Part shown: positions 1 through 64,000 of the stretch, in pieces | How the letters are laid out: each line of letters starts with the position of its first letter | Position numbering within the stretch: position 1 is the stretch's first letter | Assembly: GCF_020080045.1 (NCBI RefSeq) | Contig: NZ_CP083451.1 | Span: 4,265,001-4,329,000 of the forward strand | Direction of reading: 5' to 3' | Origin: Comamonas odontotermitis | GTDB taxonomy: Bacteria; Pseudomonadota; Gammaproteobacteria; Burkholderiales; Burkholderiaceae_C | Length of the DNA: 64,000 nt | Program-made: the position numbers and the translations under genes | The notes under the pieces: generated by a model | Seen by the model: the letters and a program-made list of their open reading frames with translations, nothing else | What the model was told of the DNA's origin: nothing | Database searches by the model: none

Positions 1-1673
1 ATCTGGATCTGGTCGCCCGCCACGGTCCAGCTCAGCTGGGTGTGCGCTGCGGTAATCGGCAACAGTGGCTCCTCAAACACGGTAGGCAGATAAAGCGCCC
101 CATCGGCAAAGCGCACGGTCGCCTCGCCCCCTGCGGCGCTGGCGTTCAGCTGCAAGTCGAGGCCGCGCAGGCCCCAATGCGCATCCCGCGCGCCGAGCAC
201 CAGTCCGCCATGTTCGTCGCGCGCTGCGTTGGCGCGCACGGGAGCAGCAGGCATGCCAAAGTCCAGGTGCCCCACATCGGCCTTGACGCGCCAGTCCTCG
301 ATCTTGTCGGCATCCCCGCCGCGCCAGTGCGCCGAGGCTTCACGGATCAGGCCCGCAGGCCGGTTGCTCACCAACCACTGGCGTACATCGGCAGGAATGG
401 GCAACAGCCGCGCCAGCTCGGCCAGAGATGCGATATCGAGCGATTGCGCGCTGGCTTCCGTCTCACTGGGCTGCTTGCCCTGGGCATACACGTGGTTGAT
501 GCGCACACTGCCACCGGGCCACTGCTGGCCCTGGGCCGATTCCACGGCCAGCTTGTCGGTAAAGAGGCGAAAGCCGGTTGCATCGGCCTTGCCTCCCAGC
601 CGTCCGTGTACCGAGCGCAGCAGCAAAATCGGAGTTTCGTCCGCCGGCTTGCTATTTTTTTGAGAGCTACCAGCGCTTACTGGTCGTTCACCAGCCGCAG
701 CTTTTTCTTCGAAAAGCGCAAAATTGCGCCGCATGCCGACATCGCGCAATGCCACATCGGCAGTTCCATTCTTGATCTGGCCGCGTTCCACATCGATCCA
801 CAGGCGTGCAGAACCCAGCCCTTGCTGCAACCCGACCGAAGGCGGCAGGTAGGGTGCCATGGCAGCGGCATTGAGCTGCTTGGCCTCGGCGTAAAGCTGG
901 CCGCTCCAGTGTTTCCAGTTGCCATCGTGCAACGCCCAGATTGGCTGGCGCATGCGGCCGCGCAGCTCCAGCACATCGCCCCAGTCGGCAGGCGGGCGGG
1001 CGCTGATCTGCCATTCATGGCGCAGGCCGGGGTTGCGCAGCAGAATATTCACATCGCGCAGGGTGACCAGCGGCAGGCCGCGCAACTGGTCGTCCCACAC
1101 CACGCTGCCGCCTTGCAGCACCACTTCGCGCTGGCGGAACAGCCAGTCCGCCGCGCCGCTGGAGTCACTCTGCCCCGATGTCGCCACAGGAATCCCCGCC
1201 ACGTGCAGAGCGCCATCGACCGTGCGCTGCACCACCAGTTGCGGCGCAACAATGGCAATCTGCTCGGCCCGCAGTCGCAGCAGCGACGGTACCGACAGGG
1301 CAACTTTCACTTCCGGCAGTGCCAGACCGGCTGCGCCATCGGGCTGCAACAGCTGAACCCCCCGCGCCGCAATGGCGGGCACCAGGCCGTTGTCGCCATC
1401 GGCCTGCAGCGACTCGATGCGCACGGGTACGCCCAGCAGCTGCGACAGGCGAGATTCCACTTGCGGGCGAAAGTCATTGATACGCGGCACAATCCACCAG
1501 TGCAACGCCGCCACGGCCACTGCCAGGAGCAATGCCGCAACCAGCAAAAGCCTCAAAGCCCATTGCACCAGTGTGGCAAGAGGCCGGAGCAGTCGGGACG
1601 CGCGCACAGTCAATGAAGTCCAATCAGTAGGGGAAAGAAGAATTATGGCCCGCGGCAGCCTCGCAGCTTGCAT
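1..1673 (-). CDS. yhdP: YhdP family AsmA-like protein, N-terminal part (gene runs off the left edge)
   Basis: About 557 codons of an open frame that continues past base 1, so the C-terminal part (the family is usually about 1,300 residues) is missing. Residues about 35-55 form one hydrophobic segment, followed by the family hallmark HWWIVPRINDFRPQVESRL and later LPLVTLRDVNILLRN. YhdP/AsmA-like proteins are inner-membrane anchored, span the periplasm and are linked to phospholipid traffic to the outer membrane. The gene is divergent from glnE, a pairing I know from other Burkholderiales. The start is uncertain: ATG at 1673 is used, with TTG at 1613 and GTG at 1607 as alternatives; none has a good Shine-Dalgarno. 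A repeat-derived stretch (codons for PVSAGSSQKNSK, near 649-686) interrupts a linker. Confidence 0.88.
   Translation of the reverse strand, partial: MQAARLPRAIILLSPTDWTSLTVRASRLLRPLATLVQWALRLLLVAALLLAVAVAALHWWIVPRINDFRPQVESRLSQLLGVPVRIESLQADGDNGLVPAIAARGVQLLQPDGAAGLALPEVKVALSVPSLLRLRAEQIAIVAPQLVVQRTVDGALHVAGIPVATSGQSDSSGAADWLFRQREVVLQGGSVVWDDQLRGLPLVTLRDVNILLRNPGLRHEWQISARPPADWGDVLELRGRMRQPIWALHDGNWKHWSGQLYAEAKQLNAAAMAPYLPPSVGLQQGLGSARLWIDVERGQIKNGTADVALRDVGMRRNFALFEEKAAAGERPVSAGSSQKNSKPADETPILLLRSVHGRLGGKADATGFRLFTDKLAVESAQGQQWPGGSVRINHVYAQGKQPSETEASAQSLDIASLAELARLLPIPADVRQWLVSNRPAGLIREASAHWRGGDADKIEDWRVKADVGHLDFGMPAAPVRANAARDEHGGLVLGARDAHWGLRGLDLQLNASAAGGEATVRFADGALYLPTVFEEPLLPITAAHTQLSWTVAGDQIQ
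649..686. repeat. Palindromic-repeat fragment inside the yhdP coding region
   Basis: The + strand reads GCTATTTTTTTGAGAGCTAC then CAGCGCTTACTGG, resembling one arm and flank of the dispersed palindrome seen intergenically at 7851-7891. Here it is in frame within yhdP and encodes a low-complexity linker. Assignment to the family is by eye and only partial. Confidence 0.45.
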
Positions 1674-1726
1674 TTCAGATGTGAACATTTGAACAGGCGC
1701 CGCCGATCCATTCTTTGAATAGCGCT

Positions 1727-4468
1727 ATGGCACAAACGGATATCACCACCCAGCCGGCTCCCATGCAATTGCCCTCGCCGCTGGCAGCACACTCCCGCTT
1801 TTTCCAGCGCCTGCATCGCCGCTATGCCGACATGCTGGACATGCTGCCCGCCGGCGCTCCTGTGCATGCCACCATGCGCTCCACCCTGGAAGCACTGCAG
1901 GCCAAGGGCTACGACCTGGGTGCCTCGCTGCGCATCCTGCGCCAGCTGGTGATGGAGCGCCTGATCTATCTGGACTGCGATGACCACGCAACCCTCGCGG
2001 CAGTCACCCGCAGCGTCACCGAACTGGCCGAGTTGGCACTGGATGCCGCCACCGCCGCCGCCCGCGCAGAGCTGGACATCGCACACGGCGCGCCTCAGGG
2101 CGCCGATGGCCAGCCGGTGCAGTTCTGGGTGATCGGCATGGGCAAGCTGGGCGCGCGCGAGCTCAATGTCTCCAGCGACATCGACCTGATCTATGTGTAC
2201 GAACAGGACGGCGATACCGCCGGACGGCCGGACGGCCGGGGCAAGCTCAGCAACCACGAATACTTTCTGCGCGCCGTCAAGCGAATCTACCAATTGGTTG
2301 GCGACACCACCGAGCACGGTTTCGTCTTTCGCGTCGACCTGATGCTGCGCCCCAACGGCAACTCGGGCCCGGCGGCCATCTCGCTGTCGGCACTGGAAGA
2401 CTACCTGCAGACCCACGGCCGCGAATGGGAGCGCTTTGCCTGGATGAAAAGCCGCATCGTAGCGCCGCTCGCCGACATTGCCACGCCCAACGTGCAGGCA
2501 CTGCGTGGCGTGGTGCTGCCCTTTGTGTTCCGCCGCTACCTCGACTATGCCGTGTTCGACTCGCTGCGCAACCTGCACCGCCAGATCCGCGAGCATGCGT
2601 CCAAGCGCAGCGCCGGACACCCGGAGCGCGCCAATGACGTCAAGCTCTCGCGCGGCGGCATCCGCGAGATCGAGTTCATCGTGCAATTGCTGCAGGTGGT
2701 GCGCGGCGGGCAGTTCCCCGAGCTGCGCTGCCGCCCGACCTTGGAAGCCCTGGGGCGCCTTGCCCGCGCAGGCCTGATGGCCGACGCGACTGCCCAGGCC
2801 CTTGCCAATGCCTACACCTTCCTGCGCCAGGTGGAGCACCGCATCCAGTACCTGGACGACCAGCAGACCCACGTATTGCCCACGCGTGACGACGACCTGC
2901 TCTGGATGGCCAGAACCCTGGGCTACGACAACGAATGCGCCTTCCTGCACCAGCTCGATGCCCACCGCGAGCTGGTGGCCGAGGAATTCGACAAATTGCT
3001 GGGCGATACCAAGGGCTGCAGCTCCGGCCAATGCGGCGGCACCAAAGCCCCGGCAGCCCCGGAACTGGACGCCGTGCTGGCCCAGCTGCCGGGCAGCGTG
3101 CGCGAGCGCATTGAGCAGTGGCAGCGCAATCCCCGCTACGCCTACCTGAGCGACGGAGGCAAGACCCGCCTGGTGATGCTCCTGCAGCGCACCGCGCAAT
3201 GGCTGGCCCAGGGCCAGGTGAGCGAAATCGCCGCCGTGCGCCTGGCCGACTGGATGGAGCCCTTGCTGCGCCGCGAAAGCTACCTCGCCCTACTGCAGGA
3301 ACGCCCCGCTGTGCATGAGAAATTGATGCACTTGCTGGGCGCGGCCAAGTGGCCAGCCCGTTACATGCTGCAGCACCCCGGGGTGATTGATGAGCTGGCG
3401 AGCGACGCGCTGATGCACGAACGCTTCAACGCCCCCGAGTTCGAGACCGAACTGGAGCGCCGCCGCGCCGCACTGCAATCGACCGGAGAGGACGACGACG
3501 AAAACCTGCTGAATCTGCTGCGCCGCGCCCACCACGCGGAAACCTTCCGCACCCTGGCGCGCGATGTCGAAGGGCACATCACCGTCGAGCAGGTCGCCGA
3601 TGACCTGTCGGCACTGGCCGATGCGGTGCTGCGCATCACCACGCAGTGGTGCTGGCAGCGCCTGAAAAACCGGCACCGTGACGAGCCCCTGTTCGGCATC
3701 ATCGGCTACGGCAAGCTAGGCGGCAAGGAACTGGGCTACGGCAGTGATCTGGACATTGTCTTTGTGTTCGACGACGCCGACGATCGCGCCCCCGAGGTGT
3801 ATTCGGCCTTCGTGCGCAAGCTCATCAGCTGGTTGACCGTCAAGACCGGCGAGGGCGACCTGTTCGAGATCGACACCGCCCTGCGCCCCAACGGCAATTC
3901 GGGCCTGCTGGTCACCAGCTTTGATTCCTACGCCAACTACCAGCAGCAGCGCGGCAGCAATACCGCCTGGACCTGGGAGCACCAGGCCATGACGCGAGCG
4001 CGCTTTGTTTTGGGCAGCGACGCCCTGGGCGCACGCTTTGATGCCGTGCGCGAAGCCGTCATCACCGCGCCGCGTGATGGCCAGGCGCTGCGTGACGAAA
4101 TTGTCACCATGCGTGAACGCGTGCGCGGCGCCCACACCGTACCCGCAGGCCTCTTCGATGTGAAACACAGCGTGGGTGGCATGATGGACGTGGAGTTTGC
4201 CGTGCAATACCTGGTGCTGCTCCACGCTGGCGCGCACCGCGAACTGATTCCCAACCTGGGCAATATTGCGCTGGTACAACGCGCCGAAGCCGCCGGTCTG
4301 GTGCCTGCCAGCGTCGGTCAGGCAGCCGCCAATGCCTATCGCGCGCTGCGCCGTGTGCAGCACGTGGCACGGCTGAACGAAACCCCGACGCAGGTGCCGC
4401 TGGGTGAATTGCAGCCAGAGCAGCAAGCCGTTCTGGCGCTGTGGCAAGCCGTATTCAACCCGGGCTAA
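1727..4468 (+). CDS. glnE: Bifunctional glutamine synthetase adenylyltransferase / adenylyl-removing enzyme
   Basis: About 913 residues (E. coli GlnE 946). GlnE adds AMP to, and phosphorolytically removes it from, a tyrosine of glutamine synthetase, controlled by PII proteins, so it sets nitrogen assimilation. The two nucleotidyltransferase-like halves are both visible: GMGKLGARELNVSSDIDL near residues 136-153 (deadenylylation half) and GYGKLGGKELGYGSDLDIVF near 660-679 (adenylylation half), each with the G-G/S-D-x-D metal-binding pattern intact. The start is taken at ATG 1727; an in-frame TTG at 1715 would add four residues. The gene is divergent from yhdP with only about 50 bases between starts, so the promoters must overlap. 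Confidence 0.97.
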   Translation: MAQTDITTQPAPMQLPSPLAAHSRFFQRLHRRYADMLDMLPAGAPVHATMRSTLEALQAKGYDLGASLRILRQLVMERLIYLDCDDHATLAAVTRSVTELAELALDAATAAARAELDIAHGAPQGADGQPVQFWVIGMGKLGARELNVSSDIDLIYVYEQDGDTAGRPDGRGKLSNHEYFLRAVKRIYQLVGDTTEHGFVFRVDLMLRPNGNSGPAAISLSALEDYLQTHGREWERFAWMKSRIVAPLADIATPNVQALRGVVLPFVFRRYLDYAVFDSLRNLHRQIREHASKRSAGHPERANDVKLSRGGIREIEFIVQLLQVVRGGQFPELRCRPTLEALGRLARAGLMADATAQALANAYTFLRQVEHRIQYLDDQQTHVLPTRDDDLLWMARTLGYDNECAFLHQLDAHRELVAEEFDKLLGDTKGCSSGQCGGTKAPAAPELDAVLAQLPGSVRERIEQWQRNPRYAYLSDGGKTRLVMLLQRTAQWLAQGQVSEIAAVRLADWMEPLLRRESYLALLQERPAVHEKLMHLLGAAKWPARYMLQHPGVIDELASDALMHERFNAPEFETELERRRAALQSTGEDDDENLLNLLRRAHHAETFRTLARDVEGHITVEQVADDLSALADAVLRITTQWCWQRLKNRHRDEPLFGIIGYGKLGGKELGYGSDLDIVFVFDDADDRAPEVYSAFVRKLISWLTVKTGEGDLFEIDTALRPNGNSGLLVTSFDSYANYQQQRGSNTAWTWEHQAMTRARFVLGSDALGARFDAVREAVITAPRDGQALRDEIVTMRERVRGAHTVPAGLFDVKHSVGGMMDVEFAVQYLVLLHAGAHRELIPNLGNIALVQRAEAAGLVPASVGQAAANAYRALRRVQHVARLNETPTQVPLGELQPEQQAVLALWQAVFNPG

Positions 4469-4557
4469 ATACCCCACACCCACCGCATTGCGACAAGGGT
4501 TTATACTTGGTTCCGACATCGGCGTGGGCGATCACTTGCACGCAAAGACCCGTCCGT

Positions 4558-4587
4558 TTGCACTAGTATTAATATTTACCCTATACT
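4558..4587 (+). promoter_or_regulatory. Strong sigma-70-like promoter for an intergenic transcript
   Basis: TTGCAC (4558-4563) and TATACT (4582-4587) are separated by 18 bp in an AT-rich stretch after glnE. No protein gene follows on this strand for more than 1 kb, but a terminator does (4851-4882), so the promoter probably serves a non-coding transcript of at most about 290 nt. Confidence 0.55.
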
Positions 4588-4743
4588 GAAACGCGATAGA
4601 AAATTACATTCAAAAACAATTAATTTGTTTATTTACAATACATTTTCTCCGGTGCTCTGGAACTTCGGGATTTGAGCCATACTCTATGAACAAGAGTTCA
4701 GCAGAGTGGCTTGCCCAAGCTGCAGAATCCCAGCCAGTTTAGT

Positions 4744-4882
4744 GTTGCGAAGTCTTTCAGGCCGTATGCGGTATGACTGCAAACCTGAGGTGCTTCTCCT
4801 CCCTCCCTCTCTATCATTCACTTCGGGACGCTTCGCAACTTTTTTCTTCCAAGGCCCAGTCTACGGACTGGGCCTTTTCTTT
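4744..4882 (+). ncRNA. Candidate structured small RNA between glnE and the GST gene
   Basis: GTTGCGAAG at 4744-4752 pairs perfectly with CTTCGCAAC at 4831-4839, closing a loop of about 78 nt with an internal CAGG/CCTG stem and a C-rich unpaired run (CTCCTCCCTCCCTCT). A canonical intrinsic terminator follows immediately (4851-4882) on the same strand. A promoter match lies upstream at 4558-4587, so the primary transcript may be longer. I see no convincing reading frame here. It does not match my recollection of 6S RNA, which is longer with a different layout. The class is unknown. Confidence 0.5.
4851..4882 (+). terminator. Intrinsic terminator of the intergenic transcript
   Basis: AAGGCCCAGTC, loop TACG, GACTGGGCCTT, followed by TTCTTT. 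The 11-bp stem is perfect. On the other strand the hairpin is not followed by a T run, so it acts on + strand transcripts, where there is no protein gene. Confidence 0.85.
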
Positions 4883-4957
4883 GGTGCGGATGGCTTTGGC
4901 GCGAGGAAGCTGTCGGCAGCGGTGCGCAGAAGGAGGGGGTCTGCCCCGTATCAGATA

Positions 4958-5581
4958 TCAGACCTGGGGTTGGGTAGCTGCAAAGCTGGGCCGCGCTTCC
5001 AGGCGCTCCAGCAATTGCGCCAGATTCGGATACTTGCCCTGCCAGTCCAGCTCCGGAAAGCGGAACAACAGCCACGCCAATGCGCATCCCACGGCAATGT
5101 CGGCCAGGCTCAGGTGGATGCCGTTGCCGGCAAAATAGCTTTTCTTGCCCAGGCCCAGACTCATGGCATCGAGCCCAGACCAGACCTTGCCCCATTGGCG
5201 ATCAATCCATTCCTGGCTGCGCTGCTCAGGCGAGCGCCCGGCAAAAATGTTCTCGAGTCGCACCAGAACGGCCGCATCCAGCACGCCGTCGGCAATCGCT
5301 TCCCATGTGCGCACCTCAGCGCGCTCCCGGCCCACGCCAGGAATCAATTTGCCCACAGGCGACAGCGTATCGAGATACTCGACAATCACGCGCGAATCCA
5401 CCAACGCCGCGCCATCGTCCAATACCAGGCAAGGCACCTTGCCCAGTGGGTTGGCAGCAGTGATGGCCACCCTGTCCTGCCACACATCCAGCAACTCCAA
5501 CCGGTAGTCGAGCTTTTTCTCCGCCAGCACCACGCGGACCTTGCGTACGTAAGGGCTGGCGAGGCTTCCTAACAATTTCAT
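4958..5581 (-). CDS. Glutathione S-transferase family protein
   Basis: 207 residues, the usual GST length. The N-terminal thioredoxin-like half begins MKLLGSLASPYVRKVRVVLA, where the serine of the SPYVRKV stretch is the likely glutathione-activating residue, and carries the NPLGKVPCLVLDDG and VDSRVIVEYLD motifs that bind glutathione. The C-terminal helical half has the conserved LSLADIAVGCALAW segment. The substrate cannot be inferred. The ATG at 5581 is chosen because homologous proteins start right at the first beta strand; upstream in-frame codons do not look coding. It is divergent from purB. Confidence 0.92.
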   Translation of the reverse strand: MKLLGSLASPYVRKVRVVLAEKKLDYRLELLDVWQDRVAITAANPLGKVPCLVLDDGAALVDSRVIVEYLDTLSPVGKLIPGVGRERAEVRTWEAIADGVLDAAVLVRLENIFAGRSPEQRSQEWIDRQWGKVWSGLDAMSLGLGKKSYFAGNGIHLSLADIAVGCALAWLLFRFPELDWQGKYPNLAQLLERLEARPSFAATQPQV

Positions 5582-5729
5582 AGCATTTAAGGTAATGGAT
5601 TTGCGTAATCGTGGGAGCAAGGGTGGGCTGCACGGACCTTGCTGTAGGTCAACGTGCGCGGCACTGGTGTGGATTGTACCGAGCCAAATCCAGACTGCCG
5701 CCGCGGCAAAAGTGCAACTCCTACAATAG

Positions 5730-7115
<1,386 letters not shown>

Positions 7116-7122
7116 CCCTGTC

Positions 7123-7147
7123 ACCGGGCATTCCGCCCGGTTTTTTA
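7123..7147 (+). terminator. Intrinsic terminator after purB
   Basis: ACCGGGC, loop ATTCC, GCCCGGT, then TTTTTT, beginning 8 bases after the purB stop codon. Confidence 0.9.
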
Positions 7148-7149
7148 AT

Positions 7150-7198
7150 AAAAGTAGCTGCTGGTGCGTACCCCAAAAGCGCAAGCAGCTATTATTTT
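7150..7198. repeat. Dispersed palindromic repeat, imperfect copy
   Basis: Arms TAGCTGCT (7155-7162) and AGCAGCTA (7184-7191) enclose inner GTGCG/AAGCGC bases. Same family as the perfect copy at 7851-7891. It lies between the purB terminator and yaeQ. Confidence 0.75.
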
Positions 7199-7214
7199 TG
7201 AAGCATTACCCGCC

Positions 7215-7775
7215 ATGGCGCTCAAATCTACGGTCTACAAGGCCAACCTGTCGATTGCAGACATCGACCACAACTACTACGCCGACCACAACCTGACCCT
7301 GGCACGCCACCCCAGCGAAACCGACGAGCGCATGATGGTGCGCCTGGTGGCCATGGCGCTCAATGCCCACCAACTGCAGGATTTGTGCAATGGCGATGGC
7401 ACCCTGGGTTTTGGCGCAGGCCTGTCCGACCCCGATGACCCGGATGTCCACCTGACCGATTTCACCGGCGCCAAGCGCGTATGGATCGAAGTGGGCCAGC
7501 CCGAGGAGAAGCCCATCACCAAGGCCTGCAACAAGTCGGACCACATGCTGGTGTACTGTTTTCACCACGCCGCCGAAGTATGGTGGAAAGGCCTGGAAGG
7601 CAAACTGGCGCGCCAGGAGAAGCTCGAAGTCTTCCGCCTGCCCTCCGATGTGTCGCAGGAGTTGGCCAGGCTCGCCGAGCGCAGCATGCAGCTGCAGGCA
7701 ACCATTCAGGAAGGGCAGCTGACGCTCTCCAGCAACCTTGGCACCGTGTTCGTGGAGCCGATTCGCTGGAAATAA
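7215..7775 (+). CDS. yaeQ: YaeQ family protein
   Basis: 186 residues. The sequence runs MALKSTVYKANLSIADIDHN, then DHNLTLARHPSETDERMMVRL, the VWIEVGQPEEKPITKAC motif and a C-terminal PIRWK, all typical of YaeQ. The fold belongs to the PD-(D/E)XK nuclease-like superfamily; the biological role is not settled, although E. coli YaeQ was first noted as a suppressor of RfaH loss. ATG 7215 is chosen since the family starts MALKSTVYKA; the longer upstream frame runs through repeat sequence and is not credible. Confidence 0.93.
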   Translation: MALKSTVYKANLSIADIDHNYYADHNLTLARHPSETDERMMVRLVAMALNAHQLQDLCNGDGTLGFGAGLSDPDDPDVHLTDFTGAKRVWIEVGQPEEKPITKACNKSDHMLVYCFHHAAEVWWKGLEGKLARQEKLEVFRLPSDVSQELARLAERSMQLQATIQEGQLTLSSNLGTVFVEPIRWK

Positions 7776-7850
7776 GCCATCCGCTGCTGCAAAAAGCCCC
7801 TATCGACTGGTTGAGGCAGCGCCACATACGCCGCTGAATACCATGAAAAC

Positions 7851-7891
7851 AATAGCTGCTGGCGCTTATGCATCAAGCGCCAGCAGCTATT
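7851..7891. repeat. Dispersed palindromic repeat, perfect copy
   Basis: AATAGCTGCTGGCGCTT (7851-7867) and AAGCGCCAGCAGCTATT (7875-7891) are exact 17-bp inverted arms around a 7-base loop. It lies between the converging yaeQ and DUF3717-DUF1289 genes, touching the end of the latter, and could act as a two-way terminator. This is the best copy in the window and serves as reference for the others. Confidence 0.9.
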
Positions 7892-7892
7892 T

Positions 7893-8321
7893 TCATTCAA
7901 CAAGCTTGACGGGTGCCACACCCAGAGCACGCTCGGCATAGCGGTTGAAACGCCACGCCGAGCCATCGGCCGTGATGCGCTGCCACACGGCGCGCTTTTG
8001 CACGGGCGAGTACGACAGCCAGTGCTGAACCTCCTCGAAGCTACGCCCGCAGCCTTTGCAGAAGCCGTCACCCTGGCTGGTGGAGCAGATCGCGATGCAG
8101 GGCGTATCCGGCGTGGTGTCATACCAGGCAAGCCAGGCAAACATCGCCTCGCCATCCAGCGCGCCGGCGTCTATCTCGGAAACGCGCCTAAACACCATCT
8201 GCGCATACACCTCGGCCAGGGCGCACACTTCGGGTGCCAGTGCCAACCCCGGGCCGCTGGGCACCCGCAGGCGCCAGTGGTTGATCGCGGCCTCGATGTC
8301 GGTAATATAAATACGCTCCAT
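7893..8321 (-). CDS. DUF3717-DUF1289 domain protein
   Basis: 142 residues joining two small domains. Residues 1-60 (IYITDIEAAINHWRLRVPSG ... ALAPEVCALAEVYAQMVF) match the DUF3717 pattern. Residues 80-120 (TPCIAICSTSQGDGFCKGCG RSFEEVQHW) are DUF1289, whose four cysteines (PCIxIC and CxGCGR) suggest a bound metal or cluster. No function is established for either. The ATG at 8321 fits the beginning of the DUF3717 domain; further in-frame ATG codons lie just upstream. The stop codon abuts the palindromic repeat at 7851-7891. Confidence 0.85.
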   Translation of the reverse strand: MERIYITDIEAAINHWRLRVPSGPGLALAPEVCALAEVYAQMVFRRVSEIDAGALDGEAMFAWLAWYDTTPDTPCIAICSTSQGDGFCKGCGRSFEEVQHWLSYSPVQKRAVWQRITADGSAWRFNRYAERALGVAPVKLVE

Positions 8322-8479
8322 AACCCTGGCGATCATAGACCGCAGCATCTGCCCGTCGGGTGAGCCCATGACAATTGCCCTGCGCGCCTTGGGTTTGAAA
8401 AGACCGGACCCCGGGCAATACTCCGACGCCGCGCCGGGGCTTTTCACCCATTGTTCCCTGGCATGTGTTTCAATACCGG

Positions 8480-8620
8480 CTGACGAAGGGGAGTAGCTCC
8501 CGTCCAAGCGCTGCCTGCGGCAGGTGTGGGGACAGATAATGCGTCGTCAATACGAAGCCTCAACAGCTTCCGGCGCGTTAGGTTCATGGCGACATGATCT
8601 GAGCAAGACCTTTGAAAACC
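8480..8620 (+). promoter_or_regulatory. yybP-ykoY (manganese) riboswitch upstream of terC
   Basis: Two hallmark conserved segments of this riboswitch are present on the + strand in the right order: AAGGGGAGTAGCTCCCGTCC at about 8486-8505 and GACATGATCTGAGCAAGACC at about 8591-8610, with variable hairpins between them. The element lies about 145 bases before the TerC-family start at 8767. This RNA class binds Mn2+ and commonly controls TerC/YkoY and MntP-type exporters, so the gene is probably switched on by manganese. The exact borders of the aptamer and expression platform were not resolved. Confidence 0.9.
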
Positions 8621-8766
8621 ATGGTGCCGCACCACAGGTTTTTCGAAGCCACTGCCCCTGCCTGCGCGCTCGCCGCAGCGGAACACGTCGCCTCTTCAAA
8701 CCTGTAACGACACCCCATCGCTGGCGGTTTTCCAAAACCGACCGGTTTCTCAAAATAGGTGCTTAC

Positions 8767-9534
8767 ATGGATTTGGATTTTCTCACGCACACACCCTTCT
8801 GGATCGCCCTCGGCCAGATCATCATCATCGACATCCTGCTCGGTGGCGACAACGCCGTCGTGATTGCGCTGGCCTGCCGCAAACTGCCTCCCGAACAACG
8901 CCGAAAAGGCATCATCTACGGCACCGCCGGTGCCATTGTGCTGCGCGTCATCCTGATCGCCTTTGCCATGGTGCTGCTGGCGTTGCCTTTCCTCAAGGTC
9001 GTGGGTGCCATCCTCCTCGTGTGGATCGGTATCAAGCTGGTGGCTCCCGATGAAGAGAGCCATGACAACATCCAGGGCAGCGACAAGTTGCTGGCGGCCA
9101 TCAAAACCATCATCGTGGCCGACCTGGTCATGTCGGTGGACAACGTGATCGCCATTGCCGGCGCCGCACAAAGCTCCGGCGAGCACCAGATGCTGCTCAT
9201 CATCCTGGGCCTGCTCATCTCGATCCCGATCATCGTCTGGGGCTCGCAACTGGTCATCAAGCTGATGGAACGCTATCCTGTCATCATCGTGGCTGGCGGC
9301 ATGCTGCTGGGCTGGATTGCAGGTGGCATGCTCGTGACCGACCCCGTGTTCGTCAACACCGAGAAATGGACCTGGATGCCCAAGCTGGGCACGACCGACG
9401 AAAAGGGCATGGCGGTGATCTCCACCTCGCTGTACTGGGTAGCCCATGTAGGCGGCGCACTGCTGGTGCTGGCACTGGGCAAGTGGATCGCCAGCAAAAA
9501 GACTGCGGAACTCTCGGCAGAAAAGTCCCACTAA
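8767..9534 (+). CDS. TerC family integral membrane protein, riboswitch controlled (probable Mn2+ exporter)
   Basis: 255 residues with about seven membrane segments. The two internal repeats each carry the signature acidic motif: LLGGDNAVVIALACRKLP near residue 23 and ADLVMSVDNVIAIAGAA near 120, where the D-N pairs in membrane helices are thought to bind metal. TerC-family (YjbE/Alx type) proteins export manganese or load it on extracytoplasmic enzymes. ATG 8767 is supported by the start of the first helix. The upstream Mn2+ riboswitch gives strong context. A second paralogue lies at 15509-16192 without such an RNA. Confidence 0.93.
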   Translation: MDLDFLTHTPFWIALGQIIIIDILLGGDNAVVIALACRKLPPEQRRKGIIYGTAGAIVLRVILIAFAMVLLALPFLKVVGAILLVWIGIKLVAPDEESHDNIQGSDKLLAAIKTIIVADLVMSVDNVIAIAGAAQSSGEHQMLLIILGLLISIPIIVWGSQLVIKLMERYPVIIVAGGMLLGWIAGGMLVTDPVFVNTEKWTWMPKLGTTDEKGMAVISTSLYWVAHVGGALLVLALGKWIASKKTAELSAEKSH

Positions 9535-9608
9535 GCGGATACAGCCACATTTTCCTTCAACCACCGGGCGGCGCCCAAAGCGCCCCCCGGCCCACCTAGG
9601 CCACTTGG

Positions 9609-10043
9609 ATGAACGTAAAAATAGTCTTTGTAGATGACGCCGCTTTCGCCCTGCAACGCTTGACGGAGCGAGCAGCCAGCTGCGAAGAGCACTGGGTGTT
9701 GGTGGCTTGCGCCCCCAAGATCACCCGCCGCGCCAGCCGCTGGGGCAACCGCAGCACGCTGGACAAATGGCGCAACAAGTGGGCCAAGAACCTGTTTGAA
9801 GGCCTGATCCCGCAAAGCCCTCTGCTGCAGAGCGCACGAGTGTCCACCCATATCTCCGAGGTGAGCGTTCAGCAGATGACTGCCCAGCTGCATGCCGAAT
9901 ACCCGGAAGCTGAAGTGCTGGACTGGCGCCGCCCCAAGGCCATCTCGGAGCCGCCTTCGGCCGATTTCGTGCCCCACCGCGCCAAGCTGGCAGGGTCGCT
10001 GCTCAGCGTACTGGGCGTCTGCTTTACCTTGGCTCTGGATTGA
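9609..10043 (+). CDS. Conserved hypothetical protein
   Basis: 144 residues starting MNVKIVFVDDAAFALQRL. The first 110 residues look like a compact alpha/beta domain (VKIVFVDD strand, basic helix with KITRRASRWGNRSTLDKWRNKW). A weakly hydrophobic segment (LAGSLLSVLGVCFTLALD) ends the protein and could be a C-terminal membrane anchor. I do not recognise a family. Codon use fits the surrounding genome and a strong terminator follows, so it is probably real. It lies 74 bases after terC and may be cotranscribed with it. Confidence 0.7.
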   Translation: MNVKIVFVDDAAFALQRLTERAASCEEHWVLVACAPKITRRASRWGNRSTLDKWRNKWAKNLFEGLIPQSPLLQSARVSTHISEVSVQQMTAQLHAEYPEAEVLDWRRPKAISEPPSADFVPHRAKLAGSLLSVLGVCFTLALD

Positions 10044-10081
10044 TCAAATCACCAGCCCGTCCTCACCGGGCCTCTCCCATC

Positions 10082-10103
10082 AAGCACCTTCGGGTGCTTT
10101 TTT
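10082..10103 (+). terminator. Intrinsic terminator
   Basis: AAGCACC, loop TTCG, GGTGCTT, then TTTT. It closes the terC / hypothetical unit 39 bases after the stop at 10043. Confidence 0.92.
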
Positions 10104-10220
10104 GTTGCCTGGGGAGCAACTGTCACTGGGCGCGAGTCTCGCAATAGCGACACTCACATCCGATATTGGAGAAATGGGATGACATGACGCAGCTCCTGCA
10201 ATCCGCTATGCTGCCCAACC

Positions 10221-10577
10221 ATGAAACTCCTCATCAAATGGCTCCTCTCTGCCCTCGCCTTGCTGTGCGTGGCCTATCTCTATAGCGGCGTAGAAGTGCG
10301 CAGCTTTGGTGCAGCATTGATTGCAGCCCTGCTGATCGGCCTGTGCAACGCCATCGTGCGCCCGATTCTGGTGGTGCTGACACTGCCAGTCACGGTGATC
10401 ACGCTGGGCCTGTTTCTCTTCGTGATCAATGCGCTGATGTTCTGGGCCGCATCGGGAATCGCAGGCAGCGGCTTTCAAGTGCATGGCTTCTGGGCCGCGC
10501 TGATCGGCTCGCTGCTCTACTCCATCATCAGCCTGGCCATCGAATCACTTACGAGCCGCCTGCTCTTTCGCGAGTGA
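10221..10577 (+). CDS. Phage-holin-like (YvlD/COG1950 type) four-helix membrane protein
   Basis: 118 residues, almost entirely hydrophobic with four membrane helices. The conserved NAIVRPILVVLTLPVTVITL stretch near residue 43 and FLFVINALMFW near 72 are typical of the YvlD family, named holin-like only by topology. No prophage context is present, so a lytic role is unlikely. The final 33 bases overlap the 3' end of the converging M48 protease gene. Confidence 0.88.
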   Translation: MKLLIKWLLSALALLCVAYLYSGVEVRSFGAALIAALLIGLCNAIVRPILVVLTLPVTVITLGLFLFVINALMFWAASGIAGSGFQVHGFWAALIGSLLYSIISLAIESLTSRLLFRE

Positions 10578-12290
10578 TTGCATCTCGCGCAGGCGCGTAT
10601 CGATGATCGAGGCCTCGTAGTAATCGGTGCGGTTCTGGCTGCTGCGCGCCATGTCCTGCCCTGCACGCAAGCGGTCTACGGCAGCCGCATAGTCGTACTG
10701 GGCGCTGCGCGCCTCCGCTTCGGCACGGATTGCGCGCAAGGGCTGGCCTTGCAGGCGGAATGCCGTCGCCAGCGCTTGCCATGCAGCAGCGTCCTTGGGA
10801 GACTGCGCCGTCAGGCTCTGCAAGGCATTGCTGGTATTGCGCAGCACATCGGCATGCTGCGCCAGGGCTGCGGACGGCAGCTGCGCCAGGGCCTGCGCAT
10901 CCAGTATTGCAACGGCCCGATCCAGACCACCGGTTGCCGGTAATGGCGCAGCGGTCGAGTTCGTTGGCATCGCCAGGGAGGTGCTGGCGTCCGCATCCGA
11001 TATGCGCAGTGATTTGTCTTCGCCCTGGCTGATGACCGCTTCATTGACCAGACCCGTTGCCGCATTGCTGACCGTCGTCGTCTTGCGAGCAGCGGGTGCT
11101 TGTGGATTGGCAACAGCCGCACCGGCCAGCTTGCCCAGTGCAGCCAATGCGGCATCCGGCGCCCGGTTGGCAAGTGCCAGATCGGCGCGCAGCAGCCCAG
11201 CCTGCCGGGTGGCATCCGGGTGGCCCTGCACCAATGCGTCCAATTGGTCCAGCGCCGCCCGCATTGCATCACTACGGCCCAGCTGGCTGTTGGCCAGCGC
11301 CGCCAGATACCAGCCACCGGCACGCTGCCCAGCCGTCTTGGCGGCAAACTCGGGCGCCTGCGTCAGTTGCACCCATTGCTGCAGTACGGCGGGCTCCGCC
11401 TTCGACAGCACCTTGGCCCGCGCCGACATCATCTGCGCCACCATGCCTGCATCCTGCGGCTGGCGCGCTGCACCGCTGGGCAGGCGCGACTGCATATCGG
11501 CAATCCGCTCCGTGGTGAGCGGGTGGGTGCGCAGATAGGGCCAACTGCCGTTGTCATTCATGCGGTTGGCCTGCTGCAGCTTTTCAAACATCGTGACAAA
11601 GCCCGCCTGCGAGTACCCTGCGGGTTGCATCAAGCCCATGCCGGTGCGATCCGCCTCGCGCTCCATATCGCGCGAAAAGTTCAGCTGCGTCTGAATGGCG
11701 GCAGCCGTCCCGCCCATCATCAGGGCCTGCGCCGCAGCCGGGTTCTTGCTGGCAGCCAGTGCGCCCAACAGCATGCTCGCAATCATCACCGGCGTCATGC
11801 GCTTTTGCTGCGCCATCATGCGTGCGATATGCCGCTGGGTGATATGGCTCAACTCGTGCGCCAATACCGACGCCAGCTCGTCACGGCTACCCACCACCGC
11901 CACCAAGCCAGTCTGCACCCCCATGAAACCGCCAGGCAGCGCAAACGCGTTCACGGTCGCATCCTGGATCAGCATTACCTGCCAGGCAAAGCGCTCCTGC
12001 AACTCGGCCGTCAAGGTGCCGCGCTGCTTGGCGGCCGCCATCAATTCCTGCCAGATGCTGTTGACATAGTCGTACAGAATCGGGTCGTCGATGAACTGCG
12101 GATCGCGGTAAATCTCGCGTGCAATATCGTCACCCAGACGCCGCTCCTCGCTGGTCGTCATCTCGGCGCCTTCGCCCATGGCTGGCAAACTCCCCTGGGC
12201 GTGGGTCGCCATAGGAGCCAGCGCAGCTGAAACTATCAAATTAGTAGCTAACAGCGCACATCCCGTACGCGCAAACAGCCATTTTTTCAT
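10545..12290 (-). CDS. bepA: M48 family metalloprotease, BepA/YfgC-like, with TPR-type C-terminal region
   Basis: 581 residues. A signal peptide ends near THA-Q (residue 31). The protease domain has the zinc motif HELSH at residues 145-149 and the third ligand in the MEREADRTG helix near 210. The C-terminal half (about 290-581) is alanine-rich and helical, consistent with tetratricopeptide-like repeats. BepA-type enzymes act in the periplasm on outer-membrane protein assembly (LptD, BAM). A linker of about residues 405-465 is low in complexity. The start at 12290 gives a clean lysine-containing signal peptide MKKWLF. The stop lies inside the converging membrane protein gene. Confidence 0.93.
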   Translation of the reverse strand: MKKWLFARTGCALLATNLIVSAALAPMATHAQGSLPAMGEGAEMTTSEERRLGDDIAREIYRDPQFIDDPILYDYVNSIWQELMAAAKQRGTLTAELQERFAWQVMLIQDATVNAFALPGGFMGVQTGLVAVVGSRDELASVLAHELSHITQRHIARMMAQQKRMTPVMIASMLLGALAASKNPAAAQALMMGGTAAAIQTQLNFSRDMEREADRTGMGLMQPAGYSQAGFVTMFEKLQQANRMNDNGSWPYLRTHPLTTERIADMQSRLPSGAARQPQDAGMVAQMMSARAKVLSKAEPAVLQQWVQLTQAPEFAAKTAGQRAGGWYLAALANSQLGRSDAMRAALDQLDALVQGHPDATRQAGLLRADLALANRAPDAALAALGKLAGAAVANPQAPAARKTTTVSNAATGLVNEAVISQGEDKSLRISDADASTSLAMPTNSTAAPLPATGGLDRAVAILDAQALAQLPSAALAQHADVLRNTSNALQSLTAQSPKDAAAWQALATAFRLQGQPLRAIRAEAEARSAQYDYAAAVDRLRAGQDMARSSQNRTDYYEASIIDTRLREMQSLAKEQAARK

Positions 12291-12464
12291 CAAAATTCCG
12301 TGTAGCAAAAGATATGACGCCCAGGGCGGAGTCAAGGCATTGCCTGTCGCAATCTCCATGCAGGCAACGACAACGCTAACACGTATGATGAAGCACCCTC
12401 GCACAAGTTGCACATGCTGCGCAGAGACAAGAGATACCAGCGATTGAGATTGAAAGCACACGCC

Positions 12465-12947
12465 ATGAATGAACTCACCCACTTCGACGCCCAGGGCCAA
12501 GCCCATATGGTAGACGTAGGCGCCAAACCTGCCACCCACCGTATTGCCATTGCAGAAGGCTACATCACCATGCAGCCAGAAACCCTGGCCATCATCCAGG
12601 CTGGCACCGCCAAGAAAGGCGACGTTCTGGGCGTGGCACGCCTCGCTGGCATCATGGCCGCCAAGAAAACCAGCGATCTGATCCCTCTGTGCCACCCAAT
12701 TGCACTGACCAAGGTGTCAGTGGATTTTGAAGTGCTGCCGGAGAAAAATGCTGTCCGCTGCGAGGCGCGGACGGAGACGGTGGGGCAGACGGGGGTGGAG
12801 ATGGAGGCCCTTACTGCGGTGCAGATTGCGCTATTGACTATTTATGATATGTGTAAGGCGGTTGATCCAAAAATGATATTTAAAGATATCTCCCTAATTA
12901 GGAAAACCGGTGGAAAATATAAAAACATCGAATCTCTAGCACTTTAG
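12465..12947 (+). CDS. moaC: Cyclic pyranopterin monophosphate synthase
   Basis: 160 residues. MoaC converts the GTP-derived cyclic nucleotide made by MoaA into cPMP, the second step of molybdenum cofactor synthesis. Diagnostic segments are [15 protein letters not shown] near residue 76 and [20 protein letters not shown] near 120, with the catalytic lysines in CKAVDPKM and RKTGGKY. The protein is intact, but from about base 12,820 the codons become AT-rich (ATTTATGATATGTGTAAGGC, then AAAATGATATTTAAAGATAT) unlike the GC-rich first three quarters. This suggests the 3' end was replaced together with the AT-rich tfpZ. It overlaps the converging tfpZ by four bases. Confidence 0.96.
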
Positions 12948-13723
12948 TCCTCAAACCCATCGACCCTTACATATCCAATGATCGTAGCGTCACCGTTCAA
13001 AACAACACTCCACGCATCAAGCATTCTTTTGCTCACCAATGGCAAATAGTAAGAATTGTCCTTTTCAAATCCGTAAAAAGCAGCAGCTTTGTCGATAGTT
13101 AGTTTTTCTTGGTCTTGTCCCTTCGCATACAGGCTACTCAGGCGCTTCATTCTGGTCTTGACCATATCGCGGCTCATATCGTAGGCTTGCCACCAGTTCG
13201 GCCTCTCGCTGGGCTCCACACCCTTCATGGACATATCTATGCTTTCCAGCGTTTCTTCCCCATTCTTTGCTGATCGAATAGCCAATAATTTTGGCTTGTC
13301 AAAAAAAGAGAATTCCTTATATTCATTCGGTGCAAGAGCGGTGTCCTGTGGGTGTATTTGCGCTGCACTGACTGCAACAAATCTATCTACCTCATATACC
13401 AATGCTACTGGTCTTGCTTGGTATATGCTAAAAACCCCATAACATAGCGCTGCACATTGAATTATCACAATCAAAGAGATATCAATTCTTAACTCTTTTT
13501 TAGATTTTTTAGGATTGAAGATCACCGCAGTCAACAGTGGGCCACATACCACATCAACCCCTACCAATATCCAGAAAAGATGCAACCCACCTGCCAATTC
13601 ACGGTAAGGAATAGGATACCAAATAACAAAGACGAGATACGCGATAACCGCTGCAATTAGAGCACTACAGAAGAAATGGCATACACCTGCTTTTGAAGCA
13701 GCAATGAGACGGTTATTGAACAT
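12944..13723 (-). CDS. tfpZ: TfpX/TfpZ family type IV pilin accessory protein
   Basis: 259 residues and clearly more AT-rich than the flanks. N-terminal membrane helices (residues about 15-37, 42-65, 78-98) include the family motif [21 protein letters not shown] periplasmic domain follows with [19 protein letters not shown] near residue 178. TfpX/TfpZ proteins are encoded beside particular pilin alleles in Pseudomonas and Betaproteobacteria and help assembly or export of the matching pilin. The ATG at 13723 has no Shine-Dalgarno and sits 11 bases after the U-tract of the pilA terminator, so expression probably depends on read-through. Confidence 0.9.
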
Positions 13724-13733
13724 AAATAGAGAC

Positions 13734-13764
13734 AAAAAAAGAGGAGCATCGCTCCTCTTTTTAT
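13734..13764 (-). terminator. Terminator/attenuator between pilA and tfpZ
   Basis: GAGGAGC (13741-13747) and GCTCCTC (13751-13757) are flanked by A and T runs. On the minus strand the hairpin is followed by seven T residues, 17 bases after the pilA stop and just ahead of the tfpZ start. It should end most pilA transcripts and let a minority continue into tfpZ. The symmetrical A/T runs allow action in both directions. Confidence 0.85.
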
Positions 13765-13780
13765 TTAACCAAATAACCAA

Positions 13781-14338
13781 TTATCGTGCAGCAAAGCGGC
13801 AGTTTGCAGGCAGGTACTTGTACTTTTCAGGACCAGCCTTTGTACCGCAACCCCATACCACAGGAGCGCCAGCGACAAGAGGCTTCAAAGGCTGTGCAGT
13901 GTTCGTCACAGTTTCGCTGCCAGGCTCCAGAACCAGCACATTGCCCAAAGCAGTTGCCACTTGGCTACCTGCAGTGTAAGTGACGGTGATCGAACCTTCA
14001 CCAGCAGCTGGAGTAGCAACATTCGCGATTGCAGAAATCGCAATGCTACCTACGTTGGTGCCCGGCGTAAATTCGTAACCATATACTGCTTCACCAGCAG
14101 CTGGAGCAGCTTGAGCACCCGAGCCACCATATGCAATGATTTTTCCGCTAGGGGTATTTGCAAAAGTCTCCGAAACAGCGCCCTTAGCAGCACTTGCCAG
14201 CACCAGACCTTCCGAAACGCGGGTACGGATGGTGTAGTCTTGGTATGCAGGCAGAGCGATAGCAGCCAAAATACCAATAATCGCCACAACGATCATCAGT
14301 TCGATCAGGGTGAAACCCTTTTGCATCTTACGCAGCAT
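13781..14338 (-). CDS. pilA: Type IV pilin major subunit
   Basis: 185 residues. The 8-residue leader MLRKMQKG precedes the PilD cleavage site G-F, and the mature protein begins [20 protein letters not shown] with the Glu5 needed for assembly. The alpha1 helix continues through [17 protein letters not shown]. The C-terminal half holds the two cysteines (WGCGTK and PANCRF) of the D-loop disulfide. Start at 14338 is supported by AGAGAGG 8 bases upstream; the inner ATG at 14326 lacks one. A sigma-54 promoter lies about 75 bases upstream. Pilin forms the pilus fibre for twitching, adhesion and DNA uptake. Confidence 0.97.
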
Positions 14339-14410
14339 GTTGAAACCTCTCTATGGAATCTGTATTGAAACTAGTAGCCAGATCACAGCGACTTGGCTTG
14401 TGAGTAGTAG

Positions 14411-14426
14411 TGCAAGCGCCGTGCCA
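14411..14426 (-). promoter_or_regulatory. Sigma-54 promoter of pilA
   Basis: The minus strand reads TGGCACGGCGCTTGCA: a perfect match to the -24/-12 consensus TGGCAC-N5-TTGCA. It is 73 bases upstream of the pilA start, which fits RpoN/PilR-dependent pilin expression known in other bacteria. Confidence 0.92.
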
Positions 14427-14456
14427 ACTTTTGGCGGTGTGCGTCAGCTTGCGTGA

Positions 14457-14543
14457 GGCTGACAAAATTGCGGCTTTTTTGTTAATTGATTGTTGCAAAC
14501 AGGCATTTTTGTCACATTACGCCTGCCTCGACATTTTTGTCAC
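14457..14543 (-). promoter_or_regulatory. Candidate PilR activator sites upstream of pilA
   Basis: GTGACAAAAATG occurs twice on the minus strand (14504-14515 and 14532-14543, 28 bp apart) and a related TGACAAAATTG lies in the opposite orientation at 14459-14469. TGTCA-type repeats upstream of a sigma-54 promoter are what PilR, the activator of pilA, is known to bind. Confidence 0.6.
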
Positions 14544-14592
14544 TCTACAGGCTATCTGCCAGCGAGCATCAACCTTCCGCCCTCAAAATGAC

Positions 14593-14614
14593 AACGGCAC
14601 CCGAAGGTGCCGTT
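14593..14614 (-). terminator. Terminator hairpin after the FHA gene
   Basis: AACGGCACC, loop of four, GGTGCCGTT, followed on the minus strand by GTCATTTTG. The T run is weak but the 9-bp stem is perfect and sits 38 bases after the FHA stop. The 14339-14651 interval otherwise holds the pilA control region. Confidence 0.7.
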
Positions 14615-14651
14615 GGTCTAAGGATTGAAGGAGTGAGCAGACAATCAATCA

Positions 14652-15350
14652 TCAACTCAAGAACTCATACTCCATGCCCGCCAGCTCAATCTTGTCGCCA
14701 CCTTTGACCACCGCTTCGGTAGTGCTCAGCGCGCGACCATTGAGCTTGGCGTCGGTGGCACCGTCCACCTTGGAGACCACGTAGCCCTTGCCGCGCCTCG
14801 TGAAGGCCACCACTGCGATGCCAGGGCGGCCTACGGCGGTCACGATCTTGGAGAGCATCACGTCTTCATCAGCACCTTTGACTGCGCGCAGGTGGGCACC
14901 AGCGTTATAGGGCGCTTCCTCATGGTGGGGAAATGCTGCAGGCGATGTGGATGGACCTTCTTCATGCGACTCGTTCTCGGGCAGCATGTGGGGCACAGGG
15001 ACGGACAGCGCTTCGGTATAGAAACCGCCATTGGGCGAACCGGTCTCTGGTGCGATGGAGCTCATCAAAAAGCGGATGCGGCATTTGCCGATATCGAGCA
15101 GATCGCCGCTTTGGAGCACTTGGCGGCGGATCTTGATGCCATTGACCCGGGTGCCGTTGGTGCTGCCCAGGTCTTCCACCACCACGATGCCAATTTTCTT
15201 TTCATAGGTGAATGCAACATGCTCCCCACTGACAGCCATGTCGGTGAGGATGATGTCGTTGGAGGAACGGCGGCCCAGGGTAGTTCTGGACTCTTTGAGC
15301 ACATAGTCCTGAACCACCATTCCATCTAAAGAAACTATTAAGCGTGGCAT
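14652..15350 (-). CDS. FHA domain-containing protein
   Basis: 232 residues. Residues 1-95 form a forkhead-associated domain: TLGRRSSNDIILTD near residue 24, SGEHVAF near 41 and DLGSTNGTRVNG near 60 provide the phosphothreonine-binding Arg, Ser, His and Asn residues. After a proline/glutamate-rich linker (about 100-150), residues 165-232 resemble a second, degenerate FHA-like beta domain (GKGYVVSKVDGATDAKLNGR). No kinase gene is adjacent, so its partner is unknown. GGAGG 9 bases upstream supports the start. A 14-bp perfect palindrome lies about 70 bases upstream. Confidence 0.92.
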   Translation of the reverse strand: MPRLIVSLDGMVVQDYVLKESRTTLGRRSSNDIILTDMAVSGEHVAFTYEKKIGIVVVEDLGSTNGTRVNGIKIRRQVLQSGDLLDIGKCRIRFLMSSIAPETGSPNGGFYTEALSVPVPHMLPENESHEEGPSTSPAAFPHHEEAPYNAGAHLRAVKGADEDVMLSKIVTAVGRPGIAVVAFTRRGKGYVVSKVDGATDAKLNGRALSTTEAVVKGGDKIELAGMEYEFLS

Positions 15351-15367
15351 GTTGATTTACCTCCATG

Positions 15368-15380
15368 TAATTATACGTAA
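15368..15380 (-). promoter_or_regulatory. Possible -10 element of the FHA gene
   Basis: The minus strand reads ACGTATAATTAC, a perfect TATAAT hexamer about 20 bases upstream of the start codon. No good -35 hexamer is seen at the proper distance, so activation by a factor is possible. Confidence 0.4.
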
Positions 15381-15421
15381 AATCACAATGGAGTTTCCGG
15401 TCTTGATAGTTTTGTTAACAA

Positions 15422-15435
15422 ACGATACGTATCGT
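15422..15435. promoter_or_regulatory. Perfect 14-bp palindrome, possible operator
   Basis: ACGATACGTATCGT lies between the terC terminator and the FHA promoter, about 50 bases upstream of the FHA -10 match. The binding protein is unknown. Confidence 0.5.
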
Positions 15436-15459
15436 CGCTCACGCGTGGGTTTCGGGCGC

Positions 15460-15486
15460 AAAAAAAGCGCCCTCGGGCGCTTTTCT
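15460..15486 (-). terminator. Intrinsic terminator after the second terC gene
   Basis: On the minus strand AAAAGCGCC, CGAG, GGCGCTTTTTT. It starts about 23 bases after the TerC stop. Confidence 0.9.
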
Positions 15487-15508
15487 GGAAGATGGTGGTG
15501 AGGGCAGA

Positions 15509-16192
15509 TCAGGCGGCTTTCGCCTCGCCTCGCTTTTGCAGCCACAGGCCCAGCCCCACCACCAGCGCAGCACCTGCAGCAGCGGCAATGTAGTGCAGCG
15601 CAGGGTTGGCCTCGACATAGCTGTGCAGCAGTCTGTCGTTCATGATGGTTTCGCCGCCAACCCAGCCGATCAGGCCTGCGCCCAGGATGACGATCACGGG
15701 GAAACGCTCCATCAGCTTGATCATCAGCGTGGAGCCAAAGATCACCAGAGGGATGGAGATGGCCAGGCCCAGGATGAGCAGCACCATGTTGCCCTGAGCC
15801 GCTGCGGCCACAGCAATCACGTTGTCCAGGCTCATCACCAGATCGGCAATCAGGATGGTGCGGATGGCGGTCATCATCGAGCCGGTGCCCTTGGATGCGC
15901 CTTCGTCGTCTTCATTGCTGGTCAGCAGTTGCAGACCGATCCACAGCAGCAGGCAGCCTCCGACGATCTGCAGGAAGGACAGCTCCAGCAGCTTGGCGGC
16001 CACCACAGTCAGCACAATCCGCAACACCACGGCGGCGCCGGAGCCAAACATGATGGCTTTTTTCTGCTGCTCAGGCGGGAGTGAACGTGCTGCAAGGGCA
16101 ATGACAACCGCGTTGTCGCCCGAGAGAATGATGTTGATCCAGATGATTTTGACCAGCCCGATCCAGAAGTCGGGGTGACTGAGGTACTCCAT
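15509..16192 (-). CDS. TerC family integral membrane protein (second paralogue)
   Basis: 227 residues, about seven membrane helices. The paired acidic motifs are NIILSGDNAVVIALAARSLP near residue 20 and ADLVMSLDNVIAVAAAAQG near 116, so both putative metal-binding sites are intact. Compared with the riboswitch-linked copy at 8767-9534 it is 28 residues shorter in the C-terminal region. It follows sucD on the same strand after a 169-base gap with hairpins, and no manganese riboswitch was found in front of it, so it is probably regulated differently. Confidence 0.92.
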   Translation of the reverse strand: MEYLSHPDFWIGLVKIIWINIILSGDNAVVIALAARSLPPEQQKKAIMFGSGAAVVLRIVLTVVAAKLLELSFLQIVGGCLLLWIGLQLLTSNEDDEGASKGTGSMMTAIRTILIADLVMSLDNVIAVAAAAQGNMVLLILGLAISIPLVIFGSTLMIKLMERFPVIVILGAGLIGWVGGETIMNDRLLHSYVEANPALHYIAAAAGAALVVGLGLWLQKRGEAKAA

Positions 16193-16216
16193 TTTGCGCT
16201 CCGTAGTTATGAATGC

Positions 16217-16250
16217 AAAGACGCCAGATCATGGAGATCTGGCGTCTTCT
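16217..16250. terminator. Strong hairpin between sucD and terC
   Basis: AAGACGCCAGATC and GATCTGGCGTCTT pair over 13 bp around a 5-base loop, with CTTTTT on the + strand side and TTTGCATT on the minus side. It most likely ends the sucCD transcript. The better T run points to the + strand, where no gene was found. Confidence 0.65.
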
Positions 16251-16320
16251 TTTTAGTTGGAGTACGCAGTGTAGCGGCGCAAACCGCTCTTTACATGCGT
16301 AATTTTGCGTAGATACCGCT

Positions 16321-16352
16321 CGGAGCCTCTTTACGGGTACGCGGAGGCTCCG
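16321..16352. other. Hairpin just after sucD
   Basis: CGGAGCCTC (16321-16329) and GAGGCTCCG (16344-16352) are exact inverted repeats 10 bases downstream of the sucD stop, without a T run. It may protect the sucCD mRNA 3' end rather than terminate. Confidence 0.5.
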
Positions 16353-16361
16353 TGCACGTTC

Positions 16362-17258
16362 TTACTTCAGCAAGCCCTTGAGCAGGCGGCCCATTTCGGA
16401 TGGGTTGCGGGTAATGGTGAAACCGCACTCTTCCATGATGGCCAGCTTGGCATCAGCCGTGTCAGCGCCGCCGGAGATCAGCGCGCCTGCGTGGCCCATG
16501 CGCTTGCCGGGGGGGGCAGTCACGCCAGCGATGAAGCCAACGACGGGCTTCTTCATGTTGGCCTTGCACCACTGTGCAGCTTCCGCTTCGTCCGGACCGC
16601 CGATTTCGCCGATCATGATGACGGCATCGGTGTTGGGATCGTCGTTGAAAGCCTTCATCACATCGATGTGCTTCAAGCCATTGATCGGGTCGCCACCGAT
16701 ACCGACGGCAGACGACTGGCCAATGCCCAGTTCGGTCAGCTGTGCCACGGCTTCGTAGGTCAGCGTGCCGGAGCGGCTCACCACGCCGATGCGGCCTGGC
16801 ATGTGGATGTGGCCGGGCATGATGCCGATCTTGATTTCACCGGGGGTGATGAGGCCTGGGCAGTTGGGGCCCAGCAGCAGGGTCTTCTTGCCGCCGGCCG
16901 CTTCCTTGGCCTTCATCTTGTTGCGCACTTCCAGCATGTCACGCACGGGGATGCCTTCGGTGATGCAGATGGCCAGGTCCAGATCGGCTTCCACGGCTTC
17001 CCAGATGGCAGCAGCAGCGCCAGCGGGCGGCACGTAGATCACAGACACGGTTGCACCGGTGTCCTTGGCCGCGTCCTTGACCGAACCGTAGATTGGGATG
17101 TCGAAAATCTTTTCGCCAGCCTTCTTGGGGTTCACGCCAGCCACGAAGCAGTTCTTGCCGTTTGCGTATTCCTGGCACTTTTCAGTGTGGAACTGGCCGG
17201 TCTTGCCCGTGATGCCTTGGGTAATGACTTTGGTGTCTTTATTGATATAGATAGACAT
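16362..17258 (-). CDS. sucD: Succinyl-CoA synthetase alpha subunit
   Basis: 298 residues. With SucC it converts succinyl-CoA, phosphate and NDP to succinate, CoA and NTP in the citric acid cycle. The N-terminal CoA-binding fold includes VITQGITGKTGQFH and the ligase half includes GPNCPGLITPGE and the active phosphohistidine in KRMGHAGALISGG (histidine about residue 256). Start at 17258 begins MSIYINKDTKVI as in orthologues. It lies 17 bases after sucC with a Shine-Dalgarno between them, so the two are one transcription unit. Confidence 0.98.
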   Translation of the reverse strand: MSIYINKDTKVITQGITGKTGQFHTEKCQEYANGKNCFVAGVNPKKAGEKIFDIPIYGSVKDAAKDTGATVSVIYVPPAGAAAAIWEAVEADLDLAICITEGIPVRDMLEVRNKMKAKEAAGGKKTLLLGPNCPGLITPGEIKIGIMPGHIHMPGRIGVVSRSGTLTYEAVAQLTELGIGQSSAVGIGGDPINGLKHIDVMKAFNDDPNTDAVIMIGEIGGPDEAEAAQWCKANMKKPVVGFIAGVTAPPGKRMGHAGALISGGADTADAKLAIMEECGFTITRNPSEMGRLLKGLLK

Positions 17259-17275
17259 GTTGTGTTCTCCAGGGC

Positions 17276-18436
<1,161 letters not shown>

Positions 18437-18965
18437 GAGTGTCTCTCGGAGTAAAACAAAAAAGGGAAAAACCCGGCGGCCATGCGCGCAGAACAAAGAA
18501 CTCGCAAACTGGGCTAGGAGGCCTGGCAACCCGCGAATTTAACATGCTGCACTGCGCCATGGCCTGCGCTCGGCCATGCATCCTGAGCGGGCACTCTGGA
18601 TTTACCTTAGGTACAAATGCTTATAGCTACTATTTGTATAGCTAACTATTGAAGTCTGTTGCGCGCCAATGCCCTTCCCTATTGCCCAACCTGTCTTTCA
18701 TCACGCGCAGGGAGAACATCTGCAGGTGACTCCCACATAAATACCCGGACACTGCAGGATTTTTGCGACGCCCTGCCGTGCCTGTCACGGTTTTAGGGTA
18801 AGCGCCTTGCTGCCTGCAGGCCCTCACCTCAGGGCGAAGAACATGCTCTGGACACAAAATTTCGCACCACCAGCCCACAAATGGCTGCTTTGTATGAAAA
18901 TAGGTGTTTTCCCATCCAATGGCGGCCGGGCTTACCCATGCCGCAGCACTGCAGGAGTTATGGCA
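18437..18965. other. 529-base intergenic region between sucC and argC
   Basis: Divergent promoter region. It contains an AT-rich stretch (TATAGCTACTATTTGTATAG at about 18621-18640) that resembles pieces of the dispersed palindromic repeat family, but no convincing gene, RNA or operator was seen on either strand. Confidence 0.5.
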
Positions 18966-19898
18966 ATGGCAAAAGTGTTTATCGACGGCGAAGCTGGCAC
19001 CACCGGGTTGCAGATTCGCGAGCGCCTGGTGGACATGCCAGGCGTGGAGTTGGTAAGCATTGCGCCCGAGTTGCGCAAGGACCCTGCGGCCAAGCGGACG
19101 CTGATTGCTGGTGTCGATCTCGTCATCCTGTGCCTGCACGATGACGCCGCCAAGGAAACCGCTGCCATGGTGGATGCCATCGAGCAGGAAACCGGGCGCA
19201 CCATCAAGATCATTGATGCCTCCACCGCGCACCGTACCAATGATGCATGGGTGTATGGCTTTCCTGAATTGAGCGCCAGCCAGAAGGCAGCCGTGCAAGG
19301 GGCAAAGCGCGTCTCCAACCCTGGCTGCTATGCCACGGGCGCCATTGCCATCCTGCGCCCGCTGGTTGATGCGGGCCTGATCGCGCCCGATGCAGCGCTC
19401 GCGCTGCCTTCGGTTTCTGGCTACAGCGGCGGCGGCCGCACCATGATTGAGGCCTACGAGGCCGACACCGCCGCTCCTTACGAGGCCTATGCGCTGGGCC
19501 TGACGCACAAGCACATCCCTGAAATCCTGAAGTACACCGGCATGACGCGCCGCCCGGTGTTCATTCCGGCTGTCAGCAATTTTGCGCAAGGCATGCTGGT
19601 GCAGTTGCCCCTGCACCTCGAAGAGCTGCCCACCAAACCGCTGATGAGCGATCTGCACGATGCGCTGGCGGCTCACTACGCCAAGACCAACCAGGCGGAA
19701 CAATGGGTGAAGGTGCTCCCCCCCACGGACGACAACAAGCTGGCCGCTGATACGCTGGCGGGCACCAACAACCTGGAGATTCGCGTGTTCGGCAATGAGC
19801 AGTTGCGCCAGGCCGTGGTGATTGCTCGCCTCGACAATCTGGGCAAGGGTGCCAGCGGCGCTGCGGTGCAGAACCTCAAGCTGATGCTCGGCATGTAA
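18966..19898 (+). CDS. argC: N-acetyl-gamma-glutamyl-phosphate reductase, short (type 2) form
   Basis: 310 residues, the length of the short ArgC type. It reduces N-acetylglutamyl phosphate to the semialdehyde with NADPH in arginine synthesis. Visible are the nucleotide-binding start [19 protein letters not shown] and the catalytic cysteine in [11 protein letters not shown] (about residue 121), followed by [11 protein letters not shown]. Start at 18966 is preferred over ATG 18960 because GGAG then stands 9 bases upstream. The gene is monocistronic, with a strong terminator about 90 bases later. Confidence 0.96.
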
Positions 19899-19986
19899 AA
19901 ACATAGCGCAAAGCGCTTGCTTTTCATAGTTTTCAAGCATCAAAATGCCTGAAACATAACAAAGACAATTGCCAGTAGCTATCAAA

Positions 19987-20018
19987 ACAAAAGCGACCCG
20001 CGGTCGCTTTTGTTTTTT
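19987..20018. terminator. Bidirectional terminator between argC and the ABC binding-protein gene
   Basis: ACAAAAGCGACC and GGTCGCTTTTGT pair exactly over 12 bp, with T runs on both sides (GTTTTTTG on +, TGTTTTGAT on -). It separates converging argC and the gene ending at 20043. Confidence 0.9.
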
Positions 20019-20042
20019 GTGCCTTTGAAAGACCGCAGTGCC

Positions 20043-21110
20043 TCAGCGCTCCACCGTCCGGTTCCAGCGCTTGTTCCACTCAGGACGGTCGGCGTTGATC
20101 ACGTCCCAATCCACCGCCACTGCATTTTTCAGGATGGCGTTCATCTTGTTCTGCTCTTCAGCGGCCTTGCCTTGCAGCTTGGCTTTAGGCGTCACCGGGT
20201 TGTAGCTGCCGTTTTCCATGGCCAGGGCCTGGGCTTCGGGGCTCACCAGGTAGTCCTGCAGCTTGTGCGCCAACTCCGATTCGGGGTTGTTGCTGAGCAC
20301 GCACATGGCCGTCATCAGCACCACCGCGCCTTCCTTGGGTGCCACGTACTCCATCGGAATGCCCTTGGACTTCATCAGCTCGGCCTGCGTCAGGGTGTAG
20401 GGGAAGATGGCCGCATCACCGGCCTGCATCATCTCGACCACCTTGGACGAATTGGGAATGTATTCCACCACGTTCGGGCCGATGGTGGTGGGCCAGGCCT
20501 TGAATGCCGGGTCCACATTCTTCTCGTTGCCACCCTTCAGGCGGTTGAACATCAGGAAGGCATGCAGGCCGAAGGACGATGCGGGCATGGATTGCACCAC
20601 CACCTTGCCCTTGAGCTTGGGGTCGGCCAGATCGCCCCAGGAGGTGGGCGCTGCCCAGCCCTTTTCAGCAAACATCTTGGTGTTGTAGGCCAGGCCCGTC
20701 AGCCCCATTGACAGGCCTACCGCGCTGTCCTTGATCTTGGCAATGGCCGGAATGTCATTGATGTTGGCCGACGGCTTGAGCTTTTCGCACAGGCCCATGC
20801 CGATGGCGCGGTACATCACGCCGTCGTCCAGGGTCATTACCTGCATCTGGGCCTTGTCCTTGCTGGCCTGTGCCTTGGCGAGGATATCGGTCGAGGTACC
20901 AGGCACCACCACCACCTTCACATTGTTGGCCTTTTCAAACGGCGGGAAGACGAACTGCGAGTACGTGCGCTCCATGTTGCCGCCATTCATGCCGATGTAG
21001 ATGGTCTTGGTCTGTGCGTGCGCTGCTCCTATTGCAGCCACCGCCGCCACCAGGGCTGTCGCCCGAATGGCACCGCGCAGCGGAGAGGTCTTGGTTGTCT
21101 TTGTCGTCAT
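20043..21110 (-). CDS. ABC transporter substrate-binding protein (PotD/polyamine-opine type)
   Basis: 355 residues. A signal peptide (RGAIRATALVAAVAAIGAAHA-Q, cleavage near residue 33) is followed by a binding protein fold with IYIGMNGGNMERTYSQFVFP, LAYNTKMFAEKGWAAPTSWG DL and the C-terminal QDYLVSPEAQALAMENG segment. It is the periplasmic receptor of the PotABCD-like importer encoded in the same block. The ligand is unknown; this family binds polyamines, opines such as mannopine, and related amines. It is the last gene of the unit and its start overlaps the stop of the preceding oxidase gene by four bases. Confidence 0.9.
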   Translation of the reverse strand: MTTKTTKTSPLRGAIRATALVAAVAAIGAAHAQTKTIYIGMNGGNMERTYSQFVFPPFEKANNVKVVVVPGTSTDILAKAQASKDKAQMQVMTLDDGVMYRAIGMGLCEKLKPSANINDIPAIAKIKDSAVGLSMGLTGLAYNTKMFAEKGWAAPTSWGDLADPKLKGKVVVQSMPASSFGLHAFLMFNRLKGGNEKNVDPAFKAWPTTIGPNVVEYIPNSSKVVEMMQAGDAAIFPYTLTQAELMKSKGIPMEYVAPKEGAVVLMTAMCVLSNNPESELAHKLQDYLVSPEAQALAMENGSYNPVTPKAKLQGKAAEEQNKMNAILKNAVAVDWDVINADRPEWNKRWNRTVER

Positions 21111-22267
21111 GCGATTTTCCTTTCGGGGGTGGGAGAAGAGGCTTCGCCAGCGGAAGCAGGTTGCAAGAATCGGTCGATACGGAAAGCGTCAATCGGCGTG
21201 CTGCTGCGGCCCTGCGCAATCAGCTCGGCCATCACCTCACCCACGCCGGGGCCGAGCTGGAAGCCCCCGCCCGCAAAGCCGAAGGCATGGTAGAGGCCTG
21301 CAATGCGGCTGCTGGCGCCGATGATGGGCTCATGGTCGGGCAGCGCGCCCTCGTTGCCGCTCCAGGTGCGGATCAGTTGTGCGTTCTTGAGCTGCGGCAA
21401 GAGCGCCACCAATTGCGGCAGCTGTTCCCAGATGGTGGTGGCGCGGTTGCGGGCGCGGGTGTCGTCCAGCACCAGGCCCGGGCCGCCGCCAAACACCACG
21501 TTGCCACGGCGCACCTGGCGGCAATAGATGCTGCCGCCCTCCACGCCCAGGCTCCAGTGCAGAAAATGCGGCAATGGCTCCGTCACGCCCATGGCGGGCG
21601 GGCGGATGCGCATGGGCACCGGCTCGCCGCACTGCTCTGCAAACTGGCCCGCCCAGGCGCCAGCCGCGTTGACCACGATGTTGGCCTTGATCTCCAGCCC
21701 CGGCGCGCGCACCACAAAGCGCTGACCGTTGTGCTCCACCGCCTGTACCGGTGTGTGTTCCAGCACCTGCGCGCCTGCGCGGCGCGCAGCGGCAGCAAAG
21801 GCAGGCGCCAGCAGGCGCGGGTTGGCCTGGCCGTCTTCAGGGCAGAACGAGCCGCCCACCACCTGCGTGCCGCCTACGGGAAAGCGCTTTTTCAGCTCTA
21901 CCCCATCGAGCAGCTGCAGGCCCAGGCCGCAGTCGCGCGTCATCTCGGCGTAGCGCACGAGCGACTCCATGTCTGCATCCGAGCGCGCAATCTTGAAATG
22001 GCCCGAGCGCTCGTACTCGGCCTCGGTGCCGATCAACTCGGTCAGCCGTCCCCACAACGCATGCGAGCGCTGCGACAGCGGCAGCATGGCGAGTGACCTG
22101 CCCTGGCGGCGCACGCCGCCAAAGTTGACGCCGCTTGAACGCGAGCCGCACAGGTCGCGCTCCAGCATCACCACGTTGACGCCGCGCTGACGCAAAAACA
22201 GTGCGGTGCTTGCGCCCATGATGCCGCCGCCTATCACCACCACCTCGGTGGCCAGATGCTTAACCAT
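21107..22267 (-). CDS. FAD-dependent oxidoreductase, beta subunit of a three-part dehydrogenase
   Basis: 386 residues of the D-amino acid oxidase (DAO) superfamily. The Rossmann dinucleotide motif is VVVIGGGIMGASTALFLRQR near residue 9, NAAGAWAG near 207 is the second conserved segment, and GLYHAFGFAGGGFQLGPGVG near 330 is the C-terminal FAD contact. With the two neighbouring subunits it resembles octopine/nopaline oxidase, D-hydroxyproline dehydrogenase and hydrogen cyanide synthase, where this subunit oxidises a C-N bond. The ATG overlaps the next upstream gene by eight bases. Confidence 0.9.
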   Translation of the reverse strand: MVKHLATEVVVIGGGIMGASTALFLRQRGVNVVMLERDLCGSRSSGVNFGGVRRQGRSLAMLPLSQRSHALWGRLTELIGTEAEYERSGHFKIARSDADMESLVRYAEMTRDCGLGLQLLDGVELKKRFPVGGTQVVGGSFCPEDGQANPRLLAPAFAAAARRAGAQVLEHTPVQAVEHNGQRFVVRAPGLEIKANIVVNAAGAWAGQFAEQCGEPVPMRIRPPAMGVTEPLPHFLHWSLGVEGGSIYCRQVRRGNVVFGGGPGLVLDDTRARNRATTIWEQLPQLVALLPQLKNAQLIRTWSGNEGALPDHEPIIGASSRIAGLYHAFGFAGGGFQLGPGVGEVMAELIAQGRSSTPIDAFRIDRFLQPASAGEASSPTPERKIA

Positions 22268-23702
22268 GGGCAGCCTCCTGTGCAGTGGCAGCCACGGTCA
22301 TGTCCAGCGGCAGGGGCTTGATCGGCGCCTGGCCACGGATGCGGCCGACGTTCTCTACCGGCACCTGCAACGCATCGGCCAGAATCTCGGTCGCCGCCAC
22401 ACCGCACATGCGCCCCTGGCAACGCCCCATGCCCACGCGGCACAGCGCCTTGATGCGGTTGATATCGCCATTCGCATTGGCAGCGGCCGTGCTGCGCATC
22501 TCGCCTGCGGTGATGTTTTCGCAGCGGCACACCACCAGATCATCGCTCGCGCGCGCGGCCCAATCCTCGGGAAACGGGAAGGCCACTTCCAGTGCCTGCC
22601 GAAAACGCTCTGTTTTCAGGAGCTGCTGGCGCAGGAGGGAGGCACGCGAAGCATCAATTTGGATACCGCGATCCTGCAGCAGTGCCAAGGCAGCCAGTTC
22701 GCCCGACATCTCGGCAGCATCCGCCCCCATGATGCCTGCGCCGTCGCCAGCCAGATACACACCGGGTATTGAACTGCGGCGGTCTGCATCGGTCTGCGGT
22801 ACATGGCAGCGGTGCAGCGGCGCGAAGGCAAACTCGCAGCCCAGCAGGTCCGGCAGTTGCGTCTCGGGGCGCAATGCGTAGCCCAGGCCGACGGCGCTGC
22901 AGGCCGTGCGCTGCTCCGCGCCTTGCGCATCTTTCCACACCAGGGCCTGCACGCGCTCATCCTCCGCCCCGCCCTCTGCCCGCAGCAGTTGCACGCCATG
23001 GTGCACGGGTACGTTGTGGAGCATCAGCCAGCTCACGTAGTACACGCCTTTGGCAGTCACCGCCGGTTGCGCCAGCATGGCGGGAGCTGCCTTGTAACGT
23101 TGCGCAGCGGGCGCGGTATCCAGCACCGCACACACCTTGCCGCCCGCCTTGGCGTACTGGTAGGCCACGAGGTACAGCAGCGGCCCGGTGCCGGCAAACA
23201 CCACCGCGTCGCCAATGGCGCAGCCCTGGTATTTGAGTGCGACCTGGGCACCGCCCAAGGTGTAGACGCCAGGCAGTGTCCAACCGGGGATTGGCAGCAC
23301 GCGATCGGTGGCGCCGGTGGCCACGATCACATCGCGCCAGCGCACGGTGTCTGCCGTGCGGCTGGCGGTGTGCAGCAGGTCCAGCGTGTGGCCCTGCGCG
23401 TTCCATACCAGGGTGTCAGGCCGGTAGTCGATGTCTGCACGCAGGCTGTCAAAGGTCTGGTGCAAGGCGGTGGCGCGGCCCGCCTCAAAACCGTACAAAT
23501 CCTTGGGCGTGCGGGCAAAACCGTCGGGCTGGCGGCGGTAGATCTGGCCACCGGCCTTGGGCGCTTCGTCGATGACGACAGGCCGCACGCCGTGGGCAAG
23601 CAGGGTCTGGGCGGCACGGATACCGGCAGGGCCAGCACCCACGATCACGGCCGCGCCATCGGCCGGGCGCGGGTCGTCCAGGTAGAAATCGCTGCCGATC
23701 AT
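22260..23702 (-). CDS. NAD(P)/FAD-dependent oxidoreductase with BFD-type 2Fe-2S domain, alpha subunit
   Basis: 480 residues. The N-terminal nucleotide-binding motif is VIVGAGPAGIRAAQTLLAHG near residue 19, and ATGATDRVLPIPGWTLPGVY plus VYLAGDGAGIMGA mark the pyridine-nucleotide disulfide reductase-like fold. The C-terminal 90 residues hold four spaced cysteines, CRC and then CRVGMGRCQGRMCG, of the bacterioferritin-associated-ferredoxin type that bind a 2Fe-2S cluster. This is the OoxA/HcnB-like subunit that passes electrons onward. Start at 23702 overlaps the stop of the small ferredoxin gene (ATGA), indicating coupled translation. Confidence 0.9.
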   Translation of the reverse strand: MIGSDFYLDDPRPADGAAVIVGAGPAGIRAAQTLLAHGVRPVVIDEAPKAGGQIYRRQPDGFARTPKDLYGFEAGRATALHQTFDSLRADIDYRPDTLVWNAQGHTLDLLHTASRTADTVRWRDVIVATGATDRVLPIPGWTLPGVYTLGGAQVALKYQGCAIGDAVVFAGTGPLLYLVAYQYAKAGGKVCAVLDTAPAAQRYKAAPAMLAQPAVTAKGVYYVSWLMLHNVPVHHGVQLLRAEGGAEDERVQALVWKDAQGAEQRTACSAVGLGYALRPETQLPDLLGCEFAFAPLHRCHVPQTDADRRSSIPGVYLAGDGAGIMGADAAEMSGELAALALLQDRGIQIDASRASLLRQQLLKTERFRQALEVAFPFPEDWAARASDDLVVCRCENITAGEMRSTAAANANGDINRIKALCRVGMGRCQGRMCGVAATEILADALQVPVENVGRIRGQAPIKPLPLDMTVAATAQEAAHG

Positions 23703-24052
23703 GGCTGCACCTCCACCAGTGCAGCCGTGGCAACGGCACCAGACGTGGTGCACACCTGCATGCCCGCCTGCAACGCTGTGGAGCAGGCGCGCACCTTGCG
23801 GCCCGCGTCAGTGCCTCCCAGGGTGACCCAGCAGTCCTGGCAGGCACCCATCATGCAAAAGCCCGCGCGCGGCGTTCCCGCGAACTCGTGGGTGCGCAGT
23901 TGTGCCGATTGCGTCAGCACGGCGGTCAGCACCGTATCGCCCTGCAGGGCCTGAGCAGGTTGGCCGTTGAGCATAAAGGCCACGGGCGCGCGGCCCTGCT
24001 CCTTGAGCCGTTGCAACTGGGCTGCGTTGCTGTCGGTTTTTACGTGTGCCAT
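23699..24052 (-). CDS. Small 2Fe-2S ferredoxin-like subunit of the dehydrogenase
   Basis: 117 residues. The plant-ferredoxin-like cluster motif is GFCMMGACQDCWV near residue 74 with the fourth cysteine in VRACST about 24 residues later. Upstream, VAFMLNGQPAQALQGDTVLT AVL matches the start of the HcnA/OoxC-type gamma subunit. It completes the three-part dehydrogenase with the 22260 and 21107 genes. Its start codon shares a base with the stop of the upstream permease gene, so the importer and enzyme are made from one message. Confidence 0.9.
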   Translation of the reverse strand: MAHVKTDSNAAQLQRLKEQGRAPVAFMLNGQPAQALQGDTVLTAVLTQSAQLRTHEFAGTPRAGFCMMGACQDCWVTLGGTDAGRKVRACSTALQAGMQVCTTSGAVATAALVEVQP

Positions 24053-24846
24053 CAGTGCTTGCCAATCAGAATGCGATCCAGGCCATAAACTTTGTCGAGC
24101 AGCAGCATCAAGCCCAGCGTGATGAACACGATCAGTGCCGAAACGGCAGCCATCATCGGGTCGAGCGACTCGGTGGCATACATGTACATGCGCACCGGCA
24201 AGGTGACCGTGCTGGGTGATATGACAAAGATCGACATCGTCAGCTCGTCAAAGCTGTTGATGAAAGCCAGCAGCCAGCCGCCGGTGATGCCCGGCAGGAT
24301 CATTGGCAGGGTGATGCGCTTGAACACGGTGGCATTGCTTGCCCCCAGCGAATATGCAGCCTGCTCGGCACTGCGGTCAAAGCCGATCAGCGCAGCCATC
24401 ACCAGGCGCATGGTGTAGGGCATCACCACCAGTGCGTGCGCAAAGATCAGCCAGCCAAAGCTGCCCTGCCCGCCCACCAGCGAGAACATGCGCAGCATGG
24501 CCACGCCCAGCACCAGGTGTGGAATGATCAGCGGCGAGAGAAACAGCGCCTGCAGCGCGCCGCGACCCGGAATCTCGTAGCGCACCAGCGCTATTGCAGC
24601 GGGTACCGCCAGGGCTGTGGAAATCGATGCCGCAGATACGGCCAGACCCAGGCTGTTCCAGAACGATTGCACGAAATCCGGATGGTGCAGCACCTGGTCG
24701 AACCAGCGCAGCGAGAAGCTGGTGGTAGGGATCGTCAGCGTTTCTTCCGGGGTGAACGCCACCAGGCAGACGATGACCAGCGGCGCCAGCATGAAGGTGA
24801 TGACCAGCGCGTTGAAGATGAGGGCAATGGGTCCGTTTTTTTGCAT
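24052..24846 (-). CDS. ABC transporter permease (PotC-like)
   Basis: 264 residues with six membrane helices. The permease EAA loop is EQAAYSLGASNATVFKRITL near residue 168, the contact for the ATPase. The N terminus has a membrane helix and then the FSLRWFDQVLHHPDFVQSFW NSL segment typical of PotC partners. It forms the inner-membrane channel with the PotB-like protein. Confidence 0.93.
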   Translation of the reverse strand: MQKNGPIALIFNALVITFMLAPLVIVCLVAFTPEETLTIPTTSFSLRWFDQVLHHPDFVQSFWNSLGLAVSAASISTALAVPAAIALVRYEIPGRGALQALFLSPLIIPHLVLGVAMLRMFSLVGGQGSFGWLIFAHALVVMPYTMRLVMAALIGFDRSAEQAAYSLGASNATVFKRITLPMILPGITGGWLLAFINSFDELTMSIFVISPSTVTLPVRMYMYATESLDPMMAAVSALIVFITLGLMLLLDKVYGLDRILIGKH

Positions 24847-24864
24847 TGTGTGTTACCTCGCCAT

Positions 24865-25761
24865 TCAGCCCAGCGTCTTGCGGTAGCGGCCTTCGACCAT
24901 GCGGTTCCAGCCCAGCATGATGACCAGATTGGCAGCCAGCAGCACAAAGGCGATGGCCGCGCCCAGGGGCCAGTTCAGCTCGTGCAGGTATTCGTCATAG
25001 ATGAGGGTGGCGACCATCTTGACCCGGCGCCCGCCCAGAAGGCCCGGGATGGCAAACGAGCTGGCCGCCAGACCAAACACGATCAGGCTGCCCGACAGAA
25101 TGCCGGGCAGAACCTGCGGGAACACCACGCGGCGCAAGGTAGTGGCGTGCGATGCCCCCAGCGACAGCGAGGCGCTTTCCACCGAAGGGTCGAGCTTTTG
25201 CAGCGAAGTCCACACCGGGATCACCATGAAGGGCAGCATCACATGCACCAGCGCAATCACGATGGCGGTCTCGTTGTAGAGCAGTTTCACGCTGCCGATT
25301 CCGACGGCCTTGAACACGGTGTTGATCAACCCCTCCGGGCCCAGCAGCATGCTCCAGCCAAAGGCGCGCACCACCACGGAGATGAGCAGCGGCGCCAGGA
25401 TGATCAGCAGAAAGATGGAGCGCCAGGGTGCGCGCATCTTGCTCAGGATGTAGGCCTCGGGCGCGCCGATGGCAATACAGATCACGGTGACCACAGCAGA
25501 GATCCACAGCGTGCGCCAGAAAATCTCGTAGTAGTAGCTGTCGGTGACGATATGCACATAGTGCTCGATGGTGAACGTACCGGCCACCGGACCGCTGTCG
25601 GCGTTGTAGACGTTGAACGACAGAATGGTCGTCAGGATCAGCGGCACCACCAGCATCACGGCAAACAGCAGCAGGGCTGGTGCGCTCATGCCCCAGGGGG
25701 CCCAGTTGCGCCGCCCGGGCATCGGGGCGCCTTGCGCCATGGTTACGGCAGGGCGGCTCAT
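24865..25761 (-). CDS. ABC transporter permease (PotB-like)
   Basis: 298 residues with six predicted membrane helices after a basic, proline-rich N terminus of about 25 residues. The EAA loop is SASLSLGASHATTLRRVVFP near residue 195. Together with the PotC-like permease it makes the heterodimeric channel. The ATG overlaps the stop of the ATPase gene by four bases. Confidence 0.93.
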   Translation of the reverse strand: MSRPAVTMAQGAPMPGRRNWAPWGMSAPALLLFAVMLVVPLILTTILSFNVYNADSGPVAGTFTIEHYVHIVTDSYYYEIFWRTLWISAVVTVICIAIGAPEAYILSKMRAPWRSIFLLIILAPLLISVVVRAFGWSMLLGPEGLINTVFKAVGIGSVKLLYNETAIVIALVHVMLPFMVIPVWTSLQKLDPSVESASLSLGASHATTLRRVVFPQVLPGILSGSLIVFGLAASSFAIPGLLGGRRVKMVATLIYDEYLHELNWPLGAAIAFVLLAANLVIMLGWNRMVEGRYRKTLG

Positions 25762-26837
25762 GCGGCCACTCCTTCACCGGCAATCACGCGCACATTGCTG
25801 TCGCACCAGGCCATGCCCACCGTGCTGCCCACCCCATGCGGCTCGCTGCCGTCGTTGGCGGCGGTGACGGTGAGCGTGCCCAGCGGACACTCCACGGTGT
25901 ACATCCAGGTATTGCCCAGAAAGAAACGCTCGCGCACCTGGCCTTGCACGCGGCCAGCGTCAATCGCGGACAGCAGGATTTTCTCCGGGCGCAGGCCCAG
26001 CAACACGGGCGCGCCACTGGCAGGCAGCGCTCCCGTGCCCACCACCTCGATCGCCACCCCGCCCACCTGGGCCACGGCTCCGCCCTGTGCCGAGGGCATC
26101 GGCTGCACCGTGGCCTGCAGCAGGTTGGCCTTGCCCACAAAGGTGGAGATGAAGGCGTTATGCGGGTGCTCGTACACCGTATGCGGCGTATCCACCTGCG
26201 TGATGCGGCCCGCCTCCATCACCACCACCCGGTCGCTGATCGACATGGCTTCGCTCTGGTCGTGGGTGACCATGATGGTGGTGGTGCCAACCTTGCGCTG
26301 GATCTCGCGCAGCTCGAACTGCATTTCCTCACGCAGCTTGGCATCCAGGTTCGACAGCGGCTCATCCAGCAGCAGCACCGGCGGCTTGATCACCAACGCA
26401 CGCGCCAGGGCCACGCGCTGGCGCTGGCCGCCGGACAGCTCCCGCGGGTAGCGGTCGGCGTACTGCGCCAGGTGCACCAGGGCTAGCGCGTCGCTGGCGC
26501 GTTCGCTGCGCTCGGGCTGGGCCACCTTGCGCATCTCCAGGCCAAATTCCACGTTCTGGCGCACCGTCATGTGGGGGAAAAGGGCATAGGTCTGGAACAC
26601 GATGCCCAGGCCGCGCTCGTTGGCCTTGGCCCGGGTGATGTCGCGGCCATCCAGCTCGATACGGCCTTCGCTCACATCCACAAAACCCGCAATCATCTGC
26701 AAGGTGGTGGTCTTGCCGCAGCCCGACGGGCCGAGCAGCGAGACAAATTCACCCTTGCTCACCTCCAGATTGAAGCCGCTGACCACGCGTGTGGTGCCGT
26801 ACTGTTTGGAGATTTGGTGAAGACGTAAAAAGCTCAT
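25758..26837 (-). CDS. ABC transporter ATP-binding protein (PotA-like)
   Basis: 359 residues. The N-terminal ATPase has Walker A LLGPSGCGKTTTLQMIAGF near residue 34, the Q-loop VFQTYALFPHMTV, signature LSGGQRQRVALARAL near 135, Walker B VLLLDEPLSNLD and the switch histidine in MVTHDQSEAM. The C-terminal 120 residues form the TOBE regulatory domain (LLGLRPEKILLS). Start at 26837 is supported by GAGGTGA 7 bases upstream. It is the first gene of the seven-gene block and is divergent from the IclR regulator. Confidence 0.95.
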   Translation of the reverse strand: MSFLRLHQISKQYGTTRVVSGFNLEVSKGEFVSLLGPSGCGKTTTLQMIAGFVDVSEGRIELDGRDITRAKANERGLGIVFQTYALFPHMTVRQNVEFGLEMRKVAQPERSERASDALALVHLAQYADRYPRELSGGQRQRVALARALVIKPPVLLLDEPLSNLDAKLREEMQFELREIQRKVGTTTIMVTHDQSEAMSISDRVVVMEAGRITQVDTPHTVYEHPHNAFISTFVGKANLLQATVQPMPSAQGGAVAQVGGVAIEVVGTGALPASGAPVLLGLRPEKILLSAIDAGRVQGQVRERFFLGNTWMYTVECPLGTLTVTAANDGSEPHGVGSTVGMAWCDSNVRVIAGEGVAA

Positions 26838-26978
26838 GGGGATCACCTCGGTGGCATGCACAGCAGCCCTGTTGGTCAACGCGTAGGCATGGACGATGTT
26901 TTCAAGAATTCGCCAATTTTCGGAATGCAGGCCAGGCAGAGACACGGTATAAATACTAATAATGGAAGATAAATTTGA

Positions 26979-27001
26979 TTTATTCCGTTAAACGGAATAA
27001 A
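26979..27001. promoter_or_regulatory. IclR-type operator between the divergent regulator and transporter genes
   Basis: Arms TTTATTCCGTT (26979-26989) and AACGGAATAAA (26991-27001) are exact inverted repeats around one A. A matching half-site TTTATTCCG recurs at 27020-27028, 9 bases before the regulator start. This is the expected kind of site for the adjacent IclR protein, controlling both itself and the transport/dehydrogenase operon. Confidence 0.85.
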
Positions 27002-27036
27002 AATCGAAAAACTCATTGTTTTATTCCGCGTACATC

Positions 27037-27882
27037 ATGGACCACGACAACGAAGACACCGCCAGCCACCAGCGCGGCACCCTGCATCGCAGCTTTGTGG
27101 TGCTGCGCGCGCTGGCCGCGCACCAGAAGGAAGGCGTGCGTGTGACCCACCTGGCCAAGGAAATCGGCCTGACCCAGGCCACCACCCACCGATTGCTGCA
27201 AGGCCTGGTGCAGGAAGGCGTGGTGGAGCAGGACCAGCAGCACAAGCTGTACCGGCTGGGCCTTGATCTGTTCTCGCTGGCGGCGCTTGCTGGCGGTGTA
27301 CAGGATCTGCGCAGCCTCGCGCGGCCCGTGCTGCTGCGCCTGTCTGCCAGCCTGAGCGACACGGTGATCCTGATGGTGCGCTCCGGTTTTGATGCGGTGT
27401 GTCTGGACCGGATCGAAGGCCAGTTCCCCATCCGCACCTTCACGGGCGACATTGGCGGCCGCATTCCACTGGGCGTCGGCCAGGGCTCACTCGTCATTCT
27501 GGCCAACCTGCCCGACGCCGAGCGCGAAGAGGTGCTGCGCTACAACCTGCCGCGCATCCAGCACTACAACGTGTACGACGAGGTGTACATGCGCACGGAA
27601 ATCAACAGAGCGCTGAGCCAGGGCTACACAGCCAGAAACTCCGGTCTGCTCGAAGGCATGGCAGGCCTGGCAGCACCGGTATTCGACCGCAATGGCCATG
27701 TGGTGGCTGCGCTGTCCATCGGCACACACACGGCCCGCCTGAACGACGAACGCCTGCCAGCCGTACGCGACATGCTGCTGCGCGAAGCCAGAGCGCTCAG
27801 CAGCCAGATCAACCCGTTCGACCCTACCTTGCGCCACCCAATGCACGCGCTGTCCACCGGCGACCGCACGCGCAGTCTGTAG
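27037..27882 (+). CDS. IclR family transcriptional regulator
   Basis: 281 residues. The winged helix-turn-helix is in residues 10-75 (LHRSFVVLRALAAHQKEGVR, then HLAKEIGLTQATTHRLLQGL). The C-terminal effector domain runs from about 90 to 265 and includes CLDRIEGQFPIRTFTGDIGG and GLAAPVFDRNGHVVAALSIG. It probably senses the substrate of the neighbouring importer and dehydrogenase. ATG 27037 is preferred; an in-frame ATG 21 bases upstream would place the start inside the half-site. Confidence 0.93.
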   Translation: MDHDNEDTASHQRGTLHRSFVVLRALAAHQKEGVRVTHLAKEIGLTQATTHRLLQGLVQEGVVEQDQQHKLYRLGLDLFSLAALAGGVQDLRSLARPVLLRLSASLSDTVILMVRSGFDAVCLDRIEGQFPIRTFTGDIGGRIPLGVGQGSLVILANLPDAEREEVLRYNLPRIQHYNVYDEVYMRTEINRALSQGYTARNSGLLEGMAGLAAPVFDRNGHVVAALSIGTHTARLNDERLPAVRDMLLREARALSSQINPFDPTLRHPMHALSTGDRTRSL

Positions 27883-28160
27883 AGCAGATCGACTGTGCGC
27901 GCAGCTTTTGCGGCGATTGGCCATTGCTCGCCGGGCGCGCACTGTTCCCTTCAACACTGCTGATCGCGCAAACCGTCTACGCAACAGGAATCGGGGGCGT
28001 CAGCACATGCGAGGGCATATCTGTCCGCGCACATTGCATGCAGATTCTGTATACAGGTAAAACACCTAGATTTGCTGCACCACAAGCGGACGGCGAGCTT
28101 TTATAGTCTAGCCACTGGGCAGCTGCACGGCGTGCGGCTGCAACGCTTTGGAGATTCAGC

Positions 28161-28313
28161 ATGGACTACACCCGACCCAATCATGTGCCTACGGCCCAAG
28201 AGCTGGCAGCCGCCGAACGCAGCGAAAACCGTGGCCTCATCGCCTTTGCTGTGCTGGTGATTGTCGCCACCCTGTTTGCCGCACTGGCCTTTGGCAGCCA
28301 TATTGCCGGCTGA
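28161..28313 (+). CDS. Small single-pass membrane protein (50 aa), unknown function
   Basis: 50 residues: a polar N-terminal half (MDYTRPNHVPTAQELAAAER) and one hydrophobic helix (GLIAFAVLVIVATLFAALAF). GGAGA stands 6 bases before the ATG. Codon choice and the clean helix support a real gene. No family recognised. The 278-base gap before it, after the IclR gene, holds nothing else I can name. Confidence 0.65.
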   Translation: MDYTRPNHVPTAQELAAAERSENRGLIAFAVLVIVATLFAALAFGSHIAG

Positions 28314-28325
28314 CACTATTATTTT

Positions 28326-28366
28326 GATAGCTGCTTGCGCTGCCCAATCAAGCGCAAGCGGCTGAT
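28326..28366. repeat. Dispersed palindromic repeat, imperfect copy
   Basis: GCTTGCGCT (28333-28341) and AGCGCAAGC (28351-28359) pair exactly, extended outward by imperfect TAGCT/GGCTGA arms. Same family as 7851-7891. It lies 13 bases after the small membrane protein and may act as its terminator. Confidence 0.75.
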
Positions 28367-28375
28367 TTACCCTTA

Positions 28376-28496
28376 GAGCCGCTAACATAACCCAGCAAAT
28401 CGTAGATTTGCGGTTGAGACGAGGCGCGAAGCCGCAGACAGTACAAAAGTACGACAAGGCGAAGCAACGACGTATCAAGGGTTATGTTAGCGGCTC
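28376..28496. mobile_element. MITE-like element with 18-bp terminal inverted repeats
   Basis: The ends GAGCCGCTAACATAACCC (28376-28393) and GGGTTATGTTAGCGGCTC (28479-28496) are exact inverted repeats around 85 bases that include smaller palindromes (AAATCGTAGATTT and GTACAAAAGTAC). It is too short to code for a transposase and no flanking target duplication is obvious. I recall similar non-coding repeats in other betaproteobacterial genomes but could not check. It could also act as a long hairpin in RNA. Confidence 0.75.
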
Positions 28497-28572
28497 GGAA
28501 TACGGCAGGCGACAGACAGGCCCCGTGCTTTGCCGCTACCATGCAAGGCGCCTTCTGCTTCTGCCTGTTCCG

Positions 28573-29508
28573 ATGCCTTCCGACGCCTCCTCGCCCTCCG
28601 CCCCCAGCACCCATCCTCGCGCCACCCTGGTAGGGCTTTCAGCCGTGCTGTGCTGGTCGACGTCGGTAGGGCTGTTTCGCAGCGTGGCCGAACACCTGGG
28701 GCCGATTGGTGGCGCTGCCTCCGTCTTCACGGCAAGCGCGTTGCTGGTGACCTTGCGCTTTGGCATGCCGCGCACGGTACAGCTGCGCAAGATGCACCCC
28801 GCCTATCTGTGGGGCTGCGGCCTGCTGTTCGTGCTGTACGAGATAGCGTTGTCGCTCTCCCTCGGCTTTGCCAGCAACCGCACGCAGACGCTGGAGCTGG
28901 GCATGATCAATTACCTCTGGCCCAGCCTCACCATCGTGCTGGCCACCGTGTTCGGCCTGCAGCGCTTTCGCATCGGCCTCGTGCCCGGGGTGCTGCTGGC
29001 CATGGCCGGTATCGTGCTGGTACTCAAGGGCGACAGCGCCTTGTCGATTGCCAGCGTGTGGGCCAATGTGCAGAGCAACCCGCTCGCCTATGGACTGGCC
29101 TTTGCCGCGGCCTGGCTCTGGCCCTGCTACTCGGTGCTCTCCAAGCGGTATGCGCATGGCGCCAACGCCCTGCCCGCCTTCTTGTGGGCGGTGGCGGCGG
29201 TGCTGTGGGCCAAATATGCCATCAGCGCCGAAAGCGCTCTGCAGTGGTCTATACCTGCGGTGCTGCAACTGGGCATGCTGAGCGGTCTTACGGCGCTGGG
29301 CTACAGCTGCTGGGATTACGGTATCCGCCACGGCAATCTCACGGTGATGGCGGTGGGCTCGTACTTCACCCCCGTGCTGTCAGCCCTGGTGGGTACGGTG
29401 TGGCTGCAGGTGCAACCGGGCTGGAGCTTCTGGCAAGGTGTGGCCCTGGTCACTCTGGGCTCGCTGATCTGCTGGTGGTGCACCCGCCAGCCTCGCAACA
29501 AACAGTAA
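28573..29508 (+). CDS. yddG: DMT superfamily transporter, YddG-type (aromatic amino acid exporter)
   Basis: 311 residues and ten membrane helices, in two EamA-type repeats. Features matching YddG are VGLSAVLCWSTSVGLFRSVA near residue 20, NRTQTLELGMINYLWPSLTI near 102 and LSGLTALGYSCWDYGIRHGN near 236. YddG exports aromatic amino acids and related compounds. Start at ATG 28573 avoids running into the MITE-like element; upstream codons lie within that repeat. Confidence 0.88.
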   Translation: MPSDASSPSAPSTHPRATLVGLSAVLCWSTSVGLFRSVAEHLGPIGGAASVFTASALLVTLRFGMPRTVQLRKMHPAYLWGCGLLFVLYEIALSLSLGFASNRTQTLELGMINYLWPSLTIVLATVFGLQRFRIGLVPGVLLAMAGIVLVLKGDSALSIASVWANVQSNPLAYGLAFAAAWLWPCYSVLSKRYAHGANALPAFLWAVAAVLWAKYAISAESALQWSIPAVLQLGMLSGLTALGYSCWDYGIRHGNLTVMAVGSYFTPVLSALVGTVWLQVQPGWSFWQGVALVTLGSLICWWCTRQPRNKQ

Positions 29509-29584
29509 CCACAGAGACGAGCGGCAACCTCCATCGTGTCATGGCCACATGGCACACTCGCGGGTTTTGCATAACCCATGGGGG

Positions 29585-30517
29585 ATGGAATCGATGCTCG
29601 GAAAAATAGAGAGCGGCCTGCTGTATCTGATGCGCCTGGTGATGGTGATCCTGGTGCTGTTCACCTTGTTCAACTTTGCCTTGTGGAGCTGGGAGGCCGT
29701 GCGCAAACCCAAGCCTGATACCGCAATGGAGGAGGCCCACAAGGACCGTGACTGGGCAGCGCTCAAGATCAGCGACGAAGAACTCAAGAAGATCACCTAT
29801 TCCGACTTCGGCTATGGCGATGCCAGCCAGACCCTCAACGATGGCAAGCTGGCGGCCGATACGGCGGTCGTTGCCGCCTTTGCAGAAGTGGATGCTCTGG
29901 TGCGCGCCGCCATCGAGCGCAACCCCGCGCAGCGCAAGAAGCTGGAAGATGACAACAACGAGCGGGGCCTGGCGCCGGTGCAGGCTCTGCCCGCCCTGGT
30001 GACGGCCATGCAGGCCAAGGAGCGCGCGGACCTGGACACCGCAGCGGTTGACGCAGCCACGGCAGCCGCCGCTGCCATCGAGGCGGCTGACGGCGATGGC
30101 TGGCAACCCCAGCCCACCAGCATCGGCGAGGCCCTGCTGAACCAGACGCGCAGCATCATCACCAGCTACAACTACGACGCAGGACGCGCATTTGTACTGG
30201 GCGCGCCAGCCGCTCTCAAGACCTTGCTGGCCGATCCGCAGGTGCAGGCGGGCATCAGCAAGCAGACCGCATCCATCGTGGTGAGCAACCTGCTGCTCAA
30301 CTACAACATGGTGTTCAGCACCAAGGCGGGCGAGAGTGATGCGCAGGCTGCAACGCCGGGCTGGCTGGAGCGCCTGCTCGAACCCAGCAACCTGCTGGTG
30401 TTCACCGTGCTGCTGTGGTCGTTCGTGTTCCTGATGATGATCGTCGTCTTCCTGCGTGTTGAACGCCATCTGCGTGCCATGTCCCAGGAAGGCAAGACTC
30501 TGGCGCAGCGCCTATAG
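29585..30517 (+). CDS. Hypothetical membrane protein with two transmembrane helices
   Basis: About 310 residues. One helix near residues 12-34 (YLMRLVMVILVLFTLFNFAL) and one near 270-295 (LLVFTVLLWSFVFLMMIVVF) bracket a soluble middle of about 230 residues, probably periplasmic, rich in alanine and acidic residues. No family recognised. The start may be ATG 29585 or 29594; the latter has GGGGGA at a better distance. The gene ends before a strong terminator. Confidence 0.75.
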   Translation: MESMLGKIESGLLYLMRLVMVILVLFTLFNFALWSWEAVRKPKPDTAMEEAHKDRDWAALKISDEELKKITYSDFGYGDASQTLNDGKLAADTAVVAAFAEVDALVRAAIERNPAQRKKLEDDNNERGLAPVQALPALVTAMQAKERADLDTAAVDAATAAAAAIEAADGDGWQPQPTSIGEALLNQTRSIITSYNYDAGRAFVLGAPAALKTLLADPQVQAGISKQTASIVVSNLLLNYNMVFSTKAGESDAQAATPGWLERLLEPSNLLVFTVLLWSFVFLMMIVVFLRVERHLRAMSQEGKTLAQRL

Positions 30518-30535
30518 ATTCAAGCGAAATCAGTC

Positions 30536-30573
30536 TTCAGCGCCCACCTGTAAAGCGGCAGGTGCTATCAAAG
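30536..30573. repeat. Probable degenerate copy of the palindromic repeat
   Basis: TCAGCGCCCACCTGTAAAGC then GGCAGGTGCTATCAAAG resembles the family (CACCTG/CAGGTG arms and the GCTATCAAA end). Weaker than the copies at 7851 and 28326. Confidence 0.4.
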
Positions 30574-30577
30574 ATGA

Positions 30578-30606
30578 GAAAAGGGGAGCGAGTGCTCCCC
30601 TTTTTT
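30578..30606. terminator. Bidirectional intrinsic terminator
   Basis: AAAAGGGGAGC, GAGT, GCTCCCCTTTT, TT. It lies between converging genes ending at 30517 and 30624 and has A/T runs on both sides. Confidence 0.9.
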
Positions 30607-30623
30607 GCTGCCTGCGGCGCAGC

Positions 30624-31052
30624 TTACGGTTGGGTCACGCTGTAGCGGATATCCGCTGGCGCACCTGCGGTCAGATCGCCCGGCTTGACGTTGCGGAACG
30701 CGTTTTCCGCATCGGTACCGGCCTTGGCGGCTGCGGTCACCTTGGCCAGCAGATCGCTCTCGCTCACACCCGACTGGGCATTGAGCTTGACGACGAACTT
30801 GCCGTCCGATGCGATCGAGTTGACCGAGTTGCCGCCTGTCAGCTCGGAGACCGAATAGCTGCCCGCCGGCAAGCCGGACTTCTGGAACTCCATCATGGCG
30901 CGCGCAGCGGCATGCAGCGCGCTCGTGCGGCCATAGTTGCCGCTGCTGTGGCCACCGGGGCCCTGGAACTCCGCCACAATGGTCTGTGCCTGCGCCATAC
31001 CGGTGCCCCACGCGGATGCGACCAGAAACAGGGTGGAAATGGTTTTCTTCAT
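30624..31052 (-). CDS. Secreted small protein resembling the M20 peptidase dimerisation domain
   Basis: 142 residues. A signal peptide MKKTISTLFLVASAWGTGMA ends near AQA-Q. The mature part reads EFQGPGGHSSGNYGRTSALH AAARAM ... VSELTGGNSVNSIASDGKFV VKL, which follows the pattern of the dimerisation ('lid') domain of M20 peptidases, including the GGHS histidine and the GG-S-VN-I segment, but with no catalytic metal domain. It lies 22 bases after an M20-family lipoprotein gene whose own lid domain lacks the GGHS motif. A role as a partner subunit in trans is inference. Confidence 0.7.
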   Translation of the reverse strand: MKKTISTLFLVASAWGTGMAQAQTIVAEFQGPGGHSSGNYGRTSALHAAARAMMEFQKSGLPAGSYSVSELTGGNSVNSIASDGKFVVKLNAQSGVSESDLLAKVTAAAKAGTDAENAFRNVKPGDLTAGAPADIRYSVTQP

Positions 31053-31074
31053 GGTGTTGACTCCTGCGGGTGGC

Positions 31075-32829
31075 TTACTTGACTTCACGGGTGCGCACGC
31101 CGATCGGGTCGAGCGCTGGCGTGATGACCGTGCCATCGGAGAGGTTGTAGCCCGAGGCCATCAACACCGCCATCATGGCGCGCTGGATACGCTTGGCTTC
31201 GCGCTTGGGATCGCCGCGCGTGCCCCATTCCCAGAACGCGTGGCCGCCACCGCCCGCCACATCCGATGCGAGCGACCAGTTGTAGGTGGGCACCCCGGTG
31301 TTGGCAGGCACGTTGTCGTTCAGGCTGGTCGAGCCCGAAGGCACCTTGCCGGTGTTGTCCACACCCACCGACTGGGCAGCCTGCCAGCCCACCTGCAGCG
31401 CGATGTTGGCGGTGTTGCCATTGACGAACGCAGGACGCAGGCCGTACCAGACCTGCTCGATGGACACCGCTTCGGGTGAGCCATCGGCCTTGCTGTAACG
31501 GGTGTTCTCCGCCGTCATGCCCGCCTTGAAGGTGGGTTCGATCTTGGCACGCATCTCGTTCAAGGTGTCGGTGCGCTCCGAGCGCATGTCCACCAGCAAG
31601 GAGCAGCTGGGCACCACATCGCTGCCGGCAGCGGGCGCTTCGCAGCTGGCCTGGCCCACGGTGTACGTGGTCTTGAGGGCGCCACTGCGCTCCTCCGAAG
31701 GCGTCTTCAGGTCGGCAATCTTGGCAATGGTGGAAGCCATGGCTTCGACAGCGCTTGGGCCTGCGCCCGGTGTGGCTGGCGCCTTGAATTTCATCTCGAA
31801 GCGGTAGCTGCCGGTGAAGTTCACCGTGCCGCCGCCTTCCGAGCCGAAGTTGGCAACGAAGTTCAGCGGGTTCGATCCGGTGCCCAGGTCCTGCTCGAAG
31901 CCATACAGCTGCTTCATGCCGGCCAGATTGCCCTTGCCCTCTTCGCCTGCCGTGCCGCACAGCCACACGTCATACACCGGCTTGATGCCGTATTTCTTGA
32001 ACATGCGCGCCATGGTGAACACGTTGGTGGTGTTGCCCATCGCATCCGAGTAGCCCGGCACATACATCCGCACACCGCCACCGGCCTTGGCTTCGTCCTG
32101 CGTCGCAAACCATTTGCTCGAACGCGCATAGTTGTCGTCTTCGACGATACGTCCATTGGCGTCGAAGGCCAGTTCCGTCTTGATCGCAGCCAGTTGCGCA
32201 GGGGTCGTCACCACGGGGTCGGTGATCGGCTGCAGCTTAATCGGCTGGTATTTCTTGTCCTCGGGCGGCAGCACCTCGGGGTTGACCACGTCGATGTGCG
32301 ACTCGATCAGCACCTTGGGATACTGGCCCTTGTATGACTTGGCGCCTGGGCTGCCGGAATAGCTGCCCTTGATTTCCACGCAGGCGTTGTACACCGGCAG
32401 GCCATCGACGATCTGCACGTCCGAGCCGGGCAGATTGCCGTCAGCGCGGGTTTTCACTTCGCTGGCCGCAAAGCCCCAATCGTTCACGAAACGGCGGTGC
32501 ACCTCCTGGGCCATGCGGTTTTCGTAGCGCGATGGTGAAGCAATGCGCACCAGCTCCATGTGCTGGTTGTAGCGCTGCTTTTCGCTGGCCGCCGTGTTCA
32601 GCTCGGCCATGATGTCCTGGATCTTTTTGTCGGCCATCAACTTTTGCGAAGCCGACGCGATCAACGGATCAATGGCGGGAACCCCATCCACAATGGTGGT
32701 GGGCTTGGGGGTAGCGGGTGTTTCACCACCGTCGTCGCTGGAACCACTGCCTCCGCATGCGGTCAGCAACAAGGCTGCCGACATGGCGTAGAACAATGGA
32801 GATCTGCTGTAGATGTGCGTTTTCATCAT
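31075..32829 (-). CDS. M20 family metallopeptidase lipoprotein
   Basis: 584 residues. The lipobox is ALLLTACGG (Cys near residue 25), followed by a Gly/Ser/Asp linker, so the protein is an exported lipoprotein. The catalytic domain has the first metal site LIESHIDVVNPE near residue 178 and the catalytic glutamate pair in CGTAGEEGKGNLAG near 296; GGGGHAFWEWGTRG near 535 provides the late histidine. An insert of about 60 residues follows the HID motif. The dimerisation domain (about 345-460) has VDMRSERTDTL but lacks the usual GPGGHS. Substrate unknown, probably peptides or N-acyl amino acids in the envelope. Confidence 0.88.
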   Translation of the reverse strand: MMKTHIYSRSPLFYAMSAALLLTACGGSGSSDDGGETPATPKPTTIVDGVPAIDPLIASASQKLMADKKIQDIMAELNTAASEKQRYNQHMELVRIASPSRYENRMAQEVHRRFVNDWGFAASEVKTRADGNLPGSDVQIVDGLPVYNACVEIKGSYSGSPGAKSYKGQYPKVLIESHIDVVNPEVLPPEDKKYQPIKLQPITDPVVTTPAQLAAIKTELAFDANGRIVEDDNYARSSKWFATQDEAKAGGGVRMYVPGYSDAMGNTTNVFTMARMFKKYGIKPVYDVWLCGTAGEEGKGNLAGMKQLYGFEQDLGTGSNPLNFVANFGSEGGGTVNFTGSYRFEMKFKAPATPGAGPSAVEAMASTIAKIADLKTPSEERSGALKTTYTVGQASCEAPAAGSDVVPSCSLLVDMRSERTDTLNEMRAKIEPTFKAGMTAENTRYSKADGSPEAVSIEQVWYGLRPAFVNGNTANIALQVGWQAAQSVGVDNTGKVPSGSTSLNDNVPANTGVPTYNWSLASDVAGGGGHAFWEWGTRGDPKREAKRIQRAMMAVLMASGYNLSDGTVITPALDPIGVRTREVK

Positions 32830-33182
32830 GCTCTATGCTTCTCCAAAAATGGTGCGTCGGCACCGTTGACCAACCTTCCTCGCCCGACCGATATCAACAA
32901 TGCCTGGATGCATTTTTATAAATATTCGCAATGAAGTTATAGATATAAATTCTTGCGAAATGCATCATCCGGCCACGCCTGGCGCGTGAACTGTCACCGA
33001 TTTGTCAAACCGGGGAGAAACCATAGGTTGGTTGCAGCCACATGCTTTGCGCCGCGCGATACGCACCACGGCAATCCACGGCGCATCACAGCGCTGCAAA
33101 ACCAGCATCAGCGCAACACCGGTTCGGCACCACAATCACAGACAGGCGTCCGTCCCCCACCCATTGCTCTTCCCGCGCACCA
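32830..33182. other. 353-base intergenic region between the M20 gene and lysE
   Basis: An AT-rich stretch at about 32910-32960 (TTTTTATAAATATTCGC, then TTATAGATATAAATTC) likely holds the promoters of the divergent genes. Nothing else was recognised. Confidence 0.5.
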
Positions 33183-33828
33183 TGTCCTATCTTGTTTCGC
33201 TGCTAACCATTGCCGGCATCTACCTGGCCGTGCTTGCCAGCCCTGGCCCCAATTTCTTCATCCTGAGCCAGCTGGCGCTGCAAGGGGAGCACATGGCGGC
33301 GCGTTTTGTGGTGCTGGGCCTCACCACCGGCTCCATCTTCTGGGTGGTGCTGGCGCTCGCGGGCCTGTCCACCCTGCTGGCGCAGCACCCGTGGCTGGCA
33401 ACCGGTGTGCGGGTGGCGGGGGCGGCTTATCTGGTCTGGTACGGGGCGGGGCTGCTGCGGTCCGCGGTCCGCTCACGCCGCAATGCCGAATCTGGCACCG
33501 TCGCGCAAACGCCGCGCCTTGCTTCACGCATGGCGGCTTACCGGTCCGGGCTGTTGACAGGGGTCACCAACCCCAAGGGGGCAGCGTTCTGGACCAGTGC
33601 GTTTGCCGCGCTTGTTCCCTTGCATGCGCCAGCCTGGTTCCATGTGGCAACCGTGCTGCTGGTTACCTGCCTGTCGCTGGGCTGGCACCTGGGGATCACC
33701 TGGGGATCACCTGGGTGTTCGGAAATGCGGCACTGCGCCGTGGCTACCTACGCATGGAGCGGGCAGTCAACGGCCTCGCTGGCGGCGCGCTGGTGCTGCT
33801 GGGCATCCAGCGCCTGGCCAGTCGTTGA
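33183..33828 (+). pseudogene. LysE family exporter gene disrupted by an 11-bp tandem duplication
   Basis: The first 167 codons encode a normal LysE/RhtB protein (MSYLVSLLTIAGIYLAVLAS PGPNFFILSQLALQG, later GVTNPKGAAFWTSAF). At 33687-33708 the 11-mer ACCTGGGGATC occurs twice in tandem, followed by a partial third ACCTGGG. The extra copy shifts the frame; the expected C-terminal part (GITWVFGNAALRRGYLRMER, ending GIQRLASR) continues in another frame to the stop at 33828. Removing one repeat restores a 208-residue protein of the usual length. It may be a real mutation, a reversible slippage switch, or a sequencing error. LysE proteins export amino acids. Confidence 0.85.
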
Positions 33829-33841
33829 GCATCTGCGGCGG

Positions 33842-34546
33842 TCAGCCGCGCAGCAACCACAGGCCTGCGCCAAAGACGACGGCGTGCACGGCCAGCAATG
33901 CGCCCAGCCATGTCAGGGCGGGCGACGCCATGCCGTCCAATGTCTGCTGAATACGAGTGGCCAGAAAGCTGCGCAGCGCTGGATCGCCTGGCAGCGCCTC
34001 TCCACCGCCATGGGCCGCACGGGTCTCGCCCCACTCCTGCATCAACTCGGACAGTGGCAACCGGTCCATCAGCATTCCGACGACCTTGCGCACGACCGCA
34101 CCGTCCCCCACCAGAGGTTTGATTTTCTCCACCGCTGCCTCTGCCGAAAACACATCCGCGCCGCGATGGAAGGTGCGGTGCGCCGCAGGCAGCGCTTCTA
34201 TCCGGGTTGCCAGTTGATCGGCCAGGGGCTGCGCCAATGCCGGGCCATAACGGCGCACCAGCTTGGCCAGCGCCATGCCACGGCCCAGATTCATGCCCGT
34301 GAAAAAATAGGCGGGGATGGTGAGCGCCAGCAAGACCAGAACCACCACAGGCCCGGCCCCCAGCGCATCAGCGGGCAATGTCGCCTTGGCGCTGCTCCAG
34401 AGCACCAGGTAATAGATGGTGCTGAGCAAGCCCAATGCAAAGGCGAGCGCCACGCCCAGTGCGATTCCGCCCACCATCGACATGCCTGCGCTTGCACCCG
34501 TGCGCAGTGCGGAGCCCACTGCCCCTTTTGGTACTTGTTCTGCCAT
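33842..34546 (-). CDS. Hypothetical membrane protein
   Basis: 234 residues. Helices near 24-50 (GGIALGVALAFALGLLSTIY), 62-85 (GPVVVLVLLALTIPAYFFTG) and at the C terminus (LTWLGALLAVHAVVFGAGLW) surround a soluble helical domain (about 100-205). No family recognised. ATG 34546 is the first methionine with a plausible polar N terminus. It converges on the broken lysE gene, 13 bases away. Confidence 0.72.
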   Translation of the reverse strand: MAEQVPKGAVGSALRTGASAGMSMVGGIALGVALAFALGLLSTIYYLVLWSSAKATLPADALGAGPVVVLVLLALTIPAYFFTGMNLGRGMALAKLVRRYGPALAQPLADQLATRIEALPAAHRTFHRGADVFSAEAAVEKIKPLVGDGAVVRKVVGMLMDRLPLSELMQEWGETRAAHGGGEALPGDPALRSFLATRIQQTLDGMASPALTWLGALLAVHAVVFGAGLWLLRG

Positions 34547-34682
34547 CTTGGCTGGTCTCCCGGTTGCCTGCGGCAAATGGCGCCGCTGCAGACATCATAG
34601 AAGAAGCATGGATGGCAATGCAGCAAAAATCGGCCGATCCACCAGTTGGGCCTTTGCTCCTCGTCTGGTCAGAGGCCCGGCC

Positions 34683-35165
34683 TCACGCCCCCTTGCGGGC
34701 AGCTTCGATGGCCGCGATATCGATCTTGGTCATGGTCATCATGGCGGCAAATACGCGCTGCGCCGTGGCAGGGTCGGCATTGAAAACGCCCTGCGTGAGG
34801 GCACGCGGGGTGATCTGCCACGAGATGCCCCAGCGATCCTTGCACCAGCCGCAGGCACTCTCCTGCCCGCCATTGCTCACAACCGCGTTCCACAGCCGGT
34901 CTGTCTCTTCCTGGTCGTCGGTGGCGATCTGGAACGAAAACGATTCGTTGTGCTGAAAATGCGGCCCGCCGTTGAGCCCGATGCACGGGATACCGGCAAC
35001 GGTGAATTCCACCACCAGCACGTCACCCTGCTTGCCATCGGGGTAGTCGCCGGGTGCGCGGTGGATCTGGCCCACCGTGCTGTCAGGAAAAGTCTGCGCG
35101 TAAAAACGCGCTGCCTCCAGGGCGTCGCCCTGGTACCATAGGCATATGGTGTTTTTGGGAGTCAT
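34683..35165 (-). CDS. VOC family protein (PhnB / 3-dmu-9_3-mt type)
   Basis: 160 residues of the glyoxalase/VOC fold. Characteristic are ICLWYQGDALEAARFYAQTF at the start, GGPHFQHNESFSFQI near residue 65 and CGWCKDRWGISWQITP near 104. Proteins of this subgroup are often misnamed 3-demethylubiquinone methyltransferase; their function is not known. Start chosen at MTPKNTI, as in homologues. Confidence 0.9.
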   Translation of the reverse strand: MTPKNTICLWYQGDALEAARFYAQTFPDSTVGQIHRAPGDYPDGKQGDVLVVEFTVAGIPCIGLNGGPHFQHNESFSFQIATDDQEETDRLWNAVVSNGGQESACGWCKDRWGISWQITPRALTQGVFNADPATAQRVFAAMMTMTKIDIAAIEAARKGA

Positions 35166-35359
35166 GCAAAAGTCTCCTGCAGGGTCTGATTGATCTGGCG
35201 GACCCCTTGCGCGCCCGCCGCAACCAAACTACAGGGTAATACCGTTCGCGCAAACACGGGGTAACCAGCACGTACGGATCGCGTCCAGATGTGCATATGG
35301 CAACGCCTCCCCGGCCAGACGCTCACACGCTCAGCTACGAATTCGATGGGGTGACGAGG

Positions 35360-35395
35360 GCGCAATTAGCTATATTAATAATAGCGATTGGCGCA
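35360..35395. repeat. AT-flavoured interrupted palindrome
   Basis: GCGCAATTAGCTAT, then ATAATAGCGATTGGCGC, forms an imperfect inverted repeat around AT. It may be a distant copy of the dispersed palindrome; it lies in the 292-base gap between two minus-strand genes, which otherwise shows nothing. Confidence 0.35.
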
Positions 35396-35457
35396 ATACT
35401 GCCATATGTCACCGATGCTTTTGATGCATGCAGCAAGGAACTGCACGGCGAGCCTGC

Positions 35458-35703
35458 TCAGTCGCGCTCGTTGCGCTTTTGCTCGCGCAGCATGAACAGG
35501 TAGAGACTCTCCACCTTCTCGCGGGCCCAAGGCGTCTTGCGCAGAAACTTCAGGCTGGAGGTGATGCTGGGGTCGAGCGTAAAGCAGCGCACCGAAATGC
35601 GCGCCCCAAGCCCCGGCCAGCCGAAGTAATCCACCAGCTCGTTCAGGATGCGCTCCAGCGTCATGCCATGGAGAGGATTGCGTGGTTGCTCAGAGAGGGT
35701 CAT
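35458..35703 (-). CDS. VF530 family (DUF2132) DNA-binding-type protein
   Basis: 81 residues. [20 protein letters not shown], then [31 protein letters not shown], is the complete signature of this family, whose structure (Vibrio VF530) resembles SAP-like helical DNA-binding folds. The function is not established. Start at 35703 gives the usual compact length. Confidence 0.92.
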
Positions 35704-35871
35704 GGCGCCATTGTCGCCTAGTGCAGCCCTGCAAGGCGTGCGCTGGGGAACAGGCAAGGGCGCGCACGCCGAAATCCCGCAAGCTGACACGACTCCTTCG
35801 GCACCACGGCATTGCAGGCGCCCGGCCAGAGTCGTCTGCGCCATCGCGCCGCAACAAGGCTTGAATGCGGT

Positions 35872-36918
35872 TCAGAAACGGTGGCGTATGCCCGCCCCGA
35901 TGCTGCCCTCCACACCATGACCCGAGAGCTTGTCGCTCAGGTAGATGGCATACAGGTCGGTGCGCCGCGACAGCTGGTGGTCATAGCCCACCGCCCAGTT
36001 GGTGCGGCGGCTATCGTCGGCATTGGAAGCATCGCGCCGGGTGCGCGCCACCGAGGCCATGAATCTGCCTGCCGCGCCCACTGGAATCCCCACGCCCAGC
36101 TGGGCAGTGTTGGCCCTGGTGCCCAGATCAGGCGTGCGCGCCCGCTGCCACTGGCCATAGACCTTGGCCATGCCCAGATCGTAGGAGGCGGCCGCCAGAA
36201 CCGCTGTCTGGCGGGTGATGCCGGTGCCATCCAGCCCCGGCCCGTACTGCACGGTTTGCGCAACCAACGCTGCCGCGAACGGCCCTTGTGCATAGTTGAT
36301 GGCCAGGCTTTTGTTGCTGCGGCCGTGGTCGCTTGCCTGTTCTCCAAAGCCATAGGAAACATCGGCACGAAAACCACCGATGGTCGGCGATGTGTATTGC
36401 ACGGTGTTGTTCCACACGCTGTCGCCCAGCACCGCGCGGTCGTATGCCACCTGCCAGGTCTGGAGCATGATGGGAGAGAACTGCAGCGAGCCGCCGAATG
36501 GATCGAACTGGCCGCTGGCCACGAACAGCCGGTTGGTCTGCCGCCCGGCAGTCACTTGCCCAAAACCGCCCGCAAGCCCTACCCAGGCGTTGCGCGACAG
36601 AAAAGGATCGGCGCTGTTGCGTCCGTTCGATCCGCTGTCGGTCTGAAAAAAGCTCTCCAGCGTGAACAAGGCCTTGAGACCGCCTCCGAGGTCTTCGCTG
36701 CCGCGCAGGCCCCAGTAGGACGTGGTCATGCCATTGCTGTTGACCACCAGGGTGCGGGCCAACTGGTCGCTGCGCCGCATGGAGCCGACATAGGCATCCA
36801 CCAGGCCGTACAGCTGCACGCTGCTGCCGTCGGCAGCCCGGGTAGGCGCATGAACAGCCATGGTGCCGCCAGCCACCAGGGCCACGGCGGCGGCATATGC
36901 AGAAAATGAAGTTTGCAT
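35872..36918 (-). CDS. Gram-negative porin
   Basis: 348 residues. A signal peptide ends near TRA-A (residue 28), then SSVQLYGLVDAYVG opens the first beta strand; SYWGLRGSEDLGGGLKALFT near residue 67 and NAWVGLAGGFGQVTAGRQTN near 110 are standard for burkholderial general porins, and the protein ends in the outer-membrane sorting residue phenylalanine (GIRHRF). It forms a trimeric diffusion channel. It starts 10 bases after the tctC-like gene and probably serves the same substrate. Confidence 0.93.
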   Translation of the reverse strand: MQTSFSAYAAAVALVAGGTMAVHAPTRAADGSSVQLYGLVDAYVGSMRRSDQLARTLVVNSNGMTTSYWGLRGSEDLGGGLKALFTLESFFQTDSGSNGRNSADPFLSRNAWVGLAGGFGQVTAGRQTNRLFVASGQFDPFGGSLQFSPIMLQTWQVAYDRAVLGDSVWNNTVQYTSPTIGGFRADVSYGFGEQASDHGRSNKSLAINYAQGPFAAALVAQTVQYGPGLDGTGITRQTAVLAAASYDLGMAKVYGQWQRARTPDLGTRANTAQLGVGIPVGAAGRFMASVARTRRDASNADDSRRTNWAVGYDHQLSRRTDLYAIYLSDKLSGHGVEGSIGAGIRHRF

Positions 36919-36928
36919 GGGTAGGCCC

Positions 36929-37906
36929 TTACTGCTTTGGAATGCCGGCACGCTGGATCACGGCACCCCAGCGCTGGATTTCGCTGTTCAACAGCGCCGC
37001 CTGCTGCTCGGCGGTGCTGCCCCGCGCCTCAACACCCAGGTCTTGCAGGCGTTGCTTCACGTCGGGCAAGGCCAGCGCCGCATTCGCCGCCTGGCTGAGC
37101 CGCGCGATGACGGCCTGAGGCGTCTTTGCCGGCGCGGCCAGCGCATTCCACGAGGCCACGCTGAAGCCCTTGGCCGCCGCATCGCTCTCGGCCACGGTGG
37201 GAACCTGCGGCAGCCCGGCCGCGCGCTTGTCACCCATGACGGCCAGTGCCCGCAGTACCTTGCTGCTGACCTGTGCCATCACCGGCGCGAGAATTTCAAC
37301 GGCCGCATCCACCTGCTTGCCACGCAGCGCGTTGAGCACGGCGGGCGAGCCATTGAAAGGCACGATCTGCACATCGATGCCCAGCGTGGTCTTGAGCAGC
37401 TCTGCCGCCAGGTGCTGCGTGCTGCCCATATTGATGGTGCCGATATTGAGCTTGCCAGGCCGCGCCTTGGCCTGGGCGACGAGATCCTGCAGCGAACGGA
37501 TCGGACTGTCCTGCGGCACCAGCACGGCCAGATCAAAATAGCCCAGCGTGGAGATCGGTGCAAAGTCCTTGGCCGCGTTGTACGAAAGCGACTTGAACAG
37601 CCCCTCTGCAACCGCGTTGGCATTCGACATGAGCAGCAGCGTAAGGCCATCGGGCGCGGCTCGCACCACCTGCTCGGCAGCCACCACGCCGCCCGCACCC
37701 GGCTTGTTGTCCACGATGATGGGCTGGCCGCCGAGCAGCTCGGTCATTTTCTGCGCCACGATGCGCACGGTGAGGTCGGCTACGCCTCCCGGGCCGAAGG
37801 GCACCATGATGCGGATGGGCTTGGAAGAAAATGATGGCTGGGCACCTGCCGCCAACGGCATGGCTCCCAATGCCAGCAGGGCGCTGACAAACTGTCGTCT
37901 TTGCAT
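36929..37906 (-). CDS. Bug family (TctC-type) substrate-binding protein
   Basis: 325 residues. The signal peptide MQRRQFVSALLALGAMPLAA ends near AGA-Q. The mature protein carries the Bug hallmark KPIRIMVPFGPGGVADLTVR, then IIVDNKPGAGGVVAAE, and the later GTINMGSTQHLAAELLKTTL segment. Bug proteins bind carboxylates for tripartite tricarboxylate transporters; no TctA/TctB permease genes are beside it, so it may be an orphan receptor. Its neighbour is a porin. A TctDE-like two-component system lies 3.7 kb away. Confidence 0.93.
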   Translation of the reverse strand: MQRRQFVSALLALGAMPLAAGAQPSFSSKPIRIMVPFGPGGVADLTVRIVAQKMTELLGGQPIIVDNKPGAGGVVAAEQVVRAAPDGLTLLLMSNANAVAEGLFKSLSYNAAKDFAPISTLGYFDLAVLVPQDSPIRSLQDLVAQAKARPGKLNIGTINMGSTQHLAAELLKTTLGIDVQIVPFNGSPAVLNALRGKQVDAAVEILAPVMAQVSSKVLRALAVMGDKRAAGLPQVPTVAESDAAAKGFSVASWNALAAPAKTPQAVIARLSQAANAALALPDVKQRLQDLGVEARGSTAEQQAALLNSEIQRWGAVIQRAGIPKQ

Positions 37907-38003
37907 GTGAAGTCTCCTGTAGAGCCCACACTGTGGCCAAAATCGATGCTGCTGAGCACTGCCTTCGAGCGGCTAGCAGATATGCCTGTTCGGCATGGCT
38001 ACG

Positions 38004-38459
38004 CTACAGGCCCTCTTCCCCGGCTCCATCCAGCACCTTGCGCACCACCTCTCCGCCAAAACCGCGGCTGGCCAGAAAACGCATCTGTTTTGCCCGCTCC
38101 TGCGGCGTGGAAGGCTGCTCGCCAAAGCGGCGCCGCCAGACTTCGCAGGCCCGCTGCAGCTCGGTGCCCCGCAGGCGATCCATGGCGTCGGCAATCAGCT
38201 CGGCATCCACACCCTTGTGGCGCAACTCCTGCGCCACGCGATTGGCGCCGAAGCGCGCCGCCTTGGTATGGAGCACGCTCTCCACCAGTCGCTCGGCGCT
38301 GATGAAGCCCTTGGCTTCGAGCGCATCGAGCACGGCATTCAGATCATCGCCCTCTTCCAGGTGCGGGCTGAGTTTGGTCACCAGTTCGGCACGCGAGTGC
38401 TCGCGCTGCGCCAGATAGCGCAGTGCGCGGCCTTGGAGGGAGAGTTTGGCAAACGACAT
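38004..38459 (-). CDS. recX: Regulatory protein RecX
   Basis: 151 residues. Three-helix repeats are visible: GRALRYLAQREHSRAELVTK L near residue 9, FISAERLVESVLHTKAARFG near 52 and FLASRGFGGEVVRKVLDG at the end. RecX binds the RecA filament groove and limits its growth. The start is ATG 38459; GTG 38471 would add four residues. It follows recA on the same strand, separated by a palindromic repeat that may reduce recX expression. Confidence 0.92.
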   Translation of the reverse strand: MSFAKLSLQGRALRYLAQREHSRAELVTKLSPHLEEGDDLNAVLDALEAKGFISAERLVESVLHTKAARFGANRVAQELRHKGVDAELIADAMDRLRGTELQRACEVWRRRFGEQPSTPQERAKQMRFLASRGFGGEVVRKVLDGAGEEGL

Positions 38460-38488
38460 TCCGAATGACACCCGAATTGCTATAAAAC

Positions 38489-38531
38489 AAATAGCTGCCC
38501 GCGCACATCTACTGTGCGCAGACAGCTATTT
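38489..38531. repeat. Palindromic repeat / attenuator between recA and recX
   Basis: Outer arms AAATAGCTG (38489-38497) and CAGCTATTT (38523-38531), inner arms GCGCACA and TGTGCGC. On the minus strand the hairpin is followed by TTTGTTTTA, so it can act as a partial terminator between recA and recX. Confidence 0.75.
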
Positions 38532-38561
38532 TTACTGAATCCAATGGATGGCGAGCCCGGG

Positions 38562-39638
<1,077 letters not shown>

Positions 39639-39686
39639 GGATTTGTCCTTGCGTTTAAGAGTCATGTCGTATGGATTTCTATCCAG

Positions 39687-39702
39687 CTGTTTGCATATAC
39701 AG
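39687..39702 (-). promoter_or_regulatory. LexA (SOS) box of recA
   Basis: CTGTTTGCATATACAG fits CTG-N10-CAG with an AT-rich spacer, 49 bases upstream of the recA start. Confidence 0.92.
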
Positions 39703-39703
39703 A

Positions 39704-39719
39704 CTGGATGCTTGAACAG
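39704..39719 (-). promoter_or_regulatory. Second, weaker LexA-like box
   Basis: CTGGATGCTTGAACAG keeps the CTG and CAG ends with a 10-base spacer and begins one base after the first box, suggesting tandem LexA binding. Confidence 0.55.
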
Positions 39720-39758
39720 TAGTTTATGGGATTGGTATATTTTATAAAATCATTTTTT

Positions 39759-39777
39759 TAGTCAGTTTAGTTGACTA
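39759..39777. promoter_or_regulatory. Candidate MarR operator
   Basis: TAGTCA (39759-39764) and TGACTA (39772-39777) are inverted around GTTTAGT, in an AT-rich stretch 60-78 bases before the MarR start and in the shared promoter region with recA. Confidence 0.55.
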
Positions 39778-39836
39778 TATATAAAATACCGACACCGACG
39801 TGATCTGGCGAAAAAGCCCTTTGTTTTCAAGGACCC

Positions 39837-40337
39837 ATGCCCATTCTTCTTCCCCACCTGCCTGACGACAGCTGGCGCCTGACGCACCTGGGCCGCCTTC
39901 TGGGCCATGCCATGCGCCGCTTCGATGCCCGCGTGCTGCAGCTGATGGCACAGGACGAAGCGGTACCGCTTGCCCTGTCGAACCTGGCAGCGCGCGACCA
40001 GGTGAGCGCCGCCCATATCCACATTACCCGGCACCTGGCGCTGGCCGGTGACCGCCTGACCAACCTGGCCGAGCGCGCTGGCATGAGCAAGCAGGCCATG
40101 GCCAACCTGGTGGATCAGTGCGAAGCCTGGGGATTGGTGACGCGCGAGAGCGATCCGCGTGACGCACGGGCCCGCATCGTGCGCTTTACCGGCTCCGGCC
40201 TGCTGTGGCTGCAGGCTTTCGAGCGCGCAGTAACACAGGCAGAGGCCGAGTTCCGCACCGAGGTGGGCGACGAAGTGGCGACGGTGGTGAAACTGGGGCT
40301 GGAGGCGTATTGCGGCAGCGATGAACAGATTTTTTGA
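39837..40337 (+). CDS. MarR family transcriptional regulator
   Basis: 166 residues. A winged helix-turn-helix lies at residues 60-115 (HLALAGDRLTNLAERAGMSK QAMANLVDQCEAWGLVTRES, then DPRDARARIVRFT for the beta-wing with its conserved Asp-Arg). Helices on both sides make the dimer interface. The regulated gene is not obvious; candidate operator sequence lies upstream in the intergenic region. AAGGACCC just before the ATG supports the start. Confidence 0.9.
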   Translation: MPILLPHLPDDSWRLTHLGRLLGHAMRRFDARVLQLMAQDEAVPLALSNLAARDQVSAAHIHITRHLALAGDRLTNLAERAGMSKQAMANLVDQCEAWGLVTRESDPRDARARIVRFTGSGLLWLQAFERAVTQAEAEFRTEVGDEVATVVKLGLEAYCGSDEQIF

Positions 40338-40431
40338 TCAAAAGCGGCTCTAAGAGCGTGTTTACGATCTCTACGCAGCCGCGTTGGAGTGCAATCGGGA
40401 TGAGTCCGAAGCGCTTATCCAGCAAGCGCTA
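40338..40431. repeat. Repeat remnant between converging genes
   Basis: GAGCGTGTTTACGATC followed by CTACGCAGCCGCGTTGGAGT looks like a fragment of a dispersed sequence or insertion-sequence end that I cannot name. Next to it AGCGCTT (40410-40416) and AAGCGCT (40424-40430) form a small hairpin that may end the genes on both sides. Confidence 0.4.
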
Positions 40432-41361
40432 TTAGCTCCGTTTTTCGAAGCGATAGAAGAGATTCGGCTCAGAGACCAGGTACAGCACGCCAGAGCCATC
40501 CATGGCCACGCCTTCAGGCTGGGGAATGGTGCGCTCCAGCCCGCTTTCGCCTGCCCACAGCGGCATCAGGCCGGCCAGATCGCCATTGCGGTCGTATTCG
40601 TACAGCACCGACGACTCCTCTCCCAGCAGCAGCAGATTGCCCGTGCGGGGATCGACTTCAACCGACGCCAGATCGGTGGTGGGCAGACCGGTGGGGTCGG
40701 CAGGCTCCCACGAATTGACAGTCACGGAGGGCGAAGCGCCAGTACCGGGAGCGAAGGCGGGCAGACTGATGCGCAATACCTGCATGGGCCATTTTTCCGT
40801 CACTGCAACGAGTTGCCGGCGCTGCCCGTCCCAGCTCAGGCCTTCCACTCCGAAGTTCTTGATCTCCGTATCGCCCAATGCCAGAGACTGGGTCTGGCTC
40901 AGCACCACCTTGCGGCCTTCCGGCACGATCTCCACCCAGTGGATGCGGTTGCGGCGTTCGTCCGCAATGGCGAACCAGTTGCCATCGATATGGGCAACCC
41001 CTTCAGGGTCATCGGCGCCTTCCAGGGGCATGAGGCGCAGCAGTTCGCCCTTGGTGTTCAACTCGGCCACGCTGGGCGGGCGGTTGATTACGGCAAAGAG
41101 GGTATGGGTGTGCGGGCTGTAGGTCAGACCCGAGAGGTTGTCGCGAATGCCGATGACCGGTTTGGCCTGCTCTGTTGCGTGGTAACGCGCCAGCTGCGCG
41201 TTCGCAGCCGGAGCAGCACGCTCTGCTGCGATTGCACCGTGCCAGGGCAGGCGCATGGTGTTCAGGTGCAGACAGATCGCAACCAGCGCCAGCAAGGCCA
41301 TGACCGCCGCTATCCGGCGGCGGCGCAACCGCCACCCCAACACCTGGGTATCCCGTTTCAT
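40432..41361 (-). CDS. SdiA-regulated domain (YjiK-like) beta-propeller protein
   Basis: 309 residues. A basic N terminus precedes one hydrophobic helix (AAVMALLALVAICLHLNTM, about 19-38), acting as anchor or signal. The rest shows propeller-type repeats, NLSGLTYSPHTHTLFAVINR near residue 74, ADDPEGVAHIDGNWFAIADE near 115, PQPEGVAMDGSGVLYLVSEP at the end, as in the SdiA-regulated family. Function not established; the domain is placed in the periplasm by the anchor. Confidence 0.88.
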   Translation of the reverse strand: MKRDTQVLGWRLRRRRIAAVMALLALVAICLHLNTMRLPWHGAIAAERAAPAANAQLARYHATEQAKPVIGIRDNLSGLTYSPHTHTLFAVINRPPSVAELNTKGELLRLMPLEGADDPEGVAHIDGNWFAIADERRNRIHWVEIVPEGRKVVLSQTQSLALGDTEIKNFGVEGLSWDGQRRQLVAVTEKWPMQVLRISLPAFAPGTGASPSVTVNSWEPADPTGLPTTDLASVEVDPRTGNLLLLGEESSVLYEYDRNGDLAGLMPLWAGESGLERTIPQPEGVAMDGSGVLYLVSEPNLFYRFEKRS

Positions 41362-41584
41362 TCTGCCCTGTCTGGTTGAACACGCCTGTGCGCCAGGGCA
41401 CCATGCCGGGGCTGAAAACGCGTACGCGCATGGTACGCGATGCCGTGCGGCATTTTTGTGACGCGGTCATGCACGCTCGCTCACCTGCAGGCACAGCGCC
41501 ACGCCCGGCCAATCGCCATACACGGCATCAACAGGCTCTAGAATCAACCGAAACAGCGCACAGCGCATACCAACAGGAGACCCC

Positions 41585-42265
41585 ATGCGAATTCTGATTG
41601 CCGAAGACGACCAGGTGCTGGCCGACGGCCTGCTGCGCAGTCTGCGCAACTCGGGCGCTGTGGTGGACCACGTGGCCACTGGCACCGAAGCCGATGCCGC
41701 ACTGATGGCCAACAACGAGTTTGACCTGCTGATCCTCGACCTGGGCCTGCCCAAGATGCACGGGCTGGAAGTACTCAAAAGGCTGCGCGCGCGCGGATCT
41801 GCGATACCCGTGCTGATTCTCACCGCCGCCGAAAGCGTGGACGAGCGCGTACAAGGCCTTGATCTGGGGGCCGACGACTACATGGCCAAGCCCTTTGCGC
41901 TGTCGGAGCTGGAAGCGCGCGTGCGGGCTCTCACGCGCCGCAGCGCAGGCATGAGCACCACCCTGATCCAGCACGGACCGCTGGAATACGACCAGGCGGG
42001 GCGCGTCGCCACGCTGGAAGGCCGGATGCTGGAGTTGTCCGCGCGCGAGCTGGGCCTGCTGGAGGTGTTGCTGCAGCGCAGCGGCCGCCTCGTCAGCAAG
42101 GACCAGTTGGTCGAGCGCCTGTGTGAATGGGGAGAAGAAGTCAGCACCAATGCCATCGAGGTGTACATCCACCGCCTGCGCAAGAAAATCGAGAAGGGCC
42201 CGGTACGCATTGCCACCGTGCGCGGCCTGGGCTATTGCCTCGAAAAGATCCAGCCTGCGGCCTGA
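41585..42265 (+). CDS. OmpR/PhoB-type response regulator (TctD/QseB-like)
   Basis: 226 residues. The receiver has the acidic pair EDD at 7-9, phospho-acceptor Asp52 in LILDLGLPKMHG, and Lys102 in YMAKPF. The C-terminal winged-helix DNA-binding domain (about 128-222) ends with AIEVYIHRLRKKI and VRGLGYCLE. It is partnered with the kinase that starts 69 bases later. AGGAGA 8 bases before the ATG supports the start. Confidence 0.95.
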   Translation: MRILIAEDDQVLADGLLRSLRNSGAVVDHVATGTEADAALMANNEFDLLILDLGLPKMHGLEVLKRLRARGSAIPVLILTAAESVDERVQGLDLGADDYMAKPFALSELEARVRALTRRSAGMSTTLIQHGPLEYDQAGRVATLEGRMLELSARELGLLEVLLQRSGRLVSKDQLVERLCEWGEEVSTNAIEVYIHRLRKKIEKGPVRIATVRGLGYCLEKIQPAA

Positions 42266-42270
42266 CCATC

Positions 42271-42318
42271 ATTTCATAGCAGCCAGCGCTTTGTAGATGG
42301 GCGCTGACAGCACTTTAG
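42271..42318. repeat. Palindromic repeat between the regulator and kinase genes
   Basis: TTTCATAGCAGCCAGCGCTT, a short loop, then GGGCGCTGACAGCACTTT: imperfect inverted arms of the dispersed repeat family. It sits inside what should be one two-gene operon. Confidence 0.6.
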
Positions 42319-42333
42319 ACCACAAGGACTGCC

Positions 42334-43788
42334 TTGGCCCTGTTTCGCGGTGAGCAGCGTTCCCTGTTCGGTGAGATCCTCGACTGGATGCTCACCCCGC
42401 TGCTGCTGCTGTGGCCGGTGTCGCTCGCGCTGACCTGGCTGGTGGCGCAGAACCTGGCCAACAAGCCGTTCGACCGCGCGCTGGAGTACAACGCCCACGC
42501 TCTGGCACAGCTGGTGAGTGTGCATGGTGGGCAGACCTATTTCAATCTGCCCCAGCCCGCCAGCGAAATTCTGCGCGCCGATGACTCGGACGCCGTGTAC
42601 TACCAGGTAACGGCGCCCAATGGACGTTTTCTGGCTGGCGAATCGGAACTGCCCCCGCCCCAGGACGACCAGGAGCGCCCCGTCGGCCTGGTACAGCTGC
42701 GCGATGCCGAGTTGCGCGGCGTGGAAGTGCGAATCGCCTGGATCTGGGTGCGCCTGTCGCTGCCCGAGCCCAATCTGGCGCTGATCCAGGTCGCCGAGAC
42801 GCGCGAGAAACGCAGCGTGCTGGCCACCGAGATCATCAAAGGCGTGATGCTGCCGCAGTTCGTCATCCTGCCGCTGGCGGTGCTGCTGGTCTGGCTGGCA
42901 CTGGCGCGCGGCATCAAGCCGCTGCACCAACTGGAGGAGCGCATCCGCGCGCGCAAGCCCGATGACCTCTCGCCCATCCACCACAAGGATGTTCCGCTGG
43001 AAGTGGTGCCGCTGGTCGACTCAGTCAACGACCTGCTGGGGCGCCTGAACGACTCGCTGGCCACGCAAAAGCGCTTTCTGGCCGATGCCGCCCACCAGCT
43101 CAAGACGCCCCTGGCGGGGCTGCGCATGCAGGCCGAGATGGCCCAGCGCGCCGATGCCAACGCCACAGACCTGAAACTGTCGCTGCAGCAGATCGGGCGC
43201 TCGAGCATGCGTGCCACCCACACCGTCAATCAATTGCTCTCGCTCGCACGCGCCGAAGGCCCAGGCGCCCTGCTGCAGCGCACGCCCTGCAACATGGCAG
43301 AGATCGTGCTGGATGCCATGCACGACGGCATAGACCGTGCGCTGGCCAAGCACATCGACATGGGCTACGAAGGCATGCAGGTGGACGACCCGGAAGTCTG
43401 GGTCAACGGCAATGCCACCTTGCTGGGCGAGCTGGTACGCAACCTGCTGGACAACGCCATCAACTACACGCCCTCAGGCCCCCGTGCGCCAGGCATCATC
43501 AATGTGCGCCTGTTGGCCGACCCGTTTGGCCACGTGCTGGTGCTGCAGGTGGAAAACTCCGGCCCCGGCATTGCCGAGGAAGACCGTGAACACATCTTCC
43601 AGCCCTTCTACCGCGTGCTCGGCAGCGATGTCGATGGCTCCGGATTGGGCCTGCCCATCGTGCAGGAAATCGCGCGCCAGCACGGCGCCAGCGTCACCCT
43701 GGAAGACGCCTATCCCAAGCAGACGCAGCGCGGCGTGGTGTTCAGCGTGCGGCTGCCGACGACCCAGAAGCCAGACGCTGCTGCATGA
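42334..43788 (+). CDS. Sensor histidine kinase (TctE-like)
   Basis: 484 residues. Two membrane helices (about 16-42 and 168-190) enclose a periplasmic sensor region. After a HAMP-like linker, the H-box KRFLADAAHQLKTPLAGLRM has the phospho-accepting His254; the N-box ELVRNLLDNAINYTP, G1 ENSGPGIAEEDREHIFQPFY and G2 SGLGLPIVQEIARQHG follow. The start is a TTG at 42334, chosen because AAGGA lies 6 bases upstream and the downstream codons fit TctE-like N termini. It probably senses an organic acid, by analogy with TctE. Confidence 0.93.
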   Translation: MALFRGEQRSLFGEILDWMLTPLLLLWPVSLALTWLVAQNLANKPFDRALEYNAHALAQLVSVHGGQTYFNLPQPASEILRADDSDAVYYQVTAPNGRFLAGESELPPPQDDQERPVGLVQLRDAELRGVEVRIAWIWVRLSLPEPNLALIQVAETREKRSVLATEIIKGVMLPQFVILPLAVLLVWLALARGIKPLHQLEERIRARKPDDLSPIHHKDVPLEVVPLVDSVNDLLGRLNDSLATQKRFLADAAHQLKTPLAGLRMQAEMAQRADANATDLKLSLQQIGRSSMRATHTVNQLLSLARAEGPGALLQRTPCNMAEIVLDAMHDGIDRALAKHIDMGYEGMQVDDPEVWVNGNATLLGELVRNLLDNAINYTPSGPRAPGIINVRLLADPFGHVLVLQVENSGPGIAEEDREHIFQPFYRVLGSDVDGSGLGLPIVQEIARQHGASVTLEDAYPKQTQRGVVFSVRLPTTQKPDAAA

Positions 43789-43831
43789 CCAATGCCCTCT
43801 GAGCCTGTGGCTGGAAAGCGGGGCGCTCCTG

Positions 43832-44635
43832 TCAGGAGCAGGCCTGCAGGTCCTTGCCATCCATCACATGCCAGCTTTGCACGCGCTTCTTGGTGGCAGC
43901 ATCAACGCGTGGCAGGCGCAGGGTGTAATTGATGGTCTCGGGCCGGTCCACCACCACCTTGGCGCCGCTCACGCCCTTTTTGCCCATGGCGGCCAGGTGG
44001 CGTTCTGCGGCTTCCTCGGTGGAAAAACGCCCCAGAGAAATGCCAGGCTCCAGGCTCGCCAGACGGGCGCGGTCGGTGCTGATGTCCAGCGCGCGCAACT
44101 CTTCGCGGCGTTTGTCCAACGCATCCTGGCTGCTGAACTTGCCGACATAGACCATCCAACGGCCCGCAGAGGTGGTGGAGTCGAGCTTCCAGCTGCCTTC
44201 GGGCAACTTGGCCAGTTGCAGACGCAGCGCCTCCACCTGCTTGGCATCGAAGCTGCCTGCCACCAGGCATTCCCGTTTCTCTGGCTTTTCGGGCTTTTCG
44301 GGCTTTTCAGCAGGCTTCTCGGCCAGCTTGTCTGTCGATTTGTCCGCAGGCTTTTCTGCCGCTTTGTCGGGCTCAACTGCTGGCTTGCCAGTTGCTTCCG
44401 AGGCTGGGTTCACAGGCGCCTCAGCGGCAGGCGCCGCGCTCTGCACCTGTTTTTGCGCCTGCTCCATTTCCTCGCGCGTCATGATGCGCAGCGCTTCGGG
44501 ATTGACCTGCTGCTGCAGGCGCTCGGGCTCGGCCGGGTTTTCAGGCGCCCAGCCCAGGCTGCGCAGCATGCCGTGCGAAAACGCGTAGTAGCCCGCATTG
44601 GCCAGCAACAGTAGCACGATGGCAAAACGAATCAT
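43832..44635 (-). CDS. SPOR domain-containing protein
   Basis: 267 residues. One N-terminal membrane helix (IRFAIVLLLLANAGYYAFS), then a low-complexity linker with Pro-Glu-Lys repeats (about 90-120), then a C-terminal region with SPOR-like pattern (AGRWMVYVGKFSSQDALDKR near residue 162, and SLGRFSTEEAAERHLAAMGK near 200). SPOR domains bind denuded peptidoglycan at the division septum. It follows birA by 39 bases, in one operon with birA and the SET gene. Confidence 0.88.
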   Translation of the reverse strand: MIRFAIVLLLLANAGYYAFSHGMLRSLGWAPENPAEPERLQQQVNPEALRIMTREEMEQAQKQVQSAAPAAEAPVNPASEATGKPAVEPDKAAEKPADKSTDKLAEKPAEKPEKPEKPEKRECLVAGSFDAKQVEALRLQLAKLPEGSWKLDSTTSAGRWMVYVGKFSSQDALDKRREELRALDISTDRARLASLEPGISLGRFSTEEAAERHLAAMGKKGVSGAKVVVDRPETINYTLRLPRVDAATKKRVQSWHVMDGKDLQACS

Positions 44636-44674
44636 CCCGACTTTTCCCTTGTCTTGGTCTGCACCGCCCGTGCG

Positions 44675-45553
44675 TCAGCCCTGCATCGGCGCCTGGGGGC
44701 GTACGCTGATCTCGGAACTGGTCACGCCCACCAGACCGGCGGCAGTCTGCACCTGCAGCGCACCATCTGCGGCCACGCCCTGCGCGACTCCCTGGGTGCC
44801 ATCGCTCAAGCTTACCGCACGGCCTGCCAATGCATCACGTGCAGCAAAACGCTGTTGCAGCGGCGCAAATCCCTGGCGGGCGAACGCCTGCACGGTAGCC
44901 ACCAGCGCGGGTACCACGGCGGCCAGCGCCTGCGGCGCATCCCAACGGCCGTCCACCATCTGCAAACTGCCGGGCACGGTGGAAAGGCCATCGCCCTGCG
45001 GCGCACGCACATTGATGCCGATGCCGATCACAACATAGCGCAACGCCTGTTGCGGATCAAAATACCCACCTGCGCTTGCTGTATGGGCACTGCCTGCTAT
45101 GAAACTTGCAGTTTCCACCAGAATGCCGGCGAGCTTGCGGTCGCCCGTCAGCCACAGGTCGTTGGGCCACTTGAGGCCGATTTTCGGCGCCTGCAGCGTG
45201 GCGTTGCCTGCAGCAGGCACCTGCGGCTGCAGGCTTTCCGCCACGCTCACGCCCACGGCCAACGACAGGCCGGACCAATCGCGCGGCGCGAGCGGCAGGC
45301 CCAGCGAGAACATCAGCGAATCGCCCACTTCGCTGCGCCAGGGGCGGCCCAGGCGGCCACGGCCTGCCGTCTGCTGCTCGGCCACCAGCAGGATCGGCTC
45401 CTGCCGGCCCTCACGCGCGCGGCGCATCAGCTCGGTGTTGGTGGAGTCGATGCTGGGCACGATCTCGATCGTGAAGCCCGGCAACTGTGGCTCTACAGCC
45501 TGCCAGATGGCCTCTGCAGGCCAACGGATGGGCTCCTGGCTGGCTGCGGTCAT
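44675..45553 (-). CDS. birA: Biotin--[acetyl-CoA-carboxylase] ligase
   Basis: 292 residues, the mono-functional form without the N-terminal DNA-binding domain of E. coli BirA, so it should not repress biotin genes. Motifs: SIDSTNTELMRRA near residue 34, the biotinyl-AMP loop AEQQTAGRGRLGRPWRS near 58, and LKWPNDLWLTGDRKLAGILV near 127 with the catalytic lysine. After LVETA an insertion of about 16 residues (SFIAGSAHTASAGGYF) is encoded by a sequence like the dispersed palindromic repeat. The ATG overlaps the SET gene stop (ATGA). Confidence 0.95.
   Translation of the reverse strand: MTAASQEPIRWPAEAIWQAVEPQLPGFTIEIVPSIDSTNTELMRRAREGRQEPILLVAEQQTAGRGRLGRPWRSEVGDSLMFSLGLPLAPRDWSGLSLAVGVSVAESLQPQVPAAGNATLQAPKIGLKWPNDLWLTGDRKLAGILVETASFIAGSAHTASAGGYFDPQQALRYVVIGIGINVRAPQGDGLSTVPGSLQMVDGRWDAPQALAAVVPALVATVQAFARQGFAPLQQRFAARDALAGRAVSLSDGTQGVAQGVAADGALQVQTAAGLVGVTSSEISVRPQAPMQG
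45059..45105. repeat. Palindromic-repeat derivative inside birA
   Basis: On the minus strand TTTCATAGCAGGCAGTGCC matches the repeat at 42273 in about 16 of its first 20 positions, and the far end CAAGCGCAGGTGGGTATTTT matches the arm of other copies in about 16 of 20. It is read in frame as a surface insertion of the ligase. Confidence 0.5.
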
Positions 45554-46242
45554 GCGCGGGTCTTTGCGGAAGTTCTGGCCTGTCTGGCCTTGGGTTTGGC
45601 CTTTGGCTTGGTTTCTGTTTTGGCTTTTGGCTTGGCCTTCGATTTTGGCTTCGGGTCTGCCTTGGCTTTGTTCTTGCGCTCAGCCTTGGCCTTCGCTGTG
45701 GTCTTGCCGCCTGTCTTGGGCTTCTGGCCAGGCTCGGCCAGGTCGCTGGCGGGGCCCTTGGGTTTCCAGCCCCGCTTGGGTGCCAGCATGGTGCCCCGGC
45801 AGTCCGCCGCGCCACAATGGCAGGCATAGTCGGCCTTCAGCTTGGCGGTGTAGCGCTCTTCGATGATGAGTCCGTAGTCGTAGCCCAGCTCCTCGCCAGC
45901 GCTGATATTGCGCAGCGCGCTGATGAAGATGCGATCCTCCACCTCTTCGGCAAAGCAGTTGGGATCGCAGCTGTGGTTGATCCAGCGGGCCGAGTTACCG
46001 CCATCGCCGCCATCGATCACGCGGTTGCCGTCGATCTGGAAGAAGAAGGTGTGGTTCGGGTGGGCTGGATCGTGCGGATGGCGGCGCTGGCTCTCCTCAT
46101 AGCTGATGACCTTGCCCGCGTATTCGACAATCACTTCGCCTTCTGCGATATCCTGCAGCGCAAAAACGCCCCTGCCGTGCACGCCGGAACGCCGTACCTG
46201 GATACGGCGGCCTGTTGAAAAATGGGGGACATTGCTCGGCAT
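45550..46242 (-). CDS. SET domain protein-lysine methyltransferase with lysine-rich tail
   Basis: 230 residues. The SET domain (about 12-130) has the opening RRSGVHGRGVFALQDIAEGE, the cofactor/pseudoknot motif ARWINHSCDPNC near residue 85 and ELGYDYGL near 118; a post-SET cysteine cluster ACHCGAADCRG near 140 completes a zinc site with the SCDPNC cysteine. The last 75 residues are an unfolded, highly basic Lys-Pro-Ala tail (KPKSKAKPKAKTETKPKAKP) like histone H1 tails, suitable for nucleic acid binding. Target unknown. It heads an operon with birA and the SPOR gene and is divergent from topB. Confidence 0.93.
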   Translation of the reverse strand: MPSNVPHFSTGRRIQVRRSGVHGRGVFALQDIAEGEVIVEYAGKVISYEESQRRHPHDPAHPNHTFFFQIDGNRVIDGGDGGNSARWINHSCDPNCFAEEVEDRIFISALRNISAGEELGYDYGLIIEERYTAKLKADYACHCGAADCRGTMLAPKRGWKPKGPASDLAEPGQKPKTGGKTTAKAKAERKNKAKADPKPKSKAKPKAKTETKPKAKPKARQARTSAKTRA

Positions 46243-46270
46243 GGGAATTTTTCTGCTACTTTAAAAATAA

Positions 46271-46301
46271 GCACATGCGCATGTGCGCGTACGTACATGC
46301 A
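46271..46301. other. 31-bp alternating purine-pyrimidine tract with a 16-bp palindrome
   Basis: GCACATGCGCATGTGC (46271-46286, perfect palindrome) continues as GCGTACGTACATGCA without a break in purine-pyrimidine alternation. A related CGCGCACATGCGCGTG follows at 46307-46322. Such tracts can flip to Z-DNA or extrude cruciforms under negative supercoiling. It lies between the divergent SET and topoisomerase III genes. Confidence 0.8.
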
Positions 46302-46402
46302 GGCGCCCGCGCACATGCGCGTGAAGCGTGCATTGTAAGAGCGTGCTCAGAGAGCCAGCAATTCACAGCGTTGGCAGACCCCAGATTGATGAGAGTGAAC
46401 CC

Positions 46403-49321
46403 ATGTCCAAGACCCTGGTCATTGCAGAAAAGCCGTCCGTTGCGCAAGACATCGTCCGCGCGTTGACGCCGGTGGCAGGCCAATTTGCCAAACACGACGA
46501 CTACTTTGAGTCGGACAGCTACATCGTCACGAGCGCGGTGGGTCACCTGGTGGAGATCCAGGCGCCGGAAGAATTCGATGTCAAGCGCGGCAAGTGGAGC
46601 TTTGCCCACCTGCCGGTGATCCCCCCCTATTTCGAGCTCAAGCCCGTCGACAAGACCAAGACGCGCCTCAATGCCGTGGTCAAGCTGGCCAAGCGCAAGG
46701 ATGTCACCGCCCTCATCAACGCCTGTGACGCGGGCCGCGAAGGGGAGTTGATCTTTCGCCTGATCGAGCAGTACGCCGGTGGTGCCAAGGGCGGCCTGGG
46801 CAAGCCCATCACGCGCCTGTGGCTGCAGTCGATGACGCCGCAGGCCATCCGCGAGGGTTTTGGCAAGCTGCGCACCGACAGCCAGATGCAGGGCCTGGCC
46901 AACGCAGCACGCAGCCGCTCCGAAGCCGACTGGCTGGTGGGCATCAACGGCACGCGTGCGATGACGGCGTTCAACTCGCGCGATGGCGGCTTCTTTCTGA
47001 CCACCGTGGGCCGCGTGCAGACCCCGACCCTGTCGCTGGTGGTGGAGCGCGAGGAAAAGATCCGCAAGTTCGTCAGCCGCGATTACTGGGAAATCCACGC
47101 CGAATTCGGTGCGCAGGCCGGCAACTACCCAGCCAAATGGTTCAACCCCGCCTGGAAGAAGAGCGATGACGCCGAGGCCAAGGCCGACCGTGTGTGGAGC
47201 CTGCAGGAGGCGCAGGCCATTGCCAACGCCGCACGTGGCAAGCCTGCCACCGTCACCGAAGAGAGCAAGCCCACCACACAGGCTTCGCCCTTGTTGTTCG
47301 ACCTGACCAGCCTGCAGCGTGAAGCCAACAGCAAGTTCGGCTTCTCTGCCAAGACGACGCTGGCCCTGGCCCAGGCCCTGTACGAAAGGCACAAGGCCCT
47401 GACCTACCCGCGTACCGATTCGCGCGCGCTGCCTGAGGACTACCTGCCTGTGGCGCGCCAGACCTTCGAGATGTTGGCACACAGCAGCATGCAGCAGCTC
47501 GCGCCTTTTGCGCAGCAGGCCATCGGAGCCAACTACATCCGGCCATCCAAGCGCATCTTCGACAACAGCAAGGTGTCCGATCACTTTGCCATCATCCCGA
47601 CCACACAGGCTCCTGGAGCACTTTCCGACGCCGAGCACAAGCTCTATACGCTGGTAGTGCGCCGCTTCATGGCGGTGTTCTTCCCCAGCGCCGAGTACCA
47701 GGTCACCACCCGTATCAGCCAGGTCGAGCAGCACCACTTCAAGACCGAGGGCAAGGTGCTGGTCAAACCCGGCTGGCTGGCGATCTACGGCAAGGAAGCC
47801 GCCCACGAAGTGGAAGACGCCAAGGACGGCGACAAGGGCCAGAACCTGGTGCCGGTGCAGCCCGGAGAGAAGCCGCTCGCCGACCCCGTCGATCCGAAGG
47901 TCCTCAAGACCAAGCCGCCTGCCCGCTACTCCGAAGCGACCCTGCTGGGTGCCATGGAGAGCGCCGGCAAGCAGATCGACGACGACGAGCTGCGCGAAGC
48001 CATGCAGGAAAAGGGCCTGGGCACGCCAGCCACGCGCGCGGCCATCATCGAAGGCCTGTTGACCGAAAAATACATGCTGCGCGAAGGCCGCGAGCTGATC
48101 CCCACAGCCAAGGCCTTCCAGTTGATGACCCTGCTGCGCGGCCTGGAGGTGGAAGAGCTTTCGCGCGCCGACCTCACTGGCGAATGGGAATACAAGCTGG
48201 CGCAGATGGAAAAGGGCCAGCTCTCGCGCGAAGCCTTCATGGCCGAGATTCAGTCCATGACCGAGCGCCTGGTCAAGAAGGCCAAGGAATACGACCGCGA
48301 CACCATTCCCGGCGACTACGCCACCTTGTCCGCACCCTGCCCGAACTGCGGCGGCGTCGTTAAGGAAAACTACCGCCGCTATGCCTGTACCGGCATCCAC
48401 GGCAATGGCGAAGGCTGCGGCTTCTCGTTCACCAAGTCGCCCGCAGGCCGCACTTTCGAGACTGCAGAGGCCGACCAGTTGCTGCGCGACCGCAAGCTGG
48501 GACCGCTGGACGGTTTCCGCTCCAAGGCAGGCTGGCCGTTTGCCGCCGAAGTGGCCATCGTGCGCGACGAGGACAACAACAACTTCAAGTTCGAGTTCGT
48601 GTTTGAAGACAACAAATCGGACGAAGAATCGGGCGAATTGGTCGATTTTGGCAGCCAGAACGCGCTGGGCGCCTGCCCCAAGTGCGGCGCGCCGGTGTTC
48701 GAGCATGGCGCCAACTACGTGTGCAGCAAGGCCGTACCCACAGCCCAGCAGCCCACGCCCAGCTGCGATTTCAAGAGCGGCCAGATCATCCTGCAGCAAC
48801 CGATCGAGCGCGACCAGATGGCCAAGCTGCTGGCCACCGGCAAGACCGACCTGCTGGACAAGTTCATCTCCAACCGCACGCGCCGCAGCTTCAAGGCCTT
48901 CCTGGCCTGGGACAAGGAAGCCGGCAAGGTGAACTTCGAGTTCGAGCCGCGCGAAGGCAAGTTCCCCGCGCGCAAGACAGCGGCCGCCAAGACGGCCACC
49001 AAGACCGCAGGCAAGACGACGGGTGCAAAGGCCACCAAGGCCACGAAAACGGCAGAGAAGACTGCAACCAAGGCCCCCCGCAAGACCACCGCCGCATCGG
49101 GCAAGACGCCAAGCGCAGCCCTGGCCGCCGTGATCGGCAGCGCGCCGGTAGCTCGCCCCGAGGCCGTCAAGAAGATGTGGGAGTACATCAAGGCCCACAA
49201 TTTGCAGGATCCCAAGGACAAGCGCACCATCCTCGCCGACGACAAACTGCGCCCCGTGTTCGGCAAGGACAGCATCGGCATGTTCGAGCTGGCTGGCGTT
49301 CTGGGCCAGCATCTGGGTTGA
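46403..49321 (+). CDS. topB: DNA topoisomerase III with C-terminal SWIB domain
   Basis: 972 residues against about 650 for E. coli TopB. The TOPRIM domain starts TLVIAEKPSVAQDI and includes NACDAGREGELIFRLIEQY near residue 107; the catalytic tyrosine is Tyr335 in ALTYPRTDSRALP. Cys4 zinc-ribbon-like segments follow (CPNCGG near 643, CPKCGAP near 757). A Lys-Thr-Ala-rich linker (about 855-905) leads to a SWIB/MDM2 domain (RPEAVKKMWEYIKAHNLQDP to the end, about 917-972). It relaxes and decatenates DNA; the tail probably adds protein or DNA contacts. The following gene overlaps its stop. Confidence 0.96.
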   Translation: MSKTLVIAEKPSVAQDIVRALTPVAGQFAKHDDYFESDSYIVTSAVGHLVEIQAPEEFDVKRGKWSFAHLPVIPPYFELKPVDKTKTRLNAVVKLAKRKDVTALINACDAGREGELIFRLIEQYAGGAKGGLGKPITRLWLQSMTPQAIREGFGKLRTDSQMQGLANAARSRSEADWLVGINGTRAMTAFNSRDGGFFLTTVGRVQTPTLSLVVEREEKIRKFVSRDYWEIHAEFGAQAGNYPAKWFNPAWKKSDDAEAKADRVWSLQEAQAIANAARGKPATVTEESKPTTQASPLLFDLTSLQREANSKFGFSAKTTLALAQALYERHKALTYPRTDSRALPEDYLPVARQTFEMLAHSSMQQLAPFAQQAIGANYIRPSKRIFDNSKVSDHFAIIPTTQAPGALSDAEHKLYTLVVRRFMAVFFPSAEYQVTTRISQVEQHHFKTEGKVLVKPGWLAIYGKEAAHEVEDAKDGDKGQNLVPVQPGEKPLADPVDPKVLKTKPPARYSEATLLGAMESAGKQIDDDELREAMQEKGLGTPATRAAIIEGLLTEKYMLREGRELIPTAKAFQLMTLLRGLEVEELSRADLTGEWEYKLAQMEKGQLSREAFMAEIQSMTERLVKKAKEYDRDTIPGDYATLSAPCPNCGGVVKENYRRYACTGIHGNGEGCGFSFTKSPAGRTFETAEADQLLRDRKLGPLDGFRSKAGWPFAAEVAIVRDEDNNNFKFEFVFEDNKSDEESGELVDFGSQNALGACPKCGAPVFEHGANYVCSKAVPTAQQPTPSCDFKSGQIILQQPIERDQMAKLLATGKTDLLDKFISNRTRRSFKAFLAWDKEAGKVNFEFEPREGKFPARKTAAAKTATKTAGKTTGAKATKATKTAEKTATKAPRKTTAASGKTPSAALAAVIGSAPVARPEAVKKMWEYIKAHNLQDPKDKRTILADDKLRPVFGKDSIGMFELAGVLGQHLG

Positions 49322-50772
49322 TGCGGCCGATTGTGCGAAAGAAGGCCCTCTTCGCTGCCGCCGCTGTCTGCGCCATCGGCGCGGCGATCGCCGTCGCGGC
49401 CCTGTACCCACGCGGAGATGTGCCTGCGCACATCGCTGTGTTTACGCCCGACGGCATCAACCCAGAACTCATCGGCAAGGTAGCAGGCGCCCATATCAAC
49501 GTCTTTGAGCCAGGCCTGCTGGAGGGGCGGCTTCAGAAAGTGGTGGGCAGCAACACCCGGGTGGACCTGGACCTGGGGCCGGTGCTCAACCGTATCCGGC
49601 CTCCCGCGCAACTCACTACCGAATATGGCATGGATGCGCAGCGGCAGCGCAAGCTGCTCGCACCGCTTGCGTCCAACAAGCTGCGCGACATCCCTCCCGA
49701 TCCGGAAGCCATCGCCATCCTGCGGCCCTACATGGAGCTGATCCAGCGCTACCAGGCCCAGGTGGCGACGGTCTTTGTTGCAGACGAGCCTTATCTCAAC
49801 GGCATCTCCAAGGCAGAACTGGAGCGCACGGCAAAGACGCTGCGCATGCTGTTTGCCGAGTACCAGATCCAGAATGTGAAGCTGGGGGTGATCTTTGCCA
49901 GCGGCATGGTCAATGCCGACTTTGCCAGAATGGTGGATCGTGAGGCCAGCCGGTACGTGCGCAGCATCGACCAGTACTATCAGGCCTTGAGCGAGAAGGC
50001 CCAGGCCGGCACTGCCGCGGCGGACGAACTGCAATGGCTGCAGCACATCGAGAAACACCGCCTCACCACCTATGACAGCGCTGGCAACATGTATCTGGCC
50101 GGTGGCCTGCCCCAAGGGTATGACCTCTTCGGGTTCGACTTCTACCTGTCCACCGTGTTGCAGGACGCGCTCTACGAAAACATGCTGCCCGAGCTGCAAA
50201 AGCACGCTCCGCGCGGAGCCTGCGAGATCGAAAAGTTCAGCAAGGTATCCGAACTGCGTGCGCAGCTCTCCTTCTACCAGGATGGCCCCATCGTCCAGTC
50301 CGCTGCGGGCAACGGCAATGCGTCCATCGATAGCGCCCGGGACAAGGACCGCCACCTGCTGGACCAGTTGTACACATGCCGCATGGCCGCTGCCACGAAC
50401 ATGCTGCGCAAGGAAATCGCCAAAGCAAATAGCAAGGCCAAGATCATCCTGGTCACCGAGTCCAGCAACAACGGCGTGCTGGAATTCGACGCCAGACAGA
50501 ACATCGAGCCGGGCCAGCCTCAGTTGCTGATCGAGTCTCGTGTGCTGGACGAAGTCAAGCGCGCCCTCACCTTCTATGACAAGGAGCGCAAGCGCGGCGA
50601 TATCGAAGCCTTGGAGTTCTTCACGTTTGACAACACCTACGACAAATCCATTCATCTGAACATAGGAGGCTTCGTGGACATGCCCTCCGTCAAGGCGCAT
50701 ATCTTCAAGGCCTCGGAGCAGATGATGTGCCGCAGCCATCCCAAACCCCAGGCTGCACTGGCCTGCCAATAG
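49321..50772 (+). CDS. Exported protein of unknown function, TIM-barrel-hydrolase-like
   Basis: 483 residues. The start ATG overlaps the topB stop codon (TGATG), so translation is probably coupled. A basic N terminus and hydrophobic segment (KALFAAAAVCAIGAAIAVAA) form a signal or anchor. The rest looks like an alpha/beta barrel with TVFVADEPYLNGISKAEL near residue 152, QGYDLFGFDFYLSTVLQ near 265 and IILVTESSNNGVLEFDA near 375; the acidic DEP and TES positions recall glycoside-hydrolase active sites, but I recognise no family. One cannot assign a substrate. Confidence 0.72.
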   Translation: MRPIVRKKALFAAAAVCAIGAAIAVAALYPRGDVPAHIAVFTPDGINPELIGKVAGAHINVFEPGLLEGRLQKVVGSNTRVDLDLGPVLNRIRPPAQLTTEYGMDAQRQRKLLAPLASNKLRDIPPDPEAIAILRPYMELIQRYQAQVATVFVADEPYLNGISKAELERTAKTLRMLFAEYQIQNVKLGVIFASGMVNADFARMVDREASRYVRSIDQYYQALSEKAQAGTAAADELQWLQHIEKHRLTTYDSAGNMYLAGGLPQGYDLFGFDFYLSTVLQDALYENMLPELQKHAPRGACEIEKFSKVSELRAQLSFYQDGPIVQSAAGNGNASIDSARDKDRHLLDQLYTCRMAAATNMLRKEIAKANSKAKIILVTESSNNGVLEFDARQNIEPGQPQLLIESRVLDEVKRALTFYDKERKRGDIEALEFFTFDNTYDKSIHLNIGGFVDMPSVKAHIFKASEQMMCRSHPKPQAALACQ

Positions 50773-50795
50773 CCTTGTGTTGACTGGACAGCCCC

Positions 50796-51149
50796 ATGTA
50801 CATTCGCCGCACCCACCGCATCCTTCTGGGCCTGGCCATTGCACTGGCGATGGTTACTGCCATCGTTGCCTGGCGCGGCCCGGCAGTGCTGGACGAAGCC
50901 CGGGACACAGCGAGCGCCCTGCTCAAGAAGGCATCCAGTCCGCCGCCGCCCTCCGCAGATGAGCAGAAACGCAGTCAGACGCGCCGTACAGCTGATGCGC
51001 AAGGCAAGCCTGCAGCTGTGCCGGCGCAGCCACGCAAATGCATCCAGAACGGCAAGACCATCTATACCGATGCCCCATGCCCTGCGGGCAGCGAAGAGCA
51101 GGTGGTGCCAGAGAATCTATCGGTCGTACCAGGGAATGCGGCGCGCTGA
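50796..51149 (+). CDS. DUF4124-like small membrane-anchored protein
   Basis: 117 residues. An N-terminal helix (ILLGLAIALAMVTAIVAW) is followed by a Pro-rich linker and a short C-terminal domain RKCIQNGKTIYTDAPCPAGS, which matches the DUF4124 pattern (CxxxG-x-YTDxPC) with its two cysteines. It starts 23 bases after the previous gene and is probably cotranscribed from topB. Confidence 0.8.
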   Translation: MYIRRTHRILLGLAIALAMVTAIVAWRGPAVLDEARDTASALLKKASSPPPPSADEQKRSQTRRTADAQGKPAAVPAQPRKCIQNGKTIYTDAPCPAGSEEQVVPENLSVVPGNAAR

Positions 51150-51160
51150 ATACGGCAACG

Positions 51161-52204
51161 CTATCGCTGCTGGCGCATGAAGCGCTGCGCGCACTGCCAG
51201 CCCAGCTCGGCCAGCGGCCCCGCCTTGGCGCCAGTGGCCACTGCATCGGCCGCCGCCGCCGTGCCATCGGCAGCGCGCTGTGCAATGCCGTACAGGATGG
51301 CGGCCATGCGGAACAGGTTGAAGGCCAGGTAGTACTCCCACAACGCCCCAGGACTGCGGCCCGTTGCGTTGGCGTACAGCTGCAGGTACTGCGCTTCATC
51401 CGGAATGCCGAGCGCAGCCAGATCCAGCCCGCCGATGCCGCGCCACAGATCAGGCGATACGCGCCACGCCATGCCATGGTAGGCCAGGTCGGCCAGCGGA
51501 TCGCCCAGGGTTGAAAGTTCCCAGTCCAGCACGCCAATGACGCGTGCCTCGCTGGGGTGCCACACCAGGTTGTCCAGCCGGTAATCGCCATGCACCAGCG
51601 TGGTTGCATCGCCTTGCGGCAGGTGCTGGGGTAGCCAGTCGATCAGGCGGCGCATGGCATCGTTGATGGGCACGGACAGCTGCAGGCTCTGCTGACCCCA
51701 GCGCTTGACCTGGCGTGCCACATAGCCACCGTGGCGTCCGTAATCGGCAAGACCCACGGCATCGATATCCACCTGGTGCAGCGCGGCGATGACGCGGTTC
51801 ATCTCGCCATACAGCGCAGCGCGCTCGGTGCGGCCCAGCTCCGGCAGGGCCGGGTCCATGAAGACGCGGCCTTCGAGAAACTCCATCAGGTAAAACGGCG
51901 TGCCCAGCAGTTGCGGGTCGCCGCAATAGGCCAGCATGCGGGGCACGGGCACATCGCTGCCCGCCAGCGCGTGCATGACCCGGTATTCGCGGTCCACCGC
52001 GTGCGCACCCGCCACCAGCGGCCCCGGCGGCTGCTTGCGCAGGACCATCTGCCGGTCACCTGCCTGCACGCGGTAGGTGGGGTTGGACTGGCCGCCAGCG
52101 AGCACACTGACACTCACAGGCCCGCCTTGCGTCAGGCCTGTGTCCTTCAGGTACTTTTGCAGCACTGCGCTCAATTGGCTTGCGTCAATAGCTTCCGTTT
52201 TCAT
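51161..52204 (-). CDS. Phosphotransferase (APH/ACAD10-like) family protein
   Basis: 347 residues. The kinase-like fold has VLAGGQSNPTYRVQAGDRQM near residue 34 and LRKQPPG with the ATP lysine, the catalytic loop LVHGDYRLDNLVWHP near 202 and the metal aspartate in VLDWELSTLGDPLADLAY. Proteins of this type are typically encoded next to acyl-CoA dehydrogenases and handle hydroxy-acyl-CoA or related substrates, as in human ACAD10/11. That matches the next gene upstream. Start at 52204 (MKTEAID). Confidence 0.92.
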   Translation of the reverse strand: MKTEAIDASQLSAVLQKYLKDTGLTQGGPVSVSVLAGGQSNPTYRVQAGDRQMVLRKQPPGPLVAGAHAVDREYRVMHALAGSDVPVPRMLAYCGDPQLLGTPFYLMEFLEGRVFMDPALPELGRTERAALYGEMNRVIAALHQVDIDAVGLADYGRHGGYVARQVKRWGQQSLQLSVPINDAMRRLIDWLPQHLPQGDATTLVHGDYRLDNLVWHPSEARVIGVLDWELSTLGDPLADLAYHGMAWRVSPDLWRGIGGLDLAALGIPDEAQYLQLYANATGRSPGALWEYYLAFNLFRMAAILYGIAQRAADGTAAAADAVATGAKAGPLAELGWQCAQRFMRQQR

Positions 52205-52208
52205 AGCG

Positions 52209-53435
52209 TCAATGCAGCAGTGGAGGAATGGTGCAGATCGCATCAGGCACGCCGCGCTCTGCATCCGGGTCCTTCTCGGCCGCCTGTACCAGCTTGCGCG
52301 CCATGCTGAAGCGGTGCACTTCGCTCGGGCCGTCGTAGATGCGAAAGGCCCGCATGTCCATGAAGATGCGCATGACCGGTGTCTCCATGGTCACGCCCTG
52401 CCCACCCAGCATCTGCACGCAGCGGTCCACCACGCGCCATTCGGCCTCGGAGCACACCACCTTGGCGCGGCTTGATTCGTAGTTGCCCTGCTCGCCCTGG
52501 TCCAGCAGCCACGCGGTGTGCCAGATGTGCAATCGCGCGGTATGCAGGTCCATGTCGTTGTCTGCCAGCATGAAACCCACGCCTTCGTGCGATGCCAACG
52601 GCTTGCCGAAGGCGGCGCGGCGGCGCGTGTAGGCCAGGGCGACGTCCTGCGCGCGGCGGGCCTGACCCAGCCAGCGCATGCAGTGTGTGAGGCGCGCGGG
52701 CGCCAGCCGAATCTGCGCGTAGCGAAAGCCCTTGCCCACCTCGCCCAGGATGTCGCCCGCTGGCACGCGCAGCCCGTCAAAGCGCAGCACGCCATGGCCG
52801 CCGGTAAAGCACGCGTCCATCGCATCCATGCTGCGCTCCAGCACAATCTCGGGGCGGTTCATGTCTGAGAGGAACATGGTGGCGCCGCCGTCTTCGGTGC
52901 GCGCCATGATGATGGCGTAGTCGGCGCCTTCCGCGCCGGTAATGAACCATTTGTGGCCGCTGATCAGGTAATCGTCACCATCGCGCACCGCCGTGGTGGC
53001 CAGCGCCGCCGGGTCCGATCCGGCGCCAGGCGCGGGCTCGGTCATGGCAAAGCAGGAACGCAGTTCACCCGCCACCTGCGGGCGCAGCCAGCGTTCTTTC
53101 TGCGCGGGGGTGGCCACCTCCTCCATCAGATGAATATTGCCTTCATCGGGCGCGTGGATATTGAGGGCCGTAGGGCCGAGCCATGAGTAGCCAGCTTCCT
53201 CAAACACCACCGCCTTTTCGACATGGCTCAGGCCCAGGCCGCCCAGCGCCTTGGATGCATGGGGAGTGAGCAGGCCTGCAGCACGCGCGCGGCCCACCAG
53301 CTCGCGCCGCAGTGCCTCGCTTGGGCCGTGGCTCGACTGGCGCTCGTCATTTTCGAGCGGAATCACCTGCTCGGCGATGAACTGGCGCGTCTTGTCGCGC
53401 AGCGCTTGCAGTTGGGGAGAGAGAGAAAAGTCCAT
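52209..53435 (-). CDS. Acyl-CoA dehydrogenase
   Basis: 408 residues, full length. FAD/substrate segments: CFAMTEPAPGAGSDPAAL near residue 128, KWFITGAEGADYAIIMART near 160, RRAAFGKPLASHEGVGFMLA near 280 and MLGGQGVTMETPVMRIFMDM near 343 (catalytic acid region). YDGPSEVHRFSMARKL at the end is the usual dimer/FAD motif. It oxidises an acyl-CoA; chain type is unknown. It is in one unit with the phosphotransferase, 4 bases apart, which suggests catabolism of hydroxylated or branched acids. Confidence 0.95.
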   Translation of the reverse strand: MDFSLSPQLQALRDKTRQFIAEQVIPLENDERQSSHGPSEALRRELVGRARAAGLLTPHASKALGGLGLSHVEKAVVFEEAGYSWLGPTALNIHAPDEGNIHLMEEVATPAQKERWLRPQVAGELRSCFAMTEPAPGAGSDPAALATTAVRDGDDYLISGHKWFITGAEGADYAIIMARTEDGGATMFLSDMNRPEIVLERSMDAMDACFTGGHGVLRFDGLRVPAGDILGEVGKGFRYAQIRLAPARLTHCMRWLGQARRAQDVALAYTRRRAAFGKPLASHEGVGFMLADNDMDLHTARLHIWHTAWLLDQGEQGNYESSRAKVVCSEAEWRVVDRCVQMLGGQGVTMETPVMRIFMDMRAFRIYDGPSEVHRFSMARKLVQAAEKDPDAERGVPDAICTIPPLLH

Positions 53436-53612
53436 ATCGGCGCCTTGCAGTCAGATGGCGCCGATGTTGCCACGCACTACCCCAGCCCAGGTCGCAATAG
53501 CGACAAAAGCGGCCACCCACAGCGCGCTATGGTGTGCCGGCAAGGTCTTCGATTTGCCCCTACCAATCACCTGCACGACAGCTGTGTCACGAGAGTGGGC
53601 TATAACCCTTGC

Positions 53613-54407
53613 ATGGATACGATGAACGCGGCGGTGGCGCCGCAACCACAGGCCACCACACTTCCCGAACGCCACCTGCCGCTGGCAGGCACCACCAATT
53701 TCCGCGACCTGGGCGGCTACCAGGGCCTTGATGGCGGAAAGGTACGCTGGCGCACCCTGTTTCGCTCCGACCATCTGGCGCACCTGACGACAGAATCGCA
53801 GCGCACCTTGCTGCAACAGCTGGGCGTGGCCCGCAGTGCCGATTTTCGCGGCCAGCGTGAGCAAACCATCGACAACTACCGCATCGACGGCCTGCTGCAC
53901 CATTCGCTGGCCATCGAACCGACTGTCGTGCAGCGCGCCTTCACGCTACTGCAGCAGGGCGAGAACCTGAGCGCGGCGCACACCATCGAGCTGATGCAAG
54001 ACACCTACCGCAGTTTCATCCACGACAACGCTGGCCAGTTTGCGCAGTTTTTCCAGATGCTTCTGGCAAGTGACAAGCCGCTGGTTTTCCACTGCACCGC
54101 AGGCAAGGATCGCACCGGCTGGGCCGCCACCTTGCTGCTGATGACCCTGGGTGTGCCGCGCGATGTGGTGGTGCACGACTACCTGCTGACCAACCAGTAC
54201 TACCACCGCCCCGCAGAAGCCCGCGCCGCGGCTAGCCACATCCCCGAAGAAGTGCTCAATGTGTTGTGGAAAGTGCAGGAGCCCTTTCTGACTGCCGCAC
54301 TTGACCCGGTCTTGCAGCAGTACGGCAGCGTGCCCTCCTATGTAAGCCAGGTGCTGGGTGTGGACGCCAAGGCGCAGGCCCGGCTGGCACAGATGTATCT
54401 GGAATAG
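53613..54407 (+). CDS. Tyrosine-protein phosphatase (Y_phosphatase3 type)
   Basis: 264 residues. N-terminal TTNFRDLGGYQGLDGGKVRW then TLFRSDHLAHLT is the start typical of this family. The P-loop HCTAGKDRTG contains catalytic Cys161 and the Lys/Asp/Arg pattern of lipid- or tyrosine-phosphatases of the SiwB/MptpB group. It acts on phosphotyrosine or phosphoinositides in other bacteria. Start at ATG 53613 is chosen on length and codon use; no clear Shine-Dalgarno is seen. A terminator follows. Confidence 0.93.
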   Translation: MDTMNAAVAPQPQATTLPERHLPLAGTTNFRDLGGYQGLDGGKVRWRTLFRSDHLAHLTTESQRTLLQQLGVARSADFRGQREQTIDNYRIDGLLHHSLAIEPTVVQRAFTLLQQGENLSAAHTIELMQDTYRSFIHDNAGQFAQFFQMLLASDKPLVFHCTAGKDRTGWAATLLLMTLGVPRDVVVHDYLLTNQYYHRPAEARAAASHIPEEVLNVLWKVQEPFLTAALDPVLQQYGSVPSYVSQVLGVDAKAQARLAQMYLE

Positions 54408-54432
54408 CCCTTTCCTGAATTCATAGCACCCG

Positions 54433-54466
54433 ACGCCGGCTGCGCTTTGCAGGCCGGCGTTTTCAT
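54433..54466 (+). terminator. Intrinsic terminator after the phosphatase gene
   Basis: ACGCCGGC (54433-54440), 12-base loop, GCCGGCGT (54453-54460), then TTTCATTT. Confidence 0.8.
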
Positions 54467-54555
54467 TTGCAAAGCAAGCAAGGGGTTCACCGAACCCTGC
54501 GCAGCTTTGCCCGCACCCATCCCCTCCGAGAAGTCACACCTATAAAGATAGTATT

Positions 54556-54572
54556 TATCTATCAAATAGATA
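54556..54572. promoter_or_regulatory. AT-rich palindrome, possible operator
   Basis: TATCTAT, CAA, ATAGATA: exact 7-bp arms within a strongly AT-rich stretch of about 110 bases (54540-54650) upstream of the surface-protein gene. Its composition differs sharply from the surroundings and it could bind a regulator or H-NS-like silencer. Confidence 0.5.
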
Positions 54573-54686
54573 ATCTATTGATTAAATCACCATTTATTAC
54601 TAATCTTTCAATGTTGATCAATTTTTCAAATCAAAAACACGAACTCTGCCTCCTGGATCTCGGGCGGGGTTTCGATGGAGGAACAC

Positions 54687-56996
54687 ATGGACGTCAAGAG
54701 AACTTTGAGAAAGGCATGCTCAATTGGCCTTGCCGCAGTGGCGCTTGCCTGTACGCCCATCGCCTGGGCACAGAATCTCACCTCAAAAGGCACAGACTTT
54801 TACGCGACTTTCACCCAGAACTACAACACCACGGTTCAGTCGCTGGATCTGTTCATTTCGAGCACAGAGGCAGCTACCGGGACGATTGAATTTCTGGAAA
54901 CCGGAACGAGCCAGCCGTTCACTACCACCCCCAACCAGGTGCTGCGGGTACAGGCGCCACCCTCAAGCCAACTCACCACCAACATGGTGATCGAGAAGAA
55001 GGGCATCCATGTCAGCTCCGACAAGGAGATCAGCCTGTACGGGCTCAACAACCAGCCCTTTACCACTGACGCCTTCCTCTCCCTGCCGACTGCTGCGCTT
55101 GGCAACTCGTACCGCGTGGCAAGCTACATTCCGACACCGGGCTACCAGTCGTCAACGGCCATTGTTGCCACCCAAGACGGCAGCACCATCACAATCACTC
55201 CCACGGCAGCGGTGCTCGCCAACCCTGCCAACACCCCCATTAATATCACCCTCAATCGGGGAGAGACGTACCAGATCCTCTCGGCAAATGACCTGACTGG
55301 CAGCTCTGTCACGTCGAACTTGCCGATTGCAGTCCTGTCGGGTGCCACCTGCGTCAATATTCCGACATCGTATTCGGCCTGCGATATGTTGACGGAGCAG
55401 ATGATTCCCACGACATCATGGGGCACGAGCTTTTTCATGGCGCCCCTCGCCAGCCGGTCGGGCGGGGCAAGATACCGCGTCCTGGCGGACCAGGCAGATA
55501 CGACCATCACGGTCAACGGAGTTGTGGTTGCCACCATTGGTGCTGGGGCGTTTCACGAGCTCAACAGCACGGAAGCGCTTTCCATCCAGACCAGCAAACC
55601 CACGTCGGTCATCCAGTATGCCAACAGCAAGGATTTTGATCCCACCAACCCCACGGGAGACCCATTCATGATGCTGGTGCCTCCAGCGGGCCTCTACATC
55701 AATGACTACACCCTGGCGACAGCGGATGCCGATCCTGCCTCGCCCCGCTTTACCGAGAATTACCTCGGCATCGTCAGCCCTATCGACCCGGCCACGCAAC
55801 AACCCGTGGATGTATCGCTGGATGGAGTGCTGATTCCCAAGACAGACTTCATTCTGAGCCCCCAGGGTGATTTCTTCTATGTCAACAAAAACGTGATCCC
55901 TGGCTCATACCACATCAGCTCACCTGTCGGCGTCGGCGTTACCATCTATGGCTTTACCAGCTATGACTCATATGGCTATGTGGGTGGCCTGGGTCTGGCA
56001 AAGATCTCCAATATCAAGGAGATCAAGCTGTCTCCCGCAGAAGACGCCACCCGCTGGGTGAACGAGCAGTACTGCATCAACGCCCTCGTCACCGATATGT
56101 CGGACGCCCCCCTGGACAGCGTGAAGGTGGATGTCACACTCTCCGGAGTCAACCCGCAGATTTCCAGCATTTTTACCGACGCCTCGGGCAAAGCACCGTT
56201 CTGCTACTCCAGCAGCATGGCAGGCACCGATACCCTGGTGCTGTCTGCTGGCGGAAAATCTGCGACGACCAATGTGAAATGGCTGCAAAGCGCCAGCGAC
56301 GCAACGCTGACCCTGACACCTGCAACCGCCAGCAACCCGATCAATACCCAGCAGTGTTTTGTCGCCACGCTGGTCGATGCCGCCAGCCAGCCTCTGGCCA
56401 ACATGGCCATCGCCTTCGACGTTGCAGGCGTCAACCCCCAGCAAAGCTCGGCAACCACCAACGCGGCGGGCGAGGCCCAGCTTTGCTATGGCGGAGCCAA
56501 TGCGGGCAATGACACGGTATCGGCAACCAGCGGCCCGCTCAAGCAGACCTCCACGGCAGCGTGGACGGTAACGCCCCTGTCACAGACGCTGAATCTCTCG
56601 CCCATCGCGCTCACCAGCCCAGTCAATATCACCCAGTGTTTTACGGCGACCTTGACCGATACGAACAACCAGCCTGTCCCCAATCAGGCGGTGACGCTTG
56701 TGGTCAGCGGGGTGAACACGCAAAGCAGCAGCTTCACGACGGACAGCGCAGGTGCTGCCAAACTCTGCTACACCAGCACCGTGGCAGGTGTGGACACCAT
56801 CACCGCAACTGCCGACAGTGAGATCAAGTCTGCCCGTGCCAAGGCACTGCAGGTGCGCACGGCAACCATGACGTGGCAGGCAGGCGGTGCTGCACAGCCT
56901 GCACCTGTGCCGGCCTTGCATCCGGCCGCCTTGGTACTACTCACTTCGCTGGTAGGTGGCTTTGCATGGCGCCAGCGCCGCCGGGCCGAGCGCTGA
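54687..56996 (+). CDS. Large surface protein with IgGFc-binding-like N domain, three Ig-like repeats and IPTL-type C-terminal anchor
   Basis: 769 residues. Signal peptide ends near AWA-Q (about 29). Residues 30-445 resemble the IgGFc-binding-protein N-terminal domain found in bacterial surface proteins (EKKGIHVSSDKEISLYGLNN, later CDMLTEQMIPTTSWGTSFFM, YGFTSYDSYGYVGGL). Residues about 450-690 hold three Big_1-like repeats of 80 residues, each with a Cys near the start and an FCY or LCY strand (VSGVNTQSSSFTTDSAGAAK LCY). The tail VPALHPAALVLLTSLVGG, then RQRRRAER, is a variant of the IPTL-CTERM sorting signal. ATG 54687 has GGAGG 8 bases before it. Confidence 0.85.
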   Translation: MDVKRTLRKACSIGLAAVALACTPIAWAQNLTSKGTDFYATFTQNYNTTVQSLDLFISSTEAATGTIEFLETGTSQPFTTTPNQVLRVQAPPSSQLTTNMVIEKKGIHVSSDKEISLYGLNNQPFTTDAFLSLPTAALGNSYRVASYIPTPGYQSSTAIVATQDGSTITITPTAAVLANPANTPINITLNRGETYQILSANDLTGSSVTSNLPIAVLSGATCVNIPTSYSACDMLTEQMIPTTSWGTSFFMAPLASRSGGARYRVLADQADTTITVNGVVVATIGAGAFHELNSTEALSIQTSKPTSVIQYANSKDFDPTNPTGDPFMMLVPPAGLYINDYTLATADADPASPRFTENYLGIVSPIDPATQQPVDVSLDGVLIPKTDFILSPQGDFFYVNKNVIPGSYHISSPVGVGVTIYGFTSYDSYGYVGGLGLAKISNIKEIKLSPAEDATRWVNEQYCINALVTDMSDAPLDSVKVDVTLSGVNPQISSIFTDASGKAPFCYSSSMAGTDTLVLSAGGKSATTNVKWLQSASDATLTLTPATASNPINTQQCFVATLVDAASQPLANMAIAFDVAGVNPQQSSATTNAAGEAQLCYGGANAGNDTVSATSGPLKQTSTAAWTVTPLSQTLNLSPIALTSPVNITQCFTATLTDTNNQPVPNQAVTLVVSGVNTQSSSFTTDSAGAAKLCYTSTVAGVDTITATADSEIKSARAKALQVRTATMTWQAGGAAQPAPVPALHPAALVLLTSLVGGFAWRQRRRAER

Positions 56997-57013
56997 ATCG
57001 CTGAAAGCCCATG

Positions 57014-57052
57014 AAAAAACGCCGCCTGTGCAGATACAGGTGGCGTTTTTTA
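57014..57052 (+). terminator. Intrinsic terminator after the surface protein gene
   Basis: AAAAAACGCCGCCTGT, GCAGAT, ACAGGTGGCGTTTTTT: stem of about 16 bp with one mismatch and T tract, 17 bases after the stop. Confidence 0.9.
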
Positions 57053-57148
57053 TGGGAAAGACGCATTCATAGCATTGGTGCCAGGGGGCCGGAAAAAGCC
57101 GGGCAACCATGTCTGATGCGCCATGGCGCCGCCATTGGCCGCTAGAAA

Positions 57149-58081
57149 TCAGCCGTTCTCGTTCTGTATCTGCTGGTACCACTGTCCAATCGCGGCTCCC
57201 GCCTGGGCCAGCACCGCATCGCCCTGTGCAAAGTTCTGCGTCCCCCCGGTCAGATAGGCGGAAATGATCAGGCCTTCAGACCGCGCATTGGGCCAGACGA
57301 TCAGAGTGTCGCCAAAGGTGGCGTGCGCTCCCGAGCCGGTTTTTCCTCCCGCCTTCCAGTCCGCAGGCAGGCCGGCACGCACGCGCTTGTCGCCGGTGCG
57401 GCTGTCGATCAGCCACTGCTGCAGCATGGCGCGGCCATAGCCCTTGAGCACATCGCCCAGGAGCAGCGCCTGCCATGTGCGGTTCATGGCCTGCGGCGTG
57501 GTGGTATCGCGCTCATCGCCCGGCTCGGCGGTGTTCAGGCTGGGCTCGGTGCGGTCCAGGCGCGTGGTCTTGTCGCTCACCTCCCTGCGCAGCCAGGCGG
57601 TCAGCGCGGCAGGGCCGCCAGTGGCACCCAGAATCAGGTTGGCGGCGGTGTTGTCGCTCAGCACGACCACGGCTTCACACAATTCCAGCACCGTCATGCC
57701 ACCAGGCTGACCAGCGTACTTTTCGGTCACCGGCGAGTAAGTCACCAGATCGGTCTGCGCGATAGCCACCTGTCGGCCCAGATCCACCTGTCCGTCCTGC
57801 GCCAGATGCAGCACATGGGCCGCCAGCAGGGTCTTGAAGGTGGAGCACATCGGGAAACGCTCGCGCGCACGCCAGCCAGCCTCGCCGCCCGTGACGGCGT
57901 CGTACACATAGATGCCCATGCGCCCGCCGCTTTGTTTTTCAATACCGGCCAATGCGCTTGCCAGGGCCTTGTCCGCCTTGGGATGGGCGGCCACCCTGTG
58001 GGCGCAACCGGCCAACCCCAGGCCCGTTGCTGCTGCAAAACCAGCGGCCAGGCCGCTTGCTACCAATTGACGTCGCTGCAT
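57149..58081 (-). CDS. Class A beta-lactamase, predicted Tat-type lipoprotein
   Basis: 310 residues. The N terminus MQRRQLVASGLAAGFAAATG LGLAGC has twin arginines and a LAGC lipobox, so a folded, outer- or inner-membrane lipoprotein is likely. Catalytic set is complete: S80-T-F-K83, S142-D-N, E179 in RTEPSLN and K247-T-G. Cys79 (the position before the active serine, Ambler 69) is as in CTX-M/PenI-type enzymes, but the disulfide partner at Ambler 238 is glycine, unlike carbapenemases. The spectrum cannot be predicted. No ampR-type regulator is adjacent. Confidence 0.95.
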   Translation of the reverse strand: MQRRQLVASGLAAGFAAATGLGLAGCAHRVAAHPKADKALASALAGIEKQSGGRMGIYVYDAVTGGEAGWRARERFPMCSTFKTLLAAHVLHLAQDGQVDLGRQVAIAQTDLVTYSPVTEKYAGQPGGMTVLELCEAVVVLSDNTAANLILGATGGPAALTAWLRREVSDKTTRLDRTEPSLNTAEPGDERDTTTPQAMNRTWQALLLGDVLKGYGRAMLQQWLIDSRTGDKRVRAGLPADWKAGGKTGSGAHATFGDTLIVWPNARSEGLIISAYLTGGTQNFAQGDAVLAQAGAAIGQWYQQIQNENG

Positions 58082-58303
58082 ATCGATCTGCTTATTTGTT
58101 GCGGTAAAAGGGTGCAGAGCACACCTGCTCCAGCATAACGCAGGCTGGCAGCTGTTCGCGTCAGTGCGCATCCACCTTTGCGCATTCCGCGCGTCTGTGT
58201 TGGCTATGTTTTCAGTAGCATCATCCGCTTACCCATAAACCCCAATCGGCGTTTTTCAGGCAGCCCTGTCAAAAAGGCACTGCAAATGGGGGCCATTCAG
58301 CGT

Positions 58304-58921
58304 TCAGACCTTTTCGATCTTCAGCGCCACCTCATCAAGCAGCGCGGCAATCCTGTCCACCTGCGCAGCAGACAGCGCCGTCTCGCCGTCACCCGCCATC
58401 TTCAGCCGCAGGGCCATCTTGAAGTTCTCGATGGCGCGCACCAGTTGCGGGGGGCGCTGGCGGGCATCGCGGTCCTTGCCTCGGGCCAGACGTGCCAGCA
58501 GCAATTGCAGCGCATCCGCCTGCTCGGTCAGGGCCTGCTCGCCTTCCGGGGTAATGGTGTAGCGCTTGCGCCCGCCTGCGGATTCGCTGGCTGTGGCGTG
58601 GCCCATGTCCACCAGATAGCTCAGCGTGGGGTAGATGGTGCCGGGGCTCGGCTGGTAATCGCCGCCGACCAGCTCGCCCACTGCGCGAATCACGTCATAG
58701 CCATGGCTCGGTTGCTGGCCGATCAGGTGCAGCGCCAGCAGCTTGAGGCCCCCGGCTTCGAACATGCGCTCGCGCTTGTGCGCCAGATGGCGCTCGGCGT
58801 CGGGCCCGTGACCGCGCGGGCCATGGTGATGGCCGCGGCCCGGCCCGCCCTCATCGCCATGTCGTCCGCGCGGGCTGCACAGATGGTGGTCGTGGTGAAA
58901 GTGATGGTGTGGATGTGGCAT
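58304..58921 (-). CDS. PadR family regulator with histidine-rich N terminus, YqjI-like
   Basis: 205 residues. The first 50 residues are packed with histidines (MPHPHHHFHHDHHLCSPRGR, then RGHHHGPRGHG), a metal-binding extension like that of E. coli YqjI, a nickel-responsive repressor. The winged helix follows at about 52-125 (LKLLALHLIGQQPSHGYDVI, SPGTIYPTLSYLVDMG, GGRKRYTITPEG), then a C-terminal dimerisation helix. Nickel or another metal would relieve repression, by analogy. Two palindromic operators lie just upstream. No siderophore reductase (YqjH) gene is in the window. Confidence 0.9.
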   Translation of the reverse strand: MPHPHHHFHHDHHLCSPRGRHGDEGGPGRGHHHGPRGHGPDAERHLAHKRERMFEAGGLKLLALHLIGQQPSHGYDVIRAVGELVGGDYQPSPGTIYPTLSYLVDMGHATASESAGGRKRYTITPEGEQALTEQADALQLLLARLARGKDRDARQRPPQLVRAIENFKMALRLKMAGDGETALSAAQVDRIAALLDEVALKIEKV

Positions 58922-58938
58922 GGAAGAAATTCCTCATT

Positions 58939-58962
58939 AAGATGCATCTAAGATATATCTTA
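58939..58962. promoter_or_regulatory. Tandem palindromic operators of the PadR regulator
   Basis: AGATGCATCT (58940-58949) and TAAGATATATCTTA (58949-58962) are perfect palindromes spaced 11 bp centre to centre, 18 bases upstream of the regulator start. The spacing of one helical turn suggests cooperative autorepression. Confidence 0.75.
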
Positions 58963-59038
58963 TAAAAAGGAATTTCAAGAGGCAATTTGTAAAGATGGCT
59001 ATCGCATACCCAGGAATGATGGGTGACAGCAGAGCGGC

Positions 59039-59656
59039 TCATGTGTTGCAGAGGGTCAGTTTCGGCCATCTCTCCAAAAAACGCTTGGACCGGACACGGT
59101 GCATGAATGCCTCAAAAGGCACCCTGCGCGGATTGTGGCGGAGTCGCATCTCGAACAGATCGCTCAGGCCGAAGGGAGCGACGACATGCAGGCCATCATC
59201 CAGATCCAGGTAGACGCCCACACAGGTCGCCGTTTCCGGCCATGTGGCAAGACCGTCCACCAAAGAGGTCAATGGTGCCACCTCCTGCCCGAAAACCGTG
59301 GGATACCAGGTATGCACCTGTGCCTGGTTGACCACCTCCCACCTGAAGCCCGGGAGCAAGGCGCTCAGTTGCTGCGCAAGCTGGACATCAAGGCCGTGCG
59401 GGGCGAGCGCGTCGAAAAAGGCAACATCTGCGTCCGGCACGCTTGAAGGCTCGTGATATCCATGCAGGTGGTCCCACACCATTGCCCTGATGATGCCCGC
59501 ACCCAGGCACCAGGAATGCAATCCCAGGGAGCGTATTGCCCTCAATGCGGCCATCAGCGTTTCGGAAGACTGCACCAAAGTGCACAAGCGCTGCTCATGA
59601 CTAATTTCCGGCGTGGGAGCCGTTGACGGGCTTGCCTGTTCGTGCTGAGACTGCAT
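59039..59656 (-). CDS. Nucleotidyltransferase family protein (DUF925-like)
   Basis: 205 residues. LHSWCLGAGIIRAMVWDHLH G near residue 46 is the opening of the fold, DADVAFFD near 77 supplies the metal-binding acids, and NQAQVHTWYPTVFGQEVAPL then ATCVGVYLD completes the usual set. These minimal nucleotidyltransferases have no known substrate. It starts 7 bases after the DUF4261 gene and is probably in the same unit. Confidence 0.88.
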   Translation of the reverse strand: MQSQHEQASPSTAPTPEISHEQRLCTLVQSSETLMAALRAIRSLGLHSWCLGAGIIRAMVWDHLHGYHEPSSVPDADVAFFDALAPHGLDVQLAQQLSALLPGFRWEVVNQAQVHTWYPTVFGQEVAPLTSLVDGLATWPETATCVGVYLDLDDGLHVVAPFGLSDLFEMRLRHNPRRVPFEAFMHRVRSKRFLERWPKLTLCNT

Positions 59657-59663
59657 GACAGGG

Positions 59664-60494
59664 TCAATCCTTCGTCGGCAGCCTGTCCCCAGCCCGCACA
59701 TCCACCACCACCCGCTCTGGTGCTGCCAATGCGTCCTCATGCTGGCACGGCCATTTGTGCTGCCCGTCTATGCTGGTGAGCGTGTGACCGTCCTGGATGA
59801 CATCGCCGTGCTGGATGAGGTACACGCCGGTATTGAACAGAAACCGGGAGACCTCGGCCGGCTCCAGGGTCTGAAAGTGCAGTTGCACATCGGGCACGCC
59901 AAAGGCGGTGGCACCCAGCGTATCCATCAGCATCTCGCCGGGGCGGTTGCTGATGTTGAAGAAACGCACATTGAGCACGCCGTAGTAAAGGAAGCCATCC
60001 GCATGGGCCTGCAGGTAGCGCTGCGGATCGAGCAGGCAGCCCGCATTGGTCTGGCTGATGGCGGTGATACCGCCGTTGCCGATCAGCACATGCATGACAG
60101 CCTGCAGAATCTCCAGGCGTTCCTCTGTACCCAGCCCCCGGCCCATGAACTCGCTCACCAGCACGCAGTGCTGGCACTGCGCAAGCGCCGCCTCCTTCTC
60201 GGGCCAATCCCAGGTCTGCTCCAGTGCGCTGGCGTACTCGGCGGCATCCAGTGGCTGATCGGCACGGATGATGGCGATCTCGCTGGGCACGCCCTTTTTG
60301 TCGCTGTAATCAACGGTGTAGTCACGCAGCGCCAGCAGGATGGTGTCGCCACTCGACACCAGCTCGACCTCACCCAGGCGCTCGGCCAGCGCGGCGCGCA
60401 GGGTCTCGCCATCCAACTGCGGGGGCTGGGCGTAGAGTGCTTCGAACGCCCACATATCGGGGGCCATGCGGGGGCTGGAATCGGTTGGAGCCAT
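59664..60494 (-). CDS. DUF4261 domain-containing protein
   Basis: 276 residues, soluble. VFEALYAQP-type start (MWAFEALYAQPPQLDGETLR), the HCVLVSEFMGRGLGTEERLE segment near residue 115 and QTNAGCLLDPQRYLQAH near 155 fit the DUF4261 family, several members of which are linked to type VI secretion or stress loci by neighbourhood; no such genes are seen here. Function unknown. Start at ATG 60494; longer upstream codons are possible. Confidence 0.82.
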   Translation of the reverse strand: MAPTDSSPRMAPDMWAFEALYAQPPQLDGETLRAALAERLGEVELVSSGDTILLALRDYTVDYSDKKGVPSEIAIIRADQPLDAAEYASALEQTWDWPEKEAALAQCQHCVLVSEFMGRGLGTEERLEILQAVMHVLIGNGGITAISQTNAGCLLDPQRYLQAHADGFLYYGVLNVRFFNISNRPGEMLMDTLGATAFGVPDVQLHFQTLEPAEVSRFLFNTGVYLIQHGDVIQDGHTLTSIDGQHKWPCQHEDALAAPERVVVDVRAGDRLPTKD

Positions 60495-60608
60495 GAGCGT
60501 GCGCAGCAGTGAAAGAAGCGTGCATCTTGCCATGGAGACGCTGCAGCTGCGTTACCTGCGCTTTACCCACAGGTTCTATGATGGTGCAACGCAAATGGAG
60601 CAGCCAGC

Positions 60609-61082
60609 ATGGACGGCAATGATCTGGAGTATGTGGGTTTCTGGGCGCGCGTAGGCGCGGCGCTGATCGACACGGTGGTGTTGATGCTGATCATCACCCC
60701 GGCGCTGGTGGCGGTGTACGGGTGGGAGTACTTCTTTGCCGATGGATGGGTGCAGGGCCCAGCCGATATGCTGATCAGCTGGGTGCTGCCGGCAGTCGCC
60801 TGCATCTGGCTGTGGCACAAGCTGCGGGCCACGCCGGGCAAGATGCTGATCGGCGCTGAAATCGTGGATGCGGACACGGGCGAAGCAATGACGGTAGGCC
60901 AGTCGGTGCTCCGCTACCTGGGCTACTTCGTATCCACCATCCCTCTGGGGCTGGGGTTGATCTGGGTGGCATTCGACCCACGCAAGCAGGGCTGGCATGA
61001 CAAGATGGCCAATACCGTCGTGGTGCGCAAAAAGGGCGGGCGTACGCAGGCGGTGGCATTCAAAGGCTCGGACAAGCCTTGA
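60609..61082 (+). CDS. RDD family membrane protein
   Basis: 157 residues with three membrane helices. The family signature is complete: VGFWARVGAALIDTVVLMLI at the start (Arg, then Asp in the first helix) and GKMLIGAEIVDADTG, then RKQGWHDKMANTVVVRK near the end (second Asp). RDD proteins are thought to be Na+ or other cation transport-related; the function of this one is unknown. GGAGCAG 9 bases upstream supports the start. Confidence 0.92.
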   Translation: MDGNDLEYVGFWARVGAALIDTVVLMLIITPALVAVYGWEYFFADGWVQGPADMLISWVLPAVACIWLWHKLRATPGKMLIGAEIVDADTGEAMTVGQSVLRYLGYFVSTIPLGLGLIWVAFDPRKQGWHDKMANTVVVRKKGGRTQAVAFKGSDKP

Positions 61083-61136
61083 AATCATGCGTGTCGCGCA
61101 GCTGCAGACCGCTTACGCTCCTATCGCGATAGCAAT

Positions 61137-61823
61137 TTACCCCGCCTTCGGCGTCCAGCGCAACGTCAGCGCCGCAACCACCGGAGGCAACACAAAACAC
61201 CACATGCCCAGGGCGACGTAGGCCAGAGCCGCCAGCGCGCAACCCACGGCAAAGCTGGCGATGGCGGGGAGCATCTTGCGCAGGCGACCGGTGGCCGCCT
61301 TGCGCCCCTCACCTTGCAGGCCCTTGAACAGGTCCGCCAGATCGATCATGACCTGGGTGGTATTGCCTGTCATCAAGGTTGACGGCGGCAATTGGGCCAG
61401 ATGCATGCGTTGCATGGCATTCTGCACCGCCATCGCGCACACCATCAGCATGCCAGCGGCAAATGCGGGCAGCGCGTCGCTGTCGGCAAAGGGGCCAAAA
61501 GCCAGCATCAGTGCCGCCGCCAGTGCCAGCAGCAGCACCTGGGCCGCAACCAGGCGGCGCATGGGTGCCTTTTGCCGCGCCACCATTGCGTTGCTGGCCA
61601 GACGCGTCAGCACCACCGCGGCGCAGAAGACAGGCAGCGCCAGCAGCTTGGAGACCGCACCTGCGCTGCCGTGGATCAGCGCCGCGCCGAGTGTTACGAA
61701 GTTGCCTGTCACATGCGCCGCAAACAGGCCATTGAGCGCCAGAAACCCCGCCGTATCCACATAACCGGCGTTGAAGCCCAACAGATGGCTCAAGGGAGCG
61801 GGAGTGGTAGCGGCTTCTGGCAT
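61137..61823 (-). CDS. YoaK family (DUF1275) membrane protein, copy 1
   Basis: 228 residues, six helices. GYVDTAGFLALNGLFAAHVT GNFVTLGAAL near residue 20 and LPPSTLMTGNTTQVMIDLAD near 143 are the two conserved motifs of the family, each with the T-G-N element. Function unknown. It is the last gene of the operon running from the right edge (amidohydrolase, DoxX, YoaK copy 2, TMEM175). AGGA stands 8 bases before the ATG. Confidence 0.9.
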   Translation of the reverse strand: MPEAATTPAPLSHLLGFNAGYVDTAGFLALNGLFAAHVTGNFVTLGAALIHGSAGAVSKLLALPVFCAAVVLTRLASNAMVARQKAPMRRLVAAQVLLLALAAALMLAFGPFADSDALPAFAAGMLMVCAMAVQNAMQRMHLAQLPPSTLMTGNTTQVMIDLADLFKGLQGEGRKAATGRLRKMLPAIASFAVGCALAALAYVALGMWCFVLPPVVAALTLRWTPKAG

Positions 61824-61847
61824 GGGCAATCCTGACGAGGGTGGAGT

Positions 61848-62441
61848 TCAAGGCTGCTGGCCGTCTTGCCGGGCCAGGTATCTCTCGATCCGCGAATCAG
61901 GCAGGAACCAGAGCGCAGCCATCGCAGTGAAAATGGAAAACGCAGCCATGGTGCTGTAGAAGCTGACGACGATGGCCAGAGCGTACACCGGAAGGGATAT
62001 CTTGCCCTTCAGGTCCTTTCCGAGGGTGTTGGCAAGCACGGAATCCTTGCCTTCCGAGACGATGATGACACGCTCCAGCCCCCAGTACGAGAGCGCGCAC
62101 ATGAACAGTACTGCAGCGTAGAGCGCCGTGGGCAGCGCCAGCAACCCCGATTTTCCAGCCCAGGTGGTCGTGAGCGGAATCATGGTGAGCCAGAACAGCA
62201 GGTTCAGGTTGGCCCACATGATGCGGCCATTGATGCCACGCACCACCAGGAAAAGGTGGTGGTGGTTGTTCCAGTAGATACCGACGTAGATGAAACTGAG
62301 CACATAGCCAAAGAAGTTGTGCGCTTCCTTCCACAGGCCGACCCAGGTGAATTCGGCAGGCAGCTGGATCTGGTAGAGCATCAGCGTCAGGCTCACCGAG
62401 ATGACGCCGTCGCTGAAGGATTCAAGCCGGCCTTTGTTCAT
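61848..62441 (-). CDS. TMEM175 family (DUF1211) potassium-channel-like protein
   Basis: 197 residues, six helices. The N-terminal helix carries the diagnostic R-xx-FSDGV motif (GRLESFSDGVISVSLTLML) that forms the selectivity gate in bacterial TMEM175 channels; YWNNHHHLFLVVRGINGRIM and WANLNLLFWLTMIPLTTTW follow. The single-repeat bacterial form assembles as a tetramer for K+. It lies between two YoaK genes in one operon. Confidence 0.92.
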   Translation of the reverse strand: MNKGRLESFSDGVISVSLTLMLYQIQLPAEFTWVGLWKEAHNFFGYVLSFIYVGIYWNNHHHLFLVVRGINGRIMWANLNLLFWLTMIPLTTTWAGKSGLLALPTALYAAVLFMCALSYWGLERVIIVSEGKDSVLANTLGKDLKGKISLPVYALAIVVSFYSTMAAFSIFTAMAALWFLPDSRIERYLARQDGQQP

Positions 62442-62457
62442 GGCGATGCTCCGTCCG

Positions 62458-63174
62458 TCAGAGGGGCTGCTGGCGAAAGGCCAGGCTGGCCAGGTACAGC
62501 ACGGTCAGCATGAAAGGCAGCACACTCCAGAAACCCAGGTGGTGGTATAGCACCGCGCCCAGAAAGGCGCCCAGCACAAAGCCCCCCACGATGCTGCCGC
62601 TCCTGAGCAAAGCCTGGCCCTGCGCGCGGCCGGGCTGGCGCACATAGTTGGACAGGTCGATGCCGAACTGCGTGGTGTTGCCCGTCATCATGGTGCTCGG
62701 GCTGATGTGCTTGATCAGCGTCTTGCTGGCCGTGTTGCGTATGGCCAGTGCGATCAGGCCCAGCCCTCCGGTCAGCGCCAACGCAGCGGCATCCGGGTTG
62801 CGGAATGGCTCCAGCTGCAGGCCGGCAGCCATGAAGCCGATGAGAAATACGGCCTCTGCCACAAACAGCCAGCCCAGGGTTCGGTGAGGCCGGGGCGACC
62901 GGCTGCAGCGGTCTATCCACATCTTGGTGAGCATGACCGTGGCAATGAACAGCGGGATCGCTCCCAGCTTGATCCACAGGCCTGCCCCGCCTTTGACAAA
63001 TGCCGCCCCAGCCAGCACCAGATTGCCGGTCACATGGGCGGTGAAGAAGCCCAGCAGCGCGATGAAACCGATCGTGTCGATGGCGCCGCCCACAATCGTG
63101 AGCAGCACAGGCGCGCGGCATTGCACCCAAAGACCCGGCGCCGCAACAGGCGATGTGCCGTCGGCATCCATCAT
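62458..63174 (-). CDS. YoaK family (DUF1275) membrane protein, copy 2
   Basis: 238 residues, six helices. GAIDTIGFIALLGFFTAHVT GNLVLAGAAFVKG near residue 29 and ISPSTMMTGNTTQFGIDLSN near 152 are the same two motifs as in copy 1, but overall the copies are distant in sequence, so this is old duplication or independent acquisition rather than a recent repeat. Its start overlaps the DoxX stop (ATGA). Confidence 0.9.
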   Translation of the reverse strand: MMDADGTSPVAAPGLWVQCRAPVLLTIVGGAIDTIGFIALLGFFTAHVTGNLVLAGAAFVKGGAGLWIKLGAIPLFIATVMLTKMWIDRCSRSPRPHRTLGWLFVAEAVFLIGFMAAGLQLEPFRNPDAAALALTGGLGLIALAIRNTASKTLIKHISPSTMMTGNTTQFGIDLSNYVRQPGRAQGQALLRSGSIVGGFVLGAFLGAVLYHHLGFWSVLPFMLTVLYLASLAFRQQPL

Positions 63175-63611
63175 GCGGCCTCCTTTTCTCGCAGATCCAG
63201 CCAGGCCACCAGCAGAAAACCGCCCACCAGGCCCAGATGCTCGGAAAACGAATTGGCAGCCATGAATCGCTCCTGACCCGGGGGCAACTCCCAGAACCGC
63301 AGTGCCAGCAAGGTGGCCAGCAGCGTGAAGCCACCCAAGGCCAGCGCGCCCAGCCAGCGCAGCCGCCCGATGAGAATCAACGCCGAAGCACCCAGCTCCA
63401 GCGCTATCACGAGCCCTGCGAATACGGGCGCGGGCGCCAGCCCGAAATGCGCCATCTCCGCCATGGCGGCGGGAAAATCGCTGAGCTTGACCAGCCCGCC
63501 CTGCAGATACGCCGCACACAGAGCCAGGTACGCCAACCAGCGCAGGGCTGTGCTGCCAAAGACCGGACGCGCCATCGCAGCCAGGCGGCCTTCAAGACGC
63601 AGGCGTGTCAT
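63171..63611 (-). CDS. DoxX family membrane protein
   Basis: 146 residues with four helices. LRWLAYLALCAAYLQGGLVK L near residue 23 and AGLVIALELGASALILIGRL near 63 are the DoxX pattern. DoxX-like proteins are membrane quinone-linked or accessory subunits of unclear role. Start at 63611 (MTRLRLE); the longer alternative at 63644 would overlap the amidohydrolase gene. Confidence 0.88.
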   Translation of the reverse strand: MTRLRLEGRLAAMARPVFGSTALRWLAYLALCAAYLQGGLVKLSDFPAAMAEMAHFGLAPAPVFAGLVIALELGASALILIGRLRWLGALALGGFTLLATLLALRFWELPPGQERFMAANSFSEHLGLVGGFLLVAWLDLREKEAA

Positions 63612-63622
63612 CCCGTCCCCTC

Positions 63623-64000
63623 TCAAACCATCCAGCATGAACACCCCAGCGCGCCAAAGAAGCTCTTGGGGTCAGACGACGGCACGCTGGAGGCCCAGGC
63701 ATCGGCATGGCTGTGGCCATGCAGACCACAATGGGTACCGCAACCGCAGGCAGCAGCCATATTGTGGTAGCGGGCCGGGTTCAGCGAGTTTCTGCCAGCG
63801 CCCTCGGGCTCACCCCAGGCACCATAGCCCTTGAAGGTGCGCGTGGGCGACCAATCCGGCATGGCCGGGGGCAGCGGATTATCGTCCAGCGCAGCAAAAT
63901 CGCTCTCGCCATAGACCACACGGCCTCCGACGACGGTCAGGTGCGAAGTGAGGAACGATATTTCGTCCTCCGGCACCTGGAAGAAGTCCTTGCTGGGAAC
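63623..64000 (-). CDS. Amidohydrolase family protein (YtcJ-like), C-terminal part; runs off the right edge
   Basis: 126 codons; the frame is open to the last base, so the metal-binding N-terminal and central part are outside. VPEDEISFLTSHLTVVGGRV VY is the typical C-terminal strand that completes the composite beta-sandwich, and MPDWSPTRTFKGYGAWGEP closes the family pattern. An extra tail with several cysteines and histidines (CGCGTHCGLHGHSHADAW) follows, perhaps a metal site. It is the first visible gene of the DoxX/YoaK/TMEM175 operon. Confidence 0.85.
   Translation of the reverse strand, partial: VPSKDFFQVPEDEISFLTSHLTVVGGRVVYGESDFAALDDNPLPPAMPDWSPTRTFKGYGAWGEPEGAGRNSLNPARYHNMAAACGCGTHCGLHGHSHADAWASSVPSSDPKSFFGALGCSCWMV

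Follow-up and report, generated by a model that had tools for sequence, protein, structure and literature searches.

A conserved Z-DNA-prone tract between divergent SET and topB genes marks a candidate DNA-topology module in Burkholderiales

Introduction

In Comamonas odontotermitis, the gene for a SET-domain protein and topB, which encodes a DNA topoisomerase III, stand head to head with 160 bp separating their start codons. The locus lies in the 64,000-nucleotide stretch of chromosome analysed here (the window), and it raises the question of what joins a putative protein methyltransferase to a topoisomerase. SET proteins and SWIB-topoisomerase fusions co-occur in Chlamydia. The initial annotation saw a chromatin-like module in this pair and proposed that the SET enzyme methylates the Lys-rich tail of TopB or its own tail. 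Pfam and the coordinates bear out the arrangement that it described, namely a SET protein with a Lys-Pro-Ala tail opposite a TopB carrying a Lys/Thr/Ala linker and a SWIB domain (Table 1).

Table 1. Coordinates of the features at the SET–topB locus, numbered from the first nucleotide of the window
Feature	Position	Strand	Basis
SPOR-domain protein, third gene on the SET strand	43832..44635	minus	Pfam; matched in 62/80 fetched loci
birA-like biotin-protein ligase, start overlapping the SET end	44675..45553	minus	ORF list, Pfam, relatives
SET-domain protein (putative protein-lysine methyltransferase) of 230 aa	45550..46242	minus	Pfam SET and structure matches
Lys/Pro/Ala-rich C-terminal SET tail, residues 150–230; labile among relatives	45553..45795	minus	Sequence reading
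SET domain proper, residues 23–124	45871..46176	minus	Pfam SET
Candidate topB promoter: TACTTT, a -10-like box oriented towards the tract	46257..46262	plus	Consensus T.TG.TA..TTGAAT, 71 loci
Z-DNA-prone tract: 31 bp of perfect purine-pyrimidine alternation, the genome's longest	46271..46301		Run scan
Further alternating run of 16 bp, whose calculated B-Z threshold is the window's lowest by a very slight difference	46308..46323		Run scan and energies
Candidate SET promoter: TACAAT, a -10-like box oriented towards the tract from its other end	46332..46337	minus	Present in 132/138 intergenics
topB: SWIB-bearing DNA topoisomerase III of 972 aa; no other type IA topoisomerase matched in the genome	46403..49321	plus	Pfam, NCBIfam
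Lys/Thr/Ala linker of TopB, residues 848–902	48944..49108	plus	Read from sequence
SWIB domain of TopB, residues 903–971	49109..49315	plus	Pfam

Conservation of the gene neighbourhood

The neighbourhood was compared across 150 genomes of the family. Among the matches listed, SET and topB are adjacent and divergent in 131 of the 137 genomes in which both genes were placed, far exceeding chance, and the neighbourhood is therefore not confined to this strain. Among the same matches, four genomes have the two genes on split contigs, two have them far apart, three have no TopB and ten have no SET. The split-contig genomes include one with the topB start at the edge of the SET contig (G131) and one with SET at a contig start (G065). 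The distant pairs are those of G079, 8 kb apart, and G017, where a SET piece also precedes topB. Nine of the ten genomes without a listed SET have no SET match (one of them, G137, has a SET start at a contig edge), and the tenth, G043, is matched by SET with no listed place. For detailed comparison, 80 of the 131 adjacent-divergent loci were fetched. A second sample of 80 named loci comprises the best 80 of 584, which are therefore close relatives.

SET is tied to birA as closely as to topB: birA adjoins SET on the same strand in all 80 fetched family loci and is matched in all 80 named loci. The gene 3' of topB was matched in just one of 80 loci, with 600 bp fetched there, so synteny decays on the topB side. 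Rfam and tRNA scans of the window gave no matches.

The SET protein

The Pfam SET model matches the protein with 91.1 bits (cut-off 22.4), and this is the single SET match of the whole genome. The closest solved structures are those of KMT2A/MLL1 (E = 1.3e-27, or 5.1e-36 with a profile). Sets of 23 and 43 sequences from relatives show little or no variation in the NHSC and ELxYDY motifs and at post-SET cysteines 141, 143 and 148; we take these to be the SAM/catalytic motifs and the Zn ligands, respectively. By sequence, the protein is thus a putative KMT-type protein-lysine methyltransferase. Its AlphaFold model, with a mean pLDDT of 60.8, is a low-confidence prediction. The likeness to KMT2/MLL-type methyltransferases consists of the SET domain, the post-SET cysteines and the best structure matches, whereas the present enzyme is bacterial. 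Bacterial SET methyltransferases likewise include chlamydial NUE and cpnSET and the Legionella/Burkholderia effectors LegAS4 and BtSET, as described in PMC3980110. Unlike these, SET here keeps a constant chromosomal position beside topB and birA. The LegAS4 effector model NF043024 scores 44.7 bits against a cut-off of 550. BurB, a Burkholderia SET enzyme, methylates free methionine according to PMC12542666. No entry of that name appears among the best 60 matches of either of two solved-structure searches with SET.

It is very improbable that the locus is a Chlamydia-like chromatin module in which SET methylates an H1-like nucleoid protein. The KMT-like character of SET would fit such a role, and cpnSET methylates Hc1 (PMC3980110); against it, the search for an HC2 histone-like substrate found no match above cut-off in the genome (best 12.2 versus 40 bits), and TopB is a topoisomerase III that scores only 206.4 bits, against a cut-off of 868, with the topoisomerase I/SWI fusion model NF004966. 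The latter is the type to which the initial annotation referred for Chlamydia.

TopB and its Lys-rich tail

The listed open reading frame of topB begins with GTG at 46328; the ATG at 46403, common to relatives, was taken as the start. Pfam recognizes Topoisom_bac, Toprim_Crpt and SWIB domains (SWIB 92.6 bits, cut-off 25). The protein matches NCBIfam NF011313 (DNA topoisomerase III) over its full length with 1988.7 bits (cut-off 1088), so a curated family already exists for TopBs with SWIB. As a member of NF011313/PRK14724, DNA topoisomerase III (with SWIB), the protein itself is no different. In the literature consulted, neither its standing as sole type IA enzyme nor its tract-bearing upstream region is described. 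SWIB is absent from 36 of the 77 complete family TopBs, all of which are still paired with SET, and it was rejected as the reason for the pairing. In the TopB tree, the SWIB fusion forms nearly one clade (44 tips, with three SWIB-less ones within).

Methylation of the Lys-rich TopB tail or linker by SET, or of the SET tail itself, so as to tune DNA topology, now seems unlikely. Among the fetched loci, every SWIB-less TopB (36, with 3–16 Lys) and every measured SWIB-bearing one (40, with 9–17 Lys) has Lys residues at its C-terminus, and with the stable SET–topB neighbourhood this would be consistent with such a reaction. Furthermore, the Lys-rich C-terminal repeats of actinobacterial TopA, said to be histone H1-like, give processivity, and their modification is speculated upon in PMC7398561. 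The likeness to TopB is a Lys-rich C-terminal stretch; the topoisomerase subfamily is different, and the stretch here ends the protein or leads into SWIB. However, the number of Lys residues is independent of SET outside the family, where the tails measured in 47 of 50 genomes have a median of 10 Lys in 19 SET-bearing and 8 in 28 SET-less genomes (p = 0.30). SET adjoins topB in family f6 though the TopB tail has 0–1 Lys; it stands beside Lys-poor tails in G154, G203 and G247, and Lys-rich tails are retained without SET in G026, G038 and G073. The tail is a general feature of this TopB, and co-variation lends no support to tail methylation as a conserved function. The SET tail reaches at least 30 aa in 13 of 41 SWIB-bearing loci versus none of 36 SWIB-less loci among those fetched from the family. 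Since this tail is labile, its automethylation cannot be a conserved function either.

Type IA topoisomerases and SET across the order

A search of the present genome (G000) for type IA topoisomerases gave TopB and no other (one candidate, one match); within the family, the full search for these enzymes covered G000, G128 and G114. Across 110 genomes of the order, a TopA-type enzyme occurs in 56 and a long TopB in 53, with no overlap and with neither in one genome. TopA and long TopB therefore substitute for each other in this sample. The NCBIfam labels were as expected for all six TopA-type and all three TopB-type proteins checked, and one genome of the order carries an additional divergent TopA. 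The replacement of TopA by long TopB in 53 of the 110 genomes departs from the statement, in PMC7140829, that topoisomerase I occurs in all bacteria.

The distribution of SET follows this division. SET orthologues were found in 20 of the 53 long-TopB genomes versus one of the 56 TopA genomes (p = 8.5e-7); counting any SET match, the numbers are 22 of 53 and 5 of 56. Because the samples contain related genomes, the p-values overstate independence. For SET homologues at the level of the class, long TopB was present in none of the eight genomes checked.

SET was placed in 15 of 21 positive genomes, among the matches listed. Outside the family, 4 of 24 SET-bearing genomes, which belong to two families (f6 and f32), have it after gyrB, and in three genomes of a single f6 genus SET and topB are convergent. 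The two genes are at most 20 kb apart in 7 of 17 extra-family genomes, representing 4 of 11 genera, where the distances in G180 and G224 take one-contig genomes as circular. The majority of these SET loci have no topology-gene neighbour. Flanking genes were labelled in part (11 loci gave 20 frames, of which 11 matched Pfam), and the labels place SETs of other families beside PHB depolymerase, ILVD, malonyl-CoA decarboxylase or LysR-type genes. The gyrB and topB neighbourhoods and the bias towards long-TopB genomes sustain the link to DNA topology suggested by the initial annotation, but not TopB-tail methylation as its form.

These other neighbours, together with the use of free methionine by BurB (PMC12542666), are what would be expected if topB, SET, birA and the SPOR gene were merely frozen in synteny and SET acted elsewhere, for example on a translation factor or a small molecule. 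We consider this rather doubtful, since SET follows gyrB in two other families, recurs near topB in several extra-family genera and is found mostly in genomes with TopB as sole type IA enzyme, and since the gene after topB is not retained.

The constant association with birA, whose start overlaps the SET end, could alternatively place SET in biotin metabolism with BirA, modifying a biotin carrier protein or BirA itself, with topB a mere divergent neighbour. Consistent with this, one genome outside the family (G206) has bioB 3' of SET on the same strand and bioA between topB and SET. In the other fetched extra-family loci, no bioB, bioA or birA match lies beside SET, except one weak bioA-like match. 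This absence, together with the gyrB neighbours of SET, makes such a role quite improbable. We know of no methylation of the carrier's lysine, which also counts against it.

A conserved alternating tract between the two genes

The intergenic region contains the longest alternating purine-pyrimidine run in the 4.83 Mb genome. In 1,307,877 bp from 80 relatives, all 59 alternating runs of at least 20 bp sit just upstream of SET. For the tract counts, 13 of the 80 fetched loci (called intergenic below 40 nt) and 2 of the 80 named loci (topB absent from the contig) were dropped, and removal of identical sequences reduced 145 intergenics to 138. The longest run in these has a median of 25 bp and a mean of 25.4 bp, compared with 9.5 bp in shuffles; a long alternating run thus exists beyond chance and is conserved. 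RY patterns are described as generally suppressed in beta-proteobacteria in PMC4060949. A run of 20 bp is missing from 44 of the 138 intergenics and one of 16 bp from 17. There is no long run in SET-less G026 or in the separated loci of G079 and G140. The tract is absent from other families with TopB alone (20 genomes, with runs of 8 at the median and 15 at most), so it is not required for having TopB alone.

Substitutions in the tract comprise 95 transitions and 19 transversions, and those in the flanks 172 and 318. In a strict set, the tract has 19 transitions and no transversions versus 25 and 22 (p = 1e-4); the transversion test falls short of significance in the subset of more than 92% identity (p = 0.15). 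The pattern indicates that selection acts on the alternation itself: the tract sequence is not conserved, and transversions are suppressed.

The tract is flanked, as sequence, by the two inward-facing -10-like boxes, for which a promoter role is a candidate. Canonical sigma-70 promoters were dropped after a scan of the region found none, and -35 boxes show no enrichment on the SET side of the intergenics. The strong conservation of the boxes is compatible with a tract conserved for a different reason, as an operator for some protein or as a structured or double-stranded overlapping 5' leader RNA, Z-DNA being incidental. The tract of the window also includes a palindrome of 16 bp, after which the minus strand is T-rich, and RNA hairpins are in slight excess (z = -0.25). 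We regard this reading as unlikely overall, because palindromes are no more frequent than in shuffles that preserve alternation (z = -0.05, 106 tracts) and because alternation is maintained where sequence is not, with transversions suppressed. From the two z values, pairing is not the conserved property, and an RNA hairpin or palindrome in that capacity is disfavoured.

A possible torsion sensor

Whether Z-DNA plays any physiological part in bacteria has long been asked. The conserved Z-DNA-prone stretch in the shared control region of topB and SET suggests a built-in sensor of DNA twist. The reading that we tentatively favour is that the locus is a DNA-topology or supercoiling-homeostasis module, in which the shared region may sense torsion by a B-Z transition and SET is co-controlled. 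As the sole type IA enzyme found, TopB would presumably be the main relaxer of negative supercoils. Both genes diverge from a compact shared region with the -10-like boxes flanking the tract. The calculated B-Z threshold of the tract is a superhelical density of -0.042 in the window, with a median of -0.040 in relatives; in the window it is not clearly lower than that of another site, the difference being marginal (0.0420 versus 0.0421). With rising negative superhelicity, the tract may flip from B- to Z-DNA, which for 31 bp would absorb approximately 5–6 turns (calculated from helical repeats of 10.5 and 12 bp). This flip could alter initiation at topB and SET in either direction, and homeostasis would call for a rise of topB. 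SET would then modify a topology or nucleoid protein, with TopB and GyrB as candidates in view of the topB and gyrB neighbourhoods.

A further-reaching version is possible though less probable: a B-Z transition in one promoter region would be the torsion sensor controlling the only type IA topoisomerase of a large family, together with a co-regulated lysine methyltransferase tuning the topology machinery, and would represent bacterial regulatory Z-DNA kept by selection on alternation. Since the one conserved tract, the longest in the genome, lies upstream of the sole type IA topoisomerase, a role of Z-DNA in bacteria becomes directly testable here. The ties of SET to topB, gyrB and birA likewise yield a short substrate list for a methyltransferase present in most genomes of the family.

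The topA and gyrase promoters respond to supercoiling, for which a homeostasis model is given in PMC9825172. The proposed likeness to these promoters is a topoisomerase gene governed by superhelicity. In contrast to them, the candidate element here is a Z-DNA-prone tract between opposed -10-like boxes, held in common with the SET gene.

SET and topB form a divergent pair conserved across the family

In the window, the gene for a SET-domain protein (SET), a putative protein-lysine methyltransferase, and the gene for DNA topoisomerase III (TopB), here ending in a SWIB domain, are divergent, with start codons 160 bp apart. This bears out the head-to-head arrangement described in the initial annotation. 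SET shares 94% identity in its best segment with the protein of Comamonas sp. B21-038, and the solved structures that match it best are those of human KMT2A/MLL1 (E 1.3e-27; 5.1e-36 with a 43-sequence profile). Among relatives, the residues of NHSC, of ELxYDY, and the post-SET cysteines vary little or not at all; their roles concern SAM, catalysis, and Zn. TopB matches NF011313, an already curated family of SWIB-bearing topoisomerase III, from end to end. A separate stand-alone SWIB protein (118-aa frame) is encoded at C1:1541243-1541533 of the same genome (4.83 Mb, 3 contigs), and a SWIB match is present in all but two of 150 genomes (148) in the family Burkholderiaceae_C.

Features of the window
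Feature	Position	Strand	Remarks
SET	46242..45550	minus	Pfam SET, 91.1 bits
topB	46403..49321	plus	ATG start; full-length member of NF011313
Alternating run, 31 bp	46271-46301		perfect; within the 160-bp SET–topB gap
Alternating run, 16 bp	46308-46323		within the same gap
Alternating run, 20 bp	24176-24195		only other run of at least 16 bp in the window
Palindrome, 16 bp	46271-46286	minus	left part of the 31-bp run; TTATTTTT comes next on the SET strand
Open frames after topB	49318-50772; 50796-51149		neither Pfam nor NCBIfam gave a match
Response regulator and sensor kinase	41585-43788		beyond the SPOR gene; best matches TctD and QseC, both below cut-off

The initial annotation had named persistence beyond one strain as a check on this neighborhood, and the pairing proved to be a family trait. 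A SET-domain match is present in 141 of the 150 genomes, and SET and topB are adjacent and divergent in 131 of the 137 genomes in which both places, joined for this count, were among the matches listed. Of these 131 loci, 80 were fetched: a birA homolog adjoins SET on the same strand in all 80, and a SPOR gene was matched in 62. The gene 3' of topB (the frame at 49318-50772), on which side 600 bp were taken, was matched in only 1 of the 80. In a second set, the best 80 of 584 relatives, birA was matched throughout and topB in 78; the contigs of the other two end before reaching topB. In SET-less genomes G024, G026, G038, and G073, birA directly abuts topB. SET was matched at a further place, outside the pair, in the family genomes G007, G028, G067, G074, G080, G087, G096, G129, G133, and G144.

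TopB is the sole type IA topoisomerase found in the genome

The only type IA candidate in the genome, and its only match to Pfam Topoisom_bac, is the TopB of the window. Across 110 genomes of the order Burkholderiales, a TopA-type protein (at least 408 bits) was found in 56 and a long TopB (E ≤1e-277) in 53, with zero overlap; the single genome with neither is 85% complete (G239). NCBIfam labels were as expected for all six TopA-type and all three long-TopB proteins checked. The search for all type IA topoisomerases within the family covered the window genome, G128, and G114. Strict replacement is broken by G114, in which an extra divergent TopA (495.7 bits vs. 456.4) lies on the 105-kb third contig (L340) and the long TopB on the first. 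Nine further genomes carry additional topoisomerase-domain proteins. According to a published account (PMC7140829), every bacterium has topoisomerase I, and transcription-induced supercoils can also be relaxed by topoisomerase III, with an efficiency below that of topoisomerase I.

An alternating tract marks the topB junction

The shared intergenic region contains a perfectly alternating purine–pyrimidine (RY), Z-DNA-prone tract. The genome has six places with a run containing ten RY steps, of which this tract is the longest; the 20-bp run of the window is another. Among the best 80 of 584 relatives (1,307,877 bp), 59 runs of at least 20 bp were found at 58 loci, all 59 just upstream of SET. 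In 67 fetched family loci, 45 runs of this length fell within the 11,171 intergenic bases, and the remaining 420,960 bases, most of them coding, contained zero. Over 138 distinct intergenic regions, the longest run has a median of 25 bp (at least 20 bp in 94 and at least 16 bp in 121) and a mean of 25.4 vs. 9.5 in dinucleotide shuffles, and in 110 regions at most 1 of 100 shuffles equalled or exceeded it. A 28-bp run is present somewhere in 21 of 60 family genomes; in 13 of the 15 with places among the matches listed, it lies directly upstream of topB, and the other places in those 15 number five, simple repeats among them. An unbroken tract of 63 bp, the longest seen, precedes SET in a MAG of Comamonas (L248:9918-9980). 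Since RY patterns are under-represented in beta-proteobacteria, according to PMC4060949, one conserved tract is the more notable.

Of these SET-less genomes, G024 (21 bp) and G073 (17 bp) keep the tract, G038 has a short one (11), and G026 lacks it (6). The run is also short where topB and SET have separated (11 in G079, 7 in G140), and the topB genes of other families have no such tract in front of them (median run 8, longest 15 in 20 fetched genomes; 7–11 in seven more). Its median is 21 with SWIB and 24.5 without. The tract is therefore a trait of this family's divergent topB junction and not of SWIB or SET alone.

Substitutions preserve the alternation

Across 49 independent pairs, 95 transitions and 19 transversions were counted in the tract, and 172 and 318 in its flanks. 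The bias recurs in 15 ungapped pairs above 80% identity (24 and 3 vs. 48 and 49, p = 1.6e-4) and in 12 pairs above 88% (19 and 0 vs. 25 and 22, p = 1e-4), and is not significant in nine pairs above 92% (5 and 0 vs. 16 and 10). Defining the tract from one pair member is expected to hide no more than roughly half of the transversions, a bias too small to account for the result by this reasoning. The comparison thus identifies purine–pyrimidine alternation as the conserved feature. RNA hairpins and palindromes hardly exceed alternation-preserving shuffles (mean z -0.25 and -0.05; 106 tracts). The palindrome with TTATTTTT scored as terminator-like (1 found vs. 0.7 expected), and attenuation of SET there is possible. 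With published B–Z energies (PMC3024258), and with assumed values for junction twist, stiffness, and domain size, the calculated threshold of superhelical density in a 5-kb domain is -0.040 (median) in relatives and -0.042 in the window, with other window sites close.

On the SET strand, a TACAAT-like box lies on the side of the tract away from SET in 132 of 138 intergenic regions, and a TAnnnT box precedes it on the topB strand in 110 (consensus T.TG.TA..TTGAAT in 71). Both are present in 107, spaced 36–90 bp apart, and resemble -10 boxes facing one another over the tract. The -35 hexamer shows no enrichment for SET (2.76 vs. 2.64) and a weak one for topB (3.01 vs. 2.63), and a promoter scan found zero promoters; the boxes are therefore regarded as candidate promoters only by inference.

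The sole-TopB genotype and the conserved tract in the shared region are the strongest new facts. Jointly, they might constitute a torsion-sensing control of DNA topology. Among the matches listed from the open-licence literature, neither a Z-DNA-prone topB promoter nor a SET–topB pair was found for these bacteria.

Lysine-rich tails and the partners of SET

The initial annotation had proposed that SET methylates the lysine-rich tail of TopB or its own. SWIB is carried by 41 of 77 complete TopBs, nearly one clade on the TopB tree. These proteins have a Lys/Ala-rich linker of 49–83 aa with 9–17 Lys (40 of 41 measured), longer than the short basic C-terminal tail of SWIB-less TopBs (17–56 aa, 3–16 Lys). 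Genomes outside the family have this kind of tail whether or not they have SET: in a comparison of 47 of the 50 long-TopB genomes there, the median Lys count is 10 where any SET match is present (19 genomes) vs. 8 where there is none (28 genomes; p = 0.30). In genus g146 of family f6, SET adjoins topB convergently, and the TopB tail has 0–1 Lys. A basic SET tail of at least 30 aa is found in 13 of 41 SWIB-bearing loci vs. 0 of 36 SWIB-less loci, and its state changed at least eight times on the TopB tree. Given similar tails with or without SET, the Lys-poor tail of g146, and the labile SET tail, methylation of the TopB tail may be possible, yet the comparison does not call for it, nor for that of SET's own tail. 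The TopB tail of SET-less G024 (L162) is Arg-rich with zero Lys and differs from those of the SET-less G026, G038, and G073.

The topology theme itself is plausible, but the particular target proposed for methylation lacks support, and a link to biotin competes for SET. In the order, SET orthologs (at least 120 bits) occur in 20 of 53 long-TopB genomes vs. 1 of 56 TopA genomes (p = 8.5e-7, uncorrected for kinship), or 22 vs. 5 when any SET match is counted. Among 17 long-TopB genomes outside the family, seven, from 4 of 11 genera, have SET no farther than 20 kb from topB. One of these seven, G206 (L046, L157), has bioB directly 3' of SET and bioA between topB and SET; together with birA, the constant neighbor of SET across the family, this makes a role for SET in biotin metabolism a live rival. 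Counting toward topology, SET follows gyrB on the same strand, with 47–80 nt between match ends, in 4 of 24 SET-bearing genomes outside the family (G154 and G247 of f6; G180 and G224 of family f32); the contig of G203 starts too late to reveal any gyrB before SET. At other outside loci, SET is flanked by PHB depolymerase, ILVD, malonyl-CoA decarboxylase, LysR, and further unrelated kinds. In f6 (G247), topB is preceded by dprA on the same strand.
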